From Paludibacteraceae bacterium (GTDB lineage: Bacteria; Bacteroidota; Bacteroidia; Bacteroidales; Paludibacteraceae), in NCBI GenBank assembly GCA_024401515.1, contig JAKSKY010000006.1, forward strand, positions 1-46,837: a stretch of 46,837 nucleotides of DNA, in the 5' to 3' direction. Shown here in pieces: positions 1-46,837 of this stretch. The notes under the pieces are model-generated. The model was not told the origin of the DNA. It saw nothing but the letters and a program-made list of their open reading frames with translations, and did no database searches. The position numbers were made by a program, and so were the translations under genes. Within the stretch, counting starts at the first letter, position 1. Each line of letters begins with the position of its first letter.

Positions 1-423
1 AGGCGACGGAGAAGTTGGTGAAGATGGGCTTTGTCGTATTGCCTTATTGCCAGGCGGATCCAACGCTTTGCAAGCGTTTGGAGGAGGCGGGTGCCGCTAC
101 CGTGATGCCACTTGGTGCGCCAATCGGTACCAACAAGGGATTGCAGACGCGTGATTTCCTCCGCATTATCATCGAGCAAGCCAATATCCCAGTGGTAGTG
201 GATGCTGGTATCGGTGCGCCTAGCCATGCCGCAGAGGCGATGGAGATGGGTGCTTCGGCCTGTTTGGTGAATACAGCGATCGCGGTGGCGGGTGATCCTG
301 TCGCTATGGCTGTTGCCTTCAAGCAAGCGGTTGAGGCGGGTCGTATGGCCTACGAGGCAGGTTTGGGTACCCAAGCCGATAATTTCGTGGCAGAGGCCTC
401 GTCTCCTCTCACATCGTTTTTGA

Positions 424-431
<8 letters not shown>
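1..431 (+). CDS. thiG: Thiazole synthase ThiG, C-terminal part (5' end outside window)
   Basis: ThiG makes the thiazole phosphate half of thiamine from deoxyxylulose phosphate, dehydroglycine and ThiS thiocarboxylate in the cytoplasm. The frame is open from base 3 and an upstream start is missing. Visible ThiG features are the TIM-barrel phosphate-binding strands, including the segments [12 protein letters not shown] and [20 protein letters not shown], followed by [13 protein letters not shown]. The ending at FLNS is short and lies inside an A/T-rich heptamer array that supplies the stop codon. thiC follows after 36 bases and the strand and order fit one thiamine operon. ThiS and the usual ThiE are expected just upstream, beyond the window. 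Confidence 0.96.
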
Positions 432-2155
<1,724 letters not shown>

Positions 2156-2156
<1 letters not shown>

Positions 2157-2183
2157 TTCTTAATTCTTATTTCTTAATTCATA
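2156..2183 (+). repeat. Heptamer array between thiC and thiH
   Basis: Roughly four seven-base units (two ATTCTTA, one TTTCTTA, one ATTCATA) directly follow the thiC stop codon, the same repeat family as at 424-458. Confidence 0.7.
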
Positions 2184-2191
2184 ATTAAGTT

Positions 2192-3328
2192 GTGTTTTCA
2201 GACGAATTATTAAAAATAGATTGGGACGAGACAACGGCGAAGATCGCCGCGAAAACCGATGCGGATGTGCGTCGTGCCTTGTCAAAGGAGCGTTGTGACG
2301 TGGAGGACTTCATGGCTTTGATCTCCCCAGCTGCGACTCCCTATTTGGAGACGATGGCTCGCCTCAGCAAAAAATATACGGAGGAGAGGTTCGGTAAGAC
2401 CATCTCCATGTTCATTCCGTTATACATCACCAATTCTTGCACCAATTCGTGCGTCTATTGCGGTTTCCACATCAGCAATCCGATGGCTCGTACCATCTTG
2501 ACGCCGGAGCAGTGTGAGGATGAGTACAAGGCGATCAAGAAGCTCGGTCCTTTCGAGAACCTTCTGATCGTGACGGGCGAGAACCCTGCGAAGGCAGGAG
2601 TTCCCTACATCGCCAAGGCGTTGGATATCGCCAAGAAGTATTTCTCCAATTTGAAGATTGAGGTGATGCCTTTGAGCACGGAGGAGTATGCCGAGCTGAC
2701 CAAGCATGGCATGAACGGTGTGATCTGCTTCCAGGAGACTTATAACCGCGCCAACTACAACATCTACCACCCGAAGGGCATGAAGTCCAAATTCGAGTGG
2801 CGATGCAACGGTTTCGACCGTATGGGCCAAGCGGGCGTCCACTCCATCGGAATGGGTGTCTTGATCGGTCTGGAGAAGGAGTGGCGCACCGACATCACCA
2901 TGATGGCCTACCACTTACGCTATTTGCAGAAACATTACTGGAAGACCAAATATAGCGTGAACTTCCCTCGTATGCGTCCTGCGGAGAATGGCGGATTCCA
3001 ACCCAATTGCATCATGAGTGACAAGGAGTTGGCGCAGGTTACCTTCGCCATGCGTATCTTCGACCACGATGTGGACATCTCTTATTCCACCCGTGAGCCA
3101 GCCTTCATCCGTGACAACATGGCCTGCTTGGGCGTGACCACGATGAGTGCGGAGAGCAAGACGGAACCAGGCGGATATTACACTTATCCACAAGCTTTGG
3201 AACAGTTCCATGTGAACGACGAGCGTACCGCTGTGGAGATCAACGCTCGTTTGAAGGAGTTGGGTAGAGAGCCCGTTTGGAAGGATTGGGACAGTAGTTT
3301 CGATGAATTGAAGCTTCAAAAGAATTGA
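2192..3328 (+). CDS. thiH: 2-iminoacetate synthase ThiH (radical SAM tyrosine lyase)
   Basis: ThiH cleaves tyrosine to dehydroglycine and p-cresol, giving the glycine-derived unit of the thiazole ring. The radical SAM motif C83-x3-C87-x2-C90 (CTNSCVYC) is intact and is followed by GFHISNPMAR. The 378-residue length is typical. Translation most likely begins at GTG 2192, since no ATG is well placed upstream. Having ThiH rather than the oxidase ThiO points to oxygen-independent thiazole synthesis and so to an anaerobe. thiF starts one base after the stop, so the two are tightly coupled. Confidence 0.97.
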   Translation: MFSDELLKIDWDETTAKIAAKTDADVRRALSKERCDVEDFMALISPAATPYLETMARLSKKYTEERFGKTISMFIPLYITNSCTNSCVYCGFHISNPMARTILTPEQCEDEYKAIKKLGPFENLLIVTGENPAKAGVPYIAKALDIAKKYFSNLKIEVMPLSTEEYAELTKHGMNGVICFQETYNRANYNIYHPKGMKSKFEWRCNGFDRMGQAGVHSIGMGVLIGLEKEWRTDITMMAYHLRYLQKHYWKTKYSVNFPRMRPAENGGFQPNCIMSDKELAQVTFAMRIFDHDVDISYSTREPAFIRDNMACLGVTTMSAESKTEPGGYYTYPQALEQFHVNDERTAVEINARLKELGREPVWKDWDSSFDELKLQKN

Positions 3329-3329
3329 T

Positions 3330-4031
3330 ATGGGTGAGTTGACTGAACGCTATCATCGCCAAATCCTCTTGCCTGAACTAGGGGAGGAGGGTCAACGAAA
3401 ATTGCGCCAAGCCCGTGTGCTATTGGTGGGTGTGGGAGGTCTCGGCTCTCCCATTGCCCTCTATTTGACAGGTGCGGGTGTGGGTACGATTGGATTGTTG
3501 GATGATGATGTGGTCAGTGTCACTAACCTGCATAGACAAGTCCTCTATGCTGAAACGGAGGTGGGGCAATCGAAGGCGGAGTGTGCCGCCAAGCGCCTTG
3601 CCCAGTTGAACAGTGAGGTGCGTTTGGTGCCTCTTGCGTGTCGGTTGACGGCGGAAAATGCGTCGGAGATTATCTCCCAATACGATATCGTGGTGGATGG
3701 ATGTGATAATTTTGCCACGCGCTATGTGATTGACGAGGTGTGCCGACAGCAAGGAAAACCATATGTTTATGGATCCATTCAGGATTTGGATGGACAGGTA
3801 GCCGTTTTGGGTGTAGGGGAAAATCCTAAATATTACACAGATTTGTTCCCCCAAGAGGAGGTAGCCGACTATGAGCCTTCCAAAGCGGTTTTAGGTGTGA
3901 CACCCGCCGTGGTGGGAAGCGTTGAGGCGAATCAGGTGATTCAATTGATTGTCGGTTTCGGGGACCCTTTGGTCAATAAATTGTGGAGCATCGATCTGCG
4001 CTCCATGAATAGCTTTATCGTAAATATTTAA
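3330..4031 (+). CDS. thiF: ThiF-like E1 adenylyltransferase lacking zinc cysteines
   Basis: ThiF/MoeB-family enzymes adenylate the C-terminal glycine of a sulfur-carrier protein, here presumably ThiS. The nucleotide-binding loop GVGGLGSP lies at residues 34-41, followed by the acidic strand DDDVVSVTNLHRQ with the catalytic Arg/Gln region and by VVDGCDNFATRYVID. The protein has 233 residues and only four cysteines (85, 104, 125, 138), none as CxxC. The usual first zinc CxxC is replaced by KYYTDLFP near 168-174, and the region before GVTPAVVG has no cysteine for a ThiS disulfide. The start is one base after thiH. Position makes a thiamine role very likely; the chemistry of sulfur transfer must differ from E. 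coli ThiF. Confidence 0.9.
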   Translation: MGELTERYHRQILLPELGEEGQRKLRQARVLLVGVGGLGSPIALYLTGAGVGTIGLLDDDVVSVTNLHRQVLYAETEVGQSKAECAAKRLAQLNSEVRLVPLACRLTAENASEIISQYDIVVDGCDNFATRYVIDEVCRQQGKPYVYGSIQDLDGQVAVLGVGENPKYYTDLFPQEEVADYEPSKAVLGVTPAVVGSVEANQVIQLIVGFGDPLVNKLWSIDLRSMNSFIVNI

Positions 4032-4053
4032 TCTCCAAGAAGTATAAGAAAAT

Positions 4054-4524
4054 ATGTATAAGAAAATTATCAATCCTTGGTTAGGTGTGGAGGGGTACAA
4101 CTGTTTCGCCTGCTGTCCGACCAATAGCATAGGTCTTCATTTGGACCTCTTCGAGGATGGGGAGGATATCGTTACCCGTTGGAGCCCTAATGACAACTAC
4201 CAGAGTTATGTGAATACGCTTCATGGCGGCATCCAGTCGCTCTTGATGGATGAGTTGGCGGGATGGGTGATCTCCCGAAAGTTGCAGACCATTGGTGTCA
4301 CTTCCAAGATGGAGGTGAAATACATCAAGCCGGTCTCCACGAAAAACAAGGTGATAACCGTCAAGGCCCGACTCAATAAGATGATGCGTCATGTGGCCTT
4401 TATCGATGCGGAGATCTATGATGAAACGGATACCTTGTGTACCCAAGGCCAGTTGGTCTATTTCTGTAAAACCAAGGAACAAGCCGCCACGGAGGGATTC
4501 CCTGGCTGTGAAGTGGAGGAGTAG
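4054..4524 (+). CDS. PaaI-type hotdog-fold thioesterase
   Basis: A 156-residue single-domain protein. The segment NTLHGGIQSLLMDELAG (residues 54-70) is the hotdog thioesterase signature: H57-G-G and D66 fall where PaaI-family enzymes place their substrate and catalytic residues. The family hydrolyses acyl-CoA thioesters, but the substrate cannot be read from the sequence. The N-terminus has a cysteine pair (NCFACC) that is not part of the known active site. The gene lies between thiF and the thiE-like gene and is one base from the latter, so it is in the thiamine operon. A role in clearing a dead-end thiamine intermediate is possible but is only inference. Confidence 0.85.
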   Translation: MYKKIINPWLGVEGYNCFACCPTNSIGLHLDLFEDGEDIVTRWSPNDNYQSYVNTLHGGIQSLLMDELAGWVISRKLQTIGVTSKMEVKYIKPVSTKNKVITVKARLNKMMRHVAFIDAEIYDETDTLCTQGQLVYFCKTKEQAATEGFPGCEVEE

Positions 4525-4525
4525 G

Positions 4526-5122
4526 ATGAAGCTGGTTGTCATCACGATGCCTGATTTTTTTGCGGACGAGGCCCAGTGCATAGAGGCTTTGTTCCGAAAT
4601 GGTCTGCAATATTTGCATCTCCGCAAGCCCAAGGCCTCCGCGGAGGAGTATGGCGCTTTGTTGAGGCAGATCGATTCCTGTTATTATGACCGAATTGTTT
4701 TGCACGATCACTTTGAACTGCTTGAAAGGTTTCCTCTGAAAGGGGTGCATCTCAACTCACGCAATCCGCAACCTCCAGTAGGTTGGTGCGGACATGTCTC
4801 GCACTCCTGCCATTCGTTGGAGGAGGTGATAACTTATAAAAATCAGTGCGACTATCTCTTCTTAAGTCCAATCTATGATAGTATTTCCAAAGAGGGATAT
4901 GGTGCCACTTTCACAGAGCAGACATTGCTTCAAGCGAATAAGGAGGGTGTTATCGATGAGAAAGTGGTAGCGTTGGGTGGTATGACGGCGGAACATCTGT
5001 CGGCTGTGAAGTCTTATGGTTTCGGCGGTGCGGCCTTCTTGGGTTATGTTTGGCATCCGTTTGTTCAGGATGGATTGGAAAAAGGAATCGAAAATTTTGG
5101 TGCAATATTAGAGAAAATATAA
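4526..5122 (+). CDS. ThiE/TenI-like thiamine phosphate synthase family protein
   Basis: This 198-residue TIM-barrel protein resembles ThiE, which joins the pyrimidine and thiazole phosphates. It has LQYLHLRKP near the N-terminus, IVLHDH, GVHLNSRN, FLSPIYDSISKEGYG (the GPxxxTxTK loop equivalent) and VVALGGMTAEH. The start is the ATG one base after the thioesterase stop; an open frame extends upstream to 4391 but overlaps the thioesterase. The phosphate loop is divergent. A canonical ThiE probably sits upstream of thiG in this operon, so this may be a second ThiE or a TenI-type paralog. It is the last gene of the main operon. Confidence 0.82.
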   Translation: MKLVVITMPDFFADEAQCIEALFRNGLQYLHLRKPKASAEEYGALLRQIDSCYYDRIVLHDHFELLERFPLKGVHLNSRNPQPPVGWCGHVSHSCHSLEEVITYKNQCDYLFLSPIYDSISKEGYGATFTEQTLLQANKEGVIDEKVVALGGMTAEHLSAVKSYGFGGAAFLGYVWHPFVQDGLEKGIENFGAILEKI

Positions 5123-5130
5123 TACCTTTG
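5123..5130 (+). promoter_or_regulatory. Bacteroidota-type -7 box TACCTTTG
   Basis: Matches TAnnTTTG, 19 bases before the ATG at 5149, with a TTTTGG about 20 bases further upstream as a possible -33 box. It implies a separate transcript for the next small gene. Confidence 0.6.
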
Positions 5131-5148
5131 CGTCGTTAAAATTAGAAA

Positions 5149-5448
5149 ATGTTGATTCTTATGCTTACTATGATTGTTTATTATCATTGCAATAAGGGTA
5201 AACGCAATGAGTTTGTAAAGGCAATTGCTGCGGCTGATATTGCAGCGAAGTGCCGGGCAGAGAATGGATGCAAACAGTATGATTACTTCCTTCCGTTGAA
5301 CGACGAAGATACCCTTCTCTTGGTGGAGAAGTGGGAGAGCGAAGAGGCGCAGAAGATCCACATGACGACGCCTCATTTCCAATTGCTATCATCCCTGAAG
5401 GAGCGTTATGTGGAGCGCGTGGGGATAGAAAAGATCTTGCATGAATAA
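5149..5448 (+). CDS. Antibiotic biosynthesis monooxygenase (ABM/YgiN-like) family protein
   Basis: A small protein of about 92-99 residues. The pattern of a first strand MIVYYHCNKGKRNEFVKAI, a middle strand YDYFLPLNDEDTLLLVEKWES and the segment HMTTPHFQLL fits the dimeric ferredoxin-like ABM fold. Members include quinol monooxygenases and stress-related proteins, so no substrate is claimed. In-frame ATGs lie at 5149, 5161 and 5170; the last gives the usual family N-terminus, but the promoter at 5123-5130 allows all three. The C-terminal codons are part of a 16-base tandem duplication. Confidence 0.8.
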   Translation: MLILMLTMIVYYHCNKGKRNEFVKAIAAADIAAKCRAENGCKQYDYFLPLNDEDTLLLVEKWESEEAQKIHMTTPHFQLLSSLKERYVERVGIEKILHE

Positions 5449-5467
5449 TAACTTGCACGAATAATAA
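5436..5467 (+). repeat. 16-base tandem duplication over a stop codon
   Basis: Units at 5436-5451 (CTTGCATGAATAATAA) and 5452-5467 (CTTGCACGAATAATAA) differ at one base. The first contains the last codons and stop of the ABM gene. Confidence 0.8.
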
Positions 5468-5482
5468 TATAAAATAAATATT

Positions 5483-6424
5483 ATGAAAGCTTTGGGTATA
5501 GTGGTGGCAGTTCTACTGCTGCTTGTGGTGGCTTTTGCCATATTCTTTTTGAAAATATCGATTTATAAACGGGTGGTCGGTGTCAGTGAAACGGCCTACC
5601 GTGAGAAGATGCTTCCCGCTTATGCCGACGCATTGGCTTGGTTCGACTCTCTGCGAACCCAACAGAAGGTCGAGGATCGCTACTTCACCAATGGGGAGGG
5701 GCTTCGCCTGCACGCCTATTTTATTCCCTGCGAAAATGCTGTGGGTAATGTAGTCTTGGCGCATGGTTATTCGGGATGTGCCATCCAAACCGCACCACAT
5801 GCGAAGATGTATTTCGAAAAGTTCCATTACAATGTGGTGATGGTCGATCATCGTGCCCATGCGGGTAGTGAGGGCAAGGTGATCAATATGGGTTGGAAGG
5901 AGAGTCTGGATGTGCTCCGATGGGCGGAGTTGGCGAATGAGTCATTTGGGAATGGTTCGTTGCCGATGATGTTGCATGGCCTCTCTATGGGTGGTGCATG
6001 TGTCTTGATGTGTGCCGAGCGTGGGCTTCCCTCTTATGTGAAGGGTATCATTGATGACAGCGGATTTTCCAGCGCTTATGAGGAGTTCTCTTATGAGATG
6101 CGTATGAAGATGAATCTTCCCCCTTTCCCGTTGCTTGATGCGGCCAGTTTGCTCTGTAAGATCAAGGAGGGGTGGAGCTTTAAGGAGGCATCATCCATCC
6201 GTACTTTAGGAGCGGTCAAGACACCGCTTCTGATTATCCACGGCAATGCGGATACCCGCGTGCCATTGACGGAGGGTGTGAAAATTATGACGGCGAAAAA
6301 GGAACAAGTGGATTTCTGGGAAGTGGAGGGAGGAACGCACATTCAAGCGATCAGCCAACAACCAGAGCGTTATGCTGAAACCGTCTCATCGTTCTTGGAA
6401 AGGGCGAAGATGTCTGAGGGATAA
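5483..6424 (+). CDS. Membrane-anchored alpha/beta hydrolase
   Basis: 313 residues with one N-terminal membrane helix (about 3-25), then a hydrolase domain. The oxyanion loop region is LAHGYSGCA (92-100), the nucleophile elbow is GLSMGG with S168, the acid is D257 in HGNADTRVP, and the base is H286 in GGTHIQA, a complete Ser-Asp-His triad. Proteins of this BAAT/acyl-transferase-like or FrsA-like type are common in Bacteroidota, and the substrate is unknown. The catalytic domain is probably periplasmic, anchored to the inner membrane. The ATG at 5483 is 34 bases after the previous stop, so readthrough from the small upstream gene is possible. Confidence 0.88.
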   Translation: MKALGIVVAVLLLLVVAFAIFFLKISIYKRVVGVSETAYREKMLPAYADALAWFDSLRTQQKVEDRYFTNGEGLRLHAYFIPCENAVGNVVLAHGYSGCAIQTAPHAKMYFEKFHYNVVMVDHRAHAGSEGKVINMGWKESLDVLRWAELANESFGNGSLPMMLHGLSMGGACVLMCAERGLPSYVKGIIDDSGFSSAYEEFSYEMRMKMNLPPFPLLDAASLLCKIKEGWSFKEASSIRTLGAVKTPLLIIHGNADTRVPLTEGVKIMTAKKEQVDFWEVEGGTHIQAISQQPERYAETVSSFLERAKMSEG

Positions 6425-6510
6425 TGATGTTCTTATTTTGTGGATAAGGAATTCTGCTGTTGGGTGGAGTGCTTTTTTTAGTTAGTAGTTGTATTTTTCA
6501 ATTTATTTTA

Positions 6511-6518
6511 TATATTTG
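6511..6518 (+). promoter_or_regulatory. -7 box TATATTTG before the TPR gene
   Basis: Exact TAnnTTTG match 35 bases before ATG 6553. It argues against a longer start at 6460, which would lie upstream of the transcript. Confidence 0.65.
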
Positions 6519-6552
6519 TTCTAACTTGTTGTCGAACAAAAAAGGTACAACT

Positions 6553-7671
6553 ATGAAGCGTGAATTGAAGTTTTTACTCTTAGGCTTGCCTTTCATGAGC
6601 CTAAGTCTTTATGCGGCTGAGGCGAATCAACCAACTTTAACGACAGACGTGACCTCTTTGTCGTCCGATTATATGGCCCGTGCTGAATTCTTTATGGAGG
6701 CAGAGGAGACCGATAGCGCTCTCTGTTATTATGACAAGGCTATCCAAACCGATACGCTTTTTCATGAGGCTTATTACAGAAAGGCTAGCTTGCTGTTTTC
6801 CAACAACCGATTCCAAGAGGCACTGCCCGCAAATGAGAAGGCGATTCAGTACGCTCCGAAGATTCGCAGGTACATGATGCTGAAAGGTATGATCTTGCAA
6901 TCGTTGAATCGATCTGACGAAGCGCTTGCTGTGTTGGATGAGATGGCGAAGAAGTTCGGCGCGGATGCGCATAATATGCTTTGTAGGGCCTATTGCTACT
7001 CGGACATGGGTGATGTGGAGAAAATGAGGACGGCGTGTAATAAGGTGATTAAGATGAAGGACGCCACTACAACCTATCGTTTCTCCGCCCATCGTCTCCT
7101 CGTTTCCCATGCGACGGGGAAAGAGGTTCCCTCTTTATTGAAGGCGATGTTGAAGGATATGGGTAGTGATAATTTCAGGGCTCAATCCTATGCGGTTTTG
7201 TGCTACAATAAGATTGGTGCCTATGATAAGGCTGCCGTCCACCAAAAGAAAGCCATCCAGTTGCAAGAAAAACAGAGCCAAAATCAGGCTTTGTTGTGGG
7301 TGGATGAATACATGCATGGAAATTCCAAAGTCCGTGTGTATGAATATTTTAATCCGCAGGACGCGGGCCGTATGGCGACGCAGTATATATTCAGGGTTTA
7401 TGATCCGGATGCAAGTGGCGCCCGTACGTTGAATTATGCGATTCGTGTGGAGTATGTTGAAGATGTGGTGGAGCAATACAAATCGCAGATGGCTGTGATG
7501 TCTACATTTTGTAAAACAGGTGTCAAGACCTATCAGACGACACTCAGTGATGTGAAAAAGATGTCCTATAAGGATTGGAAGAAATTTGCCGACGACATCA
7601 TGGATGCGAAGCGGAAGGAGGATGCTACTTCAAAAAAGAAACCATCTAGTTCGGTGTTCTCCCAGTTTTAG
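6553..7671 (+). CDS. Secreted TPR-repeat protein
   Basis: 372 residues. A signal peptide (about 1-22, FLLLGLPFMSLSLYAAEA) predicts export. Tetratricopeptide-like helical pairs follow, clearest in the segments with ARAEFFMEAEETDSALCYYDKAI, EAYYRKASLLFSNNRFQEALPA and YAVLCYNKIGAYDKAAVHQKKA. The C-terminal third (about 255-372) is not repeat-like and ends in a Lys/Ser-rich tail. TPRs usually bind partner proteins; the partner is unknown. The ATG at 6553 is chosen because it gives a clean signal peptide and lies just after a -7 box. The next gene follows after a 70-base gap. Confidence 0.82.
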   Translation: MKRELKFLLLGLPFMSLSLYAAEANQPTLTTDVTSLSSDYMARAEFFMEAEETDSALCYYDKAIQTDTLFHEAYYRKASLLFSNNRFQEALPANEKAIQYAPKIRRYMMLKGMILQSLNRSDEALAVLDEMAKKFGADAHNMLCRAYCYSDMGDVEKMRTACNKVIKMKDATTTYRFSAHRLLVSHATGKEVPSLLKAMLKDMGSDNFRAQSYAVLCYNKIGAYDKAAVHQKKAIQLQEKQSQNQALLWVDEYMHGNSKVRVYEYFNPQDAGRMATQYIFRVYDPDASGARTLNYAIRVEYVEDVVEQYKSQMAVMSTFCKTGVKTYQTTLSDVKKMSYKDWKKFADDIMDAKRKEDATSKKKPSSSVFSQF

Positions 7672-7741
7672 TTGATGGCTGTTGAAATCGGAGGATGACG
7701 CAGAGACTTCAAATAAGTAAATTAGAAGTTCACAAGACAAT

Positions 7742-9313
7742 ATGAAGAAATTCACATTTCCACTAGTTATGTTACTAACAACTGTTTTTAACATGACATG
7801 TTTAGCTTCAGAAAATGAATTTTTTGAAATAGAGTATTCGGGTTCGAAGTATATTTTCAAGGTTCTTGATGAGTCTGCCCATACTTGCGAATTAGTCAGA
7901 TATACTTTATTAAATACCCCGGCTATCCCTGCCTCTGTAAAGATTCGGAATGTCGATTATAAAGTTACCAGTATTGGTGATAGAGCATTTCTGGCAACAT
8001 TTATTCCGGAAATCACATTGCCAGCCACAATTGAGCACATAGGGAACTTCGCATTCTATGACACAGAAATACTAGAGCTTTGTTTGCCAAAATCGGTAAA
8101 AACGATAGGGGAATGTCTTCTAAGGGACGGTTCGTATAGCGTTGACAAAAACAACAAGCATTTTTCATCGGCAAATGGTGTGCTATACAATAAAGAGAAA
8201 ACAGAACTCATTTCTGTTCCAAAGAGTACCGAGGGAAAATTTATCGTACCCAACAGTGTGCGGGTTTTAAGAGCTAGTGCATTTGATAATTGCAAAAAAA
8301 TCACGGAAATTGTTTTGCCTAAATCCTTAAAGACAATTCGACCTTATTGTTTTAATGGTTGTAGTAGCATAAAAAGCATAGAGCTACCAAATGCTTTGGA
8401 TTCAATATTTTATGACGCCTTTAGTTTTTGTGATTTTAAGGAAATAGAGATCCCCAAAAGTGTCCGTTATATTGACTCTAAATTCATTTCTTGCAAGGTA
8501 AATGTAAGCCCTGAAAACGAAAAATATACTTCTGTCGATGGCTTATTATATACTAAAGACATGAAAAACCTTAAGAATGTACCTGTCGATATTGAGGGGG
8601 AATTGGTTTTGCCTGAAGGCGTACAGGAAATTGAAGAAGGTGTTTTCCGGAATTGCGAAAAGCTGACCAAGATCACTTTCCCTAAAACCCTGAAAATAAT
8701 AGGGAAAAATGCGTTCAACTGGTGCCGAGAACTGAAAGAAGTCTTTATTCCAGCATCAGTCGATTCTATAGGTTCTTGGGCTTTTGACTGCAAGATGGTT
8801 GTTGATAGCGAAAACAAGTCATATAGTTCGGAAGATGGGGTGCTATATAACAAAGACAAAACAAAGATTGTGAGATTCCCCACTACTATACAAGGCGAAT
8901 TTTCTATTCCTAATATGGTTATTGATATTGAAAATTGTTGTTTCCGTGAAAGTAAGTTATCATCCATCATCATTCCAAATTCCGTAAAGACCATTGGTTA
9001 CCAATCATTTGGAACATGCAAAATCGACACGCTGACTATTCCAAACTCAGTAGAATATATAGGCAACTCCGCTTTTTCATATTGTACCCATATTAGTAAT
9101 TTTATAATTCCAAAATCAGTTAAAAAGATTGACGATGGCGCTTTTGTTTGTTGCTATGGATTGAAGACTATAGAGATACAAAACCCATCGGTTTCGATTG
9201 GAAAAGCCGCATTCCGTTCATGTTCGAAATTGGGGGAAATAGTATTACCTAACGGATTGGAAAAGGACGAGATTTGGGAGTTGCCAGATCACACAAAAGT
9301 CTTACACAAATAA
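7742..9313 (+). CDS. BspA-type leucine-rich-repeat surface protein
   Basis: 523 residues with a signal peptide (about 1-21) and many LRR_5 (BspA/TpLRR) units of about 23 residues, with pattern LPxSVxxIGxxAFxxCxxLxxIxIP. Three longer super-repeats interrupt the ladder at residues about 134, 255 and 354. Each has the form V-D/S-x-E/N-N-K-x-[FY]-[ST]-S-x-x-G-[VL]-L-Y-x-K, followed by a beta-strand leading back into LRR units. No T9SS sorting domain or lipobox is seen, so surface attachment is unclear. Family members bind host or bacterial proteins. The gene is visibly richer in A/T than its neighbours, which could mean relaxed codon selection or transfer. Confidence 0.9.
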   Translation: MKKFTFPLVMLLTTVFNMTCLASENEFFEIEYSGSKYIFKVLDESAHTCELVRYTLLNTPAIPASVKIRNVDYKVTSIGDRAFLATFIPEITLPATIEHIGNFAFYDTEILELCLPKSVKTIGECLLRDGSYSVDKNNKHFSSANGVLYNKEKTELISVPKSTEGKFIVPNSVRVLRASAFDNCKKITEIVLPKSLKTIRPYCFNGCSSIKSIELPNALDSIFYDAFSFCDFKEIEIPKSVRYIDSKFISCKVNVSPENEKYTSVDGLLYTKDMKNLKNVPVDIEGELVLPEGVQEIEEGVFRNCEKLTKITFPKTLKIIGKNAFNWCRELKEVFIPASVDSIGSWAFDCKMVVDSENKSYSSEDGVLYNKDKTKIVRFPTTIQGEFSIPNMVIDIENCCFRESKLSSIIIPNSVKTIGYQSFGTCKIDTLTIPNSVEYIGNSAFSYCTHISNFIIPKSVKKIDDGAFVCCYGLKTIEIQNPSVSIGKAAFRSCSKLGEIVLPNGLEKDEIWELPDHTKVLHK

Positions 9314-9337
9314 CATGCTCGACTCGATTCAGAAAAA

Positions 9338-9365
9338 GAAGTTGTTTGAAAACTAAAACAACTTC
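9338..9365. repeat. Perfect 10-base inverted repeat after the LRR gene
   Basis: GAAGTTGTTT (9338-9347) and AAACAACTTC (9356-9365) form a hairpin with an 8-base loop. On the minus strand it is followed by a T-rich tract. Confidence 0.65.
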
Positions 9366-9413
9366 TAAATTGGGAAAGCCGTTTTGAGTTGAAACAAAAT
9401 CGACGAGATATGA

Positions 9414-9440
9414 AGTCAGTCCGAAAGGACTGGCTTTTTT
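9414..9440 (+). terminator. Intrinsic terminator downstream of the LRR gene
   Basis: A 9-pair stem AGTCAGTCC/GGACTGGCT with a GAAA loop, followed by a run of T. It ends plus-strand transcription from the LRR gene about 100 bases after its stop. Confidence 0.8.
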
Positions 9441-9524
9441 GTTCGCATATTAACGTTTTATTGCAAGATTGGGGTTAAAAAGGCTATTCGTTTAACCGAT
9501 ATTAACGACCAGTTTTAATAAAGT

Positions 9525-9709
9525 ATGAAGCTTGTTGTAAACTCAATATTATTAGTCTTGTTTCCTTGTATGACTCTTATGGGAAAGAGTCTGGCAAGGT
9601 TTTCGCTTATGTAATCGTTAAATCCACTTGCGTCGATTGCACCTTCTTCGATAAGGAAATTATTTCCCACAAAGATAATTCCTTTAAATCATCATACAAC
9701 TGTCAGTAG
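9525..9709 (+). pseudogene. Possible frameshifted small secreted-protein gene
   Basis: ATG 9525 opens a signal-peptide-like frame (MKLVVNSILLVLFPC...) that stops at 9614. The frame two bases over is open from 9506 to the stop at 9707-9709 and would encode KVFAYVIVKSTCVDCTFFDKE and further residues. A single frameshift near 9560-9590 would join a signal peptide to this cysteine-containing tail. Length and composition are too slight to prove that either part is a gene; it may be chance. Confidence 0.25.
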
Positions 9710-9728
9710 TAAAACTTTGCATAAACCA

Positions 9729-9759
9729 ATCCGCACCCCTTTCGCAAGGAGTGCGGATT
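9729..9759 (-). terminator. Hairpin at the 3' end of the metY-cysK operon
   Basis: AATCCGCAC/GTGCGGATT plus an inner CCTT/AAGG stem with loop TCGC lies 25 bases beyond the cysK stop. The T-run after it on the minus strand is weak, so termination strength is uncertain. Confidence 0.55.
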
Positions 9760-9783
9760 TCGCTTATGTAATTGTAGTGTATG

Positions 9784-10716
9784 TTAATCCGCGAAGAGTG
9801 GGGTGCTTAGATAACGGTCGCCTGTGTCGGGTAATAGCACCACGATGTTCTTTCCCGCATTTTCTGGACGTTTAGCCAATTCGATGGCTGCCCAAACGGC
9901 TGCACCAGCCGAGATGCCTACCAAGATACCCTCTTTCTTACCGATCAATTTGCCGATGGCAAAAGCATCTTCGTTTTGTACTGGGATGATTTCGTCATAG
10001 ACCTTGGTGTCCAAGGTGTCAGGAACGAATCCCGCACCGATACCCTGGATCTTGTGCGCACCTGCCACGCCTGTTGACAAAACTGCTGAAGTGGCAGGCT
10101 CCACGGCTACAACTTTGGTGTTTTTATTTTTGCTCTTCAAATAGGTTCCCACGCCTGTGATGGTACCGCCTGTTCCTACACCTGCCACGAATATATCCAC
10201 CTTGCCGTCAGCGTCCTCGTAGATCTCTGGACCTGTCGTTTCGAAGTGTGCCTTAGGGTTGGCTGGATTCACGAACTGGCCTGGAATGAAGCTGTTAGGA
10301 TTCTCCTTTGCCAACTCCTCTGCCTTGGCGATGGCGCCCTTCATACCCTTGGCACCCTCTGTCAAGACAAGCTCCGCACCGTAAGCCTTCATCAATTGAC
10401 GGCGCTCCACGCTCATGGTCTCAGGCATCACGATGATGATGCGATAGCCGCGTGCAGCCGCTACGCTGGCAAGTCCGATACCGGTGTTTCCGGAGGTGGG
10501 CTCGATGATTACTGAGTCTTTCTTCAATTTTCCGCTCTTCTCGGCTTCGTCCAACATCGCCTTCGCGATACGGTCCTTGACACTACCGCCTGGGTTGAAA
10601 TACTCTACTTTGGCGATCACATTCGCCTTCAAACCAAACTCTTTCTCTATATGGGACAACTCCAAAAGGGGAGTGTGTCCGATCAATTCATCTGCTGATT
10701 TATATATCTTTGACAT
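9784..10716 (-). CDS. cysK: Cysteine synthase A (O-acetylserine sulfhydrylase)
   Basis: A PLP enzyme that converts O-acetylserine and sulfide into cysteine. 310 residues from the ATG at 10716. The PLP lysine K47 lies in NPGGSVKDR, the substrate loop is [10 protein letters not shown] (72-81), and the phosphate-binding loop is [10 protein letters not shown]. The C-terminus ends in SDTGD-like [13 protein letters not shown], as in CysK. A longer frame runs to 10782 but would add residues unlike the family. The chosen start has GGAAGGG about 10 bases before it. It lies 65 bases downstream of metY on the same strand and very likely shares its promoter. Confidence 0.96.
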
Positions 10717-10781
10717 ATTGTTGCCCTTCCTATTTTTTTTGTTTATGAATAGTCTTTTAAAATTGACTATAAAGTTACGCA

Positions 10782-12074
10782 TTATTTTTTTATAGATTCA
10801 AATCCGTGCTTCAGATCCTCAATGATATCATCGATGTGCTCTGTTCCGATGGAGAGACGCACTGTGTTAGGCTTGATGCCTGCGCCAAGCAACTCCTCTT
10901 CTGAAAGTTGGGAGTGAGTGGTGCTGGCTGGATGGATCACGAGTGACTTCACATCTGCCACGTTAGCCAATAGAGAGAATAATTCGAGACTCTCTGTGAA
11001 CTTCTTCGCATCCTCCGCGCTTCCCTTTACCTCGAAGGTGAAGATGGATCCTGCACCCTTCTTGAAGTATTGGTTGTACAATTCCTTCTCTCTGCCAGTG
11101 GCCAAAGATGGGTGGTTGACACGCTCCACTTGAGGATGGTTCTTCAAGAAATCGACCACCTTCAAGGCGTTCTCGACGTGACGCTCTACACGGAGTGACA
11201 ATGTCTCCAAGCCTTGGATCAAAAGGAATGAGTTGAATGGAGAGATGGTTGCGCCTTGGTCTCTCATCAAAGTGGTACGAGCCTTCAAGATGTATGCCAA
11301 GTTGCCACAAGCCTCTGTGAATACCACACCGTGGTAGGATGGGTTAGGTTTGGACAATCCTGGGAATTTATCGTTTTGCGCCCAGTCGAATTTTCCGGCG
11401 TCGACGATGACACCGCCCATTACGCTTCCGTGGCCGCCGATGAACTTGGTGGCAGAGTGTACCACGATGTCCACACCATATTCGATTGGTCTGAGCAAGT
11501 ATGGCGTGGCGAATGTGCTATCTACGATGAATGGGATGCCGTGCTTGTGGGCGATGTCTGCGATCGCCTGTAAATCGATCACATTGGAATTAGGGTTGCC
11601 CAAAGTCTCGGCGTACAGTAATTTGGTGTTAGGTTGGATCGACTTCTCGAAGTTGCTGACATCGGAAGGATCCACGAAAGTAGTGGTCAATCCTTGCTCG
11701 CGCAATGTGTTGGCGAAGAGGTTGTAGGTTCCACCGTAAAGATTGGCTGAGGATACGATGTGGTCGCCTGCCGTCGCGATGTTTTGAATAGCGTATGTGA
11801 TAGCCGCTGATCCACTGGCTGTGGCCAAAGCTGCCGCACCACCTTCCAAAGCCGCGATTCTCTTCTCGAATACGTCAGAGGTTGGGTTCATCAAACGGGT
11901 ATAGATGTTGCCACCCTCTGTCAAGCCGAATCTGCCCGCTGCTTGCGCGGAATCCTTGAATACATAAGATGTGGTGGCGTAAATAGGCACTGCTCTTGCG
12001 TCTGTTGCGCTGTCTGGTGTCTCTTGACCTACATGGACTTGTAATGTCTCAAATCTGTAATTCTTTTGTCCCAT
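10782..12074 (-). CDS. metY: O-acetylhomoserine sulfhydrylase MetY
   Basis: A Cys/Met-metabolism PLP enzyme that forms homocysteine directly from O-acetylhomoserine and sulfide. At 430 residues it has the longer form typical of MetY rather than cystathionine enzymes. The PLP lysine is K210 in [11 protein letters not shown], and the substrate-pocket segments [22 protein letters not shown] and [12 protein letters not shown] are present. It pairs logically with the acetyl-type MetA at 40282-41199. It is the first gene of a two-gene operon with cysK. The start has an unusually strong Shine-Dalgarno for this phylum (AGGAGGT at 12079-12085). Confidence 0.95.
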
Positions 12075-12078
12075 GTTT

Positions 12079-12085
12079 ACCTCCT
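12079..12085 (-). promoter_or_regulatory. Strong Shine-Dalgarno AGGAGGT for metY
   Basis: Five bases upstream of the metY ATG on the minus strand. Most genes in this window lack such a motif. Confidence 0.8.
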
Positions 12086-12162
12086 TTTTTAATAGTTATA
12101 TTTCTTTCTTTTATTTATTGTTCAATTTCTGAATCGTCGTGGTTTGTAACTCATCGACACTG

Positions 12163-12170
12163 CAAAGATA
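12163..12170 (-). promoter_or_regulatory. -7 box TATCTTTG of the metY-cysK operon
   Basis: Exact match on the minus strand, about 90 bases upstream of metY. It is the only good candidate in the gap. Confidence 0.7.
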
Positions 12171-12188
12171 GATATTAAATCCTAATAA

Positions 12189-12205
12189 CCTACTATGTTG
12201 GTAGG
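12189..12205. promoter_or_regulatory. Candidate operator CCTAC-N7-GTAGG on the metY promoter
   Basis: A 17-base imperfect palindrome, CCTACTATGTTGGTAGG, with six of eight positions paired. It lies where the -33 element of the metY promoter should be. CCTAC/GTAGG-type palindromes in A/T-rich flanks resemble sites of Rrf2-family sulfur regulators such as CymR; this is a resemblance from memory, not a search result. Confidence 0.45.
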
Positions 12206-12372
12206 GAAAATAATGAAAATTTTAATTGTATGTATTTAAATAACTGAAAATCAATTATAAAAATTTTACTATTAACCCTATGGGAAGGTGGGAAAATGTT
12301 GTTTGTTAATGATTGCTGATGAAGGAAGGTGATTTCATCGATTTTTATTGACCTGTAATGCGGAACATTATT
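12206..12372. other. A/T-rich gap between divergent promoters
   Basis: It separates the metY-cysK promoter from the pabBC promoter. No gene, repeat or stable hairpin is recognised in it. Confidence 0.5.
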
Positions 12373-12380
12373 TATATTTG
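12373..12380 (+). promoter_or_regulatory. -7 box TATATTTG of pabBC
   Basis: Exact TAnnTTTG match, with TTATTG ending at 12350 as a possible -33 element (22-base spacing). It predicts a leader of about 120-135 bases. Confidence 0.65.
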
Positions 12381-12388
12381 TTGTGGCC

Positions 12389-12505
12389 TTCCCGAAAGGG
12401 ATTGCCTTGAGGCTTGAAGAGTAGCATTATGTATGGTCGTTGGCCGCGACTTATATCTTACGCTTTCATTCGACGAGTGAAGTGTGGGAATCCCGGTGCT
12501 GTTGA
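12389..12505 (+). ncRNA. Structured 5' leader of pabBC with alternative helices
   Basis: A closing helix GGGATT (12398-12403)/AATCCC (12489-12494) can enclose three hairpins: GCC-TTGA-GGC (12404-12413), GTCG/CGAC (12436-12450) and TTCATTC/GAGTGAA (12465-12481). The bases GGGA also fit a local hairpin TCCC-GAAA-GGGA (12390-12401) that excludes the closing helix. I do not recognise it as a known riboswitch class. The fold was derived by eye. Confidence 0.4.
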
Positions 12506-12509
12506 ATGA
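12429..12509 (+). other. Possible 26-codon upstream ORF overlapping the pabBC start
   Basis: ATG 12429 reads MYGRWPRLISYAFIRRV and nine further residues, ending at TGA 12507-12509, which overlaps the ATG at 12506 as ATGA. This arrangement would allow translational coupling. There is no clear Shine-Dalgarno, so it may be chance. Confidence 0.25.
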
Positions 12510-14128
12510 TAAATTTTATATTCATGAAACAGCCCTATATCTATACTGACGTCAAGTATGTGGCGGATCGTATCTCAACATGCGCTCTGAATCATCGTCC
12601 CTTTTTATTCGCTTTTGATTTTGAGTTGAAACAAGCCCTTTTTGTCGAGGATCCTTTGAGGCAGACTCATTTGTTGTTCCGAACTCCTTTGGGAGGTAAT
12701 GCTCTCTTGAGGACGTCTTGTAAGGATGTTCCTGCCTTGCTTCCTAGGGTGGAAGATGAGGGGACCTATTCACATAGGTTTGACGTTGTCATGGCGGCTT
12801 TGCGCCGCGGAGACTCGTTTTTGACTAATCTGACGGTTAGGACGCCTGTGGAGAGTGATTGGACTCTTCGGCAGATTTTCGAGGTGGCGTATGCTCCCTA
12901 TTGTCTTTATTACCCTGATGGTTTTGTCTGTTTCTCTCCGGAGCGTTTTGTTCATGTGACGAGTGACGGACTCATATCTACCGATCCCATGAAGGGAACG
13001 ATCAGTGCGGCGATCCCCGATGCTCAGACTCTGATTCTGTCAGATGCGAAGGAGAGCGCCGAACACGCCACTGTTGTAGACCTTTTGCGTAATGACCTAA
13101 GTATGAATGCGGAGAAGGTGACTGTGAAACGATATCGTTATATTACAAGGGTTGGGAATGGCAACCGTGCTATTCTGCAGGTTAGTAGTGAGATTCAAGG
13201 TCAATTGCCAAACGCGTGGCGAGGCCGGTTGGGAAAAGTGTTGTTGGACATGTTGCCTGCGGGTAGTGTCTCCGGTGCGCCCAAAGCGGCGACGCTCCGC
13301 GCGATTCGGGCGGCTGAGGATGTGGATCGTGGCTTTTACACGGGTGTATTTGGCTATTATGATGGAGAAACGCTCGATAGTGCGGTCATGATACGATTTA
13401 TCGAACAGGACTCTTGTGGAAGATTGTTCTATAGGAGTGGTGGTGGAATCACCGCGAAGAGTCTTATGAAGAACGAATACAACGAAATAATGCAGAAGAT
13501 ATATATACCCGTTGAGGAGAGATTGTTCTCTGATGTGATCTGTGTGCGAGATGGCGAATTCTTGCGTTTGGATTACCACTTAAAAAGAATTAGGAAAACA
13601 TGTGAGGATTTCTTTCCCTCTTTTGACACCTCCATTTCCTTGGAAAAGCTGAGGAAACAGTTGCCGGATGAGGCGAAGCAAGGTTGGTATAAGTGTAGGA
13701 TTGTTTACGGAGAATCTTTGCAAAGTGTGGAATTTGCCGCCTACCATCCTAAAAAGGTGGAACGAGTCTCGTTGGTATATGATGATTCGATTTCCTATGG
13801 ATATAAGTATTTGGATAGAAGTGCTTTGTCCCAATGTGTGGCGAAGGGTGGAACCGATGACGTCATTATTGTGAAAAATGGATGGGTGACGGATAGCTCA
13901 TTTTGTAATTTGGTGTTCGAGGAGGAGTCGGGGAGACTGTTCACGCCTAAAGAGGCTCTGCTGAAGGGAACTTATCGTCAATGGTTGTTGGATAATGGTT
14001 TGGTTGAAGAGAAAAGCATTGGTCCGTCAGATTTGAAGAGCTATAAAAAGGTCTATTTCGTTAATGCCATGCGTGATTTGGCGAACTGTACCCAAATGGA
14101 TGTCGCCGATGTGATGGGGGCTAAATGA
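12506..14128 (+). CDS. Fused aminodeoxychorismate synthase component I and aminodeoxychorismate lyase (PabB-PabC)
   Basis: A bifunctional enzyme for para-aminobenzoate, the folate precursor. Numbered from ATG 12524, residues about 1-328 are the chorismate-binding PabB domain, with DPMKGTI (154-160), LLRNDLSMN (188-195) and PAGSVSGAPK (245-254). Residues about 335-534 are a class IV aminotransferase-fold PabC domain, with the likely PLP lysine K428 in GYKYLDR and VTDSSFCNLVF, where the usual glutamate of the Ex3SN-type motif appears as Asp456. The glutaminase PabA is not adjacent. Either ATG 12506 or 12524 could be used: 12506 overlaps a possible upstream ORF, while 12524 gives a cleaner N-terminus. 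Confidence 0.9.
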   Translation: MINFIFMKQPYIYTDVKYVADRISTCALNHRPFLFAFDFELKQALFVEDPLRQTHLLFRTPLGGNALLRTSCKDVPALLPRVEDEGTYSHRFDVVMAALRRGDSFLTNLTVRTPVESDWTLRQIFEVAYAPYCLYYPDGFVCFSPERFVHVTSDGLISTDPMKGTISAAIPDAQTLILSDAKESAEHATVVDLLRNDLSMNAEKVTVKRYRYITRVGNGNRAILQVSSEIQGQLPNAWRGRLGKVLLDMLPAGSVSGAPKAATLRAIRAAEDVDRGFYTGVFGYYDGETLDSAVMIRFIEQDSCGRLFYRSGGGITAKSLMKNEYNEIMQKIYIPVEERLFSDVICVRDGEFLRLDYHLKRIRKTCEDFFPSFDTSISLEKLRKQLPDEAKQGWYKCRIVYGESLQSVEFAAYHPKKVERVSLVYDDSISYGYKYLDRSALSQCVAKGGTDDVIIVKNGWVTDSSFCNLVFEEESGRLFTPKEALLKGTYRQWLLDNGLVEEKSIGPSDLKSYKKVYFVNAMRDLANCTQMDVADVMGAK

Positions 14129-14144
14129 TTTAGGTTAACAAATA

Positions 14145-14172
14145 ATTCTTAACTCTTAATTCTTAATTCTTA
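14145..14172 (+). repeat. Heptamer array after pabBC
   Basis: Four units (ATTCTTA, ACTCTTA, ATTCTTA, ATTCTTA) of the same family as at 424-458, just upstream of a promoter. Confidence 0.75.
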
Positions 14173-14183
14173 AATATTATATG

Positions 14184-14191
14184 TAGATTTG
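14184..14191 (+). promoter_or_regulatory. -7 box TAGATTTG of the decarboxylase gene
   Basis: Exact TAnnTTTG match, giving a leader of about 95 bases before ATG 14295. Confidence 0.6.
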
Positions 14192-14225
14192 CATCCGATT
14201 CAGTTGGATAGTTGGAAATAATACA

Positions 14226-14242
14226 ATCCAAGTGAGTTGGAT
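14226..14242 (+). repeat. Leader hairpin ATCCAA-GTGAG-TTGGAT
   Basis: A perfect 6-pair stem inside the predicted leader. A similar imperfect hairpin (ATCCGA...TTGGAT) stands just upstream at about 14193-14209, making a tandem pair of related hairpins. Confidence 0.5.
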
Positions 14243-14294
14243 GGGTGATTTTTGATTGTATTTATTGAATTCAGTTTTAAAATTTTTCCGTGGA

Positions 14295-15686
14295 ATGAAA
14301 AACAAGTATGTGGATTTGATCGAACAATCGTTCGAGTTTCCTAACGAGGAGTTTAGCGTACATGACAACGAACTTTATTGGTATAATGTTCCTTTGATGG
14401 ACATAATTAAGCAATATGGAACCCCTTTGCGCATCTCTTTCCTTCCTAAAATTGCCATGAATATTCAACGCGTTAGACGTTTGTTCAATGTGGCGATGGC
14501 GAAGGTGGATTATCAAGCGGACTACAATTATTGTTTCTGTACCAAGAGTTCCCACTTCTCTTTCGTGATGGAGGAGGTTTTGAAACAGGATGTGAATGTG
14601 GAGATCTCTTCCGCATACGATGTCAATCTTTTGGAGTGTTTGGAGGAGTCCGGTCACTTGAAGATGGATAAGTTCATCCTATGTAATGGATTCAAGATTC
14701 CGCAATACATTGAAAATATCCAACACTTGATTAACAAAGGTTATAGCAAGGTGATTCCGATCTTGGATAACAAGGATGAGTTGGATATGTTACTCGATGG
14801 CTTCGATAAACAATTCAACGTGGGTATCCGTATCGCGACCGAGGAGGAACCTAAGTTCGATTTCTATACATCCCGTCTAGGTATCCGGGTGAAGGATATC
14901 ATTCCTTTTTATAAGGAGAAGATCGCGAAGAACAAGCAGGTGAAGTTGAAAATGCTCCACTTTTTCGTTAATACAGGTATCAAGGATACCTCTTATTACT
15001 GGAATGAGTTGAGCAAAGGTATCAACCTCTACTGCGAGCTTCGTAAGATTTGTCCGGATTTGGATTGCCTGAATATCGGTGGCGGATTCCCTATTCAGGC
15101 CCATATGGATTTCTCTTATGACTATGAATATATGGCGGAGGAAATTGTGGCTCAAATCAAGAATACTTGTGCGCAACAGGGTGTGCCTGAACCACATATC
15201 TTTACGGAGTTCGGATCATATACGGTTGGTGAAAGTGGCGCGATGCTTTACTCCATCGTCAATCAAAAACAACAAAACGACCGTGAGTTGTGGAATATGA
15301 TCGACAGCTCCTTTATTAATACAATGCCTGATACTTGGGGATTGAACCAACGCTTCCCATTCTTGGCGATCAACAACTGGGATCAAGAGTATGAGCGTGT
15401 GCATTTGGGTGGTTTGACTTGTGATAGTGAAGACTTCTACAATGCGGAGGTTCACTCCAATGCGATCTTCTTGCCGAAGATGCAACCGGGCCGTGAGCAA
15501 TTCATCGGATTCTTCCACATGGGTGCTTACCAAGAGGCCTTGAGTGGTTACGGTGGCATTCAACACTGCTTGCTCCCTGCACCTAAGATGGTGGTGGTTG
15601 ACGTGGATGAGAATGGCGAATATTTCACGAAACTTTTCGCTAAGGAGCAGAGTTATAAGTCTATGTTGAAGATATTAGGCTATTAA
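14295..15686 (+). CDS. Fold-type III PLP decarboxylase, probably arginine decarboxylase
   Basis: 463 residues of the alanine racemase/ornithine-DAP-arginine decarboxylase fold. The PLP lysine is K84 in FCTKSSH, the glycine loop is NIGGGFP (260-266), EFGSYTVG replaces the usual EPGR, and C376-D377 in GLTCDSED with Y412 in GAYQ complete the active site across a dimer. It is longer than DAP decarboxylase and lacks the large N-terminal domain of SpeA. Proteins of this size in Bacteroidota are usually called arginine decarboxylases, which would start polyamine synthesis; substrate choice is inference. ATG 14295 is preferred over TTG 14256. Confidence 0.8.
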   Translation: MKNKYVDLIEQSFEFPNEEFSVHDNELYWYNVPLMDIIKQYGTPLRISFLPKIAMNIQRVRRLFNVAMAKVDYQADYNYCFCTKSSHFSFVMEEVLKQDVNVEISSAYDVNLLECLEESGHLKMDKFILCNGFKIPQYIENIQHLINKGYSKVIPILDNKDELDMLLDGFDKQFNVGIRIATEEEPKFDFYTSRLGIRVKDIIPFYKEKIAKNKQVKLKMLHFFVNTGIKDTSYYWNELSKGINLYCELRKICPDLDCLNIGGGFPIQAHMDFSYDYEYMAEEIVAQIKNTCAQQGVPEPHIFTEFGSYTVGESGAMLYSIVNQKQQNDRELWNMIDSSFINTMPDTWGLNQRFPFLAINNWDQEYERVHLGGLTCDSEDFYNAEVHSNAIFLPKMQPGREQFIGFFHMGAYQEALSGYGGIQHCLLPAPKMVVVDVDENGEYFTKLFAKEQSYKSMLKILGY

Positions 15687-15690
15687 ACTC

Positions 15691-17058
15691 GTGAAAAAAA
15701 AGATATTCGCGATTGTCTTGTTTCTTGCCGTACTGGTGCTTTGTGTCGTGCGGTGGAATACATGGTTCGGTAATCCGCCTGAATCGGCATATGATCCGCT
15801 TCCTCATGTAGGACGTGTGCTTTTGACCGTTGGACCGAACGAAAATGAACGTTTCGTTTCATGGCAATGTGGCGATTCCGCTCAATCGGGGTGGTTGGAT
15901 TACCTCCCGATGGGTCAATCCGATACAGTTACAATCGCAACAATGGGTAAGGTTTTCCACTCCAGAGCTGGAGTGGGAGCCTTTTTTTCTGCGTTGATGA
16001 AGGACCTCCGTTTCGATACATCATATGAATATCGAATACGTGTAGGCGCGGATACGACGGAGTGGTTCAGTTTTACGATGCCGAAACAAGACGCTAGTTA
16101 CGCGTTCCTCTACTTTGGTGATGTCCAGGACGAGTTGGACGAGATGGGTTTGGATACGCTTCTTCCTGAAATTATGAAAAAGAATTCGGATGCCTCCATG
16201 CTATTGTTTGGCGGTGACCTGATCGAGCGTCCGATGGATTGCTTCTGGGGAAAGGTTTTCTCCACTTTGTCTCCTTATGCGCAACAATATCCAGTAGTCT
16301 CCGTACCTGGTAATCATGAATATTTAAAGGGTGTCGTTCGCCGATTGGAAGGTCGTTTCCCATTGGTTTTCCCTTACTATGGAGAGTTGGGTCCCGAAGA
16401 TAATGCGCTCTTCTCTTTTTCTATGGGGGACGCTAGATTCTTCCTTTTGGATTCCAACAAGGATTTTTGGAGCTATTGGTCACAACGCTATTGGTTGGAG
16501 GAACAATTGCAACAATGTAAAGAGACGTGGAAAATAGTGATTTTGCACCATCCGATTATCTCCATCAAAGGCGCCGCTAATAATTTCCTTGTAAAACAAT
16601 TCTTCGATGGAATTGTGAGGGATTATGGTGTGGACCTAGTTTTGCAAGGACATGAACATGGTTATGCCCGATTCAATGTGGAATGCGATGAGTCTGGTGA
16701 CATGAAGGAGCCTTTGCGTTTGGTCACTTTCTGCTCAAGGAAGGAGTATCCGCTTGCATTTCACGGCGATGTGGCGAGATGGGGTACGGATAGCCGTTAC
16801 TATCAACGAATTTCAGTCTCTGATACAATGCTTTCATTGGAAACGTATACCGCTGACCACCAACTCTATGATAGGGTTCATGTGAAGAAGCTGAATGGAC
16901 ATCGTGTCTGCGTGTCTGACCAGGTGGAGGCGCCTGAGAGAGTATATGTCTCCGATTGGTTCCGTAAAAACAAGAGTGCCAAGCGTGTGAAAGAGTTTGA
17001 GGAGAATATTGCCAAATGGAGGTCAAAATCTTCCGATTCTGAAGGGGCGTCCCATTAA
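15691..17058 (+). CDS. Exported calcineurin-like metallophosphoesterase (purple acid phosphatase-like)
   Basis: 455 residues with a hydrophobic N-terminus (about 4-22) acting as signal or anchor. Residues about 35-130 form a fibronectin-like domain as in purple acid phosphatases (VSWQCGDSAQSGWLDY). The catalytic domain then shows GDVQDELDE, FGGDLIERP, VPGNHEY, ILHHPI and LQGHEHGYAR, the five metal-binding motifs in order. It should hydrolyse phosphoesters in the periplasm or at the surface, perhaps for phosphate scavenging; the substrate is unknown. GTG 15691 lies four bases after the previous stop, so the two genes are probably cotranscribed. Confidence 0.9.
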   Translation: MKKKIFAIVLFLAVLVLCVVRWNTWFGNPPESAYDPLPHVGRVLLTVGPNENERFVSWQCGDSAQSGWLDYLPMGQSDTVTIATMGKVFHSRAGVGAFFSALMKDLRFDTSYEYRIRVGADTTEWFSFTMPKQDASYAFLYFGDVQDELDEMGLDTLLPEIMKKNSDASMLLFGGDLIERPMDCFWGKVFSTLSPYAQQYPVVSVPGNHEYLKGVVRRLEGRFPLVFPYYGELGPEDNALFSFSMGDARFFLLDSNKDFWSYWSQRYWLEEQLQQCKETWKIVILHHPIISIKGAANNFLVKQFFDGIVRDYGVDLVLQGHEHGYARFNVECDESGDMKEPLRLVTFCSRKEYPLAFHGDVARWGTDSRYYQRISVSDTMLSLETYTADHQLYDRVHVKKLNGHRVCVSDQVEAPERVYVSDWFRKNKSAKRVKEFEENIAKWRSKSSDSEGASH

Positions 17059-17085
17059 TCCCCTACATGTTGGATTCGGTTCGTA

Positions 17086-17637
17086 TTATTTACCCTTTAT
17101 CGTAGTATCTACCCAAATGTGAGTTTCTATTTGCTGATAGGTCTCCTCTGATAGTCCGTATACCGATCTGAGTTGCTCCTTGGAGGAGAATCCACCCAGT
17201 TTTGTCCTATATTTCACGATACGTTGTGAAAGTTTGCTTCCTATACCATGTAATTTCTTGAGTTCGGTCGTGTCCGCGCTGTTTAGCTCGATGCGCAGGT
17301 TGGCGTACGCTTTCTTCGCTTGCTCATATGGTCTATTAACCCTAGGGGTGTTAGAATATCGCCTTGGGTATGATTCTCGAGGAGTGATTACCTGTTTTTT
17401 ATTTGTAGTATCTTGGCGTTGGGCGTACGAATAAGAATGTTTGGTGGCTAATAGGGTGGTATCGTATCGGTAGATACTGTCCGCTTCCCGCATGAATTGT
17501 TCCGCATGGCTGGTGGAGTGGGGGATGCATAAATTGAGGGCGAACATCATTAATAGTAGACCCGACAAGATGACAAGTCCGCTTCTCTCTCCTTTAGAGA
17601 AAAAGAAAAAATCCTTGAAAAAATTTAATTTAGGCAT
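17086..17637 (-). CDS. Membrane-anchored helix-hairpin-helix (ComEA-like) protein
   Basis: 183 residues. A membrane helix near 20-38 follows a basic N-terminus, then a low-complexity Arg/Tyr-rich linker, then a domain (about 112-175) beginning LRIELNSADTTELKKLHGIG with paired helix-hairpin-helix motifs (GIGSKLSQRIVKYRTKLGGF and YGLSEETYQQIETHI). This arrangement resembles ComEA, which binds DNA outside the inner membrane during uptake. Whether this protein takes part in competence is not shown. It is a single gene facing away from the lipoprotein gene on the other strand. Confidence 0.88.
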   Translation of the reverse strand: MPKLNFFKDFFFFSKGERSGLVILSGLLLMMFALNLCIPHSTSHAEQFMREADSIYRYDTTLLATKHSYSYAQRQDTTNKKQVITPRESYPRRYSNTPRVNRPYEQAKKAYANLRIELNSADTTELKKLHGIGSKLSQRIVKYRTKLGGFSSKEQLRSVYGLSEETYQQIETHIWVDTTIKGK

Positions 17638-17683
17638 TGTTGATTGAGTGAAACATCGTAGATTTTGATTGTTAGATATGATG

Positions 17684-17691
17684 CAAAGATA
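17684..17691 (-). promoter_or_regulatory. -7 box TATCTTTG for the helix-hairpin-helix gene
   Basis: Exact match on the minus strand, about 47 bases upstream of the start codon. Confidence 0.65.
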
Positions 17692-17816
17692 ATGATTATT
17701 TCGAAATAATGTGTAAAAATTACGGATTTATCCGTAATTTTTCGTGGTGAGTACTTCTGATATGCTCCATTCATTCTAAATCTTGGGAACTATGCCTGTT
17801 TTTCGTAATTCTTCCT

Positions 17817-17824
17817 TATCTTTG
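17817..17824 (+). promoter_or_regulatory. -7 box TATCTTTG for the Ig-like lipoprotein gene
   Basis: Exact match 18 bases before ATG 17842, so the leader would be only about ten bases. Confidence 0.6.
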
Positions 17825-17841
17825 TATCAATTTGGTAGACA

Positions 17842-19710
17842 ATGAATAAACGTATTTTATCATATAGTTGGGTTGCGCTTTTGCTTCTTGTTATGGGGGC
17901 TTGCGCGAATATGGCCCAGGGTCCGACAGGAGGCAAGCAGGATGTTATTCCTCCGAAATGTTTGGGCTCTACACCGAAAAATGGTGAATTGCACGTGACG
18001 AAGACACGTGTCGAGATCCTTTTTGATGAGTTCCTCCAACTCTCTAATCCTGCCAAGGAATTGGTGGTTTCGCCTCCTCAAAAGATTAATCCTTCCGCCA
18101 AGGCGATTGGAAAGAAGATCGTGGTCGAACTGCGTGATTCGTTGCAACCTAATACGACTTATACATTCGATTTCGGCAATTCGATCGGTGATTATACTGA
18201 GAACAATAGAGTGAACAATTTCCTGTATACCTTTTCAACGGGTGACCATATTGACTCTTTGACAATTTCCGGTGTCGTTTTGAATGCGCAGACATTGTAT
18301 CCCGAATCGGAGGTGATTGTCGGTATTCATAGCGATGAGGCCGATTCCCTCTTTACCACGAAACGTTTCGAACGTATCGCCAGGACGGATGAAAACGGAC
18401 GTTTCACCATTCGGGGTGTGGCGGGACAGAAATATAGGATATATGCGCTTCGTGATATGAACAACAATTACCTTTTCGACCAACAGTCAGAGGGTGTGGC
18501 CGTTCAGGAGTTCCCGATGGATATTCCGTCGCTTTCCATCACGGAGGTGATCGATACCGTATATGGCGATTCTATGAAAATTGATACGGTGATGACCCGT
18601 AAAATCATGAGCTACAAGCCTGATAGTGTTATCCTAAGACTCTATGAGGAGAAGATTAATTTTCAGAAATTTGACAAGATTGATCGTCCTGACCGACGCT
18701 TCTTCTCCCTCTATTTTGAGAAGATGGAACCCTCTCTACCTAAGGTGACACTTTTGGATACCACTATGGAGAAGTGGTGTTTTATCGAGACGAATGAGAT
18801 GGCTGACACAATCAAATATTGGTTCTCCGATACCGCTTTGTGTAAGAAGGATACGGTGCGATTGGCTATCTCTTATATGAAGACGGATTCCGCAGGCGTG
18901 CTTGTTCCTGTCAATGACACGTTGATGGCTTCTTTGTCCAGCTCTTTCCTGAAAAAAGAGGCGAAGGATTTGGCGGAGAAGGAGGCTCAAAGGAAAAGAG
19001 CCGAACGAAGGAATCGTCCGATGAAACGCACGAATATTTTGAGCGTGAAACCTATCACGGCGGTAAATGTCTACGAGGACCCCGCTTTGGAGTGGCCTAA
19101 TCCTATCGCTTCGTTGGATGAGAAGAAGATCCATTTGTATCATGCGAAGGATACGACCAAACAACCATTGGCCTTTACATTGACACATGATGTGACCAGG
19201 TCTTCCTGTCGTCTCTACCATATCCATTCTAGTGAATTGAAACAGAATGAGACCTATGTGGTTGAAATGGATTCCGCTTGCGCCTATGATTATTATGGCA
19301 ACCATAATGATGAGACGGAGCTGAAATTCCGTAAGATGGAGGAAAGTGAGTATGGCAAGATTATTTTGAAAATCGCCAATGCACCTGAAAATTCCTTTGT
19401 GGAGATCTTGAATGGAAACGATCTTCCGCTTAGATCGGTAAAGGTAAAGGATGGTGTCGCTAGCTTTGAACATTTGTTACCCGCTCTCTATTACGCCCGC
19501 TTGGTGGTGGACCGCAATGGCAATGGCGTGTGGGATACTGGAAAATATAGTGAAAACACGCTTCCTGAATGGGTCTACTATTTCCCTAAAGGGATGAAGC
19601 TTCGTTCGAACTGGGAGATGACCGAGGATTGGGACATTAAGGCCAACAAATTGGATCAACAAAGGCCGGCAGGTATGGCGGCGAAGAAAAAGAAGAATAA
19701 CGACCGATAA
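17842..19710 (+). CDS. Ig-like (Big_5 type) domain lipoprotein
   Basis: 622 residues. A lipoprotein signal peptide ends in the lipobox LVMGAC, placing the mature protein in an outer or inner membrane leaflet. The segment after it (PPKCLGSTPKNGELHVTKTRVEILFDEFLQL) is the start of a bacterial Ig-like Big_5 domain, and ENGRFTIRGVAGQKYRIYALRDMNNNYLFD is a carboxypeptidase-regulatory-like strand set, repeated near the C-terminus as ARLVVDRNGNGVWDTG. The tail is Lys-rich. Such proteins are widespread and unstudied in Bacteroidales. The next gene starts two bases after the stop, so they share an operon with the WbqC-like protein. Confidence 0.85.
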   Translation: MNKRILSYSWVALLLLVMGACANMAQGPTGGKQDVIPPKCLGSTPKNGELHVTKTRVEILFDEFLQLSNPAKELVVSPPQKINPSAKAIGKKIVVELRDSLQPNTTYTFDFGNSIGDYTENNRVNNFLYTFSTGDHIDSLTISGVVLNAQTLYPESEVIVGIHSDEADSLFTTKRFERIARTDENGRFTIRGVAGQKYRIYALRDMNNNYLFDQQSEGVAVQEFPMDIPSLSITEVIDTVYGDSMKIDTVMTRKIMSYKPDSVILRLYEEKINFQKFDKIDRPDRRFFSLYFEKMEPSLPKVTLLDTTMEKWCFIETNEMADTIKYWFSDTALCKKDTVRLAISYMKTDSAGVLVPVNDTLMASLSSSFLKKEAKDLAEKEAQRKRAERRNRPMKRTNILSVKPITAVNVYEDPALEWPNPIASLDEKKIHLYHAKDTTKQPLAFTLTHDVTRSSCRLYHIHSSELKQNETYVVEMDSACAYDYYGNHNDETELKFRKMEESEYGKIILKIANAPENSFVEILNGNDLPLRSVKVKDGVASFEHLLPALYYARLVVDRNGNGVWDTGKYSENTLPEWVYYFPKGMKLRSNWEMTEDWDIKANKLDQQRPAGMAAKKKKNNDR

Positions 19711-19712
19711 CC

Positions 19713-20318
19713 ATGGCAGACAATATTATCCTATCCTCCGCCTATTTGGCGCCAGTCTCGTATTACAGGGCTTTGGCTGGTAGTGGAAATGCTCTCATCG
19801 AACAGTGCGACCATTACCACAAGCAAACCTACCGTAACCGTTGCCGGATTATGACGGGTAATGGGGTGATGGAACTTTCAGTGCCTGTTCTGAAGAGTGG
19901 AAACAAGGTGGCGGTCAGGGATCTGAAAATAGCCTATGTGGAGAGCTGGCAGCAGGTACATTGGCGTGCGATCGCGTCTGCCTATAACTCTTCGCCATTC
20001 TTTGAGTATTACCGAGACGATTTTGAACCTTTCTATACGAAGAAGACTGAATATCTCATTGATTTCAATATGGGTTTGATGGAGGTGGTCAATGGTTTGG
20101 TGGGTATAAAGACTCCGATTTCGTTGAGTGAGGAGTATGTGCCAACCCCTTCCGCGTGTATTGATCTTCGAGACTCTTTTTCTCCTAAAAATCCAAATTT
20201 GGAGGAGAAGACATATTATCAAGTCTTTGACCAAAAATATGGTTTCAAGCCTGATTTGAGCATCTTGGATTTGCTCTTTAACATGGGTCCAGAATCTTTG
20301 TTGGTGCTGAAGAAGTAA
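19713..20318 (+). CDS. WbqC-like family protein
   Basis: 201 residues matching the WbqC-like family by its conserved start (SSAYLAPVSYYRAL), the segment YHKQTYRNRCRIMTGNGVMELSVPV and the WRAIASAYNSSPFFEYYRDDFEPFY motif. Family members occur in O-antigen and sugar-modification loci, and their reaction is not established. Here the neighbour is an Ig-like lipoprotein two bases upstream, so a link to envelope assembly is plausible but unproven. It converges with the TonB-dependent receptor gene, with only 13 bases between the stops. Confidence 0.87.
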   Translation: MADNIILSSAYLAPVSYYRALAGSGNALIEQCDHYHKQTYRNRCRIMTGNGVMELSVPVLKSGNKVAVRDLKIAYVESWQQVHWRAIASAYNSSPFFEYYRDDFEPFYTKKTEYLIDFNMGLMEVVNGLVGIKTPISLSEEYVPTPSACIDLRDSFSPKNPNLEEKTYYQVFDQKYGFKPDLSILDLLFNMGPESLLVLKK

Positions 20319-20331
20319 ACTACCTCATCCT

Positions 20332-22257
20332 TTATTTATCCATGATTTGCCATTTAATGCCCGCTAGATAATTGCGTCCTGGCATTCCTCTGAAGGGTAG
20401 ATTCTGGTACTCTTTGTCTAGTAGGTTGTCTATTTGAAATGACAAGGTGATGGCTTGACCTTTTTTCGCTGTTTCCTTCTTTGGAAAATGGAAGGTGTGG
20501 TTGAGGGACAAGTTTAGTAGAAAATAGCTCTTCAAGATGTCGAAAATATCTGAGGAGGTGCGCTCTCCTGTGTAGTTTCCGCTAATCGTCAAATCACTCT
20601 CTTTGTAGGTTGCGCTCCAAATGGCCGCGAAAGTGTTTTGTGGTGTGAGTGGCATTTGATGACCTAAGAAAGGATGCATGTCGGAAAATCCTTTTTGAAT
20701 CTCCGTGAAACTGTGGTTGTAAAGAAACGTAGCCTTGTGTTTGGTTTGTCGGATGGGGAAATTGTGTGCGGTTTCAATCTCTACGCCTCTTGCCAACACC
20801 TCTTCGATGTTGGTGGGTTTCCAAACGGAACCTCTGGGCATCCACATGATCCAATTGTCAACGTCATTACGGTAAAGGGTGGCGGAGAGCGTAGCGTTGT
20901 ATTGTTTGATGAACAGCTCCCATTTGCTTTTAGCTTCTAGATTGAAGGCGGTTTCAGCTGTCAATTCCTTGTTGGCGTAGTCGCCCCAATATCGGTCGTT
21001 CAGGGTGGGGGCTTTGGTGTTCCTAGCCACATTCCCTCCTATCGTCCAAATCAGTTGTTCTCCCATAATCGGTCTTGTCTCGAACCCGAAGGCAGGGGAG
21101 AAAGGGATCGATAGGCTGCTGACCCATGTTTGTCGTAAATTCCCGTGGAGTGATATCCTTTTGTGGGGTGTATATTGGGAGAGTAAATAGAGCGATTCCC
21201 TCCACTCGTCGGTTCCCGCCTTGTAGGCATAGACTTCCGGTTTGATGTAGTGGATTTCACCTCCCAATTCCAATAGTAATTTTTTGATTCGTTTCCTTAC
21301 GTTTGAAAGGACCATGATGTCGTGTGTGGCGATGAGGTCTCCTTTGAAGTGTTCCCGGTCGTTGATCCATGCCATTTTGCTACGCCAATGAAGCCAATCT
21401 CCATCATATTCGTGGGTGAGAACCGCTTTGGCGCTTTGGTCGTCAATCTTCTCGTATTTGGATGGATCCTCATTGTTTTGCATCATGGGTTGAATCTCCC
21501 TGTTGAATTTGGTGAACCATAATTTGCCCCCTAGTGTGTGTTTGTCATTCAGCCGGATTTCTGTTTCGTTCAATCCACCATAATCATTGTAGCTGGCATT
21601 CTTCTGGCAAATAGTTTCGCCCCTGAATGTGGTGTGGAAATCATTCTCGCACTGATGGTAAAAAAGGGCGGTCTTGCTTCGTATCCGTTGATTGCCCAGA
21701 CTCCACTTGAGACCAGAAAATGTGTTGCCGTAGGAACCTATGTTTTGTTGGATGGAGAGCATGTTTGACTCGTTGAGTGGTGAGTGGGTGCCAAGTGTGA
21801 CGGCTCCTCCGATGGCGCCATTGCCAAAGACGGCACTCTCTCCTCCGGGATGGATGCCGATGCGTTCAAAAAAGAATACGGGCAGTGTGCTGTAGTCCGT
21901 TTGCCCCATGGTGAGAGGGCTGATGTTGATGTCGTCCCACATCGCTTGGGTATGGGAGGCCGATGTGCCGCGGAGTGAAAGGGTGGTCATCATTCCGTTG
22001 CCGTTTTGCTTTACAACGTATGGTGTGTTTTGGGCGATGAAGTCCGCTAATGATGCGTGGCTTTTATTCTCTATGAGGAGGGTGTCCGCTTCGTAGTCGC
22101 TCGCTTTCGAAAAGTCTGAAAGTTCACGGATCTTATGTCCGATTACACTGATGCTATCCAGCGTGTATGAGTGAGCTTCTTCCTCCTGGGCGTACATCCG
22201 CGAATGTGGGAAAAGAGCGGTGAGGAGAGCGATGAGGCCTAGAATACGATTTTGCAT
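20332..22257 (-). CDS. TonB-dependent outer membrane receptor
   Basis: 641 residues. A signal peptide (about 1-23, ending MYAQ) is followed by a TonB-box-like stretch (YTLDSISVIGHKI) and a plug domain: LADFIAQNTPYVVKQNGNGMMTTLSLRG, then ERIGIHPGGESAVFGNGAIGGAV. A beta-barrel rich in aromatic strands ends with YLAGIKWQIMDK. The size and lack of an N-terminal carboxypeptidase-like domain or SusD partner resemble BtuB-like receptors for small cofactors or metals rather than SusC. There is no cobalamin riboswitch in the operon leader, so the substrate is open. Its start overlaps the previous gene by 19 bases. Confidence 0.92.
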   Translation of the reverse strand: MQNRILGLIALLTALFPHSRMYAQEEEAHSYTLDSISVIGHKIRELSDFSKASDYEADTLLIENKSHASLADFIAQNTPYVVKQNGNGMMTTLSLRGTSASHTQAMWDDINISPLTMGQTDYSTLPVFFFERIGIHPGGESAVFGNGAIGGAVTLGTHSPLNESNMLSIQQNIGSYGNTFSGLKWSLGNQRIRSKTALFYHQCENDFHTTFRGETICQKNASYNDYGGLNETEIRLNDKHTLGGKLWFTKFNREIQPMMQNNEDPSKYEKIDDQSAKAVLTHEYDGDWLHWRSKMAWINDREHFKGDLIATHDIMVLSNVRKRIKKLLLELGGEIHYIKPEVYAYKAGTDEWRESLYLLSQYTPHKRISLHGNLRQTWVSSLSIPFSPAFGFETRPIMGEQLIWTIGGNVARNTKAPTLNDRYWGDYANKELTAETAFNLEAKSKWELFIKQYNATLSATLYRNDVDNWIMWMPRGSVWKPTNIEEVLARGVEIETAHNFPIRQTKHKATFLYNHSFTEIQKGFSDMHPFLGHQMPLTPQNTFAAIWSATYKESDLTISGNYTGERTSSDIFDILKSYFLLNLSLNHTFHFPKKETAKKGQAITLSFQIDNLLDKEYQNLPFRGMPGRNYLAGIKWQIMDK

Positions 22258-23363
22258 GAGATTGGATAGTGGTCTGAGTAATCTTTGTCTCCCACTTTGA
22301 ATTGAATGGCCTTGCTCTCTTTGCTATGCATAATCTGATCTATTCTGAAGTGGAACAATTTTTTATTGTAGGTGTAGCCATACCCGAAGGCGCTCTCTTG
22401 GAACGCATCCTTCAATTGATCTCCTCTGATGGTATGGTAGGCGTATGAGACAGGCACGTCGTTGAGGTCTCCGCATAGAATGACGGGGTAGCGAGTCTCC
22501 TCGATTTTTTGGTGGATAATTTCCGCTTGTAGGGCCCTGTTTCTATAGGACTCACTCATCTTTTTGGAGACTGAACTGACTACTTTGTTGGCGTCTTGGG
22601 TGGAGACTTCTTTGATTTTTTGTAGCGTTTTTTTCTCCGTCTCGGTGATTTTGTTGCTTTCCAGGTGACAGTTAAATACTCTGATGGTATCACCTTTGAA
22701 AAGGATGTCTGCGTAAATGACTCCGTTGGTCTCAGAGTTTATTTCAACAAGGCCGTGGTTGATGATGGGGTATTTGGAAAGAATAGCCTCTCCGATTTGT
22801 GCTTCCCAGCTCAGGTCGTTCTCCTTGAATATAATGTATTTATAGCCGGAGAATGCCTCCTTCAACCCTTTTTTCGTCAATCTATCACTGTGGTCGCTGC
22901 TACCGTACTCTTGGATGCATACGATGTCCGCATCTGTTTCGATGATGCTTTGTATGGTTTGGTTCTTTTTCAGCGGTGTGAAGAATTCAAACATTTGGAC
23001 ATTGTAACTCATGACGGCTAGGGTATCTCCTTCCGCTTGGGAATCGTATCCGATGGAGAATGTTCTGCGAGTTTCCGGGAAACAGATGATCAATGTAAGG
23101 ATGGGAAGTAGTATATATAACTTACGTTTAATCGCCCAAAACAGGATGAATGCCACATTGACGGCTATCAAATAGGGGAAAAAAAGTCCTAAATAGGCGG
23201 GTATGACGCTATGGATGGGGCTGATGTGGCAGGCCATTTTCCCGGTGAGCGTACAAAACGCCACGATCCCATTTAGTAGGACCGCGAAGGTGTATACCGT
23301 GAAACGGATCACACCAAACCCTCTACTTCTTGTTTCCGAAGAGTTGTCGCTTTTCGTCGTCAT
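22239..23363 (-). CDS. Membrane-bound endonuclease/exonuclease/phosphatase family protein
   Basis: 374 residues. Three hydrophobic segments fill roughly residues 14-100; the catalytic domain follows. EEP motifs are in order: VMSYNVQMF, DIVCIQEYG (metal-binding Glu), ILCGDLNDVP (Asp/Asn), RIDQIMHSK and the terminal YSDHYPI (catalytic Asp-His). These enzymes cleave phosphodiesters in nucleic acids, lipids or inositol phosphates; the target is unknown. Two genes overlap it: the second rhomboid (41 bases) upstream and the TonB receptor (19 bases) downstream, so the four-gene run is one transcript with coupled translation. Confidence 0.9.
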   Translation of the reverse strand: MTTKSDNSSETRSRGFGVIRFTVYTFAVLLNGIVAFCTLTGKMACHISPIHSVIPAYLGLFFPYLIAVNVAFILFWAIKRKLYILLPILTLIICFPETRRTFSIGYDSQAEGDTLAVMSYNVQMFEFFTPLKKNQTIQSIIETDADIVCIQEYGSSDHSDRLTKKGLKEAFSGYKYIIFKENDLSWEAQIGEAILSKYPIINHGLVEINSETNGVIYADILFKGDTIRVFNCHLESNKITETEKKTLQKIKEVSTQDANKVVSSVSKKMSESYRNRALQAEIIHQKIEETRYPVILCGDLNDVPVSYAYHTIRGDQLKDAFQESAFGYGYTYNKKLFHFRIDQIMHSKESKAIQFKVGDKDYSDHYPISCKIVF

Positions 23364-24201
23364 TCAATGATTCGTAACCGCTGCTTTTTATCTTGTCGAG
23401 AATCTTGTCGATCTCTTCGTTCTCCTGTTTCTTCCTATAGTTGTAGTCGTGGTCGCTCTCCGCCCGTTTGTAGGAGGCTTTCATTTTGGGCTGTTTGCCG
23501 AATTTGCGGAAAAAGTTGACTGTTCCGTTGATGATTTTATCAATCCAAGCGGTGATGTCTTTCCCGCTCATATATAGTTTGGCGAAGATATAACCCGCGA
23601 ACGCACCTCCGACATGGGTCATCTGTCCACCCACATTGATGGAGGCCATCTGCGTGAAACTTATTAATACAAATGCGATGGCGATCCATTTTAGTTTCAC
23701 TTCGCCGATCAAAACGAGTCTGACAGGCTTTTCTGGTGAAAACACAGCGGTTGCCACGGTGATGGCCATCACGGAACCGGATGCGCCTAATATAACATGC
23801 TTTTGGTTGGCGAAATAGGGGAATAGGTTGATGCCTAGCATGTAGAATATTCCGCCTAATATTCCTCCTAAAATATAGAGGCCGACCAGGGAGTGTTGAG
23901 TCGCTTCGCAAAGGAAAAGTTTGCCCATCCAATATAGTGTCAGAATATTAAAAAGGATGTGGATGAAATCCTGATGAAGGAACATGTAGGTGATGATGCT
24001 CCATGGCTCCCTTATAAACTCTTGGGGAGATGATGACAACATGAGGTAGCCCAACCATCCTTGCTCTATATTGAATAGTTTTAGGATGACCGATACGATA
24101 CTGACCACGACGAAAACGCCGAGGTTGATGTAGATAAGTTTGGTGAGTGTCGTTCCGTGTTTGAACGATTCCAACAACTCCTCTTTGATGTTACCTGCCA
24201 T
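23323..24201 (-). CDS. Rhomboid-family intramembrane serine protease (second copy)
   Basis: 292 residues with about six membrane helices. The catalytic dyad is S141 in LGASGSV and H196 in MTHVGGAFAG, and an HxxxN-type helix is seen as HQDFIHILFNILTL. A soluble C-terminal extension (about 220-292) is basic and charged and is not found in the neighbouring rhomboid. Rhomboids cut substrates within the membrane. It overlaps the first rhomboid by 11 bases and the phosphatase-family gene by 41 bases. Confidence 0.93.
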   Translation of the reverse strand: MAGNIKEELLESFKHGTTLTKLIYINLGVFVVVSIVSVILKLFNIEQGWLGYLMLSSSPQEFIREPWSIITYMFLHQDFIHILFNILTLYWMGKLFLCEATQHSLVGLYILGGILGGIFYMLGINLFPYFANQKHVILGASGSVMAITVATAVFSPEKPVRLVLIGEVKLKWIAIAFVLISFTQMASINVGGQMTHVGGAFAGYIFAKLYMSGKDITAWIDKIINGTVNFFRKFGKQPKMKASYKRAESDHDYNYRKKQENEEIDKILDKIKSSGYESLNDDEKRQLFGNKK

Positions 24202-24958
24202 AGTCGGATTGCATTTGTTGTTGTCTTCTTTTCCCTTGTTGACGCCAATATAATAAGAGGATGATTCCGAAAAGCATTCCTCCCAAATGCGCGAAGTGGG
24301 CCACGTTGTCGAAATTGAAATCCTTCACGCCGGCGAAAAGTTCTATAATGGCATATCCCACTACCATGTATTTCGCTTTGATAGGCACTGGGATAAAGAA
24401 AAGGTACAAAGGCGCGTTTGGGAATAGCATGCCAAAGGCTAGCAGTAGCGCGAATACGGCGCCTGACGCACCGATGGTGACGTGGCTGTTGTAACAAGTG
24501 TCGGCGAATTGCGTTAACTCGCCTGTCGTGTAGATGATTTGACCGTTGCCTAAGTCTAATCCGTTAGATATGCCTGACTCCATGAACATATTCACCTCCT
24601 GCGTAAATCCTTGCAAATCGTAGGCCCATGCCAATTGTTGGACCAGACCCGCTCCGATACCGGTGAAGAAGTAGTAGAAAAGGAATTTCTTTGTGCCCAT
24701 CACCCGTTCCAATACGGGGCCGAACATGAAGAGGTTGAACATGTTGAAGAAGAGGTGGGTGAATCCTCCGTGAAGGAACATGTAAGTAACCAATTGGATC
24801 GGGTTGAAGCTGGAGCCTTCCCAATAGTGTAGACCGAATTTGTCGATGAGGTCAATGTCCATCCTCGGTAGTAATTCGGCCGCTCCCCATAACAAGGCGT
24901 TGATTATGATAAGATGTATGGGTAATGTGATAGGTTCGTCGTTTGTTCCTAGTTTCAT
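24191..24958 (-). CDS. Rhomboid-family intramembrane serine protease (first copy)
   Basis: 255 residues with six predicted helices. The dyad is S165 in IGASGAVFA and H224 in FAHLGGMLFG, and the conserved HGGFTHLFFNMFNLF helix is present. The C-terminus ends in a short basic tail rich in Gln/Arg. It differs from its neighbour in the loop between helices 2 and 3, so the two are paralogs and not a recent copy. It is the first gene of the four-gene operon, with a -7 box about 60 bases upstream. Confidence 0.94.
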   Translation of the reverse strand: MKLGTNDEPITLPIHLIIINALLWGAAELLPRMDIDLIDKFGLHYWEGSSFNPIQLVTYMFLHGGFTHLFFNMFNLFMFGPVLERVMGTKKFLFYYFFTGIGAGLVQQLAWAYDLQGFTQEVNMFMESGISNGLDLGNGQIIYTTGELTQFADTCYNSHVTIGASGAVFALLLAFGMLFPNAPLYLFFIPVPIKAKYMVVGYAIIELFAGVKDFNFDNVAHFAHLGGMLFGIILLLYWRQQGKRRQQQMQSDYGR

Positions 24959-25019
24959 TGTCGCTTTGATTTAATGTTTGAAGGGAAGTTCCTTCTAGAA
25001 ATTTTCCTTGTTTACGCTA

Positions 25020-25027
25020 CAAAAATA
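25020..25027 (-). promoter_or_regulatory. -7 box TATTTTTG of the rhomboid-EEP-TonB receptor operon
   Basis: TAnnTTTG match on the minus strand, about 62 bases before the first rhomboid. Confidence 0.55.
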
Positions 25028-25130
25028 GCGAAAATCCTCGCAGATTATGTTAATGAGCATAAAAATGTATTTTTTTTTGTTTTAACAACATTTTTCTAGT
25101 GATTTTTTTTGCAAAATTTGGATTGAATAG

Positions 25131-25138
25131 TATCTTTG
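25131..25138 (+). promoter_or_regulatory. -7 box TATCTTTG of the HU gene
   Basis: Exact match, predicting a leader of about 110-115 bases before ATG 25260. Confidence 0.6.
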
Positions 25139-25259
25139 TTGCGCTTACATCATTGTTTTGGGATGAGAAACACGACATATAAATGATGTGACTATTGTGA
25201 TTTATTGATATGAATGAATAGAAAATTTATTATATTACTTTAAAATTACATTTTTTGTT

Positions 25260-25532
25260 ATGAACAAATCAGAATTCATTAAGGCAATCGCGGAGAAGAG
25301 CGGTTTGACACTTGCTGACAGCAAGAAGGCTGTTGATGCATATGCAGAAGTTATCACTGAGGCTTTGAAGAGCAACGACAAGGTAGCTCTTATCGGTTTC
25401 GGTTCTTTCTCAGTTAAGGAGAACCCTGCTCGTGAGGGTGTTAACCCTGCAACTGGTAAGAAGATCAAGATCGCTGCTAAGAAGGTAGCTAAGTTTAAGG
25501 CAGGTGCTGAGTTGAACAAGGCTCTTAACTAA
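25260..25532 (+). CDS. HU-family nucleoid DNA-binding protein
   Basis: A 90-residue histone-like protein that bends DNA as a dimer. The full HU signature is visible: MNKSEFIKAIAEKSGLT, then the conserved core IGFGSFSVKENPAREGVNPATGKKI with the DNA-intercalating arm near residues 55-75. Its codons are the favoured ones (GCT, AAG, GGT), unlike most of its neighbours, which fits high expression. It has its own promoter with a long leader and its own terminator. Confidence 0.97.
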   Translation: MNKSEFIKAIAEKSGLTLADSKKAVDAYAEVITEALKSNDKVALIGFGSFSVKENPAREGVNPATGKKIKIAAKKVAKFKAGAELNKALN

Positions 25533-25553
25533 TTGTTTTAAACGTTAGAAAAT

Positions 25554-25585
25554 AAGGCGACTCCATTTTGGGGCCGTCTTTTTTG
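25554..25585 (+). terminator. Terminator after the HU gene
   Basis: An 11-position stem AAGGCGACTCC/GGGGCCGTCTT (one mismatch, two G-U pairs) with loop ATTTT, followed by T residues. Confidence 0.65.
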
Positions 25586-25679
25586 TTTTATTGCCTGTCA
25601 ATGATTGTAATGGGAGATTTTTTGATTAATTTCGCGGTCGTTTAGGATATAATCCATCCTTGCCCAAAGAATAATAACT

Positions 25680-25698
25680 GGGAATCCGTGGGGTTCCC
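25680..25698 (+). repeat. Hairpin GGGAATCC-GTG-GGGTTCCC before argS
   Basis: An 8-pair stem with one G-U pair, about 20 bases upstream of the argS start, close enough to influence translation. Confidence 0.45.
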
Positions 25699-25718
25699 TC
25701 CCTAAAATATTCATAACA

Positions 25719-27512
25719 ATGAGTTTAGATACAACATTGGTCCAATCTATTAAGAAGGCGGTGGAGTCGCTTTATGGACAACCTGTTGACGAAAAGACGA
25801 TTCAGTTGCAGGCTACTCGTAAGGAGTTTGAGGGTGATTTGACCCTCGTCGTTTTCCCTTTTGTGAAAATGTCTAAGAAGAAACCAGAGGATACCGCCGC
25901 TGAAATTGGTGATGAGTTGATGAAAATCGATAATGCGGTCGCTAAGTACAATGTGATTAAGGGTTTCCTTAATCTTTCCATCTCCAAGAGTAATTGGGTG
26001 AGCCAATTGAATAATATGCTTGAGGATGATGTCTATGGAACAAAGAAGGCAACCGCTGATTCTCCATTGTTTATGGTTGAATATTCTTCCCCTAACACGA
26101 ATAAACCGCTCCACTTAGGCCACATCCGAAATAACCTTTTGGGTTATAGTTTGTGCAAGATTTTGGAAGCCAATGGTTTGCGTGTGGTGAAGACCAATAT
26201 TGTCAATGACCGTGGTATCCATATCTGTAAATCCATGCTTGCTTGGAAACTTTTTGGTAATGGAGAGACACCAGCCTCTTCCGGTAAAAAGGGTGACCAC
26301 TTGGTGGGAGATTACTATGTGAAGTTCGATAAGGAGTACAAGGCGCAAGTAAAGGAGTTGATGGCTCAGGGAAAGAGCGAGGAGGATGCGAAACGTGAGG
26401 CTCCTTTGATGGTTCAAGCTCAGGCGATGTTGAAGCAATGGGAGGATGGTGATCCTGAGGTCCGTAAGCTTTGGAACATGATGAACGAGTGGGTTTACGT
26501 CGGATTCGATGAGACCTACAAACGTTTGGGTGTTGGCTTCGATAAGATTTATTATGAGTCACAGACCTATTTGGATGGTAAGGCGAAGGTGAATGAGGGA
26601 TTGGCGAATGGCTCCTTCTATCGTCGTCCGGATGGCTCCGTATGGGCTGATCTAACCTCCAATGGATTGGATGAGAAACTTTTGCTTCGTGCGGATGGCA
26701 CGTCTGTTTATATGACCCAAGATATTGGTACCGCTACGCAACGTTTCAACCAATACGACATCAACAAGATGATCTATGTGGTTGGAAATGAGCAAAATTA
26801 CCACTTCCAAGTGTTGTCCATCCTTTTGGATCGACTAGGCTTCTCTTGGGGAAAGGATCTTGTCCATTTCTCATACGGAATGGTGGAGTTGCCAGAGGGT
26901 AAGATGAAGTCAAGAGAGGGTACCGTTGTGGATGCGGATGACTTGATGGATGAGATGATCAATACCGCTAAGGAGGTATCCAATGAGTTGGGTAAATTGG
27001 ATGGTATGACAGAAGAGGATATCAACGAGATCGCTAGAATCTGCGGTTTGGGCGCCTTGAAGTATTTCATTTTGAAGGTGGACCCTCGCAAAAATATGCT
27101 CTTCAATCCGAAGGAGTCTATCGATTTCAACGGAAACACGGGTCCTTTCATCCAATACACTCATGCGCGTATCCGTTCCGTTTTGCGTAAAGCGGCGGAA
27201 AGCAATGTGGAGCTTCCAACAACTTTGCCAGCTGACATCAACATCTCTGAGACAGAGTCCAATTTGATTCAGACATTGTCCAATTTCCCTGGCGTTGTCG
27301 CACAAGCCGGTAATGAATATAGCCCTGCTCTTATCGCTAATTACGTGTATGATTTGGTAAAACAATACAATTCATTCTACCACGATTTCTCTATCTTGAA
27401 GGAGGAGGATGTGACCATGAAGCAATTCCGTTTGTTGCTCTCCAAGAAGGTGGCTAATGTTATCAAGACTGGAATGGGCTTGCTTGGTATCGAGGTGCCT
27501 GAAAGAATGTAA
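25719..27512 (+). CDS. argS: Arginyl-tRNA synthetase
   Basis: A class I synthetase that charges tRNA-Arg. At 597 residues it is of normal length. The N-terminal Add-1 domain is followed by the HIGH motif HLGHIRNN and the KMSKS-equivalent GKMKSREG; the DALR anticodon-binding domain ends at LLGIEVPERM. The ATG at 25719 is the only reasonable start. It is a single gene between two terminators, with a leader hairpin just upstream. Confidence 0.98.
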   Translation: MSLDTTLVQSIKKAVESLYGQPVDEKTIQLQATRKEFEGDLTLVVFPFVKMSKKKPEDTAAEIGDELMKIDNAVAKYNVIKGFLNLSISKSNWVSQLNNMLEDDVYGTKKATADSPLFMVEYSSPNTNKPLHLGHIRNNLLGYSLCKILEANGLRVVKTNIVNDRGIHICKSMLAWKLFGNGETPASSGKKGDHLVGDYYVKFDKEYKAQVKELMAQGKSEEDAKREAPLMVQAQAMLKQWEDGDPEVRKLWNMMNEWVYVGFDETYKRLGVGFDKIYYESQTYLDGKAKVNEGLANGSFYRRPDGSVWADLTSNGLDEKLLLRADGTSVYMTQDIGTATQRFNQYDINKMIYVVGNEQNYHFQVLSILLDRLGFSWGKDLVHFSYGMVELPEGKMKSREGTVVDADDLMDEMINTAKEVSNELGKLDGMTEEDINEIARICGLGALKYFILKVDPRKNMLFNPKESIDFNGNTGPFIQYTHARIRSVLRKAAESNVELPTTLPADINISETESNLIQTLSNFPGVVAQAGNEYSPALIANYVYDLVKQYNSFYHDFSILKEEDVTMKQFRLLLSKKVANVIKTGMGLLGIEVPERM

Positions 27513-27548
27513 TTTAGGCGTCTTTGACGCATTATTAATTCTATATGG

Positions 27549-27585
27549 AGGTCCGCTGAATGTGAGTTCGGCGGACCTTTCTTGT
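27549..27585 (+). terminator. Terminator after argS
   Basis: Stem AGGTCCGC/GCGGACCT with an inner GAA/TTC extension, followed by TTTCTTGTTTCTTT. Confidence 0.75.
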
Positions 27586-27786
27586 TTCTTTGCGGCTAGG
27601 CCAACGGAAACGAGCAAAAAAATTGTGTTCGAGCCCGTTTTTTTTCGTTGAATAATTTTATTATTTAAATTTTTTTTGCAAATTTGCGTGTAGCGAACCT
27701 GAACTAGAGCATTGCTAGTCTTTGATAATGGTGAACGTTTTTTTTGGATATAGTATATTAGTCATTACTTTGTAAATCATGGGATT

Positions 27787-30504
27787 ATGAGTAAAAAGCT
27801 TTACATATTTTTGATGATGATGATTGCTGGGGTGTCAACCTCAAGCTTGCGTGCCAGTGATGTATGGGATAGAGTCTATTACAATGACTTTGGCGGTAAC
27901 AGAACCACTGACAACTGGGCAGGCCCCTCTTTGGATGAAATCCCTAACCATCTAGCATATGTCGACGCTGCCGTAGATGTCTCTTATGGCGGCGATTATA
28001 CAGTTGTGAAACACTACGACAACAACTCGACTTGGTATAATGGTGGTGACCACACCTTCTCCGATGACCGTGAAAAGGGATATTTCGTGATCGTCAATCC
28101 TGATGCTTCCAAGTCTCAAGTAACTGCATTCTCAACTCGTTTGACAAATTTGTGCCGCGGCGTTACTTTTAGATTCTCCGCTTGGGTGGCTAATATGATG
28201 AAGAAGGATGCTTCAGGTTCAAACCAAGTACCTCGTATCGGTGTGGGTGTGTATGAAACAGCTAACCCTGTCACCTTGGTCTCTCCAAACGCATACAAGG
28301 AAATGTCCGTGAAGTGCGCGGAGTTGTCTGACGGCAGCCAAAGCTTGGGCTGGGAAGAGCTTGAAATCGAGTTTACGATGAATAGCGACAACAGTGAGGC
28401 TTACTTTATCGTGGTGATGAATGCGCCAGAGGCGATGGGTTGGGACTTTGCGATCGATGATATCAAAATTGAGGTGAAGAAGCCTGAGGTTACCATCAAT
28501 CATGATGACATTTACTACAAGGATCCATTGACATTGAGCGCTTCTTTCGATAATAACGGTTTCTTCTCTGACATGAGCAATGTCCAATATACTTGGGAGT
28601 TCAGCGCCAATGGAAATGATTTCGAGGAGGTGGCTTCCGGTACTTATTCCAAGGATAAGAATTATTCCTACACCATTCCTTCTTTTGATAGGACAAAGAA
28701 CAATGGTTACTATCGTGTGAGAATCGGAGAAAAGGGCAATATGACTTCTGAGGTTTGTTCTTTGACTAAGGATTTCGAAATCCGAGAGGAGAAGGATAAG
28801 ATGAAGGTGACCATTTGTAAGGGTGACTCAAAAACCATGGACGATGGTACTGTGATCAACTCTTCTCAATATCAAACAGGAGATGTTAAGACTAGTGCCG
28901 ATGGTAAGATCACCTATTACATCACTGTGAAGGAGCCAAAGACCATTAAGAAAAATGATGAATATTTGTGCCTTGAGGAGAAGTATCAAGGCTTGTATGA
29001 ACCATATCTTGGTAATAGTTATTCCGAGGAGCAGGAACTTCCTGTTGAAATTCCGTTCACTGACGAGGATGGCTGTTTGGACTCAATTTATGTTTGGTCC
29101 ATCATTGTGACGGAACCTTCCACAATCTTCCGCCCTAATAAAACTATTTGCCAAGGTGGTGAGGCTTATGGCAAGGTGTATGAAGAAGCTGGTAAGTTTG
29201 ATGTTACCGAAACGGACCCATTGAGCTCTTGTATTGATTACGCCTATACTGTAACGGTTAATCCTACTTACGATAGAACCGAGAGCATCTATTTGTGCCA
29301 AGGCGAAAAGTTCAATGGAAAGACTTACGGTGAAACAGGTGGTCCTTTCTATGATGCGGTAACATATCAGACCAAAGGATGTGGATGTGATAGTATTGTC
29401 GGTTATTCCATCTATGTGACAGGAAAGACCTATACCGATTTGGAGTCAGTTACCCTATGTTATGGCGACTCTTATGAGTTCGGTGGTAAAACTTACTCAG
29501 ATCCGGGATCATATGTGTTGGAGGATGTTTATACCAACACTTCCACTGGTTGTGATAGCATCGTCCGCCAAAAGTTGACCATCTTAGGCAAGTTGGAGAA
29601 TAAGGATAACCCAATCGATACTTTGATCTGTTACGATTCCAAGTTGTTTGGTGTTGTTTATCCAGAGCCAACTACCACTCCGATTTTGGTTCGTGATCCT
29701 CAAACGTTCACCTCTTCAACAGGTTGTGATAGTATCGTTTGGTATAGTTTGACCGTGTTGAAGATCCAATTGAAGTTGGAGGTTAAGTCAGACCGTAACA
29801 CGGTTTGCCGTGGTGAGGAGGTTGAGATCTACATCAAGGAGTTGAAGCCAAGCAACGTTCCTTACCAATGGTTCCCTGATTTGGGCGGAACAAACTCTTC
29901 CAAGAAGAACTTCACCCCTTCAGGTGATATGGATTGTGTTGTGAAGGCTGAACGTGTTATCGACGCTACTTCCACTTGTGTGACAACTGATACCATCCAT
30001 GTGTATGTGAAGGAGTCTCCAGTGTTGGAAATCGAATCTGTCGATCAAAAGGAGAACCTTGTTACCTATTCCGTAACAGGTGGTACAGAGCCATATAAAC
30101 TTTTATTGGATAAGAGTGTGATCGGTTCTGACGCTTCCGGAGAAATCCGTGAATCCCCAATCGGTACCCATAAGTTGGTTGTCTCTGATATCAATGAGTG
30201 CTCTGATGCTGGCTACTACGAGATCGCTCCAGTGCCTGTTACTCCATCCGAGTTTATCTCTCCTAATGATGATGGTGATAACGATACTTGGTATATTGAG
30301 AATATTGATGTATATCCAAATTGTACGGTGACCATCTATGATCGTCTTGGACGTGTCATCTACAAATCTCAAGGTTATGATAATGCGAGCGGATGGGATG
30401 GTACTTACAATGGACACCCATTGCCATCAACGGATTACTGGTATGTGATCAACCTTCCTGAGTCAGATACTCAGTTGATGGGACACTTCACATTGCTTCG
30501 ATAA
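27787..30504 (+). CDS. Large secreted protein with type B T9SS C-terminal domain
   Basis: 905 residues. A signal peptide (about 1-23, ending SLRA) leads to a jelly-roll-like region (about 26-235) with FVIVNPDASKSQVTAFSTRL and WDFAIDDIKIE, followed by an Ig-like segment. Residues about 340-660 hold around six repeats of the form [IL]C-x-G-x6-Y-x5-G-x-[YF]-x10-GCDSI-x5-L-x-V, each with paired cysteines. The last 85 residues (SEFISPNDDGDNDTWYIENID through GHFTLLR) are a CHU_C/gliding-motility-type sorting domain, the type B signal of the type IX secretion system. It should be surface-exposed or secreted, perhaps adhesive. Its codon use suggests good expression. A single imperfect -7 box (TTACTTTG, 27766-27773) lies upstream. 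Confidence 0.9.
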   Translation: MSKKLYIFLMMMIAGVSTSSLRASDVWDRVYYNDFGGNRTTDNWAGPSLDEIPNHLAYVDAAVDVSYGGDYTVVKHYDNNSTWYNGGDHTFSDDREKGYFVIVNPDASKSQVTAFSTRLTNLCRGVTFRFSAWVANMMKKDASGSNQVPRIGVGVYETANPVTLVSPNAYKEMSVKCAELSDGSQSLGWEELEIEFTMNSDNSEAYFIVVMNAPEAMGWDFAIDDIKIEVKKPEVTINHDDIYYKDPLTLSASFDNNGFFSDMSNVQYTWEFSANGNDFEEVASGTYSKDKNYSYTIPSFDRTKNNGYYRVRIGEKGNMTSEVCSLTKDFEIREEKDKMKVTICKGDSKTMDDGTVINSSQYQTGDVKTSADGKITYYITVKEPKTIKKNDEYLCLEEKYQGLYEPYLGNSYSEEQELPVEIPFTDEDGCLDSIYVWSIIVTEPSTIFRPNKTICQGGEAYGKVYEEAGKFDVTETDPLSSCIDYAYTVTVNPTYDRTESIYLCQGEKFNGKTYGETGGPFYDAVTYQTKGCGCDSIVGYSIYVTGKTYTDLESVTLCYGDSYEFGGKTYSDPGSYVLEDVYTNTSTGCDSIVRQKLTILGKLENKDNPIDTLICYDSKLFGVVYPEPTTTPILVRDPQTFTSSTGCDSIVWYSLTVLKIQLKLEVKSDRNTVCRGEEVEIYIKELKPSNVPYQWFPDLGGTNSSKKNFTPSGDMDCVVKAERVIDATSTCVTTDTIHVYVKESPVLEIESVDQKENLVTYSVTGGTEPYKLLLDKSVIGSDASGEIRESPIGTHKLVVSDINECSDAGYYEIAPVPVTPSEFISPNDDGDNDTWYIENIDVYPNCTVTIYDRLGRVIYKSQGYDNASGWDGTYNGHPLPSTDYWYVINLPESDTQLMGHFTLLR

Positions 30505-30547
30505 TTAGAGAGGAACTTTACTATTAACTTTTCAATAATATAATGTT

Positions 30548-30994
30548 ATGTCACAATTGTCTGATTTGATTTTGAAGCAAGTACAAGCAGCTGCTTCAGG
30601 AAGTAATTTGGGTAATAATGTTTTGAATGGTTTGTCGGATTCTGTTATGAACAGTTTGAAGCAAACTGCTTTGAAACAAGGTGGTATCGAACAATTGACA
30701 TCATTGTTCACAGGTAAGACTTCTGCGGAGTCAAGTCCAATTACTGCTTTGGCATCTCAAATTTTCTCTTCACAAGTTGCTCCTAAGTTAGGTTTGTCAG
30801 CATCTGCGTCATCTTCAGCTTCAAGTTTGTTGCCTACTGTATTGAGCGCTATCGTGGCTTTGGTTTCAAAGAAGTCTTCTGGCTTGGATTTGAGTTCTAT
30901 CCTCTCTTCTTTGGGCGCATCTGGAAGCAATTCTAAGCTTGGCGGTTTGGGAAGCTTGGTCGGCATGTTAGGCAAAATGTTTAAGAAGAAATAA
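30548..30994 (+). CDS. Small Ser/Leu/Gly-rich protein, DUF937-like
   Basis: 148 residues with no signal peptide and no cysteine or tryptophan. Amphipathic helices (MSQLSDLILKQVQAAA and a central Ser/Ala tract) end in a Gly/Leu-rich tail GGLGSLVGMLGKMFKKK. The repeated short hydrophobic pattern and Gly-rich end resemble DUF937/YidB-type proteins, but this is a weak match from composition. It starts 43 bases after the large T9SS protein and its codon use is similarly optimised, so the pair may be cotranscribed. The function is unknown. Confidence 0.7.
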   Translation: MSQLSDLILKQVQAAASGSNLGNNVLNGLSDSVMNSLKQTALKQGGIEQLTSLFTGKTSAESSPITALASQIFSSQVAPKLGLSASASSSASSLLPTVLSAIVALVSKKSSGLDLSSILSSLGASGSNSKLGGLGSLVGMLGKMFKKK

Positions 30995-31017
30995 TTCTAT
31001 TTTTGATTTTATTTTAG

Positions 31018-31050
31018 GCCTGGAATGTGAAAACGTTCCAGGCTTTTTTT
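31018..31050 (+). terminator. Strong terminator with GAAA loop
   Basis: An 11-pair stem GCCTGGAATGT/ACGTTCCAGGC with a GAAA tetraloop followed by seven T. It ends transcription of the small DUF937-like gene. Confidence 0.88.
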
Positions 31051-31075
31051 CATTTGACTGATTATGATATTTTAG

Positions 31076-31110
31076 GATGGACCTATGCCTTGTTGTGGCA
31101 TAGGTCCATC
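31076..31110 (+). terminator. Perfect 14-base hairpin, second terminator
   Basis: GATGGACCTATGCC and its exact complement enclose TTGTTGT and are followed by TTATTTTTA. It lies only 33 bases after the first terminator, upstream of rmuC. Confidence 0.65.
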
Positions 31111-31159
31111 TTATTTTTATGCTAGTTTAAAATCGTGTTCTAATTAATTGTGATTCTTT

Positions 31160-32578
31160 ATGGAGGAGAGTTTCTTATTTGTCATTGTTGCTTTTGTTAT
31201 TGGATTGACTTTCGGTGTTTTGTTGGGATTGCTCAAATCACGGGGTTTGATGGTTCAGGTCGATTCCCTTCAGGGGGAGTTAACCCGTTCACGTGCTGAT
31301 TTTGATAGGGAGAGGCAAATCTTGATAAATACTAAAGCGGATGAACTATCTCTGCAAAAGAGTGATTTCCAGTTGCGGATGGATCAATTAGTTGAACAAT
31401 TCAGGGAGGAGAAATCATACGATCAATCTCTTCACAAAAATGCGTTGCAGGAGATGGAGCTGAGGCATTGTGAATCGATCGCTCAAATGCAGTCCGCTTT
31501 TTCAGAAACTTTGGAGCGTGTGAAGTTGCAGATGCTGACCTCTACGGAGACGCTTTTAAAGGAACGCGAGAAACAATTCTCAGAAAGTAGTTCCACCCGA
31601 ATGGATGAGATTGTTGCCCCTTTGAAGACAACTATAGAGGAGATGAAGCGTGTGATGGATGATAATACGAAAAATAACATCCAAACCAGCTCTGCGTTAA
31701 AAGAGAATCTTGAGCAGATGATGCGGCATAGCAAAGAGGCTCAAAAAAGTGCGGATGAATTGACTAGGGTATTTAAACATGGTACCAAGGTCCAAGGTGA
31801 TTGGGGTGAGACTGTTTTAGATGAGTTGTTGAGTAGCCAAGGTCTTGTAAAAGGCCACCATTATGATACGCAGGCCACTATCCGTGATGCGCAAGGTAAT
31901 TTGGTTGTCTCTGATGGAGGAAGTGTGATGCGGCCGGATGTTATTCTGCACATAGATCACGACAAGGAGGTTATTATTGATTCTAAGGTGAGTATGACTG
32001 CTTTTATTGACTATGTCAATGCCGAGAGTGATGCTGAACGTGAAAGGACATTGAAGGATCATATCGCAAGCCTTACTAAACATGTGGATGAACTCTCTAA
32101 GAAAGATTACTCCAGTTATATTAAGGCCCCTAAGTTGAAGATGGATTATGTGATCATGTTTGTGCCTCATACAGGCGCTTTGTGGAGCGCTCTCAATGCG
32201 AAACCCAATCTTTGGCGTGAGGCTATGGCTAAGAATGTCTTTATTGCGGATGAGCAGACGCTATATGGTGCATTGCGTATGGTGAAGATGACATGGATTC
32301 AAATCACCCAAGCTCAAAATCACGAGAAGCTTTATGATTTGGCTAATGAGATGATCAAACGTGTTGGCATTTTCTGCAAACATTACCATGATGTGGGCAA
32401 GAACTTGGCGGATGCGGTCAAGGCATATAATGAGGGTGAAAAGAAATTAAAATATGAGGGTCATAGTATTTTGAATGCCTCTCGTAAAATGATTGAGTTG
32501 GGGGCGAAGGAGAATGGTAAGAATCCTCTGCCTGCTGAGGAGGATTTGATGGATTTGCCAATGCCAACCTTGGCGTAG
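31160..32578 (+). CDS. rmuC: DNA recombination protein RmuC
   Basis: 472 residues. An N-terminal membrane helix (about 3-24) is followed by a long coiled coil and the RmuC catalytic-like domain, with FKHGTKVQGDWGETVLDELL, GSVMRPDVILHIDHDKEVIIDSKVSM and FVPHTGALWSALN. RmuC limits inversions at short repeats and has recently been linked to DNA defence as a membrane-tied nuclease-like protein. The PD-(D/E)xK-like core is seen as PDVILHIDHDKEVIIDSK. It ends at a bidirectional terminator shared with valS. Confidence 0.96.
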   Translation: MEESFLFVIVAFVIGLTFGVLLGLLKSRGLMVQVDSLQGELTRSRADFDRERQILINTKADELSLQKSDFQLRMDQLVEQFREEKSYDQSLHKNALQEMELRHCESIAQMQSAFSETLERVKLQMLTSTETLLKEREKQFSESSSTRMDEIVAPLKTTIEEMKRVMDDNTKNNIQTSSALKENLEQMMRHSKEAQKSADELTRVFKHGTKVQGDWGETVLDELLSSQGLVKGHHYDTQATIRDAQGNLVVSDGGSVMRPDVILHIDHDKEVIIDSKVSMTAFIDYVNAESDAERERTLKDHIASLTKHVDELSKKDYSSYIKAPKLKMDYVIMFVPHTGALWSALNAKPNLWREAMAKNVFIADEQTLYGALRMVKMTWIQITQAQNHEKLYDLANEMIKRVGIFCKHYHDVGKNLADAVKAYNEGEKKLKYEGHSILNASRKMIELGAKENGKNPLPAEEDLMDLPMPTLA

Positions 32579-32604
32579 TGATTCCTCTGCTCTTTGTTTC
32601 AATT

Positions 32605-32638
32605 AAAAGCCCCATCACCTTTCGATGATGGGGCTTTT
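32605..32638. terminator. Bidirectional terminator between rmuC and valS
   Basis: A perfect 13-pair stem AAAAGCCCCATCA/TGATGGGGCTTTT with an 8-base loop. The A-tract and T-tract serve both converging genes. Confidence 0.9.
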
Positions 32639-32657
32639 CGTATTGCTTTGATAAATA

Positions 32658-35354
32658 TTACTTCATCTTTGCGATGTTCTCCTTCAATGTGGCGATCTTG
32701 CTCTCTGCGTCAGATTTCTTCTTACGCTCTTTCTCCACGATTTCAGGTTTTGCGTTGGCTACGAACTTCTCGTTGCTCAACTTCTTCTCCACACCTGCCA
32801 AGAAGCCTTCCAAGTACTTGATTTCCTCTTCCATCTTCTTGATTTCCTCCTCGACATTGACATTGTTGCCAAGCGGTACGGAGATCTCTATGGTTCCCAC
32901 CATGAATGTGGCTGCCGCTCCGCCAAGATCGTCAGTAGTCTCTGAAATCTTGGTGACGTTAGCCAACTTCTCGATGATGGCATTGTTCTTATCGTCGAAG
33001 TCGCTTCCCTTGTAGAACATCTCGAATGCCTCACGAGGACTGATTCCCTTGTTGGCTCTGATGTTACGGATACCTGCGATGATACCCTTGGTGGTCTCCA
33101 TGCGGTTGATGTTCTTCTCGCAGAAATCCTCCGCAGTAGGAAGAAGGCTCAACATGATGGTGTCCTTGACGTCACGCTCTTTGATGTTTTGGTAAAGCTC
33201 CTCTGTGATGAATGGCATGAATGGGTGGAGCAACTTCAACAAGGTCTCGAAGTAACCGAGGGTTGCCTCGTAGGTTGTCTTGTCGATCGGTTGTTGATAA
33301 GCTGGTTTCACCATCTCCAAATACCAAGATGAGAACTCGTCCCAGAACAATTTGTAAACAGCCATCAACGCTTCGCTGATTCTATACTTGTCGAAGCAGT
33401 CGTTAATCTCGGCGATGGTCTTGTTCAATTGTTGCTTGAACCATTTAACAGCCTTTTGTGCTGATTCAGGTTGCTCGATATCTTTTACTTCCCATCCCTT
33501 TACCAAACGGAAGGCGTTCCAGATTTTATTGTTAAAGTTACGGCCTTGTTCGCAAAGCGCCTCATCGAACAAAATATCGTTACCTGCTGGTGCGGAAAGC
33601 ATCATGCCCATGCGGACACCGTCGGCGCCGAAGCGGTCGATCAAATCCAATGGGTCAGGAGAGTTACCGAGTGACTTGGACATCTTACGTCCAATCTTAT
33701 CACGAACGATACCTGTGAAGTATACATTCTTGAATGGCATCTTGCCCTCGTATTCATAACCAGCCATGATCATACGCGCTACCCAGAAGAAGATGATGTC
33801 CGGACCAGTTACAAGGTCGGAAGTAGGGTAGTAGTATTTAATTTCCTCGTTGCCTGGATTGTTGATGCCGTCGAACAAAGAGACTGGCCACAACCAAGAA
33901 GAGAACCATGTGTCAAGCGCATCCTCGTCGCGGACGAGTTGGTCTGCGGTGATGTTCTCGTAACCTGCGATCTTCTTAGCCTTTGCCAAAGCATCCTCAA
34001 CGGTAAGGGCCACGACGAATTTCTCCTCTGCGCCCTCTGCTGTAGGAAGGAAGTAAGCTGGGATTCTGTGACCCCACCACAACTGACGTGAGATACACCA
34101 ATCTTGGATGTTCTCCAACCAGTTCTTATAAGTGGATACATATTTAGAAGGGTAGAACTTCAACTCTCCGTTAATAACAGGAGGAAGGGCGATGTCTGCG
34201 AAGTGCTGCATGGAAAGGAACCACTGCTTGCAAAGACGAGGCTCTACCGCTGTGTCCTGGTTGCGCTCAGAATATCCTACCTTGTTATCATAATCCTCAA
34301 CCTTCTCAAGCAATCCTGCCTTTTCAAGGTCGATGGCGATTTGCTTACGAACCACGAATCTATCTTGGCCCACGTACATGCCTGCAGCCTCAGAGATGGT
34401 TCCGTCTGGGTTGAAGATGTCGATGGTCTCAAGACCATGGGTCTTACCTAGTGCGTAGTCGTTCACGTCGTGAGCAGGTGTAACCTTCAAACATCCGGTA
34501 CCAAACTCAACATCAACGTAACGGTCTTCGATGACAGGAATTACTCTGTTTACCAATGGAACAATCACTTTGTGACCCTTCAACCATTGGTTCTTTGGAT
34601 CCTTTGGATTGATACACATAGCGGTATCACCCATGATGGTCTCAGGACGGGTGGTCGCCACAACTGCGTAGTAGCCCTTCTCGTCCTTGTGTAGGACCTC
34701 GCCCTCTTCGCCAGTTGGCTTTACAGATGCGCTGTCTTGCACATAGTATTTTAGATAGAACAACTTGCTCTTCTCTTCACGATAGATAACCTCCTCTGTG
34801 GAAAGTACAGTTTGAGCCTTTGGGTCCCAGTTTACCATACGAAGACCACGGTAGATCAAGCCCTTGTCGTAGAGGTCTACGAAGACTTTAAGAACTGACT
34901 CTGATCGTTTGTCATCCATTGTGAACGCGGTACGGTCCCAGTCGCAGGATGCGCCTAATTTCTTTAATTGCTCTAGGATGATGCCACCATGCTTTCTAGT
35001 CCAGTCCCAAGCATGCTCAAGGAATTGCTCACGGGTGAGGTCCTTTTTCTTGATGCCCTCGCTGGCAAGTTTGTTAACCACCTTCGCCTCGGTTGCGATG
35101 GAAGCGTGGTCGGTACCTGGTACCCAACAAGCGTTCTTGCCCAACATACGCGCGCGACGAACAAGAATATCTTGAATCGTGTTGTTCAACATGTGACCCA
35201 TGTGGAGCACACCTGTTACGTTTGGTGGGGGGATAACGATAGTGTAAGGTTCACGTCCGTCTGGTTTCGATTTAAAGAAACCATTGTCCAACCAGTATTG
35301 GTACCATTTCGACTCCACGTCGGATGGATTGTACTTGCTTGCCAATTCTTCCAT
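32658..35354 (-). CDS. valS: Valyl-tRNA synthetase
   Basis: A class I synthetase of 898 residues, with [15 protein letters not shown] (HIGH motif as HMGH), the KMSKS loop [14 protein letters not shown], the editing domain in between and a C-terminal coiled coil (about 830-898) that binds the tRNA elbow. The ATG at 35354 follows the promoter at 35393-35400 by about 40 bases. It is a single gene, and the terminator of the next upstream gene lies just before its promoter. Confidence 0.98.
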
Positions 35355-35392
35355 ATTGTTTTTATCTAATTGTATTTCGAAATATTAGACTG

Positions 35393-35400
35393 CAAATTTA
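35393..35400 (-). promoter_or_regulatory. -7 box TAAATTTG of valS
   Basis: Exact TAnnTTTG match on the minus strand, about 38 bases before the start codon. Confidence 0.6.
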
Positions 35401-35449
35401 GTGAAAACAAATAGAAGATTTGTGGTGTTGGGGTAAATAATGAAAAAAA

Positions 35450-35481
35450 ATGGGTGCACTTCTTAGGATAAGTGCGCCCAT
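35450..35481 (-). terminator. Terminator after the C13-like peptidase gene
   Basis: ATGGGCGCACTT/AAGTGCACCCAT on the minus strand (one G-U pair) with a run of eight T, about 25 bases past the stop. Confidence 0.85.
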
Positions 35482-35505
35482 TCTTCGAATAGATAAGTGT
35501 TGTTA

Positions 35506-36870
35506 TTACTTTAAAATCAGTTTTTCTGTGTGAACTGATCCGTTGGAAATGACTTTTACAATGTAAACACCTTTGTTTTGATCGCCTAAATTAATAGTGG
35601 TGCGAGAACCAATATGATCGGCGGAATAGATCAATTTGCCAGTTATGTCACAGATGTCGACAGTATTATACTCCTCTTCTCCGTCGCCGAAATAGATGGT
35701 GAACTCATCTGTGGAAGGGTTAGGGGAGATTGTGAAATTCGCGCTTGGACCTTCAGGTAGAAAATCTCCGTTCATTTCTTCTTCCTCTTCCCAATCTTCC
35801 AAACGAAGACCTCTTAGACTATTGGGACTATATTCCCATGGACATTTGTATATTTCCGCGTGAAGTTTTCCTCCATTGTTTACTTTGAATCCTTTTTTTA
35901 GATTGATTCTTTTCCCTGCGGTATAGTCTGAATAGCCTCCTGATATCGTTTGCGTTGAATTAATTAAATAGGCAGACTCTGTCGTTTTGTCTGTAGAAAC
36001 TGTGCCCGAAAGATTCGGTAAAGCATTGTCGTATAGCATTCTACAATTTCTGTAGTCTGACGTGGTACTCCAAAATTGAGGATGTTCACCGTATGTTTTA
36101 ACCAGTGCGCAGACATAAGCCTCTTCTTCGCTTACTTTGTTGTCTCCGTTAAGATCGTACTCCAAAGCACCTACCGTTAAACTGTTTGTGTGGTATTTGA
36201 CTTTGTATTCACCGGCTAATGCTGTTGTGAAGGCTTCCCAAGTTCCGTTACCTGTGTTGTAGTTGTATCGTGATCCGTTTTTGTCATCCTCGTTTGTGAT
36301 GATGGTAACTTCTTTCCCGTATTCCTCCAATTCGGAAATCTTGCTAATCATACTACCACTGAAACATACTAAAAACCAGACATGGATTTTCTTGCATTTG
36401 ACATCCTTTAGCATGGATAGCCATTGTGTGTCGTAAATGGCACCTCCAATTACTGCATAGCCACCATGGGACCCGCCGGCCATAAATACATATAGTTCGT
36501 CGTTCTCCGTCATTTTACTGTTAACGGTGTTGATGGCATTTTGTATATTGGTTATTCCGCTGCCCCAATCGACATCATTGATTCCGTCCGCATCAAGATC
36601 TAGGGCTTGTTTGTAACAAACTTGGATGTTGTCGTTGACGTTGTTGTTGTTTTTGTCGTCTGGAATGCCTAACACTCTGTTGAGATATTGATATGTTCTC
36701 GCCACATCAATCGCTTGAAAATCAAATCCGCCAAGTCCTAATACGGCATAGGCATTAGGGGAACTTTTTCCGGACTTGTTGAACATTATCGGTATGTTTG
36801 GTATCTCTGCCCATATATTGAGGCTGAGCATATTGACCAATAATAGGAGAGAAAATAATTTCTTTTTCAT
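35506..36870 (-). CDS. Legumain-like (C13/clan CD) peptidase with type A T9SS sorting domain
   Basis: 454 residues with a signal peptide (1-21, ending NIWA). The likely dyad is H135 in FMAGGSHGG and C169 in FLVCFSGSM; the latter matches the ACESGSM motif of asparaginyl endopeptidases (C13). Two calcium-binding-like loops are seen: DLDADGINDVD (91-101) and an EF-hand-type DLNGDNKVSEEE (239-250). Residues 320-341 form a short adhesion-like strand set, and residues about 376-454 (ISPNPSTDEF through HTEKLILK) are a T9SS type A sorting domain, so the enzyme should be exported and surface-bound. It follows the coiled-coil gene by 27 bases. A caspase-like identity is the alternative. Confidence 0.85.
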   Translation of the reverse strand: MKKKLFSLLLLVNMLSLNIWAEIPNIPIMFNKSGKSSPNAYAVLGLGGFDFQAIDVARTYQYLNRVLGIPDDKNNNNVNDNIQVCYKQALDLDADGINDVDWGSGITNIQNAINTVNSKMTENDELYVFMAGGSHGGYAVIGGAIYDTQWLSMLKDVKCKKIHVWFLVCFSGSMISKISELEEYGKEVTIITNEDDKNGSRYNYNTGNGTWEAFTTALAGEYKVKYHTNSLTVGALEYDLNGDNKVSEEEAYVCALVKTYGEHPQFWSTTSDYRNCRMLYDNALPNLSGTVSTDKTTESAYLINSTQTISGGYSDYTAGKRINLKKGFKVNNGGKLHAEIYKCPWEYSPNSLRGLRLEDWEEEEEMNGDFLPEGPSANFTISPNPSTDEFTIYFGDGEEEYNTVDICDITGKLIYSADHIGSRTTINLGDQNKGVYIVKVISNGSVHTEKLILK

Positions 36871-36897
36871 TGTAACTTGTTTTTTTTTGAGAATGAA

Positions 36898-37662
36898 TTA
36901 TTTTTCTAATAACTCCATCTTAGCCTTCAAGGCTTGATTCTCTTTTTGTAACTCAATCATGTGAAGCGTCAACTCTTCCACTTTTTCCAAAAGAAGATTG
37001 CTCATCTCAGCGACGCTCATGCCGTTTTGTGCCATTTCAGATGCGGAAGGAACGCCAGGAAGGTGTTTGTTCTTTTTGACGTAACTCTCTACTTCACTTA
37101 ACGATTTCAAATCGTAGTTGTCTTCGAAGACGTAGTCTGCGGCATTGTTCATATCCACGGTGATGTCTTGTGTGCGAATGTTCTTTGTGTTCACCTCCGT
37201 TACGTTCAACTCGTCTTTGCAGGAGAGTTTCCCGTTTACAATTACTTCGTTGTTGATGGTTAATTTACCAAAGTTGACAATGGCGTTTTTGTAGCTGCCC
37301 ATGTAACTCAATGTGCTAAGTTCTAATTCTCCGTTATTGTTCCATTTTGTGGAGAATGTCGGATTGTATGGATGGTTCGAACCTCCTTTGACCAATCTTA
37401 GTGAAGTAGCGGAGACGGCACCTTCTTGGGTTACTTCGAACATTTGGTTGTAACCTCCCACCATGCTGTTGGTGCAACGTATGAAATAGTTGGGTGATTG
37501 TTGTGTCTTATTGCCTGATTTGTCTTGAGTGTAGTGTGGCGTTAGGTAAAATGTATGTGCATTAGATACGCCTTTGTTGTTCTCTGTGAGGTTAGTTTGC
37601 GCCAAAGCGTTAAATGAAAAACTTGCGGCAATGATTGCTGCTGATAAAAACTTTAAGTTCAT
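36898..37662 (-). CDS. Exported coiled-coil surface protein, tail-fibre-like C-terminus
   Basis: 254 residues with a signal peptide (1-21, ending ALAQ). The middle is beta-rich and the last 80 residues contain YDLKSLSEVESYVKKNKHLPGVPSASEMAQNG and a coiled coil ending in MELLEK. This end is a recognised Bacteroidota module often labelled tail-fibre protein; no other phage gene is nearby, so it is best viewed as a host surface or trimerising module. It lacks a T9SS sorting domain. It leads the two-gene unit that ends with the C13-like peptidase; whether it is a substrate, inhibitor or partner is unknown. Confidence 0.8.
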   Translation of the reverse strand: MNLKFLSAAIIAASFSFNALAQTNLTENNKGVSNAHTFYLTPHYTQDKSGNKTQQSPNYFIRCTNSMVGGYNQMFEVTQEGAVSATSLRLVKGGSNHPYNPTFSTKWNNNGELELSTLSYMGSYKNAIVNFGKLTINNEVIVNGKLSCKDELNVTEVNTKNIRTQDITVDMNNAADYVFEDNYDLKSLSEVESYVKKNKHLPGVPSASEMAQNGMSVAEMSNLLLEKVEELTLHMIELQKENQALKAKMELLEK

Positions 37663-37800
37663 AATTAGAAATTTAAATAAATGTTATTAATTAATGTAGT
37701 TATATTATCATAAAAATTGATAATAATAAATTAATACATGCAAAAATCGTGCCACAAATATTGATAATATATAATAAAACATTGTAAATATTGTGTATAG

Positions 37801-37808
37801 TATATTTG
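37801..37808 (+). promoter_or_regulatory. -7 box TATATTTG for the gene at 37921
   Basis: Exact TAnnTTTG match with TTG at 37782 as a possible -33. It predicts a leader of about 105 bases. The rest of the 258-base gap is A/T-rich without a visible gene. Confidence 0.55.
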
Positions 37809-37920
37809 TTCTATTGGGCGGAGGCCGTTGTTATTACTGTTTCCCATATTTCTATTGAATTGTTCGTTATGAATTGGATTGCTATGACTATAATTTCGCC
37901 ATCGTATTAAATTATTTTTT

Positions 37921-38460
37921 ATGGAAGATTATGATTCGATTGAGGAGCGGATATTGGCCGTTTCGGAAGGTGAGGTTGTTCGGGAAAGACCTTGCCTTAG
38001 AGTTCCCTTGATGGTGGGGGCTTGGGGAATGTTATTGCTGGTTCTGATGTCGGATCGGTTGGCTCTCATCCCTGCGGTCCCATTACGGACAATCATCTTT
38101 TATGTTGGATGGGGGTTGGTGGTGTGTGGATTGGTTTTGTTGCGTAGATGTACCCCGCATCTCTACGAAAGATCTTCCGGTGAGCCAATGACCCAATATG
38201 AACTTGAGTTTGACGCAAAGCGGATGGGAGAGGTGATGAACTACTATGAATCAGGTGATTACGAAGCCTTGGTGAGGTGTTGTGTGAAGAGCAACGGAGG
38301 TTTGCGTTTGACGATTGTCTCATCTTCGGATGGTATGCTGTCTTTTACACAGATGTCCAAGTTTGTTCCGTATACTTACGAACCGATAGAGAATGTGCGT
38401 GTTTGGCGAGGGTGCGCTTCTTGGAAAAAAGTGATGCTTTCTTATGGGAAGAAGGTGTGA
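37921..38460 (+). CDS. Small two-helix membrane protein, unknown
   Basis: 179 residues. Two hydrophobic segments (about 29-46 and 56-73) are followed by a soluble C-terminal half with ELEFDAKRMGEVMNYYESGDYEALVRC. No motif or family is recognised. The N-terminus is acidic and probably cytoplasmic. It converges with the U32 peptidase gene, its stop lying 10 bases away from that gene's stop. It is convincing as a gene because of its own promoter and full open frame. Confidence 0.6.
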   Translation: MEDYDSIEERILAVSEGEVVRERPCLRVPLMVGAWGMLLLVLMSDRLALIPAVPLRTIIFYVGWGLVVCGLVLLRRCTPHLYERSSGEPMTQYELEFDAKRMGEVMNYYESGDYEALVRCCVKSNGGLRLTIVSSSDGMLSFTQMSKFVPYTYEPIENVRVWRGCASWKKVMLSYGKKV

Positions 38461-38470
38461 TGGAGTGCGT

Positions 38471-40282
38471 TTATTGGGCGATAATCGTCATTTCGCAATC
38501 TTTGCAGTTAAAGTTTAGCGTGTACGCCTTCCCGTTGTTGGCGATTAAGGTAAGGGGCTCCTTGATTTCGTTGGCTGCTTTGTCTTGCTTCTTGCAGTAT
38601 CCTAGTGTGTGGCGAATACAATGTTTACAGGTCATGACAGGTACTCCGCTTTGAGGTTCCTTCTCAAAGGACGGTGCGATGTGCTCCACTTGGTGTTGTG
38701 TGTAGAACTCTTTGGCCTTTTTATTGTGGACATTACCCCTGTAATCCAATTCGTGGGTGATGTATGGATGAGATGTTTTTGGGAAGACAAATTCAGACTT
38801 TCTCCGTTGTTTGGCTCTCTCCGCTTCCAATGCTTCCAATAAGTCACGACGCCATTGTGTGATGATGCCCGCCGGAATAAAGAAGATGTCGCTTTTAATC
38901 TCCACTTCATCCACCCGAAAGATGGTGTTGCCACTCTTTTGGAAGATGGAAACGATATTCTCCCTTTGGCGGTCAGGATTTTTACAAGCCTCTTTCTCGT
39001 TAGGAATTGTAATGGTTGAGGTGATGTTATCCTCGTCGATGGCAGTAGCGGACAATCCCTCTGCGTCCTCTGTGAGTATGATCTTGGCGTTAATCTTTCG
39101 TTCTGCGGACTCTTTGGACAATGTCTTTTCAAAGGCTTGGTCCATATTGCGGTAGAGCAAAGTGTTGCTTGGCATGTTGATTCGTTCCGCGGGGGTGATG
39201 ATGTTGCCTTCCACTGTGTTCGCCCTGAATCCGTGGAACTCGCCGTTCTGGTCTATGTAACAGAAACCATCTCCGTTGGACATGGTTTTCTCCGTTTGGA
39301 CGATGATTTTACCATTACGGCTATAGGCGTTGCCCATCTTTTCTCCAGTTGATTTCGGAGTCTCCATTTGGATGATGTCACGTCTTCTTCCGTGAAGGAA
39401 ATAGTCGATGGACCCTCGGTGGAAACTCTTTTCCGTATCAGGCGTGAAGGTGTAGGTGCAGTGGCCGGAACTGGCTTGCGTATAAATCTTGCCGTCTAGG
39501 ATTTGGTCCAATGCTTGACGGTAGGATGCGGTGACATTCTTCACGTAGGATAAATCCTTCAACCGTCCCTCGATTTTCAAGGAGGAGACACCTGCGTCGA
39601 TCAACTCTTTCAAATGGGCGGAGAGGTTGAAATCTTTTAGGGAGAGTAGATATTTGTCTTGTGCTAAGATTTTTCCTGTTGCGTCTTTTAACGAATAGGG
39701 GAGTCTGCAGAATTGCGCGCAGTTTCCTCGGTTGGCGCTTCGTCCGCAACCATTCTGACTCATATAGCATACGCCACTGTAACTGACGCAGAGGGCGCCG
39801 TGGACGAATGCTTCCAATTGAACGTGGGTGGATTGCGCGATGTTTCTTATTTGTTCGATGGATAATTCCCTGGCCAAAACCACCTGCTCGAATCCGGCCT
39901 TCTCCAAAAACTGTACCTTTTCGGGGGTGCGGTTGTCCATTTGGGTGCTGGCGTGTAATGGGATGGGCGGAATATCCAATTGGGTAATGCCGAAGTCCTG
40001 CACGATGAGCGCGTCGGCGCCAATGTTGTAGAGCTGATGGATGATGCGTTCCGCCTGTGTTAGCTCCTCGTCCGTAAGGATGGTGTTGAGGGCGACGTAA
40101 ACCTTCGCGTAGTATTTGTGCGCGTATTGGATCAGTCGTTCAATCTCTTCGATTGTATTGCCAGCTGCCGCTCTTGCGCTGAATTGGGGAGCACCGATGT
40201 AGACGGCATCTGCACCGTGGTTGATGGCCTCGATGCCGATATCCGCATTTTTGGCGGGTGCGAGCAATTCAATCTTCCGCAT
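38471..40282 (-). CDS. U32-family peptidase-like protein, probable rRNA hydroxylase RlhA type
   Basis: 603 residues. An N-terminal U32 TIM-barrel ([20 protein letters not shown] and GADAVYIGAPQFSARA) is followed by the conserved cysteine cluster C165, C172, C179, C188 and C192 (ALCVSYSGVCYMSQNGCGR...NCAQFC), which in this family holds an Fe-S cluster. A DUF3656-like domain follows, and a second cysteine-rich end (TCKHCIRHTLGYC and NCKDCEM) closes the protein. U32 proteins act in prephenate-dependent RNA hydroxylation, and RlhA (23S rRNA C2501) shares this layout; TrhP-type tRNA hydroxylation is the alternative. Its ATG overlaps the metA stop by one base (TAATG), so the two genes are translationally coupled. 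Confidence 0.88.
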   Translation of the reverse strand: MRKIELLAPAKNADIGIEAINHGADAVYIGAPQFSARAAAGNTIEEIERLIQYAHKYYAKVYVALNTILTDEELTQAERIIHQLYNIGADALIVQDFGITQLDIPPIPLHASTQMDNRTPEKVQFLEKAGFEQVVLARELSIEQIRNIAQSTHVQLEAFVHGALCVSYSGVCYMSQNGCGRSANRGNCAQFCRLPYSLKDATGKILAQDKYLLSLKDFNLSAHLKELIDAGVSSLKIEGRLKDLSYVKNVTASYRQALDQILDGKIYTQASSGHCTYTFTPDTEKSFHRGSIDYFLHGRRRDIIQMETPKSTGEKMGNAYSRNGKIIVQTEKTMSNGDGFCYIDQNGEFHGFRANTVEGNIITPAERINMPSNTLLYRNMDQAFEKTLSKESAERKINAKIILTEDAEGLSATAIDEDNITSTITIPNEKEACKNPDRQRENIVSIFQKSGNTIFRVDEVEIKSDIFFIPAGIITQWRRDLLEALEAERAKQRRKSEFVFPKTSHPYITHELDYRGNVHNKKAKEFYTQHQVEHIAPSFEKEPQSGVPVMTCKHCIRHTLGYCKKQDKAANEIKEPLTLIANNGKAYTLNFNCKDCEMTIIAQ

Positions 40283-41199
40283 TATCGAATGTGGCTGATG
40301 TTATAAGGCGTCTTTTGGTAGACGAAGTAATTCAACCAATTGGTAAATAGTAAGTTACCATGGCTTCTCCAACGAACGACAGGTTTTTTCTTCGGATCGT
40401 CATCCTCGAAATAGTTGCATGGGATTTGGATCTCCAATCCCTTCTCCTTATCTCTGAAATACTCGTCTTTCAAGGTGTTAGGTGCATATTCGGAGTGTCC
40501 TGTGATGAAAAACTCACGGCCGTTTCTGCCTTGTACGATGTAAACGCCCGCCTCATCAGATTCGGAGATGATTTTCAATCCTGGAATCTTTTCGATATCC
40601 GCTCTTCTCACCTCTGTGTGGCGACTGTGTGGCGCATAGAAGATGTCGTCAAATCCTCTGAAAATAGGATTCTTAGAGTCCAACACTTTGTGTTTGAACA
40701 CACCAAACTTCTTTTGGCTTAGCGGGTATTTAGGCACGCCATAATAGTGGTATAGTCCCGCCTGGGCTGCCCAACAGATGTAGAGGGTGGAGGTGACGTG
40801 TGTCTTGGCCCAATCGAAAATCTCCACGATTTCGTTCCAGTAGGTAACCTCTTCGAATTCGTAGTTCTCGATGGGTGCGCCTGTGATGATCATACCGTCA
40901 TATCTTTGCTTTTTGATGGTGTCGAAATCTTTGTAAAAGGTCATCATGTGCTCCATGGGCGTGTTCTTAGAGGTGTGGCTTTTGATTTTCAAAAGGTCCA
41001 ACTCTATTTGCAACGGTGTGTTGGAAAGCAGTCTGATAAGGTCCGTTTCCGTCGTGATTTTCAACGGCATCAAATTCAGTACGATGATTTTGAGCGGGCG
41101 GATATCTTGATTAGCGGCGGATTCGGAATCCTTTACGAAGATGTTCTCCTTCTTCAACGCATCGACTGCTGGTAAGTTTGATGGTATGTTTAGTGGCAT
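40282..41199 (-). CDS. metA: Homoserine O-acetyltransferase (MetA family)
   Basis: 305 residues, all MetA motifs present. The catalytic C142 lies in [10 protein letters not shown]235 and E237 in TGHSEYAP, and the residue at position 111 is Glu ([10 protein letters not shown]). In this family Glu111 is associated with acetyl-CoA use, while Gly at this position marks the succinyl-CoA enzymes, so acetylation of homoserine is predicted. This fits the O-acetylhomoserine sulfhydrylase at 10782-12074. The start has a strong Shine-Dalgarno (AGGAGGA at 41204-41210). The stop overlaps the start of the U32 gene by one base. Confidence 0.95.
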
Positions 41200-41203
41200 A
41201 TTC

Positions 41204-41210
41204 TCCTCCT
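41204..41210 (-). promoter_or_regulatory. Strong Shine-Dalgarno AGGAGGA for metA
   Basis: Four bases before the metA ATG. Together with metY it stands out against the weak or absent motifs of other genes. Confidence 0.8.
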
Positions 41211-41223
41211 ATTTTTCTTTGCG

Positions 41224-41231
41224 CAAAGATA
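41224..41231 (-). promoter_or_regulatory. -7 box TATCTTTG of metA
   Basis: Exact match on the minus strand, 24 bases from the start codon, so the leader is very short. Confidence 0.65.
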
Positions 41232-41252
41232 CGAAAATCCGCAAAATATTAT

Positions 41253-41260
41253 TACTTTTG
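41253..41260 (+). promoter_or_regulatory. -7 box TACTTTTG of the radical SAM/lipoprotein pair
   Basis: TAnnTTTG match facing away from the metA promoter, about 57 bases before ATG 41318. Confidence 0.6.
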
Positions 41261-41317
41261 CTTTTGAATTCATTGGGGAATTAGTAATGTGTGTTTAATT
41301 TATTTAAATTTCTATTT

Positions 41318-41755
41318 ATGAAAATCAGAAAATTTGTTCAGTTGATTTTGAGTGCCATATTAGGTTTGATGGGCTGTTCGGAGTGTGCTGTTGAAGAGTA
41401 TGGCTGTCCTTCCGCCGACTTTGAGATGAAGGGAAAGGTGGTCAATGAGAAGGGTGAGGCTATGCCTGATGTAGATGTAAGTAATTCCTATCCACAAAGT
41501 GATACTTCCCGAATTTATAGACCTGTCGCCACTACGAATGAGTCAGGCGAATATGTCGTTCAGGACGATTTATATAATTTGTGGGAGCAAGCCGAAGGCT
41601 ATTCTTTCCGTTTTGTGGGGGATACGACGAAATACGAACCTTTCGACACGATTATTCCGCGCTCAAGTCTGAACTTCAAAGGCGGAGATGGTGATTGGTA
41701 TCAAGGAAAGGCTTCGGTTGTCGTAAATGTTACTTTGAAAGAAAAGACAAAATAG
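41318..41755 (+). CDS. Lipoprotein partner of the radical SAM/SPASM enzyme
   Basis: 145 residues. The lipobox LGLMGC places the lipidated cysteine at residue 20; two more cysteines follow at 23 and 30 in SECAVEEYGCPSADF, and the rest of the protein has none. Residues about 33-110 form a carboxypeptidase-regulatory-like strand set (FEMKGKVVNEKGEAMPDVDVS). The layout (lipobox, short Cys-rich YGxPxADF-type segment, then a beta domain) matches what I recall as the lipoprotein of the rSAM/lipoprotein system in Bacteroidota. ATG 41318 is preferred over GTG 41291. The enzyme gene begins one base after the stop. Confidence 0.85.
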   Translation: MKIRKFVQLILSAILGLMGCSECAVEEYGCPSADFEMKGKVVNEKGEAMPDVDVSNSYPQSDTSRIYRPVATTNESGEYVVQDDLYNLWEQAEGYSFRFVGDTTKYEPFDTIIPRSSLNFKGGDGDWYQGKASVVVNVTLKEKTK

Positions 41756-41756
41756 G

Positions 41757-42848
41757 ATGAAACAAAACCCAGAGAAAATATCCTTCAAGAAGAAGGTGGC
41801 GATGTCCTTATTTGACCGTTATCGCCACAATGCGGCTAAAATCCACGATTTGACCTATCTCTTTTGGGAGACCACATTGCGTTGCCCTCTCAATTGTCAG
41901 CATTGCGGAAGTGATTGTCGTGCGGACTCTTCCGTGAAGGATATGCCAGTGGCTGATTTCGTGAATGCGGTGAAACAAATCGTTCCGATTGTGGATCCAC
42001 ACCATACGATGATCGTTTTTACAGGTGGAGAATCTTTGGTTCGCCATGATTTGGAAGAGGCTGGTCAGGCGATGTATGACATGGGCTTCCCTTGGGGAAT
42101 TGTGACCAATGGTTTCTTGCTGACTCCACAACGCCTTCAATCATTGCTCAATGCGGGTATGCGATCCTGCACGGTGAGTCTGGATGGATTGGAGGAGTCC
42201 CATAATTGGTTGAGAGGACATTCGGACTCTTTCCGTAGGGCAGTGGCGGCGATCAAATTATTGCCCGCGACAGACTTGCGTTTTGATGTTTGTACCTGTG
42301 TGAACAATAGGAATTTTGAGGAACTCTCTCAAATTAAGGAGTTGTTGATTGATTGTGGTGTGAAGGAGTGGCGCCTTTTTACGATATTCCCTATCGGAAG
42401 AGCTGCTAACAATCCAGAGCTACAATTGTCTGATGAACGCTTCAAGGCGGTCTTCGATTTTATTGCGGAGACTCGTAAGGAGGGAAGAATCAAGGTCTCT
42501 TATGGTTGTGAAGGCTTTTTGGGCGATTATGAGATGGAAGTGCGGGATAATTTCTTCTTCTGCCGAGCTGGAATCAATGTGGGTTCCGTTTTGGTGGATG
42601 GAAGCATTTCCGCTTGTCCCGATTTGCGTGGTAGATTTATCCAGGGCAATATTTACAAGGATAATTTGGCGGATGTTTGGCAAAACCGTTACCAAATCAT
42701 GCGTGACCGTAAATGGACCAAGACGGGTATTTGCAAGGATTGCGACTTCTTCAACCATTGTGAGGGCAATGGACTCCATTTGCGTGATGAGGCAACCAAT
42801 GAATTGGCCTTCTGTCATTTGAAGCGCATCATGGGAGGGGTAAAATAA
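41757..42848 (+). CDS. Radical SAM/SPASM enzyme of the rSAM/lipoprotein pair
   Basis: 363 residues. The radical SAM cluster motif is C43-x3-C47-x2-C50 (CPLNCQHC), with a further C54. VFTGGESLVRHDL is the GGE-type SAM-binding strand. The C-terminal SPASM domain carries C269, C287, C326, C329, C335 and C353, enough for two extra Fe-S clusters. SPASM enzymes modify peptides or proteins; the lipoprotein next door, with its three clustered cysteines, is the obvious candidate substrate but this is inference. I recall the family name as a radical SAM enzyme of an rSAM/lipoprotein system; its reaction is not known to me. Confidence 0.9.
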   Translation: MKQNPEKISFKKKVAMSLFDRYRHNAAKIHDLTYLFWETTLRCPLNCQHCGSDCRADSSVKDMPVADFVNAVKQIVPIVDPHHTMIVFTGGESLVRHDLEEAGQAMYDMGFPWGIVTNGFLLTPQRLQSLLNAGMRSCTVSLDGLEESHNWLRGHSDSFRRAVAAIKLLPATDLRFDVCTCVNNRNFEELSQIKELLIDCGVKEWRLFTIFPIGRAANNPELQLSDERFKAVFDFIAETRKEGRIKVSYGCEGFLGDYEMEVRDNFFFCRAGINVGSVLVDGSISACPDLRGRFIQGNIYKDNLADVWQNRYQIMRDRKWTKTGICKDCDFFNHCEGNGLHLRDEATNELAFCHLKRIMGGVK

Positions 42849-42849
42849 T

Positions 42850-42898
42850 TAAGAGTTAAGAAACGTCAGTTCGACGAAGTCAATTAAGAATTAAGAGT
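42850..42898 (-). repeat. Inverted-orientation heptamer pairs flanking a 21-base insert
   Basis: TAAGAGT-TAAGAAA (42850-42863) and TAAGAAT-TAAGAGT (42885-42898), the reverse complement of the family at 424-458, separated by a G/C-richer segment that starts CGTCAGTTCGACG. Confidence 0.7.
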
Positions 42899-42902
42899 TT
42901 TC

Positions 42903-43856
42903 GTGAAACATATATCCCTTTTGCTGTTTTTGTTATGTTCCATCAGTCTGTTTGCCACAGAAGCCACGGATGTTTCAATGATGGAGCTTAATGGACCTGT
43001 GAAGTCATATTTCAAAGATGGGGAAAAATTCTATTTCGACAAGTCAGGTAATTTGACACATGCAAAGGTTCGTGCAAAACATGATGTGATTGTTCATTGG
43101 GATGAATACTACAAACATTCTTTTGATAAAAAGGGGAGACGAGTGAAGTCAAAAGTTTACAAAGATTCAACATTCAAAGAGCTTCTATATTCCATCAAAT
43201 ACAAATACGATAAAAAGGGTGTTTTGATTGAGAAAGTCACGAGTCAAGGTGTGTCAACCAGTTATAACGCCATTTCCAAGTGGGAAGAAGTTTTATCCAA
43301 ATATGGCAATAAAAAGCACCAACCAAATTCAGAGGAAAAGCGAACGGACAAACAGGTGTATGACAACAAAAAGTTCCATCTCGTCGTATATGATACCACT
43401 TATTGCTTTTATGATGAAAAAGGCGATTTGACATTCTATATAGAACGCGGAACATGGAATGAGACATCGAATTCCCGCAGTTATTGTCGTAAAGTCTCTT
43501 CCTGCGGAGACACTTTAATGACAAGATCCATATCGACAAAAGCTAATGACACAGCAGATTACTGTACATTAACAATTGTCCAAAACTTTCGGAAAATAGA
43601 AGAGAAGGTGTTTAGATACGGATCTTCTGATTCTATAGATTATATTGATAAATTCAAATACAATGATCATGGTCTTCTTGCAGAAAAATATATGTACAGA
43701 AAAAACTATGATGATTACTTCCCGTGGACCATTCACAACATTGATTGCACAATCACATACCAATATGATCAATTGAACAATCTAGTGGGAGAGGAATGGT
43801 TGTATAACGACAAAAAGAAAACCGAGACAAAAAAATACGAGATTGAGTATTATTGA
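42903..43856 (+). CDS. Exported YD/RHS-like repeat protein, unknown
   Basis: 317 residues with a signal peptide (1-19, ending SLFA). The body has loosely repeated strands of the form Y-x-[FY]-D-x2-G-[NR]-[LR] (KFYFDKSGNL, KHSFDKKGRR, KYKYDKKGVL, TYCFYDEKGDL, KFKYNDHGLL, TYQYDQLNNL), as in YD/RHS-type or toxin-immunity-like surface proteins. It has no C-terminal toxin domain and no sorting signal. Translation likely starts at GTG 42903. Compared with its neighbours it is rich in Lys/Tyr and A/T. It is downstream of the radical SAM gene but separated by a repeat. Confidence 0.7.
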   Translation: MKHISLLLFLLCSISLFATEATDVSMMELNGPVKSYFKDGEKFYFDKSGNLTHAKVRAKHDVIVHWDEYYKHSFDKKGRRVKSKVYKDSTFKELLYSIKYKYDKKGVLIEKVTSQGVSTSYNAISKWEEVLSKYGNKKHQPNSEEKRTDKQVYDNKKFHLVVYDTTYCFYDEKGDLTFYIERGTWNETSNSRSYCRKVSSCGDTLMTRSISTKANDTADYCTLTIVQNFRKIEEKVFRYGSSDSIDYIDKFKYNDHGLLAEKYMYRKNYDDYFPWTIHNIDCTITYQYDQLNNLVGEEWLYNDKKKTETKKYEIEYY

Positions 43857-43914
43857 TTGGTTGTTTCCTATTCCTTCTATTGACTAATTTATGTCCCTTC
43901 CCTTGTGAAATAGG

Positions 43915-44916
43915 TTAGTATTCCTTGGGTTCTTCTGCTCCTTCTTTGCATCCCTCCTGATAGAATTTATCCAATTCTTCTTGTATCTCTTCTAGATCGT
44001 CTGTGATGGTTAATCTTAGATTTTTATAGATCCCTTTTGCCATAAATTTCTCCAACAAAGGGTAGATGGGTACCTCTTTGCTCCAGAAGTGTTTGCCGAA
44101 GAAGATCATAGGGCTGGCGTAATCAAAGGAGAGGTAGTGGTTTTGTACCGCGTCCTGAAATATCTCCTGCATGGTTCCCGCACTACCTGGCGTGTAGATA
44201 ATGCCACCGAATGCCAAAGTGAGGATGTTGTCCTCGCGTATGCTGTTTTCAAAGAATTTGGCGATGTGTGTCGCGAAAGGCGTCGCGGGTTCGTGGCCAT
44301 AAGTCCAAGTCGGAATGCCTAAACTCTGATAACCATCTTTCTTGGGAAATTGACGCATCACCTTGAATGCGGAGGCCAACCAACCTTCGTCTTTAAAGGT
44401 TGGAAATTCTCTTAAGGTTTTCAATGATTCGTCGATCGTCTCGTCAGGATGTCCCGCTAGCCAGGCTCCGAGGTGTGTCGCCTCCATGGCGCCAGGACCG
44501 CCCCCGCTGATCATGATGAAGCCCCTCTCGGTCAGTTTTTTGCTTAATCTGGCAATCTGCTCATACATTTCATTGGTGCGGGAGAGCGCATGTCCGCCCA
44601 TGACGGCCACACCGCGTCGTTCGTTGTACTGCACCAAGAAACGTCGCATATTTTTGTTGATCGCATAGTCGTGCAATGAACGGGCCAAAAGTTCCTTTTC
44701 GTCTTGCGCGATTTTCCCCGTCGCTAAATAGTGACGGTAAATAAGTGTGTCGTGGCAGTTCTCGAATGTTTCGGGGTGGTCGATGTCGTACCCCTCGTAG
44801 AGCGTGTCGGCGTTGTATAACTCCTGGAGCGCGACATTGTATGGCACGGATTCCAGAACCTCCACAACATCCCTCATCTTCTCTTTTATATCGTTACTTC
44901 TCTCTCTCGTTATCAT
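43915..44916 (-). CDS. LOG-like Rossmann-fold nucleotide-binding protein
   Basis: 333 residues. The LOG/lysine-decarboxylase-like core is VMGGHAL, then MISGGGPGAMEATHLGAW, IPTWTYGHEP and a late TPGSAGTMQEIFQ in the place of the usual PGGxGTxxE. The glycine is replaced by Ser, but the Gly-Thr and Glu are kept. LOG enzymes release free bases from nucleoside monophosphates; related proteins in bacteria cleave purine monophosphates during stress. The N-terminal 90 residues are an extension outside the LOG core. The start ATG 44916 has a GGAGG motif nearby. Confidence 0.83.
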   Translation of the reverse strand: MITRERSNDIKEKMRDVVEVLESVPYNVALQELYNADTLYEGYDIDHPETFENCHDTLIYRHYLATGKIAQDEKELLARSLHDYAINKNMRRFLVQYNERRGVAVMGGHALSRTNEMYEQIARLSKKLTERGFIMISGGGPGAMEATHLGAWLAGHPDETIDESLKTLREFPTFKDEGWLASAFKVMRQFPKKDGYQSLGIPTWTYGHEPATPFATHIAKFFENSIREDNILTLAFGGIIYTPGSAGTMQEIFQDAVQNHYLSFDYASPMIFFGKHFWSKEVPIYPLLEKFMAKGIYKNLRLTITDDLEEIQEELDKFYQEGCKEGAEEPKEY

Positions 44917-45018
44917 ATCGTATCCTCCATATCCGCAATATACGATTTTTTTTTCGATAGAAGCAATCTCCCTATTGTCAAAATCGATGAAACTTTTGGC
45001 TTGTGATGGTTTATGGTA

Positions 45019-45026
45019 TAAATTTG
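45019..45026 (+). promoter_or_regulatory. -7 box TAAATTTG of the CAP-domain gene
   Basis: Exact TAnnTTTG match 17-23 bases before the possible start codons, so the leader is short. Confidence 0.6.
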
Positions 45027-45042
45027 AGGGATTTTTCTGAAA

Positions 45043-45600
45043 ATGTGTATGACAAAGAAACTAATCATAGCGCTTGTCGCGGTCTCGATTTTCTATTGGT
45101 ATTTCCAATCGCATGATGGGACGGAACAGAGTCCTGGACCAGAACAAAGTGAACAGGTCTCTTCCGGAAAAACGGACCAAGAGCGAATTTCGCCGAAGGA
45201 AGTGCAAGAGAATACGTCGGAGAAACGAGCGGAAGAGACGCCTGCTTCTATCGTCCTGAACGAGGTGAACGAGTTGCGCAAACAAAAGAATTTGCCGCTC
45301 CTCTCTTTGGATCCCGCCTTGACCCAAGCGGCGCAGAAACGGGCGGTGGAATTGGGAACTCTTTTCTCCCACACACGTCCCAATGGCACTACCTGCTTTA
45401 CCGTCTTGGATGAGATGAATATCTCTTACCGCAGTGTGGCGGAGAATGTTGCGCAGGGACAACGTTCGCCACAGGAGGTGGTTCAAGGATGGCGGAATTC
45501 TCAAGGCCATTATCGTAATATGATGGGGACTGATTTCCGAAAAATAGGTATCGGCTATGATGCCAGGACTCGTTCTTGGGTACAATTGTTTAAAGATTGA
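45043..45600 (+). CDS. Exported CAP (SCP/PR1) domain protein
   Basis: About 183-185 residues. A hydrophobic N-terminus (IALVAVSIFYWYF) acts as signal or anchor and is followed by an acidic, low-complexity linker (about 25-68). The CAP domain covers about 70-185, with FSHTRPNG, AENVAQG, GWRNSQGHYRNMM and IGIGYD, the family's cavity His/Glu residues included. CAP proteins bind lipids, cofactors or metal; their roles in bacteria vary. Two in-frame ATGs, 45043 and 45049, are equally acceptable. No partner gene is evident. Confidence 0.88.
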   Translation: MCMTKKLIIALVAVSIFYWYFQSHDGTEQSPGPEQSEQVSSGKTDQERISPKEVQENTSEKRAEETPASIVLNEVNELRKQKNLPLLSLDPALTQAAQKRAVELGTLFSHTRPNGTTCFTVLDEMNISYRSVAENVAQGQRSPQEVVQGWRNSQGHYRNMMGTDFRKIGIGYDARTRSWVQLFKD

Positions 45601-45632
45601 CAAAGAGCAAGTGCGGATTCACATAATTATTG

Positions 45633-45640
45633 TACCTTTG
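45633..45640 (+). promoter_or_regulatory. -7 box TACCTTTG of the aquaporin gene
   Basis: Exact TAnnTTTG match. It rules out the longer aquaporin start at 45630, which lies before transcription would begin. Confidence 0.65.
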
Positions 45641-45695
45641 TGCGTCTTTTTTTGAAGGAATTCTAATTATTAACTTTTATAAATTAAATTGTAAG

Positions 45696-46373
45696 ATGAA
45701 AAAGTATTTAGCGGAAATGGTAGGAACCATGGTGTTGGTTCTTATGGGTTGTGGAGTAGCAGTTAGTTTGTCTTGTTCTCCATTTAACGTGAGCGCGGTT
45801 GTTGGTACCTCTTTGGCATTCGGTTTGGCGGTAGTGGCTATGGCTTATGCCATCGGTGGTGTGAGTGGTTGCCACATCAATCCAGCTATCACATTGGGTT
45901 GCTTGATCGCAAAGAGAATGTCTCCAAAGGAGGCTGGTTGCTATATGTTGGCGCAAGTTGTAGGTGCTTTCTTGGGTTCTGGTATCCTTTGCGCGCTTAC
46001 AAGCAATGTAGAGGGATTGTCTGGTACTGGTGCTAACGCTTTGCAAGCAGGTGTAAGCCCATTGGCAGGATTTATCGCTGAGGTTGTTTTCACTTTTGTG
46101 TTCGTTCTTACCGTTTTGGGGACAACAGATTCAAAGAAGGGTGCGGGCAACTTGGCAGGTTTGGCAATCGGTCTTTGTCTTGTATTGGTTCACTTGGTAT
46201 GTATCCGTTATACAGGAACATCTGTAAACCCAGCTCGTTCAATCGCTCCTGCATTCTTTGAGGGTGGTGATGCTCTTAAGCAACTTTGGATCTTCATCCT
46301 TGCTCCATTCGCAGGTGCCGCTTTGGCTGCGTTCGCATGGTGCGCTATCTCAGGTGATTGCAAAAAAGACTAA
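45696..46373 (+). CDS. aqpZ: Aquaporin Z-like water channel
   Basis: 225 residues, six membrane helices and two half-helix NPA loops: HINPAITLG (NPA 62-64) and TSVNPARS (NPA 178-180). The narrow-filter residues align as F42, H166, T175 and R181, the water-selective set of AqpZ and not the glycerol set. The ATG at 45696 is preferred; the open frame extends to 45630 but precedes the promoter. Codons are strongly biased to GCT/GGT/GTA-type choices, suggesting good expression. A terminator follows. Confidence 0.95.
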   Translation: MKKYLAEMVGTMVLVLMGCGVAVSLSCSPFNVSAVVGTSLAFGLAVVAMAYAIGGVSGCHINPAITLGCLIAKRMSPKEAGCYMLAQVVGAFLGSGILCALTSNVEGLSGTGANALQAGVSPLAGFIAEVVFTFVFVLTVLGTTDSKKGAGNLAGLAIGLCLVLVHLVCIRYTGTSVNPARSIAPAFFEGGDALKQLWIFILAPFAGAALAAFAWCAISGDCKKD

Positions 46374-46374
46374 T

Positions 46375-46401
46375 ACATTATCGCAAATAGCGATATAATG
46401 T
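46375..46401 (+). repeat. Hairpin just after the aquaporin stop
   Basis: ACATTA-TCGC and GCGA-TA-TAATGT pair with one two-base bulge around loop AAATA. It may stabilise the 3' end. Confidence 0.5.
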
Positions 46402-46410
46402 TAAATGATA

Positions 46411-46452
46411 AGAAATTCGTAGGTCAATTATGACTTGCGAATTTCTTTTTTT
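46411..46452 (+). terminator. Terminator between the aquaporin gene and ilvC
   Basis: AGAAATTCG (46411-46419) pairs with CGAATTTCT (46438-46446), with an inner GGTCA/TGACT helix, followed by a T-run. Confidence 0.75.
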
Positions 46453-46455
46453 TAT

Positions 46456-46463
46456 TATTTTTG
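46456..46463 (+). promoter_or_regulatory. -7 box TATTTTTG of ilvC
   Basis: Matches TAnnTTTG, 50 bases before ATG 46513, immediately after the terminator T-run. Confidence 0.55.
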
Positions 46464-46512
46464 CACGCAATTTGGAAAGATTATATAATTGTTTCATATA
46501 TAAATAAAGAAA

Positions 46513-46837
46513 ATGGCAGAAATGAATTTTGGCGGTGTAATCGAGAACGTAGTTACCCGCGAAGAGTTTCCATTAGAGAAGGCTCGTGAAGTTTTGAAGA
46601 ATGAGACCATCGCTGTTATTGGTTACGGTGTACAAGGTCCTGGTCAATCAATGAACTTGCGTGACAACGGTTTCAACGTAATCGTTGGTCAACGTCCAGG
46701 AAAGACATATGATAAGGCAGTTGCTGACGGATGGGTTCCAGGTGAGACTTTGTTCGGTATCGAGGAGGCTTGCCAAAAGGCTACTATCATCCAAGTTCTT
46801 CTTTCTGACGCAGCTCAAATCGAGTGCTGGCCAATGA
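46513..46837 (+). CDS. ilvC: Ketol-acid reductoisomerase IlvC, N-terminal part (3' end outside window)
   Basis: Catalyses the second step of valine and isoleucine synthesis with NADPH and magnesium. The first 108 codons are present and end at the window edge with the frame still open. The Rossmann loop IGYGVQGPGQSMNLRDNG near residues 36-53, VIVGQRPGKTYDKA and GWVPGETLFGIEEA identify it clearly. The ATG at 46513 starts MAEMNFGGVIENVV, a typical Bacteroidota form. It has its own promoter after the aquaporin terminator, and the rest of the branched-chain operon presumably follows outside the window. Confidence 0.96.
   Translation, partial: MAEMNFGGVIENVVTREEFPLEKAREVLKNETIAVIGYGVQGPGQSMNLRDNGFNVIVGQRPGKTYDKAVADGWVPGETLFGIEEACQKATIIQVLLSDAAQIECWPM

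Follow-up and report, generated by a model that had tools for sequence, protein, structure and literature searches.

What might a radical SAM/SPASM enzyme do to a lipoprotein whose gene lies directly in front of its own? This question was raised by two genes in a 46,837-nucleotide stretch of DNA from a Paludibacteraceae bacterium (hereafter, the window). The first gene (41318..41755, + strand) encodes a lipoprotein of 145 aa, the proposed substrate, and the second (41757..42848, +) encodes an enzyme of 363 aa. The ATG of the enzyme gene, at 41757, follows the stop codon of the lipoprotein gene after a gap of a single base, as a preliminary description of the locus had stated.

The gene pair and its distribution

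Comparison with NCBIfam indicated that the window lipoprotein is a member of TIGR04134 (lipo_with_rSAM; 77.3 bits against a cut-off of 39.8), which was its sole match at E-values up to 0.01. The enzyme is a member of TIGR04133 (rSAM_w_lipo; 563.9 bits against a cut-off of 425) and had Pfam matches to Radical_SAM and SPASM. These scores bear out the earlier suggestion that the pair is a named but uncharacterised radical SAM/lipoprotein system; both families are graded 'hypoth_equivalog' in NCBIfam. The family names give neither function nor motif, and the YGxP target and the link to spliceases are added here. Pfam also gave a weak CarboxypepD_reg-like match to residues 37–82 of the lipoprotein (41426..41563, +; 17.8 bits, below the cut-off of 32.3).

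The metA gene (40282–41199) is upstream of the pair and divergent from it. The preliminary description had given the pair a dedicated promoter, which was not borne out: a scan of the + strand upstream of the lipoprotein gene found no sigma-70-like site. One TAnnTTTG (41253..41260, +) is a weak candidate for a -7 promoter element of the Bacteroidetes type. Such sites numbered 45 in the window against 34 expected, a count reached in 2 of 100 shuffles. A promoter of the pair's own is plausible only because metA runs the opposite way. Just 3' of the enzyme gene (42903–43856) the window encodes a protein of 317 aa that begins like a signal peptide and weakly matches a YD repeat; it was not among the commonest neighbours at other loci.

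TIGR04133 was identified in 97 of 393 genomes from the window's order at E ≤ 1e-60 and in 87 over the cut-off, with 65 of 207 genera represented. The corresponding figures for TIGR04134 in the same 393 genomes were 124 (E ≤ 1e-3) and 58 (over the cut-off), and in 395 genomes of the class they were 9 (E ≤ 1e-5) and 4. Stretches were fetched around all 118 enzyme places in the order sample (114 stretches and the window), and around 26 places that have a lipoprotein but no listed enzyme nearby, including the second copy in the window's own genome; two of the latter (L202 and L203) hold an enzyme fragment. A further 41 named loci were added by enzyme similarity. The resulting set comprised 160 enzyme ORF matches, 155 of them distinct, counting fragments and three distant homologues. 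The pair also occurs on NZ_OY725757.1 of Parabacteroides distasonis. Records outside the Bacteroidota came from Treponema saccharophilum, where the two genes are annotated as a pair of this kind, and from Spirochaetales, Treponema and Hydrogenedentota MAGs, for which binning errors are possible.

There was no conserved third gene at these loci: the commonest other neighbour family, among ORFs of at least 100 aa, occurred in 7 of them, and widespread clusters of small ORFs with offsets inside the enzyme gene were overlapping frames. The recurrence of the pair in genomes of the window's order and in the Spirochaetota and Hydrogenedentota records, with no other neighbour conserved, leaves next to no probability that the two genes are together by chance or are merely operonic neighbours. 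An upstream candidate bearing the motif or the profile was lacking for 17 of the 155 enzymes. Five of these had a candidate downstream instead (L108, L118, L128, L161 and L163), one an adjacent ORF with AYGTFP (L127), two started at a contig edge (L173 and L219) and three were the distant homologues, at 175–185 bits (L177–L179); no candidate partner was seen at the locus of the other six (L107, L112, L131, L138, L162 and L235).

Lipoproteins were also found apart from an enzyme. At 16 enzyme-less places in enzyme-bearing genomes (lipoproteins with a profile score of at least 60 bits), 15 keep YG and one (L186) does not. Four more are in genomes in which no enzyme was found; L189 and L201, both of genome G227, keep YG, and L183 (G306) and L184 (G369, a genome 75% complete) do not. 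The second TIGR04134 match of the window's own genome (L005/L180, G000:C18:142-459; 63.9 bits) lies at the edge of a contig, and no enzyme was seen there; its 252-aa protein has EYGCPYATF, no lipobox Cys was seen in it, and its C-terminal tail resembles a type IX secretion tag. In a phage collection, neither the window enzyme (E up to 1e-15) nor the TIGR04103 enzyme of Nostoc (E up to 1e-20) had a match.

Conserved residues of the lipoproteins and enzymes

The translation confirmed that the only cysteines of the window lipoprotein are residues 20, 23 and 30. The preliminary description had taken C23 and C30 to be the target, linked by the enzyme through a thioether or other cysteine-based bond. 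The presence of both residues in the window protein and the known formation of thioethers by SPASM enzymes speak for this idea. The alignment program also scored the C23 column as nearly invariant, but this is an artefact that arose only because the aligner set the lipobox Cys of other proteins against C23. The relatives of the pair argued strongly against such a link. The nearest named relatives are Paludibacteraceae MAGs, and at locus L206, the closest relative, whose enzyme is 92% identical to that of the window, the lipoprotein (GCSEITADEYGCPTADF) keeps C20 and has Ile in place of C23 (41384..41386, +). Of the 121 YG-bearing lipoproteins next to related enzymes, 69 have just one Cys. The residue that follows the G, and precedes the P where there is one, corresponds to C30 (41405..41407, +); in these 121 it is Thr (60), Ser (14), Val (12), Cys (8) or another residue. 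Conserved Cys donors besides the lipidated one, as expected for substrates of the thioether-forming SPASM maturases of sacti- and ranthipeptides, were not found. With homologues lacking C23 and C30 beside intact enzymes, a C23–C30 bond is refuted as a family-wide mechanism, and we regard the link as very improbable. The retention of C20 without C23 in L206, together with the lipobox LMGC that ends the signal peptide (41318..41377, +), indicates that Cys20 is likely the lipidated residue.

The conserved element of the partner lipoproteins is Tyr-Gly-x-Pro rather than the cysteines. In the window protein the proposed modification site is E27-Y28-G29-C30-P31 (41396..41410, +), in which Cys30 is the variable x. 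To count the motif in ORFs not selected for it, the longest same-strand ORF ending near each enzyme start was taken whatever its sequence; 152 of the 155 distinct enzymes could be tested in this way (three are at contig edges), with no such ORF present for 5 of the 152. YGxP was present in 120 of the 152 and YG in 135, the latter count including chance matches in unrelated ORFs (e.g., L108). GY was present in 30, FGxP in 2 and the reversed P.GY in none. The background of 3379 ORFs of 60–250 aa at all loci, lipoproteins included, had YGxP in 206, P.GY in 40, YG in 655 and GY in 522. Several of the unselected ORFs without YGxP had YG but no Pro, or had CYA, and others were wrong-frame or unrelated ORFs.

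A profile built from the adjacent proteins identified 123 nearest lipoproteins, a set whose counts are biased towards the motif because the profile was seeded with motif-bearing proteins. YG was found in 121 of them and YGxP in 113 (in L242 only through a C-terminal YGEP), and the Tyr is kept in the remaining two also, as both have CYA. The residue before the Tyr in the 121 proteins is Cys (40), Glu (38), Met (16), Lys (9), Val (7), Ala (5), Leu (5) or Ile (1). The Tyr is directly after a lipobox-like Cys in 37 of them, and in proteins without a lipobox Cys the motif occurs as AQYG just after the signal peptide. Invariance of a longer segment, YGxPxADF, had been suggested as a check of the enzyme–substrate relationship; YGxP was kept, but the A, D and F were retained in only 51, 55 and 42 of the 123. 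When 29 lipoproteins were aligned (that of the window plus 28 from the 43 stretches at named loci, with short lipopeptides and some others omitted), only Y28, G29, P31 and G77 were invariant. This result depends on the choice of sequences, as among the 15 omitted L210:2593-3033 has no YG and the Pro is missing from that position in L242 and L245.

The motif was also present in very short proteins. Sixteen adjacent YG-bearing lipopeptides are only 51–89 aa long, and 13 of these have a single Cys. At six loci (L126, L123, L124, L228, L231 and L232) lipopeptide precursors of 51–64 aa beside the enzyme have a mature part of 22–45 residues and one or more YGxP motifs. Two or three YGxP occur in 14 of the 123 lipoproteins, and a second YGxP after the first was expected in 1.2 proteins when the rest of the sequence was shuffled. 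The charged lipoproteins of L095 and L102 each have three YGxP motifs, two in the form VYGSPE and one as LYGVP. A further 40 lipoproteins came from tandem arrays at 31 loci, of which 39 have YG and 34 YGxP; the member without YG is L210:2593-3033. The class of substrate (CYG at the lipobox or not) tracked the enzyme tree, with 8 changes against 31 in shuffles.

Residue counts for the enzymes were taken from 149 of the 155 that were full-length and high-scoring. The CxxxCxxC motif and six SPASM-region cysteines of the preliminary description were present in the window enzyme as C43, C47 and C50 and as C269, C287, C326, C329, C335 and C353 (42561..42815, +; Pfam and alignment). All nine are invariant in the 149 enzymes, as is a fourth Cys, C54, that extends the radical SAM cluster motif to CxxxCxxCxxxC (41883..41918, +). 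The usual SPASM motif is CxxCx5Cx3C, and the place of its last Cys (Gly339 in the window enzyme) is Gly in 125 of the 149, with Ser, Ala or Pro in the rest. Two residues further on, His341 (42777..42779, +) is kept in 147 of the 149, with Cys in the other two; that this His is a cluster ligand is a guess.

Relationship to TIGR04103 and the PlpXY splicease

The window enzyme scored 140.3 bits against TIGR04103, which we take to be the same family as IPR026482, and did not reach its cut-off of 725. As it also scored 138 bits for TIGR04053 and 131 for AhbD, the NCBIfam ranking alone was discarded as evidence for a splicease, and trees were built because this ranking does not separate the three. 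In plasmid records (60 of 150 matches listed) the top match beyond the TIGR04133-like H1–H3 was an Agathobacter radical SAM enzyme (155 bits), and the next among the matches listed was the 'nif11-class peptide radical SAM maturase 3' of Nostoc sp. C057 (132 bits, 27% identity). The Nostoc enzyme is a TIGR04103 member (853 bits), and the Nif11 precursor adjoining it ends in GRGSIALYGLPPELF (ALYGLPPELF).

The first tree contained 22 diverse TIGR04133 rows and 30 others, and the second, from which five long or odd rows were removed, had 47 rows; a single TIGR04103 row was over the cut-off. In the first tree TIGR04133 formed one group (100/100) that was not nested in TIGR04103. It joined 12 rows at 100/98, namely TIGR04103, TIGR03913-like enzymes, the Agathobacter enzyme, L247–L251 and L256, and the same branch was recovered in the second tree at 100/98 and in all 200 bootstrap trees. 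AhbD/NirJ2-like enzymes, TIGR04053, MftC, PqqE and some unlabelled rows fell outside in both trees, these outgroups being few (18 and 13 rows) with none identified as a sactipeptide maturase. TIGR04133 and TIGR04103 are thus in one clade, apart from these other SPASM families, the order within which was weak (89/66, first tree) or unresolved (second tree). In the joint alignment for the second tree S52 and W205 were present in 34 of 34 clade rows against 3 of 13 outside, and G253 in 20 of 22 TIGR04133 rows and 12 of 12 other clade rows against 4 of 13 outside. Members of one clade need not share a chemistry, and 140 bits against TIGR04103 and 27% identity to its Nostoc member call for caution.

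Other members of the clade had varied neighbours. An unannotated small ORF (L258, 3713–3919) directly upstream of the Agathobacter rectalis radical SAM gene ends in GPVMYGTGVRM and is a candidate splicease precursor. No convincing YG partner was seen beside the radical SAM genes of L247–L251 and L256; in L249, L251 and L256 these are preceded by a similar small ORF (~99 aa or longer) with SVVMYLVI and no YG. TIGR03913 (GDL-motif maturases with DUF1843 peptides) has partners that are small proteins without a signal peptide, unlike the TIGR04134 lipoproteins. Eight DUF1843 peptides near three related radical SAM enzymes (L259, L262 and L279) had an N-terminal LYG or PYG in four cases and Y-A or Y-M in the other four. 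A structure paper of 2024 still regards DUF1843 as having no known function (PMC10994174).

The splicease PlpXY is described as excising tyramine from the backbone at XYG, leaving an alpha-ketoamide (PMC10533398), with MYG and LYG as natural sites (PMC10533398, PMC11002830). PlpX, of IPR026482, is described in the latter as needing an RRE partner, PlpY, and protease inhibition is cited there. Like the window pair, PlpX/PlpY combines a radical SAM/SPASM enzyme with an X-Tyr-Gly substrate motif, and PlpXY tags with LYGLP fit xYGxP. The tags tested include GPIRPLYGLPI and GPIRPGYGLPI. According to the table of tags in PMC10533398, the majority, including those with LYGLP, were unmodified at the sites in FtsZ where they were tried; modification was recorded for two longer GYGLP constructs. 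Another tag there is GYGVVFP, and on these entries YGxP is neither a sufficient nor a necessary feature for PlpXY. The two systems differ in their substrates, which are signal-peptide-bearing lipoproteins for the window type and peptides with Nif11 or nitrile-hydratase leaders for PlpX. The window lipoprotein has a signal peptide in place of such a leader. In addition, TIGR04133 differs from PlpX in lacking the last canonical SPASM Cys and in its nearly invariant His341. The 71-aa protein that follows the Nostoc enzyme, assumed to be PlpY-like solely from its position, was used as a phmmer query (E up to 1) against ORFs of 35–110 aa on the enzyme's strand, and no PlpY-like protein was found.

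Proposed reaction and its meaning

Together, the X-Tyr-Gly motif, present in 135 of the 152 unselected adjacent ORFs, and the clade shared with TIGR04103 suggest that the TIGR04133 enzyme is a tyrosine-editing enzyme, probably a lipoprotein splicease. The best explanation, to which we give about even weight, is that it edits the Tyr of X-Tyr-Gly-x-Pro in its partner lipoprotein or lipoproteins before export. That the enzyme acts on the YGxP motif is very likely; given this, we lean slightly towards tyramine excision as the chemistry over another modification of the Tyr. The prelipoprotein would encounter the enzyme while still in the cytoplasm, ahead of lipidation and export by Sec; this part of the preliminary description, action on the N-terminal segment before export, stands as the likeliest reading, although without the cysteines as target. 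Radical chemistry would begin at the Tyr of XYG and tyramine would leave the backbone, with a predicted mass change of -135.07 Da per edited YG motif. In the window protein X would be Glu27, seven residues past the likely lipidated Cys20, and in CYG proteins the lipidated Cys would itself be the prospective beta-residue. The product would then be exported, lipidated and displayed as an electrophile anchored in the membrane, which might inhibit or trap cell-envelope proteases covalently. An envelope-anchored trap would fit the inhibitory activity of ketoamide products (reviewed in PMC10373908), but we consider protease inhibition a rather doubtful function for this product.

A different reaction at the same Tyr, such as a cross-link to a neighbour, an oxidative decarboxylation-type reaction, hydroxylation or epimerisation, is a real but lesser possibility. 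No other residue of the mature protein is as well conserved as the Tyr, yet its conservation is silent on the chemistry, and the GDL-type peptides of this clade retain the Y even when they lack the G. MftC, whose target Val-Tyr is C-terminal, resembles the role proposed for TIGR04133 in acting on a peptide Tyr; unlike TIGR04103 and TIGR04133, it is outside the clade. Radical SAM/SPASM enzymes carry out several types of Tyr modification, the mycofactocin enzyme MftC being an example (PMC8326336). Against these reactions, however, the Gly that follows the Tyr in 121 of 123 lipoproteins matches the XYG rule, and the xYGxP string recurs in the precursor adjoining the TIGR04103 enzyme and in PlpXY tags, the published reaction of PlpXY being tyramine excision. 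We find it unlikely that YGxP is instead a structural or export element and that the enzyme has another site or another substrate. Many lipoproteins do have a similar domain directly after the motif, and some orphan lipoproteins keep the motif without an adjacent enzyme. But the motif is also kept in 16 lipopeptides that, judged by length, are too short for the domain, is duplicated, occurs at the C-terminus as well, and matches the core of the Nif11 precursor of a related enzyme.

A broader form of the splicease reading is that TIGR04133 represents a large protein-splicease branch on exported lipoproteins, in which tyramine would be cut out next to, or (in CYG proteins) at, the lipid-anchored N-terminus and a ketoamide displayed, with neither PlpY nor a leader. 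We hold this tentatively, at slightly under even weight. Many Bacteroidales would then show alpha-ketoamides, some on lipidated peptides of ~22–46 residues.

None of the papers searched gave the TIGR04133 or TIGR04134 accession, and papers combining lipoproteins and radical SAM enzymes, judged by titles among those listed, included none on this pair. A 2022 splicease survey may already cover part of this system; what is new here is at best the YGxP target and the connection to spliceases, which may be partly known, the pair itself already having been named.

If the proposal is correct, the residue acted on, the mass to be expected and a candidate reaction would be at hand for a hypothetical NCBIfam pair, in a family that is over its cut-off in 87 of the 393 genomes sampled from the window's order. 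Backbone splicing would extend beyond leader-peptide RiPPs to envelope lipoproteins of gut and environmental bacteria, and a reactive ketoamide would sit at the membrane. On this reading, envelope proteins of these bacteria may be fitted with a reactive chemical group.
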